59,419 nt of DNA from Amoeboaphelidium occidentale (Eukaryota > Aphelidiomycota > Aphelidea), in contig JALGPX010000061.1 in NCBI GenBank assembly GCA_023515795.1, forward strand, positions 1 to 59,419. Reading direction: 5' to 3'. Positions 1-59,419 of this stretch are shown in pieces. Numbering within the stretch: the first letter of the stretch is position 1; each line of letters opens with the position of its first letter. A program made the translations under genes and the position numbers. The notes under the pieces were generated by a model that saw only the letters and a list, made by a program, of their open reading frames with translations, was not told the origin of the DNA and searched no databases.

Positions 1-86
1 TAATTAAGAAACTCATTTGTGAAAAATTTTGAGGCTTGATCACGCGTTGCTTATTTTCAGGAAAATACTGTAAAAAAAATCGTCCT

Positions 87-768
87 TTTTTCGTTGTCGA
101 TCAATGTAACGCTTTATACAAGATCGACATTCTACCGGAGGGTTTAACTCTCCCCTTTCGGGGCGTCTGCTGTGCTTCCACCGTTTCCTTACAGCGACTG
201 TTCTTCGACTTTTGCTTTGATTCTCTTACAGTCTTACACTTTTATAGTTTTATAGTTTTACTATACGTACACTCCTTTACTTTTGTAACACACTCATCTG
301 CTCATCTTATTATAAGTTTGCAGAACTTAAAGATACTAACAGAAAATCCTTTTTTAAGAAGAAGGAGTAACATGAAGGGAAGATTTACTCGAAGGCTTCA
401 TGAAGGTTCTGACGATAATACTTCGATTGAACGCTTTTCTGGCAATTCTGCTACTGCTGCTGGAACCTTTCACGACAGCGATTGAAGAGCATCTCGTGCG
501 CCGCAACTGTCTTCAGAAGCTCAGAAACTTTTATATTCAGACACTGAAGCTTATGACACTCAGTCACATGAAATTGAAAAAGCTCTCATAGAGAATAGCT
601 TTAGGCAGAAAAAATTCTTACGTGTGGCGCACAAAGATAGATTGCGTAACGATTCCTTGCCCTTCTGATGATGCAGTCAATGCGCTGAAAGAAGTTGAAA
701 CAAGTCGATCAGGTGTTTCTTTTGAGTTTCATTGATAAGAAGGTTTCGAATGAACGACATTTAAGGCG
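87..768. repeat. Direct repeat, copy 1
   Basis: First copy of an imperfect direct repeat of about 0.68 kb whose second copy follows immediately at 770-1444. By eye the copies differ noticeably in roughly the first 150 bp (scattered substitutions and small indels), but are almost identical from the AT-rich stretch near 235 onward, including the ATG-containing segment at 371-483. Short open frames inside it end early and match no family I know. It could be part of a degraded mobile element or an assembly duplication, since it ends at the single N of the window. Confidence 0.85.
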
Positions 769-769
769 N
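769..769. other. Ambiguous base (N) at repeat junction
   Basis: The only non-ACGT base in the window. It falls exactly where copy 1 of the direct repeat stops (ending ttaaggcg) and copy 2 begins (ttttcgttg). In copy 2 the same ttaaggcg is followed by different sequence (tacgatgag), so the N marks an unresolved join. Confidence 0.95.
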
Positions 770-1444
770 TTTTCGTTGTGGATCAATGTAACGCTTTATA
801 CAAGATCGACATTCTACCGGAGGGTTTAACATTTTCCGCTTCGGGGCGTTCGCCACGCTTCCACCTATTCTTTACAGCGACTGCTCTTCGAGCTTTTGCT
901 TTGACTCTTTTACACTTTTATAGTTTTATAGTTTTACTATACGTACACTCCTTTACTTTTGTAACACACTCATCTGCTCATCTTATTATAAGTTTGCAGA
1001 ACTTAAAGATACTAACAGAAAATCCTTTTTTAAGAAGAAGGAGTAACATGAAGGGAAGATTTACTCGAAGGCTTCATGAAGGTTCTGACGATAATACTTC
1101 GATTGAACGCTTTTCTGGCAATTCTGCTACTGCTGCTGGAACCTTTCACGACAGCGATTGAAGAGCATCTCGTGCGCCGCAACTGTCTTCAGAAGCTCAG
1201 AAACTTTTATATTCAGACACTGAAGCTTATGACACTCAGTCACATGAAATTGAAAAAGCTCTCATAGAGAATAGCTTTAGGCAGAGAAAATTCTTACGTG
1301 TGGCGCACAAAGATAGATTGCGTAACGATTCCTTGCCCTTCTGATGATGCAGTCAATGCGCTGAAAGAAGTTGAAACAAGTCGATCAGGTGTTTCTTTTG
1401 AGTTTCATTGATAAGAAGGTTTCTAATGAACGACATTTAAGGCG
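770..1444. repeat. Direct repeat, copy 2
   Basis: Second copy of the 0.68-kb direct repeat. It continues into unique sequence after ttaaggcg at 1444, whereas copy 1 is cut there. If the full unit is longer than the shared part, copy 1 is truncated or collapsed at N769. No coding potential is recognised: open frames are short and interrupted at equivalent places in both copies. Confidence 0.85.
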
Positions 1445-3154
1445 TACGATGAGATGCGAAGTGCAAATATCGTAATAGAGTCGCTTTTGAAAGACAACTT
1501 GCGGACTTCAACTTTGCTATAGCGCATCATTTATGAGCCAAAGGTCGCTTCAGCGAGAAACCTCAACTACTTTTAAAACGGCGGTCAGGAAACTCCCAGA
1601 CTTGAGCCAAGTTTTGTTTATCTGTAGACTGACGCTTAAATTGTGGCAATTGGAATCGTTTGAGTGGTGTTTTTTGAGACTGATATTTGATCTTATGCAA
1701 AACCTCGATGGGTAACTTCTTGAACATCCTCATCGTACGACTCTATTCCTTTATCTTTGACAGGCAAAGAACTCTATATGCTACTTGGACGCTAAACACA
1801 CTCTACCTATAAGAAAGTTCAGAGTCACATGAACATACGGCAATAGCATTCTCAAGACTCACGCTTGAGAGTTGAATTTCACGCATAGGAAACTTCACAT
1901 GATGACCTTTCAGGATCATCCATCAGAATTGGCACAAGTTGTCGGGGCGCAAGCTATGCCGCCATGTTTTGATCGCGATCGCGCTGTTTCAATCACAGAA
2001 GGAAAGATTATCAAGACTGTTCGTAATAAATTGCATTCCAGACCATCAGAATTCAAATTATCGTTTATTCCCTAAGCCACTTGATTTTTTACGTTAGAAT
2101 GACAGCTTTTTCTAAGGGCTGTTTGATGTTGCGACAAATCTCGAGCAAGAGCGAGCGAAGATCGAATCAAACATCGAAATGTGCTGAATACGTAACAACC
2201 AAGACGAATAGAGGTATAATAAGTACGGATATCGTAATAGGATCACTCAAAGGGCTCGAAGCTCGAGTTTCAGCTTCGTAGCATGAGCGACCCGTTTAAG
2301 TGGGCGAGGTGGTTTTAGCGAGATATCTTCAACATTTCTGACTATTTTAGTCTGAACTTCCTTATAAATTGTCTAATATACTTAAGCTATCGATTGATAG
2401 CGAAATTATAGGCGTCTGTGACGTTTAGGTGTTGTTTCACGATAACTCATTTTCATAGTGGACCTCAAAATCATGAAACTACGCTAAAACTCAACAAAAT
2501 CTATATCCAGAGAAAGGAAACAATACACCCTTTCTATCGGTACATCAAATGTTACAATTGGTGTCTGAATCATTGAGCTATAGGGTCGGAGAAGAATCAG
2601 GTCTGAAATTTCTCCAATCGCATTACTCCGCAGATTTTACATCAACTGACGGCTTGAAGCCTCCGTTTCACTCTACAATTTTTGCATAAGTGAAATCTGA
2701 CATTTTTTACTGAATTACGCCGTTCTATTAGACAATGAAGTTGTTAGAATTGTTCAATCAGTTAGATGAAACAATCACGTCGCGATAAGATGTAAAGAAT
2801 CTAGCACTGGCTGTAAAAATATTTTTCAAACTACCTAAAATATCTTTTTTATACGCGGTCACGCGTGAAATGCCGTTGACATCAAGAACGCTTTCTATGA
2901 TGCGAGTGATGTCGATCCAATTGTTGATTGAATCCGTAAGGAATAATTTCATTATCAAGTCATTTGGCGCTAATTGAATAACGAAACATTTGTACGAAAG
3001 GTATGTTTTACAAGTCTCTAGCCTAACGACGGCCTAGAGTAACTCAAAAGAATGGAGTCAGACGTTAACAACCAAATGCATTTTCCAAAGGAAGATGTCT
3101 CAACTACAGTTAGTAAGATTAACTTTACGCTTTCCTTCTAAAAACTTAGATATA
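1445..3154. other. Gene-poor accessory stretch, nothing recognised
   Basis: About 1.7 kb between the direct repeats and the Fanzor remnant. All open frames are shorter than about 70 codons and none resembles a known protein. A short echo exists between atatcgtaatag at about 1467 and a similar string near 2228. It may be decayed transposon sequence belonging to the same insertion as the Fanzor gene, but I see no terminal repeats or transposase motif that would prove it. Confidence 0.5.
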
Positions 3155-5880
3155 ATGAACTCAATTCATAATACTATGCCAGTGGACGCTGCTCATGCTT
3201 CCTCAGATGTTGATAACATGGAGTCAGACAATGCGCACCCAAATACAAACTCTTGAACTGAAGGACCGGCGGCTGGTAAACGTAAAGCAAACAGCGCGTC
3301 GCCAGTTTATAAGTGTGGTATCTCGGACCACAAGCGTACGAGCCACGGACTTTGCCCACTCAACAAGAAGAAAAAAGTTGTTGAAACATTCGGGTCCAAC
3401 GTTCCTGGTGCTGTTAAAGACGTGTTAAAGATCCCAGCGTTAAACGCTGAGCATGCTGAAGCGAGGGGTGCAAGTGGTCCGCACCTGTTGAATGATGTTG
3501 ATAGTCCCTTGGGGGCTGAAACGAAAACTCCGTGTAAGTCTGGAAGCACGGAGCATCAAAAAATATCCCACAAATCTGGCACATTGTTTCGGGGAGCTAT
3601 CAAAGAAAGATTCAAAGTAGGGGATGAAGAGGAAAGCTTTTGTACTGTTAAAATGGGATTGAACCAGTTCTTAGCGTGCTCACTGGAAGATAATGAAAAG
3701 CAAGCACTTACTGATGTTGTGAATGACGCCGTTCAGAGGCTAACTGATTTAAGTTGTGAAGCAAGCAGGATGCTAAATGGGTTTTTTTATATGGCTGATG
3801 GAGAATAATCATGCTTTTCATGATATAAGGTACTCAGATGGTATAATGTGTCAAGTGTTTCAGGCAGTACAACAAAAAACTCTTAAAGCTCCTTATACAT
3901 TCAAATCGCAGAAAAATGAACTTTTAAAGACATATATGAATGATGTGTATTCTAAAATACGAGACCCAAAAATGGCTTATTGCGACGCTTCTGGACTGGC
4001 AAGCATTGTAAATAGTATTGCCAAAGAATACGCTACTAATGCATTAAATCATATTCAAATGAATATTGTAAGATTCACACGGCAGTATGTTGATTTTATA
4101 CTAAGCAGAGAAGTCGGCTATGAACTTGGCCGGAAAAACTATAATCAGGTTAAACAATTTATACTGGCTGAGCTTGAGAGAAACTCATCGGATTCTAATT
4201 TGAAACGGTTTCCTTTTGAATCTCTTATGTTTACTAAAAAAAAGTTGGTGAAACGTCCTCAGTCTGAACACGATCCTTTGTTTACTTCTCTTATTAAGAT
4301 TTGGGATTCAGCAAGGAATGTTTTACGATGCAGAAACTTGACAAAATCGGTAGTGAAAAAAGAATGGTGGTTGTGTATTCCGTATATTTTTCAGATGCTT
4401 AAGGTTGTTCGCGCAAAATACAAGGAGGTAGCTGAAGAGAGAAAGAAATCTCACAAACGAGGTCGGGCGTTAAGATTGTATTTTTTGGTACCTCTTTGCC
4501 ATTACCAACAACGCCATATTCCTATTGATTGATCTGGACTTAATGAAATTCTGTCTTTGGCTAAACTACACGGGAACTTCAACTCTATGAAGCGCGATGA
4601 TATTTATGACAATCCAGACCTCCAATAGCGGTCAGTTTTTTCATCACAAACAGTTGAAACATTCTGTGACGGATACAAAGTAGAAGTTGCTGATTATCAG
4701 CTAATCCTCCCTAAAACCAAGGTGCCATCTAGAAGGTTTGGATACCATATTACTACAGATGGTGTTCAAGTTGGCATTTCCGTTTTAAAGCCATTAAACG
4801 AAGCTAAAGTGAATGAATGGGGTCTTGATGATGAAGTAGTGTTTCATCCTCTGCCTACGAATTCCGAGACTCAAATAGTTGCGATCGATCCTGGTCGCAG
4901 GAATCTATATGACGCTGTGGCTGGTGATGAAGATTCCAGAGAAGTAATGAAATGTACCAACAGTCGGTGGCGTGAAATCTCTGGAGCGAAGCATGGTTTA
5001 CAAAAAAGAAGCCACTGGATGTCACTGAACAAAGATCTTAATTATTTTGACTAATGGCCCCTCAACAAAGTGCTGCAACACGGAGACTTACAATACTTTC
5101 TTGAAACATTTTTTTTTCAGTTCGGGATCAGGCTCTGGGCTTTTTAGACCTCTGAAGTGGAGGAGACTGCGTTTCAAGACCAGGATCACCAGACAGAAAG
5201 CGTATGATGTAGTTCCGAAAGAGTTGACTGATGGTGATTCTAATTGTATTGTTGCATATGGTGCTAGCAAGTTCAATTGTTTATCAAAAGGTCATGCTCC
5301 TACACCAAACAAACATCGCGTGGTGGAACTTCGAAAAAGATGCAGAACAAGATTGGTTTCTGAGTACAGAACAAGTCAAGTATGTGCAAACTGCAACAGT
5401 CAATTAGAAGCAGTGTACATAAAGTATCAAACTAAGGATCACAAGAAGAAGAAGAAATCGAAACAAAAACTGCGTAAGAAGAAATTATGTTGGGGACTCA
5501 AGAAGTGTATAAACCACTCAGCTGAAGGCATACCGTATAACTTTCGCTGCTTGACTCTCTGGAATCGTGATTTAAATGCTGCAAGAAACATAAGATTCAT
5601 GTTCTTATACAGGAATGCGAACAAAAATGAAATGCCAGATGAGTTTCGGAAGAAGAAAGAAGGCGAAACAAAATCCAATGAACAGGCAGACATTTCAGAA
5701 GCATGCAATTCAAATCAAGATTCCTCTCAGCCTCAAGCGGCAGATCGGGTTACGGCACAAGCGGAGGCGGCTGCCAAAACAAAAAAGACTGTTGCAATAA
5801 CATACGATGGCGTTTGCCGGGTACCCGGCAAACGTCTAGTAAATACTGAACATCAAAGGGAATTAGTGCTTAATAATTAA
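3155..5880 (+). pseudogene. Fanzor (eukaryotic TnpB-like) nuclease, decayed
   Basis: Remnant of a Fanzor-type RNA-guided DNA endonuclease of roughly 900 codons. The N-terminal part has a zinc-knuckle-like motif (KCGxSDHKRTSHGLCP) near 3311-3360. RuvC-I is seen as IVAIDPGRRN with the catalytic Asp codon at 4887-4889. The RuvC-II strand IVAYG near 5250 carries Gly where TnpB has Glu, and a candidate alternative Glu lies 34 residues on (SEYRTS), just before the zinc ribbon (VCANC near 5390). RuvC-III is NRDLNAARNI near 5565-5594. A long Lys-rich insert separates the ribbon halves. The gene is broken: TGA at 3254-3256, a frameshift at the T7 run near 3780-3787, TGA at 4530-4532, TAG at 4626-4628 and another frameshift near 5040-5050. 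The intervals are far from the 30-43-nt local intron size, so splicing does not explain them. It is probably immobile unless supplied in trans. Confidence 0.85.
5811..5834. repeat. Perfect 24-bp palindrome in the Fanzor 3' end
   Basis: A perfect inverted repeat with two 12-bp arms and no spacer, cgtttgccgggt followed by its exact reverse complement. It is GC-rich compared with its surroundings and lies about 46 bp before the Fanzor stop codon, in frame within the C-terminal tail. It is followed by tCTAG and T at 5835-5840. It may be a hairpin of the guide RNA overlapping the gene end, a transposon end structure, or a protein-binding site. The palindrome itself is certain; its role is not. Confidence 0.9.
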
Positions 5881-5956
5881 TCCATAACATTAAATGATAT
5901 TTGGCTACAATCTCTTTATTTTAGCAGCAGAATCTACTAATTTTCTCTTCATAATT

Positions 5957-6807
5957 TTATGCCCAGTTTCCACCAGTGGTCTCTTCACCCCAAGAGCTTG
6001 CGACAGCAGGTGCAGCAGTTGGAGGTGCGAGGCCAGCAGGAGCAGCGTCCCAGTTCAAAGCAGCTGGTTCTTCAGCCCATTCTTGAGGAGCCTGTTCAAA
6101 TGCAGATTCTTTAGCAGCAGCTTCTTCCTTGTTCTCAGCCTCCTCAGGGTCACGGTAGAAGAACATATCAACCATAACGTTCCATGGTTCGCTTCTTGAG
6201 ATGGAGCCACGCAAGCGCAAAACTTCACGAGCCAACAACCAGTACATCAAACCAATGGAGTATTTACCCTTGTTGTTACATGGAATAGCAACATCAACAA
6301 ACTGCAAAGGAGAGTCGGTGTCACACAAAGCGATGGTAGGAATGTTGACGTAAGATGCTTCCTTAACAGGCTGGTGATCAGTACGTGGGTCAGTGACAAT
6401 GATCAAACGAGGTTCCTTGAAAGAACGGGTGATGTAGTTAGTGAAAGTACCAGGAGTGAAACGTCCAGCAACAGCTTGAGCTCCAATGTATTGTGCGAAC
6501 TTCAATGCAGCTCTCTGACCGTAAGGACGAGCTGAGATGACGCAAATATCAGCTGGGTTTTCAATCGCAACAATAATGCGCGCAGCCATGCTCAACTTTT
6601 CCCAGATCTTAGCAATGTTGATCAAGTTAACACCTAATTACAGGTAAATACGCGATTTAAGTAAAGTGTACCATCAGAACGGCGCTTCCAGACATAAGTG
6701 GACATGTGGGTGTTGCAGTTCTTTGCGCCAATGTGGGATTGAGCAGACAAAAGAAGCTGAGCATCTTCCTCGGTTAATTGCAAAGTAGCAGGTAATTTAG
6801 AAGCCAT
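5957..6807 (-). CDS. RPS0: 40S ribosomal protein S0/SA (uS2)
   Basis: Cytosolic small-subunit ribosomal protein uS2 (RPSA), needed for 20S to 18S pre-rRNA maturation and 40S assembly. Two exons joined across a 38-nt intron (6634-6671) give 270 residues, the normal size. Exon 1 reads [20 protein letters not shown]; exon 2 continues with the uS2 signatures [41 protein letters not shown] and [20 protein letters not shown]. The acidic Ala/Glu/Trp-rich tail ending EETTGGNWA is typical of eukaryotic S0/SA. Its 3' end lies only 76 bp from the Fanzor remnant, so this gene marks the boundary between the accessory end and conserved genome. Confidence 0.97.
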
Positions 6808-7054
6808 TTTCACTCGATAAAAGTTTTTTTAAGAACTTGAAGACGTCGAGTATTCCAACTAGAAAAAAATTGTCTTCGTGATCGACAAATTCTTCGGTCA
6901 AGAGAAGATTCCAAGTCGAGAACAGTTTCATGGCATGTAAGAGCTATGATCAAATTGCCCATGTACACTTACGGAATAACTAGCGGCCCACATATGTAAT
7001 GGGTGCTTCAGACTCCTAATTCGTGCACCTTCCCGTCAAAACGCAATAGAGAAT

Positions 7055-10000
7055 TTATTGTTGCGAATTCAGCGAAATGTTATCGTCCTTCTCGAATATG
7101 ATACTTTGCTCTTCTTTCAAGAATCCTATTGATGAAATTGTTCCTGAAGTTTCTCTGGTAATTGGCTTGTCCTGTAAATATGATTCGACCTTTTCTTTCA
7201 TCACTTTGAAACCATCATCAAGTGACGCGTTGAATTCAGTTTGATCTTCTGGCGAATGCATTTTGCTCAGGTGTAGGGCTTTGTGGCAGAGATCAATAAG
7301 GATTTTAAATTTCGAACCAAGCGCTTGAACATGTTCAGCTGGATACTTTGTCCCCTTTGCTTTATCCAAGAATATCGATGCGAACTCAACTGGACCACGA
7401 TTAACTTGCGGCTGAACAATTCCTTGAAGCAAAAGCTGCAAATTCTTCAAGTTCAAAGGGTTAGCGCTAATAACAGCTCTAAGTTTGTCGCATCTATCTG
7501 AAATTGCTTCAATTGAAACCTCGATCGGCGTTAAATCCAGCTAATACATTAGACACAAGAGGTTAAAACTTACCTCTTTGATTTGTGTAATCAAGAGACG
7601 TTTTTTGAAGTATGGGAATGGTTTCTCCACTGTTAAGATTGTTTTTCTTTTGTATTGAATTTCAACTTCACCATGTGCCTTTCCTGAGAGAGTATACGGA
7701 GTTTCAAAGAAGAATTTCGTAAGATTGTTCATCTTATCGAAATAAGTGGTGCGTGTCGCCAATTCATCTGAGGTAAAATAAGGTTCCACATGTACAATTG
7801 ATACATAAGCCTAGCAAAGTATTATAGTAACCATTTTAAAGATCATACCTTGTCTTTGCTCAAAGAAGCTATGTTAATCTTTGATTCTGTCAACAATTCA
7901 AAATTGCCTCCATATTTTTTGGTGAAAGTGTCTGTTAACCTGTAAACTATCTCAGATAATTGAGTAACAGTTTTCTCTTTGTAAATAAACTGCTGTCCAT
8001 CTAAAGCTCCAAACTTGGGTCCAAAGAAGGCGATTTTATAATAGGTTGCTAGAACACGTTTACCAGAAGAGCTCTACAATATAATTAGATAATTGAAACC
8101 GAAACTGACCATAATGCTTTCATAAAACTCTTTGATTTCTCCGTGAGTGGTAGCAAGAAGTTTGTATTGCTTACCCTTTTCATACAAAGGAAGCAACAAT
8201 TTGCATGCTTCTGCACAAAGCTCAAAAAGTTGCGCCTTCTTAAACGATTGCATGGAATTTGTCAAAAATTCAATATAACCATTCTCTGTAAATGCTGGAC
8301 CCTGGCAAATACCTTCCTCATCTGGATTTATATCACCAGCTTTAGACCTTTCTTCCAGCAAATTGGCCGAAATCTTCTCGAAAGCGGTAAAAGGCCCAAC
8401 ATCGATACCTTTCAATTTAAGGTATTCAGAAATTAGGGCTGCACAATGTAACTTGCAGAAGGCGGCTTCTGCGTGCTGACCATGCGTCGTGTGGTGAGCT
8501 GCAAGTGTTTCTAATATGGCAATCCTCAAGTCAGGAGCATTGGAATATCCTTTCGCAAGTCTGAAGAACATATCCTCTTGCATCTCTGGGTCATCTTTCG
8601 ACAGTTCGACTTTGAACTTGTCACGTAGAATGTCAATAAGACCTTGTACGAAATCGCTCACCTAAAAATGAAATGCAACATGAAGGCTTACCAGCTTGAC
8701 AAAAGCTCTTGGAGCGTTCGTGTCCATTGCAGAGCACGACTCAACCGAGTAGAGACCAATTTTTAAATTTTCAGGCACTTTAGCTGTAGTCTTTGACATT
8801 GCTACTGTTAATTGGATTTTGATCTTGCCGATGTTCGATTTTGTTTCCATCAAATTAGCTCTCATTAGAATGTAAGTAGACTCGGCTGCCATCCATCTAA
8901 CTTCAGAAAACGGAGATCCAAGCTGTCTCAGTAATATTTCTGACAAGTCTGCGCACAGTTTGCTTCCTTTTAGAAACAGCTTCGCGAAATCTAGAACGCT
9001 TCGGCCTAGCAATCTCAGTAAACTAGGCAGCAGAGTTTTAGGTTGGGGTGCTAGCATCACGTGCTTCAACACAGCAAATAATCTTTCAAAATCTTTGACA
9101 TTAATGTACGAGCTGGATCTTCTCTCTTGAGTCTTTAGCACTTGTAGTAGATGTGATACAACGCCCGACACAATAACGCTAGTCTCGAAACTTTGATAGC
9201 TATGGAGTATACCCATTATTGGATCCTCATCTAACTGTGCTCCATTAATAACACTCCCTCTGCGTGTTCCTCTCAGGGTTCCAGTTTTAGCTTTGCTTGC
9301 TTCTTGTCTTAGAGTCCCGCGTAATTCCCTTAAATTGGTCGATTGTGAAGGACCCACTTTGTACGCATTCTCGATGTATTTCTAAAAATTTTAAATTTGA
9401 ATATAATACTTGCCTTAACAGTATCGCTGGAGGTTTTTGGTGGCGCAAGAAGGTCGTTTGTTTGCGATTCAGTACTAAACTTACCAGAGAATTTCAAAAG
9501 ATCCTGCATGGCGGATAGCGCATGTAAGAAAGCATTGCATCTTATGCTGCTCTCTCTGTCCATCCATTTAACTAAAACGTCGTTATCCAGATACCTAAGG
9601 ATCATGAGAGAACAAGCGCAAAAACATCTAGCTTCTGCATTGGAAAACTTTCGCTTATTCATTTCGCCGCCGTCAAATCTTGAGAGGTTGTCGCAAAGTA
9701 AAATAATTGTCGGTAGATACATCCCGAAAATCATTCTCTTTGCCTCCAATTCTTTGCATCTCGAATCCATTTCATGCTTCGCAAGCACTGAGAACAGTAA
9801 CATCAGAGCCTTCGTGCGTAATTCTTCATTCGATACTTCTGATGAAATGATTTCCGAAACACCGCTTTGTAGTAAATGAGGGAAGAAGAATTTTGAAAAA
9901 TTCAATCGGTCCGAAGAGACTTGTGATCTTGTAGGTAAACTCAGAGCAGTAGCGTGCTCATAAGAATTCACAATTCGAAGAAAATCCAGTTTGATATTAA

Positions 10001-12531
10001 TAGAACTTGCATTCTCAATCTTCAATGCGCTATTGTATAGCGTGACTTGCGTAAAAACGTAATCAACAGAGCAACACATGAATAGTTTGATCAAGAAGTG
10101 TGAAATGCACTCATTCAATTCTTTGGAGATATTGAGTCCACTTTTCATCAGCCTATTAACATCGACAGAGAGAACCTTTAGTAATTCTGATACTTGATCC
10201 AACACAGAAGTTGGTAAAACATCCTTCCTCTGGAACATTGGAACAGCCGGCTTCCCTGGTTTTAATGAAAATTCAACAAGGCTCTTAGTTATTACGTCTA
10301 GAAAGAACCAAGCATATTTTGCAATGTCTCTGCAGGAAGAATCATTACTCTGTAGTAAAGCAAGCCAGTATTTAAGAAAAGCCTCGTGGGCTTCGATTTT
10401 CCATGACGATTTCCTTTGAAATCCTGACTGCGTGTACTCCTGCACAATCGGATGACGTTTTTGGACATCTCCGTGAATTGAAGCTACCAGACCGACTATG
10501 CCTTTGAAGCAAGCCTTACTCAAATTCTCGCTGAATTTCTGGGTACATACCGTATCGATCAGCTCGTTTATAATCACAGGCCAAAATCTGTTTAACGAGA
10601 TAGGATCAATATTTACAAGATCTCGAACCGCCTAAAAATTATAGATGATAGCATTTGATTACCGATAAGAGATCATTCTCGGCGTCTGGTGTAGCCAGCT
10701 GAACTTTCTGATGAAATGCATGATGTCTGGCATCTTGCGAATAAAACGAGGAGCATAGTTTTAGCTTTAGAGTGAGCAATGGTTTCTTAGAATCAAGCCA
10801 ATTTTTAGAGCTTTCTTCTTTATCACTCAAATAACCAGTGCGAAGATCGTTGCACACTGGGAGCTTCTGCTCTCCATTGCTAACGAACATACCATTGTCT
10901 AACAGCTTCATGAATGCGTAGCATGATGGCTCTTCATCTTTTCTGTGTTTAAAAGATACGTGATAGAACGTGAAGAGCAAGTGGTGTTTTTCTGTTATTG
11001 GAATAGGCAGTCCAATCTTAACTTCCTCACTAAAGAATGGAGTTCTTTTATGGTGATGGACTCCTGTTGTAAAGCTGCTCAAGTTCTTATCTGGGCCATC
11101 ATAAATTGTCTTTAAATTAGTATAAAGCTCGAATGAAGATACCTTTAGAATTCTAGAATTATCCTCTAAATTATCATTCGACACCAGCTGCACTCTAACG
11201 CAAAAGTTGCGATGGTTTGAATTCGCTTTCGCACCATTGAATGATATTGGCCATACGTACAAATGATTAACATGCTCCCTGTTGGATATTACAGAGAATA
11301 ATGAGAATTCCTCAGCTGCAACTGCTTTTTTATCAACAGTATCTAATTCCAGCTCTTCGATTTTGTAGTGTAATTTAACAGGAACCTGTTTGGGCTTCTT
11401 CGCGTTAGCCTTTACCCTCAAAAATTTGCAGCTAGACACAATATCATCATCTGGATACTTGCTATCTTCAAATCTATAAAATAGATCAGTCGATCCGTTA
11501 GAAACTGTTCCGAAAGCTGGACTTTCTCCGAGGCAGTTCTCATCAAATAAGAAAACAGGGAACCATCCGAGGTTCTGATGGTAGCCTTCAATAGACTTGT
11601 CGTTCCCTGGTTTGGCTTTTGCATATACATCCAACCAGGAACTCAAATCCCCCTCATAGGCTTTGTAGGCTTTCATGAGTAAGAATACTTCTCCGTGAGT
11701 TGATGATATATCAAATATAATCTTTGGAGATTTTCCACCAGTGAGTGTTCCCCGCCAGGACTGACTTGTCTTGGGTTGAGTCAAATTGTTTGGATCCATT
11801 ATGCAAACTTCAAGCACCATGTCTGGCTGTAAGGCACCTTGCCATTCTACCTTATTGATCTCGATGGCAACTTTACGCCTACAATGTCAATTAAAACCAA
11901 ACGTGTTTACCCTTTTCTATAGTCTTTCGCATTTTCGAGGTTGTCATCATCATTGATTAAGCAATTCTGAAACACCGCAGTTAGCGGAAGCCTTTGAATC
12001 TTTTCGAATTCCGGCTTTGGATCCTTGTTCAGTATTCTCCATTCAAACTTCTCGTGCGAATTTAGTTTTATACTATCAAACTCTTCCTCTTTGTTTGAAT
12101 GCTCACCAAACACGTTTTGGATGTTCCTTCTGTTTGTGGTGGAGACTTCATGCTTTGGTCGTTCTGTTTCATTATCATCAAACTTCAACTCTTCAAGAGA
12201 AGTAGGTGCCGGCAAGTTCGTGGGATACTTTGAAAATGCTTCATTCTGTCTGGAGATGATAATCTTGTCGCCAGTGATATAATCAAGCACATCGGACAAT
12301 GGTTTGCTTGGTTGGTATTTCGCCTACAATTACTTATGACCTTAAACACGTTACCGGCAAGCCAAGTGTGGCAGGTGTTGTTGGTGATTTCTTCTTCTCA
12401 ATAGTAACATCATTAGGATCTATCTTCATGATCTTGAAGTTATCTTTGTCTAGGTCTGGCTTGAGACGACGGTAAAGAGTTTCAAACGTTTCAGTTGTCT
12501 TTTCCATAGTTATCACTGCAAGGTGAAACAT
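7055..12531 (-). CDS. DOCK-family RhoGEF, zizimin/DOCK-C type
   Basis: A very large guanine-nucleotide exchange factor of about 1,750 residues after removing roughly ten introns of 30-40 nt (for example about 12324-12354). An N-terminal DOCK-C/D-like segment is followed by a C2/DHR-1 domain around 11200-10900 (NHLYVWPISFNGAK, then FELYTNLKTIYDGPDKN). A long helical middle runs about 10600-8700. A C-terminal DHR-2 domain at about 8660-7060 contains EAAFCKLHCAALISEYL, FGPKFGALDGQQFIYKEK and TRTTYFDKMNNLTKFFFETP. DHR-2 loads GTP on Rac/Cdc42-type GTPases in actin control. The overall order fits the zizimin (DOCK9/10/11) or DOCK6-8 branch. Two in-frame ATGs exist, at the given start and 24 nt further in. 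Dikarya DOCK proteins are usually of other types, so the subfamily assignment is moderate. Confidence 0.9.
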
Positions 12532-12761
12532 CGTCTCGATTATTTATAGCATTTGCAATCATCATTGCCAGCAAGCCTGAAACATGTAGAGGAACGTAAA
12601 ATCAACGACCTCTCTTCTGTTCGCGTATAAAATCATTATAAAATTACTTGAGTTACATGCTAGTGAATGATCAAGTGCTATCTTGCCCTTTCCAAACGAA
12701 GAAATGCAGATGGCTATTTATAGGACTTATTTTCTAACTTGACTTTGATATCACATCCGAA

Positions 12762-14508
12762 ATGGTACGTCTAACTGATGATCAAATAAAGCTGCTTGTG
12801 GAAGAGTTCTACAAGCTTGATGCTGATCTAGATGATCTGCTTACAGTTGATGAGGCTTTCACTATGTTTCAGAACTTGGACTTGGTCAAAGATCCTGAAC
12901 GATTCACTAAATTACTGAAGCAATGTGATATTGATAATGCACGTCTAGGAAAGAGGGAGATTCTCCAAGTAGCTAAGGTTGTCTACGAAGAGAAGGAAGC
13001 TCCTGCTGGAGGTTCAAACGCTCTTGCTTATGTTGCCAATGAAGTCACAAACCGTATCAAGTTCTCACAACTTTTACCTGATGGCAAAAAGGAAACCGCT
13101 GAGAATATTGTAGTTGAGATAAATGATCCCGATGATGCTGAAGAATCTGATTACGAATATTACGCTTATGACACTGATGATCAGGATTCAGAGTTGATCA
13201 AGTTGGGAGCTACAGCAAGCAGCGTTTCAACAAGAAAATCTTCGACTTCCGTGGAGAAGAGGGTGTCTCAAAGCGAAGAACCCAACAAAACCTTGTTGGC
13301 ATCTAAAGATCCGATCTTGGTGTCGAAGTCACGAGTCAATCGGAAGAGCACAACGAGGAGCCGTCCAAGAGGACACAGACTTAATACTCCTGACACACTG
13401 AAACAGACTGCAGACCAGAAGGATGCTCCAAAACTTCAGCGCCAAAATGTAATTTAGCTTGATTATGAAATGTTAATATTCTTAGGCATTAGCAGATCCT
13501 AAAGTTAGAAAGCAACTGGCGAAGATGAAAGTGTATGAGCCCAACTTCCTGAAACTAATGACATTTATTCAAATTCTTGCATTTGCATACGAAATATACG
13601 TGAACAATGGGGTTGAATCAATATTCTTGAATCCGTTTATTGGTCCTTCTTCTCTGACATTAATTCAATTGGGTGCAAAGTATGGTCCTTGTATGAGACC
13701 TGGTCTCAACATGACAGACGTGTTTGTTCCTTGTAATCCAAGTTACCCTCAATCTTTGCCGCGTGTCAATGGAACTTGCAGATATTATGACAATTTGGAG
13801 TTTGTGTGTGGAATGAACGGATTTCAAGAGAAGGGTATTTGATTTGTCTTCTAAATTAAACATTTAGGCAAACCGGATCAAGTATGGAGGTTTATATCAC
13901 CGCTTCTACTTCACACAGGAGTTGTTCATTTGCTCTTTAATCTTATGGTTCAAATTCGACTTGGGTATCGGATAGAATCACAACTTGGCTCCATTCGAAT
14001 GATGGTTTTATATCTAATCTCAGGAATTGGTGGTTATATTCTAGCCGCGCTGTTATCGCCGAATGAAGGTTAGTTAATCAATCGAACGCGTCTTATTTTA
14101 GTGTCTGTTGGTTCTTCTGGTGCTTTATACGGAATGTTTGCTACATTGTATATAGACATGATTGATAGTTGGCCATTACTAGAAAATCCTAGAAGAGATG
14201 TTTTTAAACTGACTACAACGGTCGTTATTGCTCTAGCAGTAGGTCTCTTGCCTTATATAGACAATTACGCGCATGTTGGGGGTTTCCTTTCTGGTTTACT
14301 GGGATCTTTGATCTTTATAAAGTCTGTCAAGTTTGGCTCATGGGATAAATGGAGAAAATGGATTCTGGCATTGATATCTGTTCCTGGGCTTGTAGTATTT
14401 TGGTCGGTTTGTTTACAGCAGTTTTTTGCAGGCGAGGAAAATCCTTGTCCTTGGTGTATATATCTAAATTGTTTACCTGTGGATGCGCCATGGTGCCAAG
14501 TCCAATAA
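12762..14508 (+). CDS. Rhomboid protease with EF-hand-like N-terminus
   Basis: Intramembrane serine protease. Four exons joined across introns at 13449-13485, 13835-13867 and 14069-14101 (33-37 nt) give 547 residues. Residues 1-85 resemble an EF-hand pair (DADLDDLLTVDEAF; DIDNARLGKREILQ), followed by an acidic then basic linker to about residue 240. The rhomboid core has WRFISPLLLHTGVVHLLFN, RIESQLGS and the catalytic GSSGALYG motif, with the second catalytic residue in YAHVGGFLSGLLG. A cysteine-rich tail (CPWCIYLNCLPVD) follows the last membrane segment. EF-hands upstream of a rhomboid are known from animal RHBDL proteins; here the calcium loops are degenerate, so calcium binding is only a suggestion. 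Location is probably secretory-pathway or plasma membrane. Confidence 0.93.
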
Positions 14509-14535
14509 ACTTTTATTCTCTGCAAACCTGATTTA

Positions 14536-15827
14536 TTAAAACGCAAGTTCGAAACAAGAAAAGTCCTTCAGGTTCAGCATGACAACACTTTTTGTTTTGT
14601 TGAAAGAAGGTATAGTTACTAGACAACACTTGCTTCCATTTTTATCCTCAAGAACTCGATACTGGCATGCGTCTTGATTACCAGCAAATAATACATGCGG
14701 CAACTTTTGTAATAAAAACGGGTCCTTAGTCTGGTAAGGAAAACAAAAAAGTGTATCAGGCGCCGACGGAGCTATATGTTGACAATGAACCATTCTTTCT
14801 AGAGCGTCGATGGCGGATACATCATTAGACGCATACCTAAGACTGTCGTGCACATTTTCGCCAGAACTTCCCAACAAGATAAAGTCATCTACCTTAAACA
14901 AAACCGGATTACTTAATGAATGTAATGATCCTGTTTGTTTTGGGTTGCGGCAAAGAAGAGCGCTATGAATAGGTCTTTGAGGATATGCCCTGTTAACAGG
15001 ATCGTTAGCTCCAGGAAGAACATAAACATTAACATTGCATGAAATGCGCTCAAAAAAGGCTGAAACTTTCGCCAAGTCAACAGTCAAGTCTGAGGAACCA
15101 AAAGAGTCGCCTGCTATAACAACACCAGCAATTTTTGACGAGAGCTCAACATCCTACACATTGAGCAAAAGTAAAAGGTAGACTTACTCCGATGTTTCCC
15201 TCGATGAAATCCAGCAAAGTTTCTGTACTTGCCTCATCATGCTTGCCAAGATTTAACCCGGAAACAAACAATACATAAGAGTCTTCCATTAAATCAGGTG
15301 CCGGATTTCGCACTTCAGCGACACCAGGTAAAATGACCTCTTCAACTTCAAAAGACCCTCCAGAAACTTCTTTACCAACTACGGCAATGATCATACCCGT
15401 AACGAGGAATGAGTTCTTCAAAACGTCACCGGCCAACTGAATTCGTCCAGAATGATCTTCCAAATGGTAAGTATCGTCTTCGCTGCGATATTTATCCGGT
15501 ACCGCTGGATTAAAGATCGATTTCTAAACATTTACACAACCAAGCGCATAAAGCGAAACATACATCGTTCTCAATGTCTTCCAATACATTTGGCTTAAGT
15601 TTCATTTCCATGTAAAGAGTTCCAATAATAACGCAGCGATTTTCCGGCTGGATCTCAAAGAGCTTGTCAACGTATTGCACATTTGCCGGAAGTTTTGAGC
15701 ATAGCGCAGGTCTCAAGCTTTCGAGTCTTAACCAATACAATCCAGAGAATTGTTTCCCGTAGTCAAACTTTCCGCTGTTAAATTTGTCGCTTATGGAAAT
15801 GTGCTGCAGCTGCCTCGAATGCAACAT
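14536..15827 (-). CDS. POLD2: DNA polymerase delta subunit 2
   Basis: B-subunit (Pol31/POLD2) that bridges the catalytic Pol3 and the other accessory subunits of DNA polymerase delta. It starts MLHSRQLQHISISDKF at 15827 and runs through three exons (breaks near 15510-15470 and 15146-15090). Family motifs include an N-terminal OB-like segment (GTLYMEMKLKPNVLEDI), SGLNLG in the phosphoesterase fold, the LPGANDPVN block, LLGSSGENVHDSLRY and HIAPSAPDTLFCFPYQ near the C-terminus. As is usual for eukaryotic B-subunits, the phosphoesterase metal ligands are not all obvious. It is divergent with the OTU gene; the two start codons are only 14 bp apart. Confidence 0.95.
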
Positions 15828-15841
15828 TTTTGTGAACAATA

Positions 15842-16705
15842 ATGGAAGACAACGGTGAATCCAAAACTTCGAAACAAAAGGAAATACGCGCCAAGATACA
15901 ACAGCTTAAGAAATCCGTACCAAAGGGAGATAAGAAGAAGAAGAAAGAAGTCGCTGAGGAAGTGGCAAAGCTGGAGGAGGCCTTAGCTCAACTTCAAATG
16001 GAAAAGCACGAGCCCAGAACCGAAAAAGCGACGCCTGATGATACCGATGAGCCTCAGAATGATGCACCACAAAGTACCGCTGAGATTAGCGTAGAGGAGC
16101 GTGCAAAGAAACCGAATCGTCAACAGCAGCGAAAGCTCAAGAAGAAAGCTGCAATGGAGAAAGAGATTGAAGAAGCACGAAACGAAGCTTTGAATGCTGT
16201 TGATTATGGAAAATTAGAAAAGGAACAATTCGATGCGATATTTTCCACAGAGGGTCTGGCCCTGAAAGAGATACCGGCGGATGGGAATTGCTTTTACAAT
16301 GCAATTGTGGATCAACTTCGACTTGAAGCTAATAATTCTGATATTCAGAACAATACATACAAGCATTACAGAAAGATTGTTTCAGATTATTTAAAAGACC
16401 ATCCAGATGATTTCATGCCGTTTTTAAGTGGCGCTAATGGTGATACGATGTCGGAGGCGGAATTCAACGAGTATTGCAAGAAGATTGCTGAGACAGGGGA
16501 ATGGGCTGGCAATGTTGAAATACAGGCGTTATCTCAGGCACTCAAACGCAAAATCATTATATATCAAGCAGGAACTAAACCTCTGGTCATAGGCGAAGAG
16601 CATGAAGGAAAACCTTTGAGATTATCGTATCATCGACATCAATATGGTTTGGGTGAACATTACAATTCTCTTAAAGTTGTAAAGACAAAAGACGAATCTA
16701 TTTAA
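15842..16705 (+). CDS. OTU-domain deubiquitinase, OTUD6-like
   Basis: Intronless gene for a 287-residue cysteine deubiquitinase. Residues 1-120 are a charged coiled-coil (KEIRAKIQQLKKSVPKG, KKPNRQQQRKLKKKAAME) typical of OTUD6A/B and yeast Otu2. The OTU domain follows with the catalytic box IPADGNCFYNAI (Asp, Cys) and the His in the C-terminal block GLGEHYNSL; EWAGNVEIQALSQAL is the usual central motif. Family members associate with ribosomes and translation factors. It shares a 14-bp divergent gap with POLD2, and its stop is 14 bp from the end of convergent SPP2. Confidence 0.95.
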   Translation: MEDNGESKTSKQKEIRAKIQQLKKSVPKGDKKKKKEVAEEVAKLEEALAQLQMEKHEPRTEKATPDDTDEPQNDAPQSTAEISVEERAKKPNRQQQRKLKKKAAMEKEIEEARNEALNAVDYGKLEKEQFDAIFSTEGLALKEIPADGNCFYNAIVDQLRLEANNSDIQNNTYKHYRKIVSDYLKDHPDDFMPFLSGANGDTMSEAEFNEYCKKIAETGEWAGNVEIQALSQALKRKIIIYQAGTKPLVIGEEHEGKPLRLSYHRHQYGLGEHYNSLKVVKTKDESI

Positions 16706-16719
16706 TAAAGACTAAATTC

Positions 16720-17364
16720 TTAATTCCGCCGCTTCTTATTCGTCGTGTGAAGTTCCGGCAGGTCAGGCAACGTTGCGCCTAATCCAAGTCTTTCCGGTCG
16801 CCGTTCGAAGCCAAGTTTCTGTGAAGATGCATTACCTTCAGAAGCTTCTTTGGTGTCGTCATATCCCATTCCACGCAGCGCTCCCATGCCAAACTCTTCT
16901 ATCGGAACGACATCATAATCTTCCTCGGCTTCATCTGGCAAATCATTCAACATCGACTTAATATCACGTTTCCCTCGACTTAAAGCTTTTCTACCGTTAA
17001 GCTTCTCAGTTTTCGTTATGGAAGACTCAGGTTTAACCGTATTCAAACCGTATGAAGTTTCTTGCAAGCTTTTTAATTCCAAAGCCTTCAGTTCTTCTGC
17101 CTGTTCCGCAGTTAAACCATTTAAATCGGAACCAGATTTCGTCGAAGGTATCACCGGTATTATTAGCTTCTTTTCCGTTATTATTTCTTGAGAGGTCTGC
17201 GCCATTGTTGCAGAGTCTAAGCTTGTGATCAACTGTTTTCTCCCTGACTTTGAAGAGATCGAAATGTGCGCTTCCTCCTCATGCCCAAAGGCTCCCGGCT
17301 TAAGCTTTTTCTCTTCTGCGATTTTCTTCTTTGTTTTAGTGTTCTTCCCATTTAGCGAGAACAT
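16720..17364 (-). CDS. SPP2: Spliceosome G-patch factor Spp2/GPKOW
   Basis: Small G-patch-type protein that activates the DEAH helicase Prp2 in spliceosome activation. I chose the ATG giving MFSLNGKNTKTKKK (214 residues); an in-frame ATG 75 nt upstream would overlap the divergent gene. The signature is near the C-terminus: DYDVVPIEEFGMGALRGMGY, the divergent G-patch that binds Prp2. A basic tail (TTNKKRRN) follows. The N-terminal Lys-rich and Ser/Thr-rich regions are low complexity, as in the family. It is a single exon with a 40-bp divergent gap to the CHY zinc-finger gene. Confidence 0.9.
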   Translation of the reverse strand: MFSLNGKNTKTKKKIAEEKKLKPGAFGHEEEAHISISSKSGRKQLITSLDSATMAQTSQEIITEKKLIIPVIPSTKSGSDLNGLTAEQAEELKALELKSLQETSYGLNTVKPESSITKTEKLNGRKALSRGKRDIKSMLNDLPDEAEEDYDVVPIEEFGMGALRGMGYDDTKEASEGNASSQKLGFERRPERLGLGATLPDLPELHTTNKKRRN

Positions 17365-17404
17365 TGTCGAGTCAAAGTTACAGTATTTTTGCAAATCAAG
17401 TTGA

Positions 17405-17743
17405 ATGTGCAAGCATATTCTAAACGCCCAAGTTTCCATAAGAACTCCGTGCTGTAAGAAATGGTACGACTGTCCGGAGTGTCACGAAGAATTAGAGAGT
17501 CATGAATTAATTAAAACGATGGAGATGGTGTTTGCATGTAAGAAGTGCAAGAAAGTGTTCAGGAAGAACATGAACGACTACGATGAATCTGACGAATATT
17601 GCCCGCATTGCGACAACAAATACGTCGTAGACGCAAAAATGCCTGAGTTGGCAGTGGGAGTGGAAGCAGACGATCCAAGAATGAACGGAAAGTTTATGAA
17701 AGATGACCGCCTAAAGCAAGCGGCTAGACTTTATGACTCCTGA
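17405..17743 (+). CDS. CHY-type zinc-finger protein
   Basis: A 112-residue single-exon protein made almost entirely of zinc ligands. CKHILNAQVSIRTPCCKKWY and the following CPECHEELESH form the CHY finger; CKKCKKVF and CPHCDNKY form a second paired-Cys ribbon. Short CHY proteins include the fungal Hot13 type, linked to zinc handling in the mitochondrial intermembrane space, and other uncharacterised fungal members. The exact role cannot be told from the sequence. The stop codon overlaps the 3' end of convergent RRP15 by 13 bp. Confidence 0.85.
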   Translation: MCKHILNAQVSIRTPCCKKWYDCPECHEELESHELIKTMEMVFACKKCKKVFRKNMNDYDESDEYCPHCDNKYVVDAKMPELAVGVEADDPRMNGKFMKDDRLKQAARLYDS

Positions 17744-18235
17744 TCCCAATTCTCCAAAGCACTTTCTATAATAAATGAGTCCTTCTTAGCAACCCCAACG
17801 GATGCAGGCGATGAATTAGTAGTCTGTGCCACAGAGTCCTCTTGCTTTTCTTTAGGTTTCTGCGTACTCTTTGGCGTGGCACTCTTTATGTAGTCCATGA
17901 AAGCTTTCGCGTTATCTGTTTTAGATGTTTTGGTCTTTTGACTGTTCTTTGCTGCATTCAAAAACTTGACCACTACGCGCGTTAGACGAAGAATTGTGTC
18001 ATTTACCTCCTCTTGTAGCGACTTTCCGTAACTGTTTTTCAAAGTTTAGCGAGAACGATTCAATAGAGACATGATCTTGGTTCAATTTAGCTCTTTTCTC
18101 CGCACCCAGAATCTTCTTTGCTTTGTATGTGAGTTTCTCGTCATCTATTTTCTTCTCGATGTCGTCAAATCGTGTAGCTGCATCTTCTCTGCTGACGATA
18201 TCATTGAACAATTTCCCAAATGTATCAGCCATCAT
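17731..18235 (-). CDS. RRP15: Ribosomal RNA-processing protein Rrp15
   Basis: Nucleolar pre-60S assembly factor. Two exons joined over a 34-nt intron (17973-18006) give 156 residues. The diagnostic family motif EKQLRKVATR(G)VVKxFNA spans the splice junction, which supports the intron call. An upstream helical segment (DDIEKKIDDEKLTYKAKKIL) matches the Rrp15 core, and the C-terminus is Ser/Thr/Lys-rich. The first ATG gives MMADTF; the second, 3 nt on, is equally possible. It is shorter than yeast Rrp15 mainly because the acidic N-terminal extension is missing. Confidence 0.88.
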
Positions 18236-18347
18236 TTACAAAATGAGAGAAAAAGCAAAGATGGAAATAATTCTGTAAGAAGCGCATTGGTTGCGCTTGA
18301 ATACCAGAAAGAGATTCTGTCTTTGCTTAAATGCTTTATTGTGACTA

Positions 18348-18914
18348 TTATTTTACCCTGTCCCACACGTACTCAAATTCCGATCGCGAGCCATTCTTCC
18401 GTAACCGAAGCCAAAGTTCCTCCTTGTCTTTTTTGTGCCTCTCTCGATCCTCCTCTATTCGTCGCATAATGTCGTTCCTGGACAGGTCTGAGTCTACTTT
18501 GACCTCAATAGAGGAAAGTCGTTTCTCTTCATCAGCGATAGCAACTTTATTTTCAAATATATGCTTGTCTTGCCAACTCTTGAGCACTTTGAGGACGTTG
18601 GGAATGTTTATGCTGCCGCCGGGACAAGAAGTGACCTTGTCGAGAATGCTCCGAAGGTCACGGAGAACAAGATCCTTATATTCATTAGTTTTTGCCTTAG
18701 TGCTGGCTAAGCATATGGCATCAATAAGATAAAATAGTACAAGCCTCTGTGTAGTCTTTGCGTTAGTTATCACTTCCAGCCAACAATTGTAAATTGCTTC
18801 TGAAGACCCTCGATTCTCTAGCGCAAAAGTGCATGCCCGGTGGATGGAGTTGTCTTGCAGCTTGAGCTTCTGGAGGATGTCATAGAATTGTAGCCTTATT
18901 TCGAAAGAGTCCAT
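18348..18914 (-). CDS. CTK3: CTD kinase subunit gamma (CTK3-like)
   Basis: Single-exon gene, 188 residues, for the CID-fold subunit of CTDK-I, the kinase complex that phosphorylates Ser2 of the RNA polymerase II CTD. Residues 1-110 form the helical CID-like domain (IRLQFYDILQKLKLQDNSIH; FYLIDAICLAS). The C-terminal family motif is NDIMRRIEEDRERHKKDKEELW. A separate CTK3 gene of this form is typical of fungi, so it is one of the better indications that the host is a fungus. It lies 49 bp head-to-head from the SET-MYND gene. Confidence 0.88.
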   Translation of the reverse strand: MDSFEIRLQFYDILQKLKLQDNSIHRACTFALENRGSSEAIYNCWLEVITNAKTTQRLVLFYLIDAICLASTKAKTNEYKDLVLRDLRSILDKVTSCPGGSINIPNVLKVLKSWQDKHIFENKVAIADEEKRLSSIEVKVDSDLSRNDIMRRIEEDRERHKKDKEELWLRLRKNGSRSEFEYVWDRVK

Positions 18915-18963
18915 TTTAGGTGAATGTTTTCAGCCTTTTTCTTTCAGAAGAGAAGAAGAGAAG

Positions 18964-19971
18964 ATGGATCGCCGCAATTTGCGTGAAGGCGCGGAGCCGT
19001 CTTTCGATGTTTTAGATTATCCTCTAAAAGTGACGTATTCAGATTCTATGGGCGTGCATTTGGTTGCTTCTCGTGATATAATCAAAGGCGAATGTGTTTT
19101 GAAGGAGTGCCCTCTCGCATTGGCTCTAAGCGATGAATACAAACGCTCATACTGCAATATTTGTTCAGCAAAATTGGTATCGAAGAAGGAGCGATCTGGA
19201 TATCTCTGTGAAGACTGTTCTGCGAATAATTATCTCGTTGATATGTTCAACTTTTTCAAGAATTCTGGTGTGACGCTACATGGGAAATGTGAATTGTCTC
19301 TGTACACGATGTTCTTCAGGCTGTTCCTTAACTATGGAATGCGCAGGTACAATTTCTTAGATGAAGATATCTTGGCTTTTGAACATGAAGCTATTCGTGT
19401 ATTGGCGTGGGATCATTTGGCTGTAAATCAAGATCTTGAGGGCGACATCAGCCAAATTGCAAAAGTAATATCAACATTATTTACTGAATTCAATTATGAA
19501 TATGTTTCTAATGCATGCAGAGCTGTTATATGTAATCAACACGCTGTATCAGATGAAGATGGGAACGATATTGGAAGAGCTATATTCTGTATTGGTGCCA
19601 TGTTTAACCACAGTTGTGACGCAAACGTTTCTTGGGAAATAAGCAATAGCACAATTGGAATAATAACATGTGTGGCCAATAGGGATATTGCGGCTGGTGA
19701 AGAACTTACCATTTCTTACATCAGCGACAGGGCACTGCGAGCTCTCGATGATAAAAATCGATTCTCAAAATTATTATGTGAGCTGCAGTTTGCGTGCTCA
19801 TGTGTGAAATGCGGAAGCCTATGCAAGAATTGTTTTAAGAACGCAAAGTCTTTAAAAGTGTGCTCTAAATGCAAATCGGTTCAATATTGCTCCAGGGAAT
19901 GCCAAGTTGATGACTGGAAAACACACAAGGTTTACTGTGCACAATTCTCAAAAGGAAAAATAGACGTGTAA
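18964..19971 (+). CDS. SET-domain protein with C-terminal MYND finger
   Basis: Intronless, 335 residues. The N-terminal half of SET starts at about residue 20 (GVHLVASRDIIKGECVL), with a Cys-rich insert at 62-82 (CNICSAKL, CEDC). The SET core follows with the SAM and Lys pocket motifs FNHSCDANVSW and AAGEELTISYI, then the post-SET-like Cys cluster (CELQFACSCVKC). A MYND zinc finger at about 295-330 closes the protein (CSKCKSVQYCSRECQVDDWKTHK). In SMYD enzymes the MYND normally interrupts the SET domain; here it is at the extreme C-terminus. Protein-lysine methyltransferase activity is likely, but the substrate is unknown. Confidence 0.9.
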   Translation: MDRRNLREGAEPSFDVLDYPLKVTYSDSMGVHLVASRDIIKGECVLKECPLALALSDEYKRSYCNICSAKLVSKKERSGYLCEDCSANNYLVDMFNFFKNSGVTLHGKCELSLYTMFFRLFLNYGMRRYNFLDEDILAFEHEAIRVLAWDHLAVNQDLEGDISQIAKVISTLFTEFNYEYVSNACRAVICNQHAVSDEDGNDIGRAIFCIGAMFNHSCDANVSWEISNSTIGIITCVANRDIAAGEELTISYISDRALRALDDKNRFSKLLCELQFACSCVKCGSLCKNCFKNAKSLKVCSKCKSVQYCSRECQVDDWKTHKVYCAQFSKGKIDV

Positions 19972-19992
19972 TTTAAGTTAATTCTTTCTGTA

Positions 19993-20814
19993 TTAGAATT
20001 TGAAGACTTGGTCAGGCAGTTTTGAGATTGTGTTTGGCTTTTCAAATCCCAATTCCTCTGTATGCTGGACCATCGCTTTAATCATTGGCGGAGGCCCACA
20101 AAGTAAAAGTTTCATGTCCGCGCCCGGAGCTGGAAGCTTCTCTTTGATCATGTCCTTGCTAACGAAACCTACACCGCCAGTCCAACCTTCAGGAGGATTA
20201 TTCAGAACGTAGTAAACTTTGAACTGAGGATGTTTAGCAGCCAATTCATCCAACTCTGCCTTTAGGAGAATATCATCAGCGGTAACATTGGCAAAGATCA
20301 AAGATATCTCAGTAGTATCAGAAGGATCAGCCAAAATATACTTAACAACCTGAAACATTGGAGTAATTCCTTAAAATCAGAATCAATAGCGCTTTAGTTT
20401 ACCTGTTCCACCGGCAATCATTCCAAAAGACTTGCACATATTCTTTGTGTACGTGAAATTCCCTTTTGGGCCACGAACTTCAATCGTATCACCGATCGCA
20501 AGATTAGCAAACATCTTTGAGAGCACACCATCGGGATAAGTCTTTATGACCAAATCAAAATGCCCTTTCTCAGATGGCAAACTTGTTGGCGTGTAGCTAC
20601 GCATAACTTCCTTTCCGTCAGGAAGAGTTGTCCTAACAGAAATGTGCTGCCCGATCGGCAAGTTCAGTTCATCAGTTTCCGATGGCAAAGCAAACCTATA
20701 CTTTGCCGTGTTGTGGCTAAGCTGCTCCTTCTCTACTAATTTAAAAGGGCGGAATTCACTTTTGTCCAGCACAGGCTTTGAGCCTCCTAAACCAAACCAC
20801 GAAAGAATCGACAT
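19993..20814 (-). CDS. NADH-cytochrome b5 reductase
   Basis: FAD enzyme passing electrons from NADH to cytochrome b5. Two exons are joined over a 33-nt intron (20370-20402), about 262 residues. FAD-binding motif RSYTPTS and the flavin segment GPKGNFTY are in exon 1; NADH-binding [12 protein letters not shown] spans the intron; the C-terminal [10 protein letters not shown] block is in exon 2. It starts [14 protein letters not shown], with no ATG further upstream in frame and no obvious N-terminal membrane anchor, so it may be the soluble or myristoyl-independent form. Products feed sterol and fatty-acid desaturation. It diverges from LSM14 with a 69-bp gap. Confidence 0.95.
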
Positions 20815-20883
20815 GTTGCGGAATAGCCGACGCAACAAGTTTTTTTTCTTCGACAACAGCCTCAACAGCTTTGCAATTTTAAA

Positions 20884-21762
20884 ATGGCAGCGCCTTACAT
20901 TGGAAGCACAATTACGCTGATATCAAAAGCAGAAATTCGTTACGAGGGCCAACTGGTAGAAATTAACCAGAAGGATTCTACCGTCACTTTGCAGGGAGTC
21001 CGCTCTTTTGGGACAGAGGGCAGAAGAGGAGAAAACGAAGTGCCTCCTTCAGACAAAGTGTTTGAGTACATTGTGTTCCGTGGTAGCGACATTAAAGATT
21101 TGCAAGTCACAAATTTACAGACTGAACAGCCAAAGCCTAAAGCTCCGGAACAGCAAGATCCTGCAATTATTTCCTCCTCGGAAGTAAAGAAAGAAAGGCG
21201 TGAACCGTCTAAGCAAGCAGACAAAGCCGTAGGTCAGAAGGTTAAGAAGCAGCCACAGCAACAGCAGAATGAAAACAGGGCAGGAATTGGTTACGGCACA
21301 GAAGCTGAACGTGGCGCTTCCAAGAGTAATAGAGGCCAAAGAAAAACTCCATCGCAGCAAGTATCTAAGAAAATTGAAGTTCCTGCGACAGATTTCGACT
21401 TTGAAAATGAAAATCGAAAACTTAATAAGGAAGAGTTAGCAAAAGAAGTTGATCAGATTAGCGGTTTGGTAGAGAAGTTGGAAGTTAAATTCTACGACAA
21501 GAAATCATCTTTCTTTGACAACATTTCATGCGAAGCCACAGAGAAGGCCGCATCTACAGGTAACACTGATTTCCGTCAGCGCATTCAGGAAGAGAAGAAG
21601 CATAACATTGAAACATTTGGCGCAGCTGGCAATTTCAACCGCAGAGGTCGTGGTAATCACCGAGGAAGAGGAAGAGGTGGCTACAGAGGACGCAGAGGAA
21701 ACAATACCGGAAGGGGTGGTAAGGCTTCCAATGGTGACGCAGTAATGGCTGCCGAGTCCTAA
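20884..21762 (+). CDS. SCD6: LSM14/Scd6 translational repressor
   Basis: RNA-granule protein (LSM14, RAP55, Scd6), intronless, 292 residues. The N-terminal LSm14 domain has [19 protein letters not shown] and ends near residue 80. A Gln/Lys-rich linker follows. The FDF motif ([15 protein letters not shown]) is at about 170, the FFD box ([14 protein letters not shown]) at about 207-220, a TFG box ([12 protein letters not shown]) at about 240, and an RGG tail ([16 protein letters not shown]) to the end. This order matches the family exactly. It binds eIF4G and Dhh1 and promotes decapping in P-bodies. Confidence 0.96.
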
Positions 21763-21795
21763 TAAAATTGTTCGAACATTTTTCTCCTGATTTTG

Positions 21796-22480
21796 ATGAA
21801 GTCAAAAATTGTATTGTTGGGTGAAGCTTCCGTAGGGAAATCTTCTATAGTGGTCAGATATGTTCGTGGAGAATTCAAAGAGAATAGCGAACCAACGATA
21901 GGTATCTGATATCAGTTGTCCTGTAGTTTATCTTTACAGGTGCCGCGTTTCTTACACAAAAATGCCGAGTACCAGAGGATCCTAGCAAGATTGTCAAGTT
22001 CGAAATATGGGATACAGCTGGGTAAGTGAATGTCCTTAACCTCTTACATCTTTTAGCCAGGAACGGTTCGCAGCTTTGGCTCCAATGTATTACAGGAACG
22101 CGCAATCTGCTCTTGTAGTGTTTGATATTACAGACATGAACACTTTCCATAAAGCAAAATTCTGGGTTCAGGAGCTTAAGAAACAGGCCAATTCGGAAGT
22201 GACCATAGTCTTGGTGGGAAACAAAGCAGATATGATGCCAGACTTCGACAACCAAGAGGTCAAAGATTTCGTAGAACAGGAATCGTGTTTATTCTATTTA
22301 ACCAGCGCCAAAACAGGACTTAATATAACGGAGGTATTCACTGATATCGCTCGGAGACTGCATAATGCTTCTGTATTTGTGGAAACTTCGCCATTACGTG
22401 ACGATAAGCTGCGGTCCGCTAATGATATTTCACTAACGGAGAGCGAGAGCAAAGATAATGCTGGTTGTCAGTGTGGTTAA
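21796..22480 (+). CDS. Rab5-like small GTPase
   Basis: Three exons (introns 21902-21939 and 22022-22056) give 203 residues. G-box motifs are intact: GEASVGKS (P-loop), EPTIGAAF (switch I), WDTAGQERF (switch II), GNKADM and TSAKTG. The switch II segment [20 protein letters not shown] and WVQELKKQA place it with the Rab5/Vps21 endosomal group. The C-terminus CQCG offers two cysteines for geranylgeranylation. The effector loop is shorter and more divergent than in canonical Rab5. It sits one gene away from RAB3GAP1. The intron phases interrupt the two switch regions. Confidence 0.93.
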
Positions 22481-22494
22481 TAGAGAAATATTTA

Positions 22495-23040
22495 TTAGGA
22501 GAATAAGTGCTCCAGTATTTTCTGGCTATTCGTGAGACAATCTGTTTGAACTGAGTCTAGAATCAAGACGTCAGGAGGAAGATTCTCTTTAGACTTCAAG
22601 TGAGAACTGTAAACGATATTTTGAACGTAGTTTGGAGGATCCTTGTATTCGTCCGGGTATATCCGTTGTGATCTTCTTTTGATGAGCGTTTCCATGTCAA
22701 TGTCCAGAAACACTTTGACGTGTAACATACTCGAAAAGTGCTCGCCAAAGTCGAACAACAGAATTCCTTCAATTATGAGCAAAGAGAGGTCATTTTCATT
22801 AAATATCGTGTTAATATCTTGAAGAACCTTTTCCACATCAAAAGCTTTTACGGTGTCCCAATCGGGAACATTATGATCCTGGTTCATAGGGATTTTCTCT
22901 GGTGGATGATAGTAGTTGTCCATGCAAATAATTTTTACACGTTCCTGTCGTGTTGAAGTGATGTGATCTCTCAGCATTCTCACGATTGTGCTCTTCCCGG
23001 AACAAGAGCATCCGCTAATTCCGACAATCTTTGGAATCAT
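22495..23040 (-). CDS. NRK1: Nicotinamide riboside kinase
   Basis: Single exon, 181 residues. P-loop at the N-terminus (GISGCSCSGKSTIV), the substrate block CMDNYYHPPEKIP followed by DWDTVKAFD, the LLIIEGILLFD strand, and the lid arginines in LIKRRSQRIYPDE match NRK1. It phosphorylates nicotinamide riboside to NMN, a salvage step to NAD+. An NAD+ synthetase gene lies elsewhere in the window, so both salvage and de novo end steps are represented. Convergent with the Rab gene (14 bp between stops) and divergent from RAB3GAP1 with a 20-bp gap. Confidence 0.93.
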   Translation of the reverse strand: MIPKIVGISGCSCSGKSTIVRMLRDHITSTRQERVKIICMDNYYHPPEKIPMNQDHNVPDWDTVKAFDVEKVLQDINTIFNENDLSLLIIEGILLFDFGEHFSSMLHVKVFLDIDMETLIKRRSQRIYPDEYKDPPNYVQNIVYSSHLKSKENLPPDVLILDSVQTDCLTNSQKILEHLFS

Positions 23041-23060
23041 TTTGAGAAGGAAAAGCTGTG

Positions 23061-25313
23061 ATGGATATCGAAGAACCTATAGACATCGTTGATTTTTCAC
23101 TTGCTTCAACATATGAAGTATTGATATCTGAGCTGGAAAAGATATTACAAAAGATAAGTGAGCAGTTGAAAGATGCCGGCGATAACCAGGAGTTTTACGG
23201 CAAGTACGCAATTGATTACATGGATGATAGCTTCGAATTAGTCTATTACAGGCACCAACGTGCTCAGGGAGATGATTTATTTAATGCTTCACAGAATGAG
23301 CTGGCTCACAGGAACTGGTACAATATTTTAAGGATGTCTGGCGAAACACAAGCAATGTTCATGTATCCAATTAAACGACACAAGGCCTCGGCTAACAACA
23401 TTATTGAAAAAGTTAAAAATGTTGGCTCCAATATGATACAGCAAGGGAAAGATGTTGTTTTTGAAGATGTCTTCGAATTGAGAACGATCTTATCTGCTGT
23501 TACACTTGCTATGCTTTCCAGCCAAGCCAGATATCCTTGCTTTTTCCCTGTATTCTCTAACTGGAGGAATATTTGGAAAGGCATTTATGCTGATGAACGA
23601 AGAAGTATACATTTTGAATCTTGTCACATGCCAACCATTCCTTTACCTCTGGTGAAACCAAAAGAATGTTTAGAATTTTTTGTTTCAAAGTCTTTATATA
23701 GGGACAAAGCTCTCGTGGCTGTTAAAAGCATTTACTGGAAGGGCACAGGTTCGTTATCTTCAGGTTTACACAAAGATTTTGGTTCAAAGGTAAACGTTTT
23801 GCGCAAGGTCATAGTTCAAGCAACGAGTGACTTCATGCAACATTCTGATGATTTGATGAAAGACCTGAAGTATTCAAATTTTAAAATTCAGTTTGATGTA
23901 GAGAGTCCTATAATTGATTCTCTATTAGTATCCTCTGCATTGAACCGATTCATCAACCACAAAGACTTGGGTACAACGATCGTTGATCAAAATGATGTTA
24001 ATATTTGTATTCGTGATTGTTTTGGAGTTGGTGTGAAAAACGCATCGTCTGGTACAGCGGGTCTTATTGTACCTTTTGATTCCTTGCTTTTAAAATTTTG
24101 TTCATCTTTGTTAACAGTTTTTAGAGGCGAGGGGCTGCAGCAGCATCATATTCCAAATGCGTTTTCATTCCTATCTTTTTGCTGGCCGGAGTTTATTGAT
24201 CAGATTAGGCTACACTGGGAGCAGAAAAGACTGATTCCGTTTGTGTTGGACAGCGTGATAAATAATTATGAAGAACTGTCTAAGGCACAAGTGAATCTAT
24301 CTTATTCAATACTGCATCAAAAGCTAGAGATGATAAATTATTGCATATTATTGATTAGACTGGGTCCATTGTTTGATGGGCAACAACTAGACACAAACTC
24401 TTCAGAGCAGGAAGACGATGATGATCACGATGATTTTTTTGATGTACAAGAGGAGCGTCTCGAAAATGGTAGACTTCAATTATTAGGCCATAAATCTTTC
24501 AGTTCGAAAGAAGATTTGTACATACCGGTTACTCAACATCAAGGATTTAACACTGAAGACATGTTGCAAGAAACACAAAGTGTGCTTGAGAACTTGGGAT
24601 CCACTGATGAAGCTAGAGCGATAAGAACAAAGATGCAAAGTGCCGGATTGTTATCTGATATGGAAAGTTTTAAAGCTGCTAACCCTGGTTGTTGTTTGGA
24701 AGATTTTATATCATGGCATTCACCTCGAGACATAAAGTTAGAAAATGGTCTGCCTTGTCTTTCTGATAGAATGTCAGGCAAAGACAGTATATGGCATAGT
24801 TTATGGAATGATGCTAAACCTATTCCTGCTAAAGATCAGAAACCATTATTTAGTCCTTTTCAAGAGGCAGAAAAGGCGATCCATTGGCTCGAAAACATCA
24901 CTATCGATGATCTTATTCGGGAGCTTGCTCCTATTGCTTCCTTATCGGCGTGGGAAGTTTCGCAGAAGAACTTGAAAGTTTTAGAGGGAATGGTTTCATG
25001 GCATGTTGACGAAGCCCGACAAGATATTCATAAGTTTATTCAGAGAATTACAGAAGTTGAAACTTTGCGCTCTATTTCCCAAGAGTTTGAAAATATGTTT
25101 GTATCAGGGACAGCGATGTTTGAATGGTTCTGCAAGAAGGATTTTCAAAGCGGAGAGATGTTGCATGTTGCAGAGGATCCCGTCGTAGCAAATATTCTTC
25201 CTTTCTGCACTGAACATAACTTAAAGCTTGTGGAATTCCGTGTTAAGAACAGCAATGATGAGTTTTTCATTCACGCAGAGGACGGAAACTTCACAGTGTT
25301 GTCTAGATCGTGA
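23061..25313 (+). CDS. RAB3GAP1: Rab3 GTPase-activating protein catalytic subunit
   Basis: Intronless, 750 residues, starting at the ATG giving MDIEEPIDIVDF. Family blocks are clear: AGLIVPFDSLLLKF, YSILHQKLEMINYCI, an acidic stretch, MESFKAANPGCCLEDFISWH with SPRD, then SIWHSLWNDAKPIPAKDQKP and the EAEKAIHWLENI helix. With its regulatory partner this protein acts as GAP for Rab3 in animals and as GEF for Rab18, and it links to autophagy and ER structure. It is shorter than human RAB3GAP1 (about 980). The gene is largely absent from the best-studied yeasts, which supports an early-diverging host. Confidence 0.93.
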   Translation: MDIEEPIDIVDFSLASTYEVLISELEKILQKISEQLKDAGDNQEFYGKYAIDYMDDSFELVYYRHQRAQGDDLFNASQNELAHRNWYNILRMSGETQAMFMYPIKRHKASANNIIEKVKNVGSNMIQQGKDVVFEDVFELRTILSAVTLAMLSSQARYPCFFPVFSNWRNIWKGIYADERRSIHFESCHMPTIPLPLVKPKECLEFFVSKSLYRDKALVAVKSIYWKGTGSLSSGLHKDFGSKVNVLRKVIVQATSDFMQHSDDLMKDLKYSNFKIQFDVESPIIDSLLVSSALNRFINHKDLGTTIVDQNDVNICIRDCFGVGVKNASSGTAGLIVPFDSLLLKFCSSLLTVFRGEGLQQHHIPNAFSFLSFCWPEFIDQIRLHWEQKRLIPFVLDSVINNYEELSKAQVNLSYSILHQKLEMINYCILLIRLGPLFDGQQLDTNSSEQEDDDDHDDFFDVQEERLENGRLQLLGHKSFSSKEDLYIPVTQHQGFNTEDMLQETQSVLENLGSTDEARAIRTKMQSAGLLSDMESFKAANPGCCLEDFISWHSPRDIKLENGLPCLSDRMSGKDSIWHSLWNDAKPIPAKDQKPLFSPFQEAEKAIHWLENITIDDLIRELAPIASLSAWEVSQKNLKVLEGMVSWHVDEARQDIHKFIQRITEVETLRSISQEFENMFVSGTAMFEWFCKKDFQSGEMLHVAEDPVVANILPFCTEHNLKLVEFRVKNSNDEFFIHAEDGNFTVLSRS

Positions 25314-25333
25314 ATCTTTGAAGCGAAAACCAG

Positions 25334-26875
25334 ATGAGCTATCGTTCGACAAGAGATTGTAATAAAGAACCCGCAAAGCTATCGTTTAAAGAAGTTGTAT
25401 TCGCTGGTTTGGCCCCTGATGGAGGTCTCTTTGTGCCAGAGAAGCTTCCGCTACTCACCAATGCAGACTTGGCCAAATGGCGCAATCTCAGCTTTCAGGA
25501 AATTTGCTTGGAACTGTTCCCAAAGTTCATTGGAAATGATATACCCTCGGAAGCCCTAAAAGATTTGGTTTACAAATCCTTTGCTACATTTAGAAACGAT
25601 GAAGTGACTCCAGTTAAACCTCTTGGCGATAAGGAAGACAACCTCTACTTGCTTGAATTGTTCCATGGTCCAACCTTTGCATTCAAGGATGTCGCCTTAC
25701 AGTTCTTGGGTAACGTATTTGAGTTCTTCTTGAGGGGTAGCGAAGAAACGGAGCAGAAGTCTAGGCGTTTAACAGTTGTGGGTGCAACCTCTGGTGATAC
25801 CGGCGGCGCAGCAATTTATGGTTTAAGAGGAAAGCCTAATATTGACGTTTACATATTACACCCTAAAGATAGAATTTCCGTTGTGCAAGAAGCGCAGATG
25901 ACTAGTGTCTTGGATTCAAACGTTCATAATGTTGCTATAAGTGGAACTTTTGACGACTGCCAGAACATGGTAAAAGACTTATTTCGTGATGAAGAGTTTC
26001 GTAAACACTATTCTCTTGGAGCTGTGAACTCTATTAATTGGGCAAGAATATTAGCGCAAATGGCGTATTACTTTTACGCTTTCTTCCGCTTTCCTGAAGG
26101 TTCCAAAGTCAGATTCTCTGTTCCAACAGGAAACTTTGGCGATGTTTTAGCGGGATTCTATGCCAAGAAGCTGGGATTACCAATTGATCAATTATTGGTT
26201 GCAACCAATGAAAATGATATCTTGCACAGATTTTTCGAGACGGGAGTGTATGCAAAGACAGAGGCAATAGCAACTTTCAGTCCTGCTATGGATATACAAA
26301 TAAGCTCGAATTTCGAACGCTTTCTTTGGCATTCATTAAATGAAATCTTTTCTGAAGATAGAACTGCAGCTTCGGTAATAGTTTCCAGGTGGATGGTCGC
26401 TTTACAAAAGAATGGCAGATTTGATGTTTCAGATTTACCTGATGAATATCGTAACAAGGCAGATTTACACACCATCATCAGGTCGTATTTCAAGTCATCC
26501 AGAGCCTCAGATGAGGATATACTTCGTGTTATCAAAGAGTTCTCCAAAAAGAAAGACTTTCATGACATTATTGATCCGCATACTGCATGTGGAATTCACG
26601 CTGCAAAGCAAATTCAAACACAGGACTCAGTTATAACGGTGTGTCTTGCTACTGCACATCCCATTAAGTTTGTCTCCTCTGTTATTCGCGCTCTTGAAGG
26701 TTCAGCGCAGGATGTCACAGAACTGGAGAGACAAATCTTGGCAGGCGAGAAACCATCTCCCTTTACAATACCTGTAGAATTTCAGAACATTTTAACAAGG
26801 CCTAAACGTTGTATTGAAGCAAAAGCAGGAGTGGAGCACTTGAAGAACCTCATAAGACAGAGGGAAAATAAATGA
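25334..26875 (+). CDS. THR4: Threonine synthase
   Basis: PLP enzyme converting O-phosphohomoserine to threonine. Intronless, 513 residues, the expected length for the fungal/bacterial type. It starts MSYRSTRDCNKEPAKLSFKE. The PLP lysine is in HGPTFAFKDVALQFLGN; the phosphate-binding loop is GATSGDTGGAAI; VPTGNFGDVLAGF, SINWARILAQMAYYF and DPHTACGIHAA are further signatures. It lies only 20 bp after RAB3GAP1 on the same strand. It indicates threonine autotrophy. Confidence 0.97.
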   Translation: MSYRSTRDCNKEPAKLSFKEVVFAGLAPDGGLFVPEKLPLLTNADLAKWRNLSFQEICLELFPKFIGNDIPSEALKDLVYKSFATFRNDEVTPVKPLGDKEDNLYLLELFHGPTFAFKDVALQFLGNVFEFFLRGSEETEQKSRRLTVVGATSGDTGGAAIYGLRGKPNIDVYILHPKDRISVVQEAQMTSVLDSNVHNVAISGTFDDCQNMVKDLFRDEEFRKHYSLGAVNSINWARILAQMAYYFYAFFRFPEGSKVRFSVPTGNFGDVLAGFYAKKLGLPIDQLLVATNENDILHRFFETGVYAKTEAIATFSPAMDIQISSNFERFLWHSLNEIFSEDRTAASVIVSRWMVALQKNGRFDVSDLPDEYRNKADLHTIIRSYFKSSRASDEDILRVIKEFSKKKDFHDIIDPHTACGIHAAKQIQTQDSVITVCLATAHPIKFVSSVIRALEGSAQDVTELERQILAGEKPSPFTIPVEFQNILTRPKRCIEAKAGVEHLKNLIRQRENK

Positions 26876-27349
26876 ATGCCAATGGTGGTAGAAAGCCCCC
26901 GGCGTTCCGTAGGGGAAACTAATCTGGTGTTTCAACACCATCAAATGCCTCAATGTGATCTCGACGCAGAAACTAGGTAGAGGCAGCCAATGATGTCCTG
27001 GGAAAGTCGTGGTCAGCAGTAGTCTTAATGTAAGTTATAGTTTTAACTTATGTTAGGATGCTTCTGTGTATTGTGACGCATTGTGATCGTGCGACTACGA
27101 CTTACGAGTTTTTTCGTTGATCATTTTGCTAGAAAAGCGCAATAAATTGCTTCTGCTGCTGTTTGAGGTTGTTCAAAGAGTGTATTTTGAGAAATTTGAT
27201 CGCATTGTTTGTCGTTGGTTAGATGATCCATTTCTCCTTGAAACAACCCGCTATACGAATACAACATGAAACCAGAAGAAAATTTTTAACCAGGATTCCT
27301 AGATTGCTCTGGCAAGAAACCAATATTTATTAGCCTGCATATCAGCAAA
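26876..27349. other. Spacer with possible structured RNA, unproven
   Basis: A 474-bp stretch without a recognisable protein gene, long for this region. It contains hairpins: tggtgt/acacca with a 4-nt loop (26925-26940), a CCCC/GGGG pairing near 26896-26915, and an 11-bp arm pair (27027-27037 with 27044-27054, 6-nt loop, two G-T wobbles). A T6 run at 27109-27114 could end a Pol III transcript. No tRNA, snRNA, SRP or 5S signature was found. The remaining part, 27115-27349, shows nothing. Confidence 0.25.
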
Positions 27350-28423
27350 TCAAAGCTCAGCTCTCGTGTTTGAACGCTTGACCTTCTTTCGTTTCTTATC
27401 ACTCTTGGTCCCCTTGGCATTGGTCTCCTCAGTAGCATAAAGAATTTTGAAAGGAATCTGTTGACCGTCTTCTGCACTTAGGCGAATTTCTTGTCCAGTG
27501 GTACCTTGTTGAAGAAGCAAATCCTTAATCATTGCCTCAAGATCTTTTAATGTGGTTTTCGAAGCCTCTTTCTGATTATTGGATGACTTCTCTGTTATCT
27601 TCTTTGATTCTTTCTTGGTCTCTGTGGCTTTCTTTTTCATGTGTTCATCATAGTCTTCGTCTGTAAGAACTTTGTAACAATCAATTGGTTCCTTCTCTCC
27701 CAAATCTTTCTTGAAGAATCCAGGGATACTGCAGAGGCGCGAAGTGTGTATGATAGCCTGATAAGTGCACATAGAGACTTCCCTGATGGATGCTAGTCTG
27801 TCTGGTGTGGAATTCGGTGAGCAGAAATACTGAATCTCAACTTCTCTTGGAGTACCAGTGACATCGCATTTAGTTCCACTATCAATAGTGATACTAAGAG
27901 AATCTCCTTTAATTGTTCTTGTGCCCTCCACAATTTTTGCTTTGGAGCGATATGTAGAATCGAATCTTCCCAAAAAGAACTCTGTTGTAGTTTCTGGAGC
28001 GGAAAGCAAACCGCCCTCCTGATGAAACTGACGAACGTGGCTCAAATGACAGATTTCATACGTCCACCAGCCCGTGTTAGCGACAATACAGCTGGATTTA
28101 AGAGGTGCTAAATTCTCCAATGCCATCGAAATTTTGGTTTCAGCGTCGATTTCAACAGGCTCGCTACCAGTGACATTCACCGTCTGCACCCTTGGAATGA
28201 AACAGAGTAGAGCGTCATGGTCTGGAGAAACCAGTTTTAATGCATCTTTGGTTGAGTTGTCGTTTATGTATGTCTCAACAAGACTATCTGATATCACCCC
28301 AGTTTCCAAACTGATACCATACTTAGGCCTGGAATAAAAATCCTCAAATACTTCGGTGGACCTTTGTAATTCGCAGCAAACTGTTTTCAATATAACTAGT
28401 AGCAGAAACCTGATTCTCTTCAT
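27350..28423 (-). CDS. YOS9: OS-9/Yos9 ER quality-control lectin
   Basis: Single exon, 357 residues, beginning MKRIRFLLLVILKTVCCELQ, a signal peptide. The MRH domain lies at about 110-240, with the glycan-binding motif GWWTYEICHLSHVRQFH, and YFCSPNSTPDRLASIREVSMC further on. OS-9 proteins recognise trimmed N-glycans on misfolded proteins and hand them to the Hrd1 ERAD ligase. After a Lys-rich coiled region the protein ends RAEL, where yeast Yos9 ends HDEL; whether RAEL retrieves to the ER is unknown. The start is 22 bp from the divergent IWS1 start. Confidence 0.93.
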   Translation of the reverse strand: MKRIRFLLLVILKTVCCELQRSTEVFEDFYSRPKYGISLETGVISDSLVETYINDNSTKDALKLVSPDHDALLCFIPRVQTVNVTGSEPVEIDAETKISMALENLAPLKSSCIVANTGWWTYEICHLSHVRQFHQEGGLLSAPETTTEFFLGRFDSTYRSKAKIVEGTRTIKGDSLSITIDSGTKCDVTGTPREVEIQYFCSPNSTPDRLASIREVSMCTYQAIIHTSRLCSIPGFFKKDLGEKEPIDCYKVLTDEDYDEHMKKKATETKKESKKITEKSSNNQKEASKTTLKDLEAMIKDLLLQQGTTGQEIRLSAEDGQQIPFKILYATEETNAKGTKSDKKRKKVKRSNTRAEL

Positions 28424-28445
28424 CTCGAAAAAGAGTTTGCTAAAC

Positions 28446-29465
28446 ATGTCAGCAGCACAAGTCCAAGATTTAGAGCTTGAGATTTTCGGTGATGACTCCG
28501 ATATATCCGATGTTGAGGAGCCAAGTAGAAATGAAGAGAGGCAGGCTACCGTGAGCAAAAGCAAGCCCGCAAAAGTTTCACGTAGGCGGAAAGTAGAAGA
28601 TGAAGGCGCATACGAAAACGAAAAGCAAAAGAAAAAGAAGAGGAAACGCAGACAGAAAGAGGAAGACTCAGAGGGAGAAACACCTGGTGCTGAGTCGGAG
28701 AACCCTCAATTGCAAGAGTTTGATAGCGTTGTGAAATCCTTGAAGAATAAGAGAAGCAGGAATGAATACGACGAGATGGCCGCAGACGAGGGAATGATTG
28801 CATTAGTCAATGAGATGAAAGATGCAGCTATTGAAGACGCTAACTCAAATTCACAGAAAAAGCCTGCGATAGCGAAGCTTCGATTACTTCGCAAGGTTAC
28901 GGACTTCTTAAACAAGTCTTTCCTGCATGAGCAACTGATCGAAAATGATATCCTCGAAGCAATGAAGTTGTGGCTTGAGCCTTTACCCGATGGCTCTCTT
29001 CCATCTTTGAACATCAGACAGTATTTCTTTGAGGTTATGCCGAAAATGCCAATTACGACGGAGAACTTAAGGAACAGCAGACTCGGTCGTGTTGTCATGT
29101 TTTACTCCAAGTTTGAAAAAGAGACACCAGACATTCGAAGGAAAGCTGCGGATTTGATAAATGCATGGAGTCAGCCATTGATACAAAGTGTTGCCAGGAG
29201 TCGACCTCAAGCTGCTAGAACCGTGGATAACTACGAGCCCAGAGAAAGCCAAGATGGCAGTATGCGGGCTGGTGATCTAGGATATGTCTCCCAGCACGCC
29301 AGGATACCACAAGCAAATAGGACCACGTACACAATAGCGCCCCAACCTAAAGTAGTGTACACGGAGAGCAAGGAAAAGGTAATGCATCATTTATATTCGT
29401 CCTTTAACTTTTAGATGGACTCTAAGTTTAAAAAATTCCAACAACGAGCTAAATCAGCGTTTTGA
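28446..29465 (+). CDS. IWS1: Transcription elongation factor Iws1/Spn1
   Basis: Two exons over a 36-nt intron (29379-29414), 327 residues. The N-terminal part is acidic then Lys/Arg-rich (LEIFGDDSDISDVEE). The conserved TFIIS-N-like core at about 150-270 has KLRLLRKVTDFLNKSFLHEQ, LKxWLEPLPDGSLPSLNIRQ, TTENLRNSRLGRVVMFYSK and ADLINAWSQPLI. Exon 2 encodes [16 protein letters not shown], so the intron keeps the basic end. It binds Spt6 and RNA polymerase II during elongation. Its stop overlaps convergent DDX47 by 12 bp. Confidence 0.95.
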
Positions 29466-30741
29466 TTTCCTAGTTTTCTTATCCTTATGTTCCTCCATTT
29501 CCTAAGGATGAGTTAAAATTCTAATAAAGGTTACCATATTGGCGATTCTGTTTGCTTCAGAGACTCTATCTAGTAATGCCAAAGCCTTTTGTTTTTCAAC
29601 TGGGAAGGCCTCCATCTTTTTACCAAGTAAATTTTCCAGCCTTTGAAACATCTCAACATCATACTGTGATACAAAAGTAACAGATTTTCCTGATCTTCCA
29701 GCCCTCGCAGTTCTTCCTACACGATGAACATAAGTTTTAGAGCTTGTTGGCAGGTCATAGTTTATAACGTAATCGACGCAAGGAAGATCAAGTCCGCGAC
29801 TCGCTACGTCTGTGGCCAACAATATGGACCTACTGCCGGAACTGAATTTTGCCAATGCTCCCAAACGCTTGGGTTGAGGCATCTGACCATGCAATGCAAC
29901 CGCAGGAAATCCAAGTTCTCTCAACATCAAAGTAAGTCTTTGTGTTGCGCTACACGTCGCGGTAAAAACTATGCAAGAATTCCCAGCGATTTCATTCATC
30001 AAGTAAGCCAAGTAACATTCCTTATAGCTAAGAGGGAGAAAAATATAATTCTGGATAAGCTTGTCCACAGTAGAATACTTGGTGGAGACATGAACTTTAA
30101 CAGGATTTCTCAAAGACGCCTTCTGTAACTTTTCAACTTTGTCCGTCATAGTCGCTGAGAATAATAGAGTCTGTCTCTTCTCCGGAATAACCTTCAAAAT
30201 GATGTCCAGTTCTTTTCCGAAGTCCAAATTCAATATCCTGTCAGCTTCGTCCATTATCAATATCTTCAATCCTTTGAGATTGAATCCTTTAGTATGCTTC
30301 AAATGATCCACCAGACGACCAGGCGTTGCGACAATAACGTGAGGCTTCTTTGATAACGCGATAGCCTGGTCAACCATGTCTACACCTCCGACTATAACGG
30401 CACATCTCGCACCAATATTCGTTCCAAGACTTTCAAAACTTTCCGCGATTTGAAAGGCAAGCTCTCTTAAAATTAGCGCGTTAGAACGACAGCAAATACC
30501 TGGTCGGAGTCAGTACGCAGCAAGCAAGACCTGAAGGATTATTGAGGATGTGTTGCAGTGAAGGTAATGCGAAAGCGGCGGTTTTTCCAGAGCCAGTATT
30601 CGCGAGCCCAATAATATCACGGCCCTCCAGAGCGTGAGGAATTGACTCTAATTGAATTTCAGTGGGCTCTTTATATCCAAGAGTATCACACGCATCGCAA
30701 AGCTCTTTGCAAAGTCCAAGTTCACTAAATGATTTCGACAT
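29454..30741 (-). CDS. RRP3: DEAD-box RNA helicase DDX47/Rrp3
   Basis: Three exons (introns 30466-30499 and 29502-29534) give 406 residues. Motifs in order: Q-motif region [14 protein letters not shown], Walker [17 protein letters not shown] (spans the first intron), [13 protein letters not shown] in [52 protein letters not shown] at the start and the overall spacing match Rrp3/DDX47, needed for 18S rRNA maturation. The last exon adds [15 protein letters not shown]. Its stop lies inside the end of IWS1. Confidence 0.95.
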
Positions 30742-30803
30742 TTTGGTTGCAGATGAGAAAAAGGGAAATCAAATATCAAAAGGCGAGATACCCTTAATTG
30801 CGT

Positions 30804-33020
<2,217 letters not shown>

Positions 33021-33097
33021 TTGTCGTCAGTCGATGGAAATCTGCGTTCAATCAATCAAGCAAAGCTCAAGATTTGTCTTTTCCAGAGTAAAGCAAA

Positions 33098-33441
33098 ATG
33101 TCGGGAGCAAAAGCGCAAAAGATTATGGTGCAGCCAATTCATATGATATTTCGCCTACTTCAATCGAAGAAGAGGGTGAATATTTGGGTAGCAGAGCAGC
33201 TGAATACAACACTAGAGGGTCAAATAATAGTAATCTTATGCAGTTGGACTTTGGGCTTATTGTAGGGTTTCGATGAATTTATGAATCTGGTATTGGATGA
33301 CGCGGTCGAGGTATCGTCTGGGTCTAGCCGGCGAACGGAATTAGGTATTTTTTACGGAATTATTGGAGCACAATTGACCGTGTAGGCCGAATCTTGCTTA
33401 AGGGGGAAAATATTGTATTACTTACCGAGAAGCAGGAGTAA
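33098..33441 (+). CDS. SNRPE: Small nuclear ribonucleoprotein SmE
   Basis: Core Sm protein E of the spliceosomal snRNPs. Three exons (introns 33230-33265 and 33345-33385) give 88 residues, the normal size. Sm1 motif QSKKRVNIWVAEQLNTTLEG then IIGFDEFMNLVLDDAVEV; Sm2 motif GRILLKGENIVLL at the end. KIMVQPIHMIFRLLQ is the E-specific N-terminal helix. It diverges from VMA1 with a 77-bp gap. Confidence 0.95.
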
Positions 33442-33466
33442 ATTAAATAACATTTAATAAAATACG

Positions 33467-36384
33467 TCAATTTTTGTTTGGTAAGCTGAACGTAAGCTTT
33501 CTTTTGGGGTTTGCGCCATGTTTTGGTCTTCCACCTTCAAGTATACGTTTCAGCGGTTTCTCTTCTTCTTTGTTCTGAAGTCTTGAAGTTCTTGGTGTCA
33601 TGCAGACTTCTTGTACTGGATTAATTGCAAACTTTTTAGGCGAAAGCTTCTTCTCATTGCTTGCACAAAGTCCTTGCCCATTTGATAGTCTTATTTCAGA
33701 AGATTTTCCAACCTTTAATAGATGTTATAGCAAATTAATAGTGTCTTACCGATTCAATATACTTTTTGACTCTCTTGAACACTGTAACAAAAAGTTCATG
33801 GTAAAATACTATTATGATGTCTCTCTTGTCATCGTCTAATCGAACACTGTTTGTTACAGTGCTGTCAGCTTGTGGCTGCTTATTGTAGTTCTGTATCAGC
33901 GAATGCATTGTGATTTCAAAAGAAAGATATCTGCAAGCGCTGTAAATGGTACAAATTATAATTTGATCAACATTTCTTTTGTAGAATAATCGAAGTTCTG
34001 CTTCTTGAACGAGCATTTCCGAAATTATGTCCCAAGCCTGAAGATTAAAATATGAATAATAATTTACCATCTGAAATACTTCATCTGGAGCTCCTATCGA
34101 ACTGACTAATAATTGCATCCTAGTTCTGACCAAGCGAAATATCTTTCTAAACAAAACTTCCATATCTTTGTAGCTTTGATTGTTTGCGACAGATTTATCG
34201 TTTGAACTTTCCATAGCATTGGATACTGTCATGTTTTCATTGCATTCCCCCTGTTGATTGTTAACTTGCCTCAAGGCTTTCCCTGCCAACATTAGAAATA
34301 ATTTGTTTTAAAACGACTTACTCGGCGACGACAAAAAGTTGAAAGCATCACCGCTGGTTTTCTGTTCCAACTCTAATTGAATGTAAATCGGCGCATCATG
34401 CTTCCAGATGTATGTATCTAGAACTCTCTCTTCTCTGTACTTCAAATCTTTGATCATACTCCAAGTCAGAAATTTTCCAACGTGCTTGATAAGAATGTCA
34501 ATAATCAAGCAATAATGATAGGCAGTAACAACTAAAAACGTTTCAATGGTCTGTCTTGTAATACTCGAGGCCTTAAACCCATCGCATATCAGATGAATAC
34601 AACAAGCCATCAAGTTTCGGTGAAAATGACCATTTTGCATCACAGCATGAAGATCAACTCGTTTCACTTGACCAGCTTGCTCACTAATAATCATTAACTC
34701 CAAAGTCCTATTCGTAAGGTTTAAAAGAAGAGTTATCAAACCTTAAGTACACTTTTAGTCCCATTTCTACGTAACATCGCTCAGATTCGATTGCCACAGA
34801 GGAAAAATACTCTAATGCTTGTTGAATACGACTGCAGACTTGTGATTCCAGTTGATCCGGAGAGCTTGACAAGAACGATTTTGTATGAGGAAGAAGCCCC
34901 AGTTCCTTCAATAATTACTCAATAGAAAGAAGCAATATTACCTGCTGTTGTAAAATTTTTCGAAGTCTGTCTAAAGCAGCACCGTCTGTTTCAACGATGC
35001 TGTTTGTGTTCATACTCTTGGCCGACAACGGTGTTGCTCTCATTTTTCCCTAAAGTTTAGAGGAAGCATTGAATTTACCTCCATTAAACTAGCCTTAGCA
35101 AAGTCCTGTTTCAAGTTTCTGGCGACAGGAGATCTTGTAACTGTCAGACCATTCAAAAGCCCAAACTTTTTTGGTGTAATCGCATTCATTGCAGTTCTGC
35201 TCAAGAAATACCTCCCATCAAATGCTCCCGACTTGAGATGAAGATTCTCTGTATACTTTTTGTTGAGGAGCTCTTTTGTATTCCAATAATTCATTCTGTC
35301 GTTGAGACCAAAACCTCCCTCTAAAAATGGAAACCCGTCGCTACATTGAGATATTGTCGAAAACAAAAACGCCTTAGTAGAAACAAAGTCCTGAGAGTAA
35401 GGAAACAAGATCTGTAATTTACCTTTTCCAAGTAAGCCAAAAATTTTGGCTCTTCGACTACAAACGATTCATAGTTCATGTTCAACTTCTGGCAGAATAT
35501 CAGCTTGTAAAAGTTTGGTGAATTCAATTGATCTTCGCTTAAGTTTAGGTGCAAAACTTGGGCTACATCCTTTCGATCTCTCAACGAGATAGCAGTTACT
35601 TGGTGTATGATAAAATGCATACAGCAACCCAAAATCAAAGCAAAGTTCTTGTTACTCGCGGCGCTGGGAGGGAATAGACTATCTCTAGAAACAATCATTA
35701 AAAGCCAAGTCATATGGAATATGTCCATTAGATAATTGTACTCGGCGGAAACCGTTCCAGCTTGTTTGTCGGCCTTAAAGAATGCATGAAACAGCTCTTT
35801 GAATGCAGTATGACCATATGATAACGCATTAAAATCGTTCTGTAAATACATCATGTCTTTTTGTAACAGTACCAGATATTCTTGGCTCAGCATTTGAAAT
35901 GCGTTGGCTTTGTAGAGACTGAGTAAATTCATCAAAAACTCCGTAATGTACGAATTTGTGGACAACAAGATCTGACTAACAGTGATGCCATTTTCTTGCT
36001 TACTTTGCCATGCTGTGACCTTAACAGTTACCCAGATTGCACATGCCACCACACCAGCCGCCTTTACATTTTAATAATAACTCGAAACGCTTGTCTTACC
36101 GACGTATTGGGATTCTGGCAATGAAGGGCTCTTCCGAATGGACCCAAAAGAGTTTTAGAGTCACGTTTCATCGATTCCGGAAGATTCAGCGCGACACATA
36201 CGCTCAGGTGCACTGTTTCAAACTCAAATAGTTTGGCTTCAAGTTGATTCTTCCCACTTGTCGGAGCTTGGTTTTCTGAACCATTAAAATTTGGACCGGA
36301 TTTTGGAACAAGGAAAGTCGCAATACTATTTCCCGCTTCAGAGACTCTTCGTCGCTTGCTCGGGCTGTCCTGGTAATCCATCAT
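33467..36384 (-). CDS. Retinoblastoma-family pocket protein
   Basis: Cell-cycle repressor that binds E2F, about 850 residues with several 35-45-nt introns. It starts MMDYQDSPSKRRRVS. An N-terminal Rb domain (DUF3452 type) at about 36050-35400 includes NYLMDIFHMTWLLMIVSRDS and FALILGCCMHFIIHQV. Pocket A at about 34950-34310 has YVEMGLKVYLRFDN, FHRNLMACCIHLICDGF and REERVLDTYIWKHDAPIY. Pocket B at about 34240-33735 has EVLFRKIFRLVRTRMQLL, LFYKRNVDQIIICTIYSACR and DDDKRDIIIVFYHELFV. The C-terminal exon has SPKKFAINP and MTPRTSRLQ. In the reading frame as given it stops at 33537-33539; a +1 frame continues with a basic KPLKRILEGGRPKHG tail to 33467. Pocket proteins are kept in early-diverging fungi and replaced by Whi5-type repressors in yeasts. 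Confidence 0.9.
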
Positions 36385-36466
36385 TTCCCTCTGGAGTAAA
36401 CAAATCGAAGAATCTGGGATTGAAGAACGACAAACAAAGCCGAAACTTCACGGCAATTTTCGTAAT

Positions 36467-38777
36467 CTATTGCGTAACTTTCTTTAAGGATAATTTGGCC
36501 AAAATCTCATCAATTCTGCTAAACTGCCATGACCATTTCGCATTGTACAAGAATGGCCGAAGATCAAATCTGTTGTCGTCCGGGGAGTAAGCCTCTGCAT
36601 GCAACGCAGGTGTTAATGTCGTCATCTTGTGGCGGTTCACGGAATAGTAAAAGAAAAATCTTTTGATTTTGCTTGCTATATCTTGAAGGCTTCTTTGAGG
36701 CCAAATTGAAACAGCGTGCAGGAACATTGAAACAGGACCACACCTTGACACCTTTCTCAATTTACCAAAAACAGAAAGTTCGGCATAAGTCATTCCCATG
36801 TCATCTTCGTCGTTTTGTTTATGAGATTCAGTCAAAGGCTCCAATTCTGCGGTCGGTGGGGCTTCCACTAAACTAAAAACTTAAAGCGGCAGAGTCGATA
36901 CTTACCTTTGAAAAGATGCAAATCCGTGCATCCTTCCATAATAATCGACGAAACGCTTGATATCTATCTTGCTTACAGACCCGATGGGATTAAGATCAGC
37001 GCTTGAACAATCGTATTTTGTGAAATAACCACGCAAGCTAGACTTAGTTTCAAAACGTAATAGAATACCTCTCATCTACATTGCCAGCACCAAGAACCAA
37101 CAAGCCACCAGAGGATTTATAATCTCGAATCCATGGAAGTAATTGAGCCAAAAGATATGAAAGGACCATCCTACTTCTAGCCTGCAAGTTTTGTAAGGCT
37201 AAGTTTTCACGATTGCTTCCGCCAAACACTATGTAGTTCGGTTTCTTTAGGAACATCATTTCAACCAATGACAAAAAGGAGCCAACAATACCATCAATGT
37301 CACATTGTAGGTGATAAGAACCAATATCTCCGGCCAGCTTCGTAGCTCTTAATCTAGTATCCGACGATGAATTTTCAGTAGCCATGTAGCAAGTATGAAG
37401 CAATCTAGAGCAAAGATCTTTTGCAGTAGATGGAACATGCTCCTTAGGGCAACCTAAAATCCTCTCTAAATCATTCAATACAAGTTGATCTAAAGTATTA
37501 ATGTTCCATGAAAAATAATACCTTTCTTGGAAACATACTCAGATAAGAGCTCACAAAGGTTATAAACAATTAACGAAACACATCCAGAATCTATACCGCC
37601 ACTAAGAGGTAAAAAGAATCCAATGCTTCCTGATCGTCTCAAGTAGTCCCATAGCCAGCATGAAATACCAAAAGAAATTTCTTGTTCAGGCTCACGAATA
37701 AGTGGCTTTAAGGGCTTCGTTAATTTGAAGTTCATACTAGGCTCGTAATCACACAAATATATATCTACATCGATACAGGGGTACGGTTCTTGTAGAGCGG
37801 CCTGGGAACTTCTACTAATAATGGAGGCCCTGTAAGAACTCACTTCATCCAAATTTACCGTCGCAGTAATTACTTCGACATCGCATAGCGAGAATTGTGA
37901 ACCTTGAGCCAAAAGTACATCATTAGAAACAATAAGCGGAGTGCCGTCGTAATAAACTCTTTCTCCATCGCATCCTTGATGATTTGCATACAAGTAAACA
38001 CCACCATTCTAAAATTGTTTAGAATCGAGAACATTATAATACCTTTGACATAGCATGGGTAATAAGATCAATTCTGCGCTTCAATTTACGAAGTTCGAAA
38101 TGACTTGCACTTCCATTGCAGAATATTTCAACTCCATCAAGGCCAAGCTGAATATGCGGGTTTTGAGGAGTAAAGAGCTCCTCGCATACTTCAATACCAA
38201 CCTTTACATCATTAAACGAAAGAATCGCATCTCCAAAATTCGTAGTTTTCTAAGCAAAAGTCAATATTTTCACATCAACGTGTACCTGCTCAGTTACATC
38301 AACAATTTCCTTTGGCAGTTTGAACACAACAATCTGTTTAAGACGACTCCACGCAGTGAACCATCTTCCTTCCCGATAATTGCCATCATTGGCCAAGAAT
38401 AACTTTGGCCGAATTAACTTAATCTCGCCATTGTAACACAATATGCGACAATTGTATCGCACACCATTCAGCATAACTGGCATCCCAATATCCAGAAAAA
38501 TGCCATGCGCCGATTTATCGGCTAAGATCTTTGCTAGAACTTCCCAACAGTGCGTGAATGTGTCATTCTCGTAAAAATGGTCCTACTGCATAAACTTCGT
38601 TTCTGTGATATTTACATTGCAACCATATCCACAAACTTCAAGTTCAGGCCCCAGTCGGTAAGAAGCTCCTTTGGCTTTAGCTATGGTAATAGACTCTAAG
38701 ATTCTTCTGTAATTTCCCTCGAAATCCATCGCCCATTGGTTTAAAGCGCATGTCGCAACTGTGCAAATCCTCGCCAT
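36467..38777 (-). CDS. QNS1: Glutamine-dependent NAD+ synthetase
   Basis: Two-domain enzyme making NAD+ from deamido-NAD+ with glutamine. Several 33-44-nt introns; about 690 residues. The N-terminal nitrilase-like glutaminase begins [20 protein letters not shown], with the Glu motif [11 protein letters not shown], then [19 protein letters not shown] and the Cys region [16 protein letters not shown]. The synthetase half has the PP-loop [57 protein letters not shown] and the C-terminal [20 protein letters not shown] and [17 protein letters not shown]. The start is 18 bp from the divergent SPT4 start. Confidence 0.96.
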
Positions 38778-38795
38778 TTCGATTTTGTGAACAGA

Positions 38796-39242
38796 ATGGC
38801 AAGTTTACCAAAAGCTGATTCTAAACGGCTGCGAGCATGTATGCTTTGCTCATTGATTAAGGTATACAACCATAAGTACCCAGTTGAAAGACTTATTCGG
38901 TATGTTAGTCGTATGAACAGTTCAGGAACGCAGGCTGTGATAATTGCGAGGAAATACTTGAGATGAGAGGAAGTGGAGATCGCGTGCTAGAATGCACTTC
39001 ATCAGATTTCACTGGGTATTATATTTCTTATAATTTTGTCTTACGCTTACTTAAGAATGGTGGCTAATGTGGATCCAAGCCAAAGCTGGGCTGCCCGTTG
39101 GCAAAGGATTGACAAGTACACAACCGGAATTTATGCGATTCAAGTAATAGGAAGACTTCCTGAAGATGTGATAGACACTCTAAGAGGCCGAGGGCTGACT
39201 TATATCCCAAGAGATGGAGGTCAAGTTGCAGTTGACGAATAG
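38796..39242 (+). CDS. SPT4: Transcription elongation factor Spt4
   Basis: Small zinc-finger partner of Spt5 (DSIF). Three exons; about 122 residues. [12 protein letters not shown] carries the first Cys pair, GCDNCEEIL the second. [20 protein letters not shown] crosses the second intron (39016-39055), and [15 protein letters not shown] with YIPRDG closes it. For the first intron I prefer 38883-38920 (38 nt, donor GTTGAA) because it gives FRNAGCDNC, matching the family FxxxGC spacing; other in-frame choices exist. The start is 18 bp from that of NAD+ synthetase. Confidence 0.92.
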
Positions 39243-39567
39243 AATTTCTTTGTAATCTACTCTTTGTGCCGAGCGTTTCGGCTACTCTTAAATACCATTA
39301 ATTTCGCGCAGTTAGTTTTAGCAGAAGATAAGATTTTGAATGCGGAGATTCTGTGAGGCGCTACAAGGAAGCTCCAACGTTGGGTACAATATCACAATGT
39401 GATCAATTACTCTTTGTCGTAAAATAAGATTCTTAATAAGCTCTGTTCGAAAGACCCGAGAAAAACTGATAATGAAGTGACACTCAATTTAATGCAAGTG
39501 TTACTAAATGGTAAATCACTTTAAAAGTAGATTGCTTCAAAGCGCAGCAATAAAAATCTCATCATCA
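39243..39567. other. Intergenic spacer, nothing recognised
   Basis: A 325-bp spacer between the SPT4 stop and the end of convergent RPT1. It contains a short hairpin GCCGA/TCGGC with loop gcgtt at 39268-39282, possibly a transcript-end structure for SPT4. No tRNA, snRNA or protein gene could be supported. Confidence 0.5.
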
Positions 39568-41234
<1,667 letters not shown>

Positions 41235-41290
41235 TTCGGCTGTTTCAGATCACAAAAATCTTTGAAGACTCAACAATCTATTGGAGTTTT

Positions 41291-43858
41291 TCAGCTGAAG
41301 TAAATGGCAAGAGATGCGTCACTAGAAAGCCCTACATCCTCAGTAAAATTATAAAGACTAATGAATAGATACGGGAAGCGCGTTGTAAAGTAGAGAAGAA
41401 ACCCATTCGGTAACGGACCTAGTCGACTCTTAACTTCAGCTGGAAGATCTTGGTAATGATTTTTCTTGTTTCTAATGGCTCTTAGTAAATCTTGTACTGA
41501 ATCAGTACTATACTTGCGATATTTCCCAAGATTCTCAAAAAGATCCTCATCCACTTTGTCAAACCAGCCTGTGGGAATTATGACTTGTGCGAGACTTTCT
41601 AGTTTCTTCAATAAATCACTTGCCTCTCTATCTTCAATATCTAGTCTATCACTCAAGTCTTGCAAAAATGTGAGCTTCTTCAATGGGTTCCAGAAGAACG
41701 GAAGTGATAATACTTTTTTGCCGTCGATTCGACCTAATGCATTGATATTAATCATCTTTTTAACAACATCAACAGCCTCTTCATCTTCCAAATGAGTCAA
41801 ATTGTATGTGTTTGCTAAAATGTTTCTATCTCTGTCGTACAAGCCACCGAATGGATGATGGCCTCCAGTCAAAGTATAATAAAATACTAAACCAGTAGAA
41901 AATATATCCACCGCTTTAGAGAGTTTCAGCTCTTTCTGTTCTTCTTTTTCGGCACCATTTAACTTTATAAGTTCTGGAGCTCTCCAGCCTGTAGTTCCGC
42001 CATGACTCTCCGTCGAAAAATAAAACGTATTCTGGCCATCCGTTAGTTTCTTGCATAAACCAAAGTCTGTGATAAGAGCACGATAAGAATTAGGCCCAAC
42101 TACGGATATAAGTACATTCTGGGGCTTAATATCTCGATGGACAATATTTAAAGAATGAAGATGAACCACTCCTGATATTAAATCACAGCAAATGGATCTT
42201 TTGTCAATTACTGTACGCATTTCAGAAATCATTCTCAAATCAATACTTGGCGCCGGGTTCTCAATAACATCGTACAATGAGCATAAGCATTTTTCCAGTG
42301 CGATATAAAGAAATTGTCGAGATCTTTTCTGGCAAAAGTATCTAACAACGTTTGGATGGCTATCTGATTTCAGTAATAAGTCAACTTCTCTGTCTGCGAC
42401 ATCAAAAAAATCAACTAAAAGCCTTTTAACTGCGACTGGCCGACCGTGAAAAGTGCCACCAAAAACAACGGTTCCATGAGATCCATAACCTAGAATCTCA
42501 TTGGTATTTACCTGGAGATCGTCTTTTTCCTTCTCATTAGTTGCTTTCCGCCGACCACGAGTTTTAGGTTTATCTGACTGACTGACTTCGACAGGTTTGT
42601 TTAGTCTCCAGAGAAATAAAAAAGAAAGTCCAAAACCAACAATGAGTGTCAATATTACAGTGTAGAAAGTCTGAAAGCTGAATGCACCTCTAGAATTAGC
42701 TTCAAGGGCATTTTCGAATCCAGTCAAATATTGTGGGGCTTCAATTAGAAGCGGTGTAGTTGATAGTATATCATTCGCAGTAGTTGAAGCAGGAATCAAT
42801 GATATCTGAACAGGAGCCTCCACAAGATTGATATTAGCTCCCTTTAAGCAATCCGGAAACATTTTTGATCCAGGGTAACAGAAAGAAGGGCATTTAGCTT
42901 GAAGATCATCCTCTAACACAGATCGACGAGGGTCAAACTGCGGCATAAACGGATCAATATTAACGTCGCCGTGATGGTATCTTGAGGAGGCCAACAAATA
43001 CGGTGTGCGATTGCTTAAGCCTATGTGTACCATCGAACTATAGTCTTTATCAGAAGTGTAATCTTTGGGTTTCAAATTCAGCAAACTCAGACTATATCGA
43101 CCATCATTAGATTTTTTGTCCAGGACAGTAAAAACAGAGACTACCGGGGAATTAAACATATTTATCCATATGGTCCCTACGTGCTCGTCCCAACAAACTA
43201 AAGATCCATCAATACCAGGCGACAATGAGCAACCAGTAGAGGTTGGCTGCGTAGATAATTGAGGAGATATGAGTTCTGTATAGGATATATTCCAAGAAGG
43301 AATATTAGGATTATCTAAATTGTACACGGATATCCTGTAGGAAATTCTACCAATTGAAGCAAGGTGTTTATCTTCGGGATCATGAACAGCAAGTAAACCA
43401 GAATCAGGACTGAGCCTGTACCTTATTGAGCCCGTAATAGGATTAAACAGAATAATCTCTGTTGATCTTTCCGCCACGTAAACTGTTCCGTCCTCTGAAT
43501 GGTACGGAGAGTATTCAGCTAGCCTTTTAATTGACAGCGGAAGTTTCTAATCCAATAAATTAATAGACCTCAATGACTTGATACGAACCTTAATAGGCAA
43601 GTCTGCTTCTGCTACGTAAACACTTCCATCAGTATTAGGTTCCACGAGGTAATACGGAACGGTCTTTGAATCAGCTGGTTCAGAGAATCTACTCTCAATA
43701 TTCACGCCGAGATTTGATTCTGGCCATGTCCACATAACAGCGCCATTTATCCTATTGATTCCAAGAACTTGGCCGTCGACTGTAGCGACAATGTAAATGT
43801 CACTTTCCTTCTGCTCAAACTTCTGGACGGCATTATGCGATGCTGAGTGACTGCTCAT
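41291..43858 (-). CDS. IRE1: IRE1 ER-stress kinase/endoribonuclease
   Basis: Unfolded-protein sensor, 841 residues in two exons over a 42-nt intron near 43505-43546 (donor GTTCGT). The luminal beta-propeller starts at once (IYIVATVDGQVLGINRINGA; ADLPIKKLPLSIKRLAEYSP). One membrane segment follows (TFYTVILTLIVGFGLSFLFL). The kinase has GYGSHGTVVFGGTFHGRPVA with the Lys, IVHRDIKPQNVLI, and ITDFGLCKKL. The C-terminal KEN RNase domain has FFWNPLKKLTFLQDLSDRL and AIRNKKNHYQDLPAEVK. Only about 18 residues precede the propeller and they are polar, so no signal peptide is visible; there is an in-frame stop upstream and SDHC ends 67 bp away. Confidence 0.95.
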
Positions 43859-43925
43859 TCGACACAAAAATCAGCGTTCAGGAACTGGACAATTCAGCCT
43901 TATCGTACCAGCATTTTATTGATCG

Positions 43926-44482
43926 TTAAAGTAAAGCTAACCACAAGCTAGAAAGTAAAGTGGCTCCACTTACAGCGTATCCAGTAGCATAGACCGACTT
44001 CAACGACAAACCATATCTGACATCCCAAAGCAAATGCCTGATTCCATTCCAAAAGTGGTACGAATAGGAAGCACTCAATAAGAATTTACCAGAAAAAAGC
44101 AATACTCCTGGAATAGCTGCAACAGAAGACACAACTGCTGTCGAAGCGAATGGAGCAACTGCGTACCAAATCCCTCCTGCGTAAACTCCAGCAGCCAAAC
44201 CAGCGCCTGTAAATCTGTGTGCAATAGACATAACCCAGGTGAGTTGTGGTTCATAGATTTGTAAATGAGGCGATAATGGTCTCTTTGCTTTAAGGGCTTG
44301 AGTAGCAGCAGCTTCAGAAGTCGATGATGCTTTTGTGCTCAAAGACTTTGCATAGTGGGCTCTCAACAAGCCAGATGCATTAGGCATTGATAGCAATCTA
44401 ATTAAAAGTTATAAGTTTTGTGAAAGGCCAATAATCCATACCTGGAAGCAGATTGTCTTGCGAATCGTGACGTCAAAATCAT
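43926..44482 (-). CDS. SDHC: Succinate dehydrogenase cytochrome b subunit
   Basis: Membrane anchor of mitochondrial complex II. Two exons over an intron near 44400-44442, about 170 residues. The N-terminal MILTSRFARQSASRLLSMPN is a mitochondrial presequence. RPLSPHLQIYEPQLTWVMSI is the family signature, with heme/quinone-site His and Ser/Arg in SIAHRFTGAGLA, then three membrane helices, and SYHFWNGIRHLLWDVRYGLS with the second conserved His. It ends 51 bp after COX20 in the same direction. Confidence 0.95.
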
Positions 44483-44533
44483 CTGCTAGAAACACTAAGT
44501 TCAACACAATTGAAACGATATAAAAATTCTATT

Positions 44534-45049
44534 TCACCTGTCTTGAGTAGCAGAAGTAGTATGGTTACTGTCACTTATAGCAGCACCTCGATTAGATCGC
44601 ACCGCTTCAACGAAAACTCTAGCTCTTTTGATATTATCATCATGCTGGTAGGTGCAAAGATGCCTTCACATAAAAATCATTAAAATCAATTTCATACAGC
44701 TTACCAGCTTAAAACGGAAGAAATTGCAAACATGCCAACAGCATAATTACATGAAGCCATAACGTTCGCTACTGATTAAATCCAGGTTATCTATGAACAT
44801 ACCTCTCCAGTAATATCTAATCATGCCTACACCCAGACCGCCAACAATTCCATACATTAAAGACGATCGCATGCAAGGAACTCGTTTGATTCCAGAGTAT
44901 ACAGCCTTAGGTCCCTGATCAACAGACAATTAGCGATGAGCAATAACATTTACAAAGTCATGAAGTGCCTCAGGAGTTCTAGGATGTGTTGGGAGCTCCT
45001 TTTTATCATTTACTTCGTTGAGCGTTTCTTTACGTTCCTCTTCCACCAT
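44534..45049 (-). CDS. COX20: Cytochrome c oxidase assembly protein Cox20
   Basis: Mitochondrial inner-membrane chaperone for Cox2. I place the start at 45047-45049 and join across an intron at 44915-44953 (39 nt), giving MVEEERKETLNEVNDKKELP then HDFGPKAVYSGIKRVPC. Family motif RVPCMRSSLMYGIVGGLGVG, a second exon with ASCNYAVGMFAISSVLSW, and a charged tail after another 43-nt intron. Two membrane hairpin helices are expected. The identification rests on the PCxRxSLxYGI block and topology, and length (about 135) agrees with the family. Confidence 0.8.
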
Positions 45050-45211
45050 TCGCGATATATTTTTCAGGACAAGAATTGGGGCCACGAGGTTACCATTGCA
45101 AAACACACCATAGCCACACTTCTAAAGAATTTATCCAGCACGGAGCAACTAGTAAACATAATAGACAAGAACGTTCACATACGCAAGAAGCCCCGCTTTG
45201 TTTCAGAAACG

Positions 45212-47008
45212 ATGGGAGCAGTGCAGAAACAGCAACATGAGATGCAAGCAGAGCAGCTCCAAGAGAATCAAGTAATGCATGATGGCAACAGCATTACAAC
45301 TATACCAGCCCATGACAGGCTTCCATTTTCTGGTTTTCGTAAGGAGGAGTATGTGCGTCTGATCCTTCAGAGCTTGTTCGACATGGGTTTCAAGTAGAGC
45401 TCTTTTAGCGCTGACGATAATGTCTAATTGCTTAGAACAACGGCTTTATCATTGGAACAAGAGTCCGGGTTCCAGTATGAGACAAGAGGTATTTATGACT
45501 TAAGGGAGAGTATTATGCATGGCAATTGGGCTCGAGCTGAGGAGCTAATCCAAACGATCTTGACAGATGAACACCACATTAAGGTATTCTTGATCTTTAA
45601 AAAAAGCTCCTTAATTGCAAGAGTGCACTTTATATGGTCAAGAAACAGAAGTATATTGAAATGTTGGAACAAAAGAATACGAAAGATGCTCTGCATGTGT
45701 TGAGGAATGAAATTGCTCTTTTGGAAATTGATCAGTCTGAGTTACATGAATTATCGAGTTTAATGATGTGCTCCAACATGGAAAGTTTACAAAAGAAAGC
45801 TGGAGTAGATCAACAGTCGATTGCTTCGCGAAGAATCCAAGTTTATGAGCAATTTCAGGAGTTTGTACCCTCTTCGTTGGTTTTGCCACCGCACAGACTT
45901 GAATCGCTATTAAAACAAGCTGTTGAACAGCAGAAGAATGAATGTATTTATCACACTGCAGTGGACAGGGACATCACATTGTATCAAGACCATGTATGCT
46001 TGAAGTAAGTTAAAACTGCTGCTTTGTCATGTTTTAGGGATGAGTTTCCGCGAGTAACTACAGTTGTCCTTGATGAACACAAAGATGAGGTTTGGTTTGT
46101 TCTATTTTCCCACAATGGCAAGTTTCTTGCATCAGCATCGAAAGACTCTACAGTAATCATTTGGAGCACAGAGGTGAGTTGTCTTACTACCGCCTAATTG
46201 TATGAAGAGCTGGACCATGGTTCACAACCTTGTTGGCCACGAAGATTCTGTATCTTTTCTAGCATGGAGCCCTGATGATACAATGATCATTTCCTGTAGC
46301 AACGATAAGAAGGCTAAACTATGGGATACAAACGTTAGTTTATTTTTTATCTTACTTAATATGTAGACTGGTACACTAAAGAACACATTTTCAAGGCATA
46401 CGGAACCGGTTACCTCGTGCGCCTGGTTTAGTGATAATCAGAGATTCATAACAGGCGGTTTAGATAAAGCAATTAATATGTGGAACGTTGATGGAAACTT
46501 GATTCAAAGGTGGACAGGCCTACGTGTTACAGATCTTGCGGTCACTGCGGACGATACACGCTTGGTAGCAGTCTGTACTGAGCAAAGAATCAGAATCTTT
46601 GACATGGTCGAGAAAACGGAACTATATATTGAGGAAGGTCATTCGATAACGTCCTTGACTCTCAGCCACGACTCAAAGTATGCTTTAGTTAATGTTGCCG
46701 CTTCAGAGATACATTTGTGGGATTTGGAACAGAGAAGGAAACTTCATTCTTACACTGGACAGAAACAAGGTACTTTTGTTATCAGGTCTTGTTTCGGAGG
46801 TCCAGGACAGAGTTTCATCATTAGCGGAAGCGAAGATTGTAATGTGTACATTTGGCATAGAGATCGCAAAACGCTATTGGAAACATTACAGGGACATACA
46901 GGAACCGTAAATAGCGTAAGCTGGAATCCTGTAATCCCAACGATGTTTGCATCTGCATCTGATGACTGCACAATCAGAGTTTGGGGAAAACATGCTTTGA
47001 ATATATGA
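45212..47008 (+). CDS. GID/CTLH E3 subunit Gid7/WDR26
   Basis: WD-repeat subunit of the GID/CTLH ubiquitin ligase, about 520 residues in at least six exons with 30-43-nt introns. I begin it at MGAVQKQQHEMQAEQ. A LisH-like segment (FRKEEYVRLILQSLFDMGF) and CTLH (DLRESIMHGNWARAEELIQ) are followed by LHVLRNEIALLEID, then WD repeats from about 46050 (HKDEVWFVLFS; GHEDSVSFLAWSPDD; RHTEPVTSCAWF; GHTGTVNSVSWNP; ASASDDCTIRVWG). In yeast Gid7 regulates degradation of gluconeogenic enzymes. Starts further upstream are possible but overlap the COX20 promoter. Confidence 0.92.
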
Positions 47009-47030
47009 AAGGATATTTTGCAGCTTTAAT

Positions 47031-48558
47031 TTAAAGAATCCCTTGCCGCTTTAAGTCCTCGTAAGTTTTCTTGTTATAAACGTTCCCATAAGCATCTTCA
47101 AATTCCTCCAGCATTTCATTCTGAGCGGATTCGGCTTTTCTTCTGGCTTTTATCTTCTCCCAAACTAAAAGTCAATCATAATCTTCAAAGGCTTACGTGC
47201 TAAAGCGTCTTTTATCGATGTGATTTCGTTAAACTCGATCGTATTAGGTATTTGAAGGCATTTCATACCATGTGCGTGTCGCCATTCCTAAAGATTAATT
47301 ACTAAACGTTAAATTTTACCATAAAGTGCTTCTCGAATGCCTTCCTGCCCATATATACAAAATTCCCGCAAATTTCACATGGAAACTCTTTACCCAGCCC
47401 ATGCAATTTGTACAACCAAAACGGAATCGGCTTTCCATCCCAACCAATTGGCAATTTCAATGGATTGTAAAACTTTTCTTCCTTTTCGTCTTCTTCCTCT
47501 TCATCACTTTCATTCTGCACAATTATGTCTTCTTCCTTGTCTTCAAACTAAAAATTAGTGAATTGCATTGCAAACATGCTTACGCCTCTTGCTTCAAATT
47601 CCTCCAAAGTGAGAGTCTGTTTTCGCTCAACTGCCTCTTTTGTTTCTTGGATTTCTGCAGCGAGCAATTCAACAAATTTTCCAATTAAGTGCTGCGCTTC
47701 TTGTAAACTCCTGTTTCGATTTTCTTGCTCTTTTAACTTTTCAGCTTTAAGGTTTTCAATCTCAACGTCTTGTTCTTTCAGTTTCGCTGCTGCTGCCTTG
47801 TGCTTCTTGCCGTTTAAATGAGAATCGAACACAGTCTGTTTCGCGAAAGTCCTGCAACAGGCTTCACAGAATAGTTCTTCCGAGGAATCATTAGTTTTTG
47901 CAGTGAAAGTTGTTTCAAATTCCTGCATACTTTCCTTCTCGATTTCGCTTAAATTCAGCAGTGGTTGGGACTTAGTAATAAACGCCCTTAAATATCTCAA
48001 TAGTCCATCCACGTAAGTCTTGTAAGCACCAGAGGTACGAGTTTGCTGAGGTATTTTGTCGAACTTGTCAAAAGCATCCAAAAACGTCAAATAATCAACA
48101 TGCTCTACGCCTTTCAAGTTTATGTACATTGTGTGCAGTTCATTTAAATCCAATGTCCTTCCAAAGTTTTCCTCTCCGGTAAACTTGGATTCAATTTCTT
48201 GAGCATGGCGCTGCTTGTCTGTTCCTTTGATTGCGACTTGTACCATGTTAGCCGGAGCCTCGGGATTTATCTTATAATTATCCTTAACCGCTCTTAGTTT
48301 CCTGTAGAATTCGTCCATATCTGCACCAACGCGCAATGCATCGATATCTGCCTGCCGCTCGCCTGTCTTATCAGCGTAGATGGCCAAAAGTTCCGTAGAT
48401 TTCTCAAATATCAAATCCAAATAGTGAGCAATTCTGCTTTCTTTCAGAATTTTCTCTTTGTGAGTCCGTGTCTTATCTGAGAGCTCTTTGGTTATGGCAG
48501 TCTCGAGTCGCTCACATTCCTCGTGAAGTCTGCGTTGCTTTTCGATTAGAGAATCCAT
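47031..48558 (-). CDS. SF3A3: Splicing factor SF3a60/Prp9
   Basis: U2 snRNP SF3a subunit, about 475 residues in four exons. It starts [19 protein letters not shown], the SF3a60 N-terminal helix that clasps SF3a. [20 protein letters not shown] and [11 protein letters not shown] are in the core. A first C2H2-like finger is [20 protein letters not shown]; the C-terminal zinc finger is [20 protein letters not shown] joined over an intron to [36 protein letters not shown] is a strong signature. It joins SPP2 and SmE as splicing genes in the window. Confidence 0.96.
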
Positions 48559-48608
48559 CTGATGCTCAATATCAAAAAACAAGCTCAAAAATATATTCAA
48601 TTGCTACA

Positions 48609-49686
48609 TTAAACCGTTGCATTTCTGTCCAGACGCTCCTCCAGTATTCTTACTGCAGCTTGTAATACCAGAAGATCTGAAACATCTTGATCATAGTAAT
48701 AATCGTAGTATTCATTATCGGAAGGTGACGAACTTTCTTGTGGCTCTGCAATCGACGTCAAAGGCTGAACAGAGAGGGGAGGAATTGATATCAGGTGAAT
48801 ATCAGAATGATCTGATGGAGATGTTTCATTCAAGTTCCCACTTTCATTTTCCTGTCCATTCTGGGAATTATCAACCGTGCCTGCCAGCAAAGAACTGTCC
48901 TGCTCAAAAGGCAGAGGTACTCCGGTTTGCTGTCCTGGCTTATTTCCAGTTGTGCACGGTTCTGTTTTACAAATACCAAGATCATTCGTGTTGAAGTACA
49001 AGCAGCTGTTTGAACCATTAGAATGAACGTCTCCTCCTTCAAAAGAAGGTTTCAGTAGCTCTTGAGAGGTCTCATCGCCTCCTTGGACGTTGTAATCAAT
49101 ACACGAGTAATAATCGCTCAGGGCAAATGCGCCTCCAAACCACGACTATGACGTTAACGATATCTATAAAGTATTACGAAACTTACCCACTGCAATGTCC
49201 AGTTACCATCATTCAATTGAGATGGTACATTGATACTCGCTTTGCACGTTCCTGGTGCTTGACCATCACTATCGCCTCCCAAAGGATCAGCTGGACTTGA
49301 AGATTTACAAGTCATTTCGTGGCAAGTATACATTTGAACATTCTGGTTAAATGCTTCTGGATTGTCGGAATCATCAGTTGGAGCCCATGCGAAGCGAATG
49401 AAACCGGCTAAGAAAATTAGAGCTATCTCAATGGTATCTTACCAGCGTGATTGTTTCTTGCCCAAGTAACATTAATATTGTCGCCTCTTTTCGTGGATAC
49501 GACGGGTGTAATCGATCCTACTTTCGATTTTGGAGCGTCGCATGGTCCGAAACAATTTGGAGGGCGACAACCCGTTTGGGTTTGCATTTGATTAGAGCGA
49601 GACTGAGGTATTGTCACGTAGGAGTGACAGGCAACAACTGAAAGATAGAGAGATATTGGCAGAACAAGGAGAATTTTAGAATACAT
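48609..49686 (-). CDS. Secreted LPMO-like histidine-brace protein
   Basis: Three exons, about 335 residues. Signal peptide 1-20 (MYSKILLVLPISLYLSVVAC); cleavage would leave His21 as first residue (HSYVTIPQSRSNQ). A second histidine, His80, is in RGDNINVTWARNNHAAGFIR, the layout of a copper histidine brace. Cysteine clusters (GCRPPNCFGPC; MYTCHEMTC) and a C-terminal core motif LSDYYSCIDYNV follow. After about residue 230 the chain is Ser/Pro/Gln-rich, ending in an odd YYDYYYDQD stretch and a short helix. It resembles auxiliary-activity lytic polysaccharide monooxygenases seen in oomycetes and zoosporic fungi; substrate unknown. Non-enzymatic copper proteins share the brace. Confidence 0.65.
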
Positions 49687-49775
49687 TTGTGAAAAAAGTT
49701 ATTTGATCATGTTTCACAGTTCTTTAACGTTCAATCAAGGATCAATATCTGTTGGTTGATAACCTCAGGGGGAGT

Positions 49776-51748
49776 TTATTGATTCTCCAAACTACTTTCG
49801 CCTTCAGTCTTTTGGGTTATGACTTCTTCCAAACTTCTGTGGCGAGAAAGTTCCGATAACACTGTCTCGTCGACAGGTAGAACTGATTTCCTTCTAAATC
49901 TCTGGGCATTTCCTGAATTATCGAATTCCTCCATGTCTTTCTGGAGAATGTCCATTGCCTCATCATCATGTACAGGCTCTCCATCTTCACCAGTATTTTC
50001 CAAGTTATCAGCCAATTGATCAGCTAAAAAAGTTAGAACTCTTCGCTGAACTTTTTACCTGTCGCAGAATTGGAAATACTTATTGGTTGAGAACGAGACG
50101 TAGGCATCGCAGTCGGAGGCAAATGAAGCTTCTGTGCGTTTTCTCGTGCTAGCTGCTCAATTCTAAGCCAAGCATCTTCTCTGTCTTTTAGCTTTTTGCG
50201 TTCATTCTGCCTTGCTTGCTTATACTTATTTGTACACTCATCAAACAACTTAGGGCTAATATCCATAAAAAGCTTAAGTGCGTTGTAAATCAAGCCATGA
50301 ATTGTTCTGTTCCAGTGACTCTTGGAATTCTTGTATAAGGAGGCGAAAATGATGGGTAAAATCACATTAGAATTCTCCCCGATTAAATTAACGATGTACT
50401 CGTTATTCCAATAATACAATGCCCTTTCTGCCACTTGAAAGTGTGAGCTCGATACACAACGAGAAATTTGTTGGAATAAAGGAACCTGAACCTTGACAAA
50501 TTCGGAAGGCTCGATAATATCTAGAATTTCTTCAATCTCATTCAGAAACATGACTTCCTTCGGGCTATTTACTTTCGGCCAGAAGCGCAACACACCGAAA
50601 ACAACTTCTTCCGTTAAAGATGGATCCTTTTCAAGAAACTGAACGATGCAGTACGCGAGTTGTGGGTGATACAATGTTAATGACTTGGCTTTGTGTAGAG
50701 GAAGCAAGACTTTTGTCAAAAAATTCTTATGTTCTTCCTTCAGAGGCAGTGCGAAACCATTGATAATGCTAGAAATTAGCATGAAACAGATGAAATATCA
50801 AACCTTCCTAGAATCTCCAGTAGCTCAGCGATACCATTGTGTCTCTCGTTTTCGTATATGAATTGAAAGAATACGTGGTTTATAGAGCGACGAATAAAAG
50901 CTCGAAGATTCAGAAACTTGCCATAAATCCTGTGCAAAGTAGTCTTCAAAAAGTCCCTTTCACGAGGATCTTCGCTGTCAAATAGATCGAGTAGCTACAA
51001 GATTAAACCATTAACAGCTGGAACTTACAGCGAGTATAAACTTTTGATCAATATACTTCTTGGCGATATTGGTGTTAAAATCAGGAGATTCGACAAATCT
51101 TAGAAAGAACTCGTAAACTATTTGCAAGTGAGGCCAAGCAAGCTCCAGCACCGGCTCATCTTCTTCAGGATCAAAAGCATCACCGAAAGGATTTATCTGA
51201 GGCGGAATCGCTCTGAATATGTTCAATGAGAACTATAAAAATGTTAAATTCAACCATATAAGCACTATAATGTACCATTTTGATCACTTCAGGATACACA
51301 GCTTCAGTAATAATGCCCCTGCTTGTAGTTATATAATCAACCAACTCAGTCAATGTCTGTCTCTTTATCTCTTTGCCCTTTAAGTCAGACATGGAATCAG
51401 TAAAGTCGAAGATAACGCAACACTGCCCAAGTTTTCTTAAGAGTAGATCCTGTCTTTCTCCAGCAGCAGCATCTAGAAGAAATGAGCCAACCATTTCATT
51501 CACTCAGTCAGCTGTACCTTTAAGCGGCGTTAGCTTCTCCAGCTCAACTTTCTCGGAAACATGAAACCTCGATGATCTCTGCCTACGAGGGGTTTTACTA
51601 ACTGGAATTGCATCCTTCGGAGTATTCTTTAATCTATTGATGGGTCCACTCTTTGGGACCTCCTTTAAGCCGCCTGCGACTGAATTTGCCTCAACCGGTG
51701 AAGCCTAGACGATGTCAGATTCAGCTGATTCAATGAGGCTTTTACCAT
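49776..51748 (-). CDS. PP2A regulatory subunit B56 (PPP2R5)
   Basis: Substrate-selecting B56/B' subunit of protein phosphatase 2A, about 540 residues. Family blocks: [10 protein letters not shown] then [20 protein letters not shown] across a 43-nt intron, [78 protein letters not shown] and [21 protein letters not shown] basic Ser/Thr head ([14 protein letters not shown]) precedes the HEAT repeats. The start seems to be an ATG-only exon (51746-51748) followed by a 41-nt intron (51705-51745), since no in-frame ATG lies upstream. The C-terminal acidic tail ends SSLENQ. Confidence 0.94.
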
Positions 51749-52375
51749 TTCTTCTCTTCTTGGTTGAACTACTGGTTGTGCAAGATCCAAATGGTCCTGG
51801 AATGTATTTGTTTTAATCTCAGGCTTATCGAAGTCCAGTTTGGCTGCTGCAGATGTGATTGATCGCACAGAAACGAAGGCTCAGAAGTTCTTGAGATATG
51901 TTGCAGGAGGTTTAAGAGACTGAGTCTTCAGGGTATATTAAAGCAGATGAATCAAAAGAAGTTGATCTGAAGCCCTAAAGGGAACTGACTTTGAATAGTT
52001 AGATGTAGCGATGTTCGATTCCCTCGAAACTCGGCGTTCCTCAGACGCTCGTCGCAGAGGCCAAAATCTTTGACGACACATGGACTTCAAACAAAGATGT
52101 CCAAAGTAAACAATTTAGTATAGTCTATGTCTACCTTTGGATCTCAAGTGATGAGGTAATGTGTGACCTTCAGTCGAACTTCAGACACGTCGTTTCATAG
52201 TATCATACAAGCCTCATTACAAGAACTACGCTCCAGATTCGCAACACTCCAAAATCCGTTCTTGACGTTAGAAGATATAGGAATATAGTTATTTGACCTC
52301 TTTTCAGAGTCAACCGCAAATCTGTTTGGCAACACTTGTTTCAGCTTTCTGAAAGCACAACAAATAGCTTATTCA
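51749..52375. other. Divergent spacer between B56 and MCM5
   Basis: The longest spacer in the conserved part, about 627 bp, between two divergent starts. It probably holds both promoters and 5' leaders. A minus-strand open frame just upstream of the B56 ATG has no ATG of its own. A ttcgatt string near 52014 recalls a tRNA T-loop but the arms do not pair. Nothing else recognised. Confidence 0.5.
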
Positions 52376-54801
52376 ATGACAAGCTTATCTTTCGACGTCG
52401 GTTCCATTTATTCTGCCCATGGGCCTCAAGATTTAAATAATAATTCGACTACAAACGATCATGACACCGTTTCGACAAAGTGGTACCAATTCCTGAGAGA
52501 TTACCGCGAAGATGCTGTTTACATTTACAGGTAAGCTGGTATGCTCAAGACTAAATTCGCTTTAGAAATCAATTGAAAATGAACCTTTTGGTTCCTGTCT
52601 ATTCCGTAACTATTGATATGGCGCATGTTCAGATTGCACAGCCGGAATTAGCTGATGAATTGGTCAAGAGTGCTAACGAATACATGCCACTGGTTCGCTC
52701 TTTAAATACGGAAATCCTAAATTTCGTAGGTTGAAACAGCTGCGCAAAAGCTTGCCAAGGACATTTTGGAGGAAGAGAATATGCCTTTGCCAACTGTTCC
52801 GGATGTTCAAGTTCTGATCAAGTCGAATGCAAACACAACCGCAATGAGATCTATTAATGTAACAAGACATATTGAAACACTTTTAATTTCCAGGCAAATA
52901 ATATCAACAAGTTGGTTCGTGTTTCTGGAATTGTTAGTTCAGCATCGACTCCTTCGGCAAGAGCTACAGAATTGCACTTGTTCTGCAGATCTTGTCGTCA
53001 TGTTAAAGTGGTCAAGGTTTCTAAAGGGTTTACATCCGTGCAAATGCCAAGAGTCTGTGAAAAGTAATTCTACATTGTTCAAACTAATCGAATAGCACTG
53101 AAACGATCGCTGACGACAAGAAATGTCCGCTTGACCCTTATCTTGTTGATCATGACAAGACCAAGTATGTTGATCAACAGATTCTGAAGTTGCAGGAAAG
53201 TCCTGATAACATTCCTGTTGGAGAGTTGCCTCGTCATATGTTGTTGACTGTTGACAGATACTTAACAAACAAGGCTTATCCAGGGGCAAGAGTTACTGTT
53301 CATGGTGTCTATGATATTTTCCAGAGGCAAGGAAAATCTGCGGATTCATCTTCAAGCATAAGAAATCCTTACTTAAGGGTGCTTGGTATGGATATCGAAT
53401 CTGATGCAGCAAGAAGAGGGAAGCAGTCTTTTACTCCAGAAGAGGAAGCACGTTTCATTGAATTATCTCGTAGGCCTGACATTTATGAAGCATTTTCCAG
53501 AAGTGTTGCACCATCTATTTTTGGTAACGATGATATTAAGAAGTCTATTGCATGTTTGCTTTTGGGTGGCTCAAAGAAACAGTTACCGGATGGAATGAAA
53601 CTCAGAGGTGATATCAACGTCTTACTTCTTGGTGATCCTGGTACTGCGAAATCTCAATTACTGAAATTTGTTGAGAAAGTTGCCCCGATATCTGTGTATA
53701 CTTCTGGAAAAGGTAGCAGTGCAGCTGGTCTTACTGCATCTGTAATTAGAGATGCAAATACTCGTGAATTTTACCTTGAAGGAGGAGCTATGGTTCTTGC
53801 TGATGGAGGTGTAGTCTGTATTGACGAGTTCGACAAGATGCGTGAAGAAGACAGAGTTGCTATTCATGAAGCGATGGAACAACAAACCATTTCTATTGCA
53901 AAAGCTGGTATTACAACCATCTTAAATTCAAGAACATCTGTTCTTGCTGCTGCTAATCCTATCTTTGGTCGTTATGATGATATGAAAACTCCTGGAGAGA
54001 ATATCGATTTTCAGTCAACTATCTTGTCTCGTTTCGATATGATTTACATTTTGAAAGACGAGCATAACAAGACTAGAGATGAAGCGCTTGCTCGTTTTGT
54101 TATGAATGTCCACACTTCTCTTGCATCAAATCAGGTTGAAGGAGAGCTAGACTTGAATCTCATGCGTGGATACATTAGTTATTGCAGATCGTAAGTTATT
54201 CTCATTATCTAAATTTTTACATTGTAGCCGCTGCTCTCCGCGCTTGATTCCGCAAGCCAGGGAAAAATTAGCCAGTCATTTCGTTGAAATTAGGTCTCAG
54301 GTGAAACAGTTGGAATCGGAAACAAATGCAAGATCATCAGTGCCAATTACGATCAGGTAATATGATATAATTCGATATTCTGATCTTTAGACAATTGGAA
54401 GCCATTGTCCGTATATCAGAAGCTGTTGCAAAATTCCAATTATCTCCTCATGTTAATGAAACCCATGTCGACGAGGCGATCCGTTTGTTCCGCGTTTCAA
54501 CTTACAATGCGACTAGAAGCGGTCATGTTTTGGGCGAAGGAATGATGATGAACAATATGAAGAAAGAAGTTATCGCTGCTCAGGAAGAGCTGAGACGCCG
54601 TCTGCCTGTTGGTTCGCGTCTACCAGAAAGGGTTATCGTGGATCACTTGAGAAACAAGGTTAGTTTGTCGTTCAATACTCTGATCACTTTCTGTAGCAAC
54701 ACAGCGATTTTGTTATTCACAAGGCACTTTCCTTCTTGCAAGCTCGTGGAACTATTCAGTTTGTCAACCAAGGAAAGACTGTGATCAGAACTGATATTTG
54801 A
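52376..54801 (+). CDS. MCM5: Replicative helicase subunit MCM5
   Basis: MCM2-7 subunit, about 730 residues, several introns of 32-40 nt. It starts [54 protein letters not shown], and a zinc finger with [11 protein letters not shown] are N-terminal MCM5 features. The AAA+ core has [19 protein letters not shown] (Walker A), [20 protein letters not shown] (Walker B), [15 protein letters not shown] and the arginine finger [11 protein letters not shown]. The C-terminal winged-helix block is spliced: VIVDHLRNK then [13 protein letters not shown]. Ends VIRTDI. Confidence 0.96.
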
Positions 54802-54821
54802 TGACACTTAGTAAACTTTTA

Positions 54822-55250
54822 TTACTTGATCTTTTCCCATTCAATTGGGTCACTTTCCCAGTTTCCTTGTCCATACTCGCATATCTAAACATCAGCATTT
54901 CATTTTATCGTCCTAATCGTACCCATTTCGGCAAAGGTTTATTACGTCCATGTTTAACACCATCCGGTGCCGTTGGGTCTAGAAATTAGGCAATAATTTC
55001 ACTCCAGAATACATTTAAAAGGGCGTGGGTGTTTATTCTGTTCCAGCTCCTCCTCCGTCTGGCGTACCAACGCTTCAATCCTCACTGGATTTGATTCGTG
55101 CTTGTTGGCCTCAAATCTTGCACGGATATGCAGACAATGCTGTCGATAAATGTCCCATTTGAAAGAATAATGGTCGTAAGCCGATCTCAAGGCTTGCCTG
55201 TAAAGCCTCTGTATGTAATTTTTATGCGGAATAGCAACAGTTGTCGACAT
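54822..55250 (-). CDS. NDUFB9: Complex I LYR subunit NDUFB9 (B22)
   Basis: Accessory subunit of mitochondrial NADH dehydrogenase. Three short exons give about 117 residues. Exon 1 starts MSTTVAIPHKNYIQRLYRQA with the LYR motif, then FKWDIYRQHCLHIRARFEAN and EELEQNKHPRPF. Splicing at about 55007 (35-nt intron) joins KYPTAPDGVKHGRNKPLPKW, and a further 38-nt intron joins ICEYGQGNWESDP. The arrangement matches NDUFB9 (LYR, RARFDxxK, HPxPY, proline-rich C-terminal) though it is shorter than the human protein. Its presence implies complex I is kept. Confidence 0.88.
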
Positions 55251-55315
55251 GATTGCGAAGAATTGTTTGAAGAAACAGTGCAACTGCAGAGAAGTTTTCC
55301 AAAGACAAGGCTGAT

Positions 55316-57503
55316 ATGTTCTACTCTCCTGAAAAAGATTTATTCTTGAAATTATGCAACAAGTACAGCCAGAATTTTGAACTATTACAGGAGACTGTGT
55401 GGAAGCATTCTTTCCAGACTTATATCGTCGAGCAATGGGTCTCTGATCGCAGTAAAATCGTTTCATCAATAGTCACATTCACCGGAGATAAAAAGCACGA
55501 GGTAGATTAATGTTTCGCAGGATGCTAACTCGGTGATAAGGTCAAAATGTGCTGTTTAAAAGTTAAAACATATCCTGTTCCAGAGGAATGTAAAGAATGG
55601 CACCGATACGTTCAGCTAATGGAGCAAAACAAGTGCAAAGTAATGGAGGTACACAAAGTGGATTGTTATGATAAACTTTGTTTAGACAAATGGCGCTAAA
55701 GTATTCGTTTCCAGCCTCTCATCGTTTCCTACGGAATTTAATATCATTCATGTTCCTGATGGTGATCTGGAAAAGCACTTGAGGACATTTCATTTAAACA
55801 TGAATTTAAAGAGACTGGGATGCAGTGGGAGAAGTGCGCTTACTATTCAGCCTGCTAGTACTTCTCAAAAAGATCGCTTTGTGCAGATTTACAAGACCTT
55901 ACCGAGCGTCGAACTTCACGTCGCAGTATTTGATATGATCAGACTTGTGCAAGCTGCCTTGTATATTATCTCTTGTATACCCAAACTCTACACTGATGGT
56001 TTGCTTTGTGACAGTACTGTTGCAGCTTTGCGAAAATTTAACCAGGACTATGGACCTTTTGAATCGTCCGTTATGGAATCTGAATGCGATCCCATTGTCA
56101 TGACAGCACTTTTAAGCAAAGTGGTGACTATTCGAAACAAAATCAGCGCACTAGGTTTCCAGGTATGTTTACACTTGTTCGTTTTAATTATTCTGAGTAA
56201 GTGTCCCAAGAACCCATTTGCAGAAATATCCTTATTCGGACAAGCAATTCAAGCTTTCCTCAAAGCCAATAAGATATCTAGTCAATCTTCTTTGCTTGAT
56301 ATAGAAATCATTGAAAAGATAGAAGAAATATACGCAAGATCCAGTCCACCTGCATTAAAAGTCCCGCGGGTATAAATTTATGTTACTGCAGAGATATTGA
56401 TCATTAGGTACTGAAGAGGTCGGATGATGGCTCTGGAAAAGACAATATTGATTTAGAAACAACAGATCTTGACTTGTTCATACGGAGTGTCCATGTTGAT
56501 GCATTGAAAGCACTTTGGGGTGGTAAGAAAAAAGTTAAAGGAGCAACAGGCGATGTCCTCATGGACACTGCCAACTTGGCCGAAGAATTGTTACAAGGTG
56601 GGAAAGAATTCGGAAAGAATCTGTTGAAAAATGTCTCAGGTCGAGCTCAGAGAATGCCAGAGCCAAATCTAGTTATTAAGGGACTAAGAACCGGCGTGGC
56701 AGAGTAAGCTTATTTTGATTTTTAATTTTTTAGAGGATTTTCGAGAATTTCGAGCTCAGTTGAAGGTTTCGTAGACCGTAGAAGACCTAGAAGGTCATAT
56801 CATAAGTCAAAGAATCGCAATGATATAAATGACGGCAAAGTCATTAAATTGTAAGGCTGCTCATTGGACAATTGATTTTTATAGTCCACAAGATGATAAT
56901 CAGGGCGATATTTTTGAAAAAGCACAGCATCACTTAGGCCCTGAACGAAAGTTGAAGACACACTCTCTGCCGATTATTACTTTAGCTGATAAAGACAATC
57001 AAAAAGTTCTAGCCGAAGTTCAGAGATCTTATTCTTTTCCTTCACATTTTGTTGAGGTAGAAGAATTTGCCTCGAATGAGGATTTAAATGAAGTTTTGTT
57101 AAACTTGAAAAAGCAAGAAGTAGATATGGTCAATTTGGTCGAGTCGCTCAAGCATTTATCAAACGATTATGCAGTGAAAATTCATGCTTTGTCAGACATC
57201 TATCTCAATAACTGGCATGGCTTTGCTGATGTGGAAACTATTTTAAACGATGTTATTGATCAACAGCGTTTAGCTCAAAACAGAATCGACTCGCTTGAAT
57301 TGCGCTCGTCAAAACTGCAGTATGAAATTTCAGTCCTAGAAGATAAGATCAGAGAAACAGATGAAACAATTGATAACTTCAACAATAAGATGAGACACCT
57401 CGATCGACAAGTCGCACAGGGCATTAAGTTTGCTACCCAGTTCGATGTTTGGTCATACTTCACCAAGCAGAACTCCAAGAGAGAAAGCGAAAAGGCTCAG
57501 TAA
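55316..57503 (+). CDS. STB6-like protein (fungal family)
   Basis: A protein of about 650 residues in at least seven exons; introns include 39, 37, 39, 38, 30 and 34 nt, one with a perfect TGCTAAC branch site near 55530. The N-terminal domain has KHSFQTYIVEQWVSDRSKIV and TFTGDKKHE, then SSLSSFPTEFNIIHVPDGDL and NLKRLGCSGRSALTIQPAS, the hallmark of the fungal STB6/STB2-like family. The C-terminal third is coiled-coil (NEVLLNLKKQEVDMVNLVES; EISVLEDKIRETDETIDNFN). In yeast Stb2/Stb6 associate with the Sin3 co-repressor, but function is poorly known. A 34-nt intron near 56850 is needed to join the coiled-coil part. Confidence 0.8.
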
Positions 57504-57510
57504 ACAAGAT

Positions 57511-58751
57511 CTATTTTTCTGGAAGGCTAAACGAAAGACGATACATTTCCTTGTTTGGAGCCACTTTTCGAACATGTTTCAGTTCATAATCGGTTACTTT
57601 CTTGCCTATTCTCTCATTCGCAATCTAGAAATTAAAATGAAACCAATATAAGACTTACTTGCAATAAATAATTTTCTGCATCTTCTTCGTTTGCAAAACA
57701 ATAACAATGAATCCTTTTTGGTAATGTGGTGAACTGCGACGTATCTTGAAAAGCATCCAAGAATTCTATCGCAGTTGCAGGTAGATTCAGAATGACATGA
57801 TCAATTCTTTCAGAGAAGGAGGAAAACACTTGCTTTATAAAATCTCTGCCATCCATATTAAAGATCTGAACATTCGCATTTGACAACTAAAATTCAGTAA
57901 AGAAACTGTGTAAATGCTACCTTGTTCAACTTGATATTGTTCTTCATGTAAGTAATACTATTGGGATTCAAATCATTTGCCAAAACATTGCATCCTCTTT
58001 TCAAAGCAGGCAGAACGAAGGGACCAACACCAGCGAAAACGTCGCAAATCCACTCTCCTTTGTTAAATGTCTTTACAAGCGACTCGTGCTCATGGTGTAG
58101 TCTGGAATTCCAGTAAGTTTTAGAGAAATCAAATCGGAATCGGCAGTTACTTTCTTTTACCTCAACATCAAAATCTTCCTCCCCTGCTATAACTTCCATA
58201 GGAAATGTCCTGAAAACACTTTCGATTTTCCCAATTTTGTTAACCACGGTTCGAAGTGTAGCGCGATTCTTTTCAAGCACAACCTGTCCGATAATATTCT
58301 TATAAGGCAGCAATTCATCTCGCAAGTTGAAATGAGCCAAATGGCCTACCTGCTCAAAAGAAGCACCAAACTCAAGATCCTTCGGCAGTATAGCACCAAG
58401 TATCTCTTCAGCTGACCAATAGTCAAAGTCGATACGAATTTTGACGTTTTCAACGATCTTGAATGTGCCCTCTGCTATATAGTCCTTAACACGCCCCGGA
58501 AGAACATTTAAGTCAACATTAGGGTCGAGTAACAGCAACTTCATAGTCTCGTCTTCTTCGCAAGGGACTGCCCTTTTCATACGCGCATACTTGTGCAAAT
58601 GCGATTTAAGACTCTTCAAATACTCGCCAACCATTGCACACGGAACAGCGATACCGGTAAACTCGAGATCATACTCAAATTTGCTCTTATCAAGTATTTC
58701 CATGCCAAAATTAAGCGGAACATCCAACACGATCCAATTCTCCTCAGTCAT
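57511..58751 (-). CDS. TRM5: tRNA (guanine37-N1)-methyltransferase Trm5
   Basis: SAM enzyme making m1G37 next to the anticodon, in cytosol and often mitochondria. Three exons, about 390 residues. The N-terminal domain has NVLPGRVKDYI and HLAHFNLRDELLPYKNIIGQ; the core has VVLEKNRATLRTVVNKIGKI, FRFDFSKTYWNSRLHHEHES, SAM motif VFAGVGPFVLPALKRGCNVL with ANDLNPNSITYMKNNIKLNK, and the catalytic loop LNLPATAIEFLDAF after an intron. The last exon is HVRKVAPNKEMYRLSF. The start codon is only 9 bp from that of the divergent mL44 gene. Confidence 0.95.
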
Positions 58752-58760
58752 ATTCCGAAT

Positions 58761-59419
58761 ATGATTAGAGCAATAATTGCAAAAAGATTTGGGTCTTCAA
58801 GACCAGTAACACGGGAAGTATTCGAAATCACAGAACAGCAATACAGAAAATTTTATCCTCTTAAGAATACGCCTGCTTTGTTCTCTCTAAGAGCCAGAAT
58901 TGGCTTGCAAAACATGGAATTAGATGATATTGATCGAGCAACAAGACGCGATGATAAATCCTTTCAGAATCTATATCAGCAAGGTAGAATGACTTCAATT
59001 GGAGGCTTTAACTCTGAAGGAAAATCTATGGCCACAAATGTCCTTACGAAAACGCTAAAATCAAAGTATCCTAATATGCCAGATAATTTGCGATCAGTTG
59101 GCTTGAGTGAAATGCTTTCCAACGAAAGAATGCACAAGATGGCCCTTAAATTTGGACTACAACACGTGATATTATCAGAAGAAAAGGTGACACAGAGTCA
59201 TGGTTGCGCTTAATTTTGTAGCTGTACGCAGATCAAGTCTTTAGCCTTATTGGAATGGTAGAAAAGCAGTTGGGAAAGGAACGATGTGAAAAGTTCGTGG
59301 AAGCATACTTTTCTCATTTGGATATTGACTGGAAACAAGCAGTTACAATCGATAGGCCTGACAACAAGCTCAATGAGACTGTTACGAAGTTGTATAATAC
59401 GGAACCAGTGACAAGGTAT
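58761..59419 (+). CDS. Mitochondrial ribosomal protein mL44, partial
   Basis: Runs off the right edge. It begins MIRAIIAKRFGSSRPVTREV, a mitochondrial-type presequence, and has the degenerate RNase III fold of mL44 (yeast Mrpl3): ALFSLRARIGLQ, SKYPNMPDNLRSVGLSEMLS and MALKFGLQHVILSEEK. A 35-nt intron (about 59185-59219) joins LYADQVFSLIGMVEKQLGKE and FVEAYFSHLDIDWKQAV. No clear catalytic acid cluster is seen, as in mL44. A dsRNA-binding domain would be expected beyond the window. Confidence 0.85.

What the first reader, a model, noticed from the sequence alone, without database searches (positions are those of the whole stretch)
3155..5880. Decayed Fanzor RNA-guided nuclease next to conserved genes
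Seen: RuvC-I Asp in IVAIDPGRRN, RuvC-III Asp in NRDLNAARNI, a CxxC ribbon, and a RuvC-II strand with Gly and a Glu 34 residues later before the ribbon. Known: Fanzors are eukaryotic TnpB relatives, and many have a rearranged RuvC-II glutamate. Inference: this is a Fanzor1-like gene that entered recently enough to remain readable, but has three stops and two frameshifts. It is the clearest mobile or programmable-nuclease relic in the window.
Basis: partly seen in the sequence, partly recalled or inferred. Interest (0 to 1): 0.8.

Follow-up and report, generated by a model that had tools for sequence, protein, structure and literature searches.

The report
Broken Fanzor1 nuclease gene in aphelid
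This is a broken copy of a Fanzor1 gene (the eukaryotic relatives of CRISPR nucleases) in the genome of an algal parasite close to fungi, one of dozens of Fanzor loci there, and its last 330 bases match a different Fanzor lineage of the same genome.

Summary
Window 3155-5880 carries a colinear Fanzor1 gene broken by two frameshifts (near 3782 and 5046) and stops at 4530 and 4626, plus a stop at 3254 in a leader that does not align. A profile of relatives prefers Fanzor1 structures (SpuFz1 4e-20, PpFz1 1e-10, GtFz1 4e-8) to TnpB (~1e-3, ribbon only). The Fanzor fingerprint, DPG plus a glutamate six residues before the CxxC, is met. The host is almost certainly the aphelid Amoeboaphelidium occidentale, whose held contigs give 33 Fanzor clusters on 29 contigs, one of them intact and near full length (MP638_003169).

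Function is inferred from relatives. A new member of a known kind.

The parts
1521..2629 (+). Dispersed repeat without a recognisable gene; on 11 of 25 other contigs that hold it a Fanzor match follows on the same strand within 3 kb; relation to the Fanzor element unproven
   Evidence: no significant Pfam match in ten ORFs from this repeat, best E 0.06
3155..3256 (+). Possible start and leader of the Fanzor ORF, ended by TGA at 3254; not alignable to relatives
3257..3808 (+). N-terminal piece with a zinc-knuckle-like motif (CGISDHKRTSHGLC, 3314-3355); relatives have a similar knuckle
3777..4532 (+). Middle piece (REC region by position), colinear with P0007; entered after a frameshift near 3782; ends at TGA 4530
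4533..4628 (+). Short in-frame piece between TGA 4530 and TAG 4626
4629..5054 (+). WED to RuvC-I piece: TDG motif 4755-4763 and DPG 4887-4895
   Evidence: meaning of the motifs from passages of PMC10711439
5029..5880 (+). RuvC-II (rearranged Glu 5362-5364), CxxC ribbon (5383-5394), RuvC-III Asp 5569-5571, C-terminal tail; frame entered after a frameshift near 5046
5516..5841 (+). Right-end segment of another Fanzor lineage (97% and 99% identical to two overlapping pieces of contig C176; upstream only 69%)
5811..5834 (+). 24-nt perfect palindrome (hairpin) just inside the right edge; putative omega-RNA terminal stem
5840..5841 (+). TA at the right edge of the element (...GTCTAG|TA); the flank from 5842 would be the guide if this copy made an omega RNA
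5957..6637 (-). Neighbouring host gene: part of ribosomal protein SA/S0 (uS2); the element lies just past its 3' end

Best explanation
A disabled copy of a Fanzor1-carrying mobile element, of roughly 2.8 kb if like its relatives, in the aphelid Amoeboaphelidium occidentale, lying beside the ribosomal protein SA gene. Intact relatives would make an omega RNA from the element's right end, with the flank as guide, and use it to cut DNA at matching sites, favouring retention or spread of the element. In this copy the protein is broken, and the last ~330 bp (RuvC-III, tail, terminal hairpin, edge) belong to another Fanzor lineage, most likely through recombination or gene conversion. Shown: homology, breaks, right edge, mosaic pattern in the assembly. 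Inferred: nuclease activity, omega RNA, role in mobility, recombination as the cause of the mosaic.
For: Profile of aphelid relatives against PDB: three Fanzor1 chains rank first (4.2e-20, 1.3e-10, 4.3e-8), natural TnpB at 1.2e-3 over the ribbon only. DPG, rearranged Glu, ribbon, RD and the WED TDG motif (definitions in passages of PMC10711439). Colinear alignment with two frameshifts and two stops. Identity of the broken copy to P0007 (332/723) is like that between other copies (C64 338/717; C90 vs P0009 324/686), which suggests that decay is recent. Right edge: window and C176 are identical up to ...CTAGTA and differ beyond. Mosaic: window vs C176 203/296 matches at 5151-5515 and 182/185 at 5516-5700, Fisher p 5.5e-19 with sites taken as independent; five other copies show no step. 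P0002, a partial protein of the same species, is 58/59 identical up to KKCINH and then departs.
Against: Left edge of this copy not found. No transposase recognised in what was read. No RNA data; no Rfam match at gathering score in the window; the last 206 nt fold only moderately better than shuffles (z -1.8, 5 of 200 as good). Structure prediction of P0007 failed (mean pLDDT 43.6), so the fold rests on sequence. Right ends of C183 and C96a are weak hairpins (4.0% and 9.2% of 9,888 background windows fold as well). The window's C-terminal piece scores below Pfam's cut-off for the ribbon (23 vs 26.3 bits).
Confidence: 0.88

Rival explanations
1. The gene is intact and the breaks are sequencing or assembly errors.
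For: The frame changes lie in or near T runs; the assembly has single-N joins that duplicate repeat ends.
Against: Two verified stops need substitutions, not run-length errors; three other ORFs of this contig, of 517, 751 and 755 aa, are open; no N within 3155-5841.
Confidence: 0.08
2. The mosaic at about 5516 is an assembly chimera of two repeat copies rather than recombination in the organism.
For: C176 is itself patched with single Ns: its two pieces that match 5491-5730 and 5614-5841 lie on either side of one, and the end occurs twice. Fanzor copies are hard to assemble.
Against: No N at the junction in the window. At the junction window and C176 share a run of only 14 identical bases before scattered mismatches begin (5491-5504), too short for a usual k-mer join. 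The DNA of the P0002 lineage could not be read, so its overlap with C176 is unknown.
Confidence: 0.25
3. The protein is broken but the right end is still active: the locus is a 'ghost' that supplies an omega RNA, guided by the flank beside the ribosomal protein gene, to intact paralogues.
For: The right end is nearly identical to that of C176, with a strong hairpin, while the ORF is dead; ghost omega RNAs supported SpuFz1 activity (passages of PMC10432273).
Against: No expression data; no intact protein with this type of right end in the loci read.
Confidence: 0.2
4. It belongs to TnpB, Fanzor2 or Cas12 rather than Fanzor1.
For: Pfam's ribbon model PF07282 is named for Cas12f1-like proteins and is the only relevant Pfam match; no tree was made, and whether Fanzor2 chains are in the PDB set was not checked.
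Against: Profile ranking; DPG and rearranged Glu; TDG motif.
Confidence: 0.03

Closest known systems
Amoeboaphelidium occidentale MP638_003169 (P0007; contig C90)
   Same: Colinear over residues 13-740, same motifs, same type of right end (...GGGTTCTCACTAG|TA)
   Different: Open reading frame intact; 46% identical (332 of 723); TNG instead of TDG
SpuFz1 element Spu-1 of Spizellomyces punctatus (Fanzor1)
   Same: Single Fanzor1 ORF, TA beside the ends, no transposase found, abundant ghost copies (passages of PMC3627910 and PMC10432273); best profile match 4.2e-20
   Different: Spu-1 has 30- to 33-bp inverted repeats; by eye none join the ends of the C183 and C64 elements, and none frames the window copy
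Parasitella parasitica Fanzor1 (PDB 9cf0)
   Same: Best PDB match to the window's own C-terminal piece, E 5.2e-6
   Different: Remote; in that search only residues 37-196 of the 283-residue piece align
Ghost elements of S. punctatus (passages of PMC10432273)
   Same: Short repeats that keep the Fanzor right side and lack the gene; here a ~455-bp repeat
   Different: The aphelid repeat keeps a piece of the coding region (RuvC-III); no inverted repeats seen by eye; no omega RNA shown

Membership tests
Fanzor (1 or 2) | DPG at RuvC-I | tested here: met
   4887-4895; definition from passages of PMC10711439
Fanzor (1 or 2) | Rearranged RuvC-II Glu six residues before the first CxxC | tested here: met
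   Glu 5362-5364, six residues between it and C 5383-5385; definition from PMC10711439
Fanzor (1 or 2) | C4 ribbon, then RD (RuvC-III) | tested here: inconclusive
   CANC 5383-5394 and NRD 5563-5571 present; PF07282 E 9.3e-5 but 23 bits against a cut-off of 26.3; the second Cys pair is not a clean CxxC (CINH plus a later Cys)
Fanzor1 | Closer to Fanzor1 than to TnpB or Fanzor2 | tested here: met
   Profile against PDB: Fanzor1 chains first, natural TnpB 1.2e-3. No Fanzor2 chain is listed, and whether any is held was not checked; no tree was made
Fanzor1 | TDG motif in WED | tested here: met
   4755-4763; not general here: P0007 has TNG
Fanzor1 | REC2 kinked helix pair (fold) | tested here: inconclusive
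   AlphaFold model of P0007 too poor
Fanzor1 | Encoded in a non-IS607 eukaryotic transposon | tested here: inconclusive
   TA-edged elements of 2775 and 2756 bp for relatives C183 and C64; no transposase identified
Fanzor1 | RNA-guided DNA cleavage with omega RNA | not testable with these tools
   needs bench work

The most novel reading that the evidence does not exclude
In aphelids the Fanzor1 right end (RuvC-III, C-terminal tail, omega-RNA scaffold, terminal hairpin and edge) is an exchangeable module: recombination between diverged copies re-pairs nuclease bodies with foreign omega-RNA ends, and broken copies live on as guide donors for intact ones.
Probability: 0.2. Interest if true: 0.65.

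Novelty: new member of a known kind. Interest (0 to 1): 0.4.

Why it matters
It shows a large and diverse Fanzor1 complement in an aphelid, a group placed at or beside the base of Fungi: 33 clusters on 29 contigs of an 11.3-Mb genome, several lineages and at least one intact gene, with defined element edges and candidate guides. The mosaic copy makes it testable whether nuclease and omega-RNA end evolve as a unit or can be swapped.

Tried and rejected
Introns as the cause of the breaks: rejected, because the alignment runs codon by codon across each break with shifts of one or two bases. Terminal inverted repeats for the window copy: none found at its edges. The palindrome as a general TE end: only three places in the held genome at up to 2 mismatches, one here and two at C176 with identical flanks, probably assembly duplicates. 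The upstream repeat 1521-2629 as a transposase gene: only short ORFs; ten ORFs from it gave no significant Pfam match (best E 0.06). An autonomous partner sharing the left end: of the four left ends without a Fanzor match (C57, C12, C11, C16), C57 and C12 were read; C12 has a 338-aa ORF nearby that I judged by eye not to be a transposase and did not scan; C11 and C16 were not read. Tandem Fanzor ends at C96, C55 and others: single Ns between the copies point to assembly joins. Structure prediction was useless, so no fold search was run. The second protein search reached six proteins, five named as A. occidentale and one (P0010) unnamed, so no wider tree was made. Papers: PMC10432273, PMC10711439 and PMC3627910 were seen as passages; PMC11423790 only as a search listing with the start of its abstract. 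Searches: Fanzor + Amoeboaphelidium gave 0 papers; two of aphelid, transposable elements, TnpB gave 109 papers, and none of the 12 shown holds the word aphelid; Fanzor + gene conversion gave 5 papers, 4 listed and not opened, their titles unrelated. Supplementary tables could not be searched, so an earlier listing of this family cannot be excluded.

Full report
WHAT WAS CHECKED. Pfam scans of six pieces gave the TNB/ribbon model PF07282 on the last piece (E 9.3e-5, below its cut-off) and one unrelated match at E 0.1 (Ndr) on the middle piece; NCBIfam gave nothing on four pieces. The last piece matches the Fanzor1 chains of Parasitella (E 5.2e-6) and Spizellomyces (E 1.2e-3); the piece with RuvC-I alone matches nothing relevant.

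HOST. The window is contig C106 of an 11.3-Mb, 204-contig genome. Protein P0003, annotated as Amoeboaphelidium occidentale, lies on a 157,554-base contig; C188 has exactly that length and encodes that protein letter for letter. P0009's contig length, 13,227, equals C64; P0007's contig (46,470) does not equal C90 (44,773), although the protein matches at 100%. Some contigs seem to be absent: P0002's 8,921-base contig should match the window's DNA closely and gave no match (inference).

THE BREAKS. Aligned with frameshifts allowed, the window matches intact P0007 over residues 13-740 (332/723 identical) with frameshifts near 3782 and 5046 and stops at 4530 and 4626; against P0009 (297/680) the same four breaks appear. 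C90 against P0009 shows none; C64 against P0007 shows one frameshift and one stop. The TGA at 3254 lies in a leader that does not align. A further compensating pair of frame changes near 5110-5150 is suggested by eye. Identity to P0007 is like that of other copies, so constraint was probably lost recently (inference).

FAMILY. A 17-row profile (A3) against PDB ranks SpuFz1 (4.2e-20), PpFz1 (1.3e-10) and GtFz1 (4.3e-8) above designed and natural TnpB and relatives (1.8e-4 to 1.3e-3, ribbon only). Parts of HIV-1 gp41 constructs also appear at about 5e-3, in the tail, which shows the noise level there. DPG plus the displaced Glu is called the fingerprint of Fanzors in PMC10711439 (passages). Two relatives, L044 and L045, have DPN instead of DPG, as has SpuFz1 (alignment). 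The AlphaFold model of P0007 was too poor to use.

GENOME CONTEXT. P0007 as query gives 86 matches in 33 clusters at 10 kb spacing (34 at 3 kb) on 29 contigs, 60 of 241 candidates scored, so these are lower bounds. Only C90 covers the query nearly whole (21-749) without a stop; C183:31761-33437 covers 107-631 without one. Many apparent tandem copies are separated by single Ns and look like assembly joins.

ELEMENT EDGES. Two loci, the window and C176, are identical up to ...GTCTAGTA and then differ. Copies C183, C96 and C64 end in ...TTTCG(T/A)ACTAG|TA, C90 in ...TTCTCACTAG|TA, C188 in ...TTCTGACTAG|TT. Each has a potential hairpin just inside: of 9,888 background 45-nt windows, 0.02% fold as well for window and C176, 0.30% for C188, 0.49% for C90, 0.71% for C64, 1.4% for C96b, 4.0% for C183 and 9.2% for C96a. 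The right-end pattern of C183/C64 occurs five times at up to 3 mismatches (backward control 1). Left ends TA(T/C)CACTAAAGACACTGTTTC occur nine times at up to 3 mismatches (control 0); five of the nine precede a Fanzor match on the same strand (C64, C183, C188 twice, C39). No such left end is in the window. The C183 and C64 elements are 2775 and 2756 bp from edge to edge. By eye no inverted repeats join their ends.

MOSAIC. Window against C176: 203 of 296 compared sites match at 5151-5515, 182 of 185 at 5516-5700 (p 5.5e-19, sites taken as independent); C183, C90, C64, C96a and C188 show no such step (p 0.21-0.92) (sites up to 5700 only). BLAST gives 232/240 for 5491-5730 and 225/228 for 5614-5841; in C176 these two pieces lie on either side of a single N. 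P0002 of the same species, a partial protein, matches 58 of 59 residues just upstream and then departs, while P0001, from another source, follows the C176 type at the end. So the window joins the body of one lineage to the right end of another. Recombination or gene conversion is the likelier cause; an assembly chimera is not excluded.

UPSTREAM REPEAT. Window 1521-2629 belongs to a dispersed repeat; on 11 of 25 other contigs that hold it a Fanzor match follows on the same strand 0.6-2.9 kb away (Fanzor matches taken). On the other 14 none is known; the other side or strand gave one case (C172). It is not known whether it belongs to the Fanzor element.

SHORT REPEATS. A ~455-bp repeat with only the last ~65 codons of another Fanzor type gave 71 matching pieces (40 of 65 candidates scored), 24 of them (query included) spanning query 1-3 to at least 452, the other 23 at 90-97% identity (counted by me); six copies were aligned. 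It resembles the ghost elements of S. punctatus (passages of PMC10432273).

MECHANISM. Inferred from Fanzor1 relatives: transcription of the right end gives an omega RNA whose guide is the flank; the nuclease cuts matching DNA. None of this is shown here, and this copy as it stands cannot make the full protein.

Noticed in passing
window 1521-2629: Dispersed repeat (up to 89% identical elsewhere); on 11 of 25 other contigs that hold it a Fanzor match follows on the same strand within 3 kb. Its sharp stop at 2629 may mark another mosaic junction.
   Followed up: partly
window 33-485 and 754-1161: Near-duplicate stretches around a single N at 769: probably an assembly join of a kind common in the loci read.
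   Followed up: partly
L047-L052: ~455-bp repeats carrying a Fanzor 3' coding end, with sharp ends and no inverted repeats seen by eye; 24 near full-length pieces in the genome search.
   Followed up: partly
L020, L021, L023, L024, L026, L028: A second Fanzor type (C142-like) has its own right end (...GAAAAGC(A/G)CAATA), about 200 bp after the stop in L021, with differing flanks.
   Followed up: partly
L044 and L045: Two closely similar open Fanzor frames (569 and 586 aa as cut) with DPN instead of DPG; candidates for further intact genes.
   Followed up: no
L058:278-1291: A 338-aa ORF 0.2 kb after a Fanzor-type left end without a Fanzor match; could be host gene or cargo.
   Followed up: no
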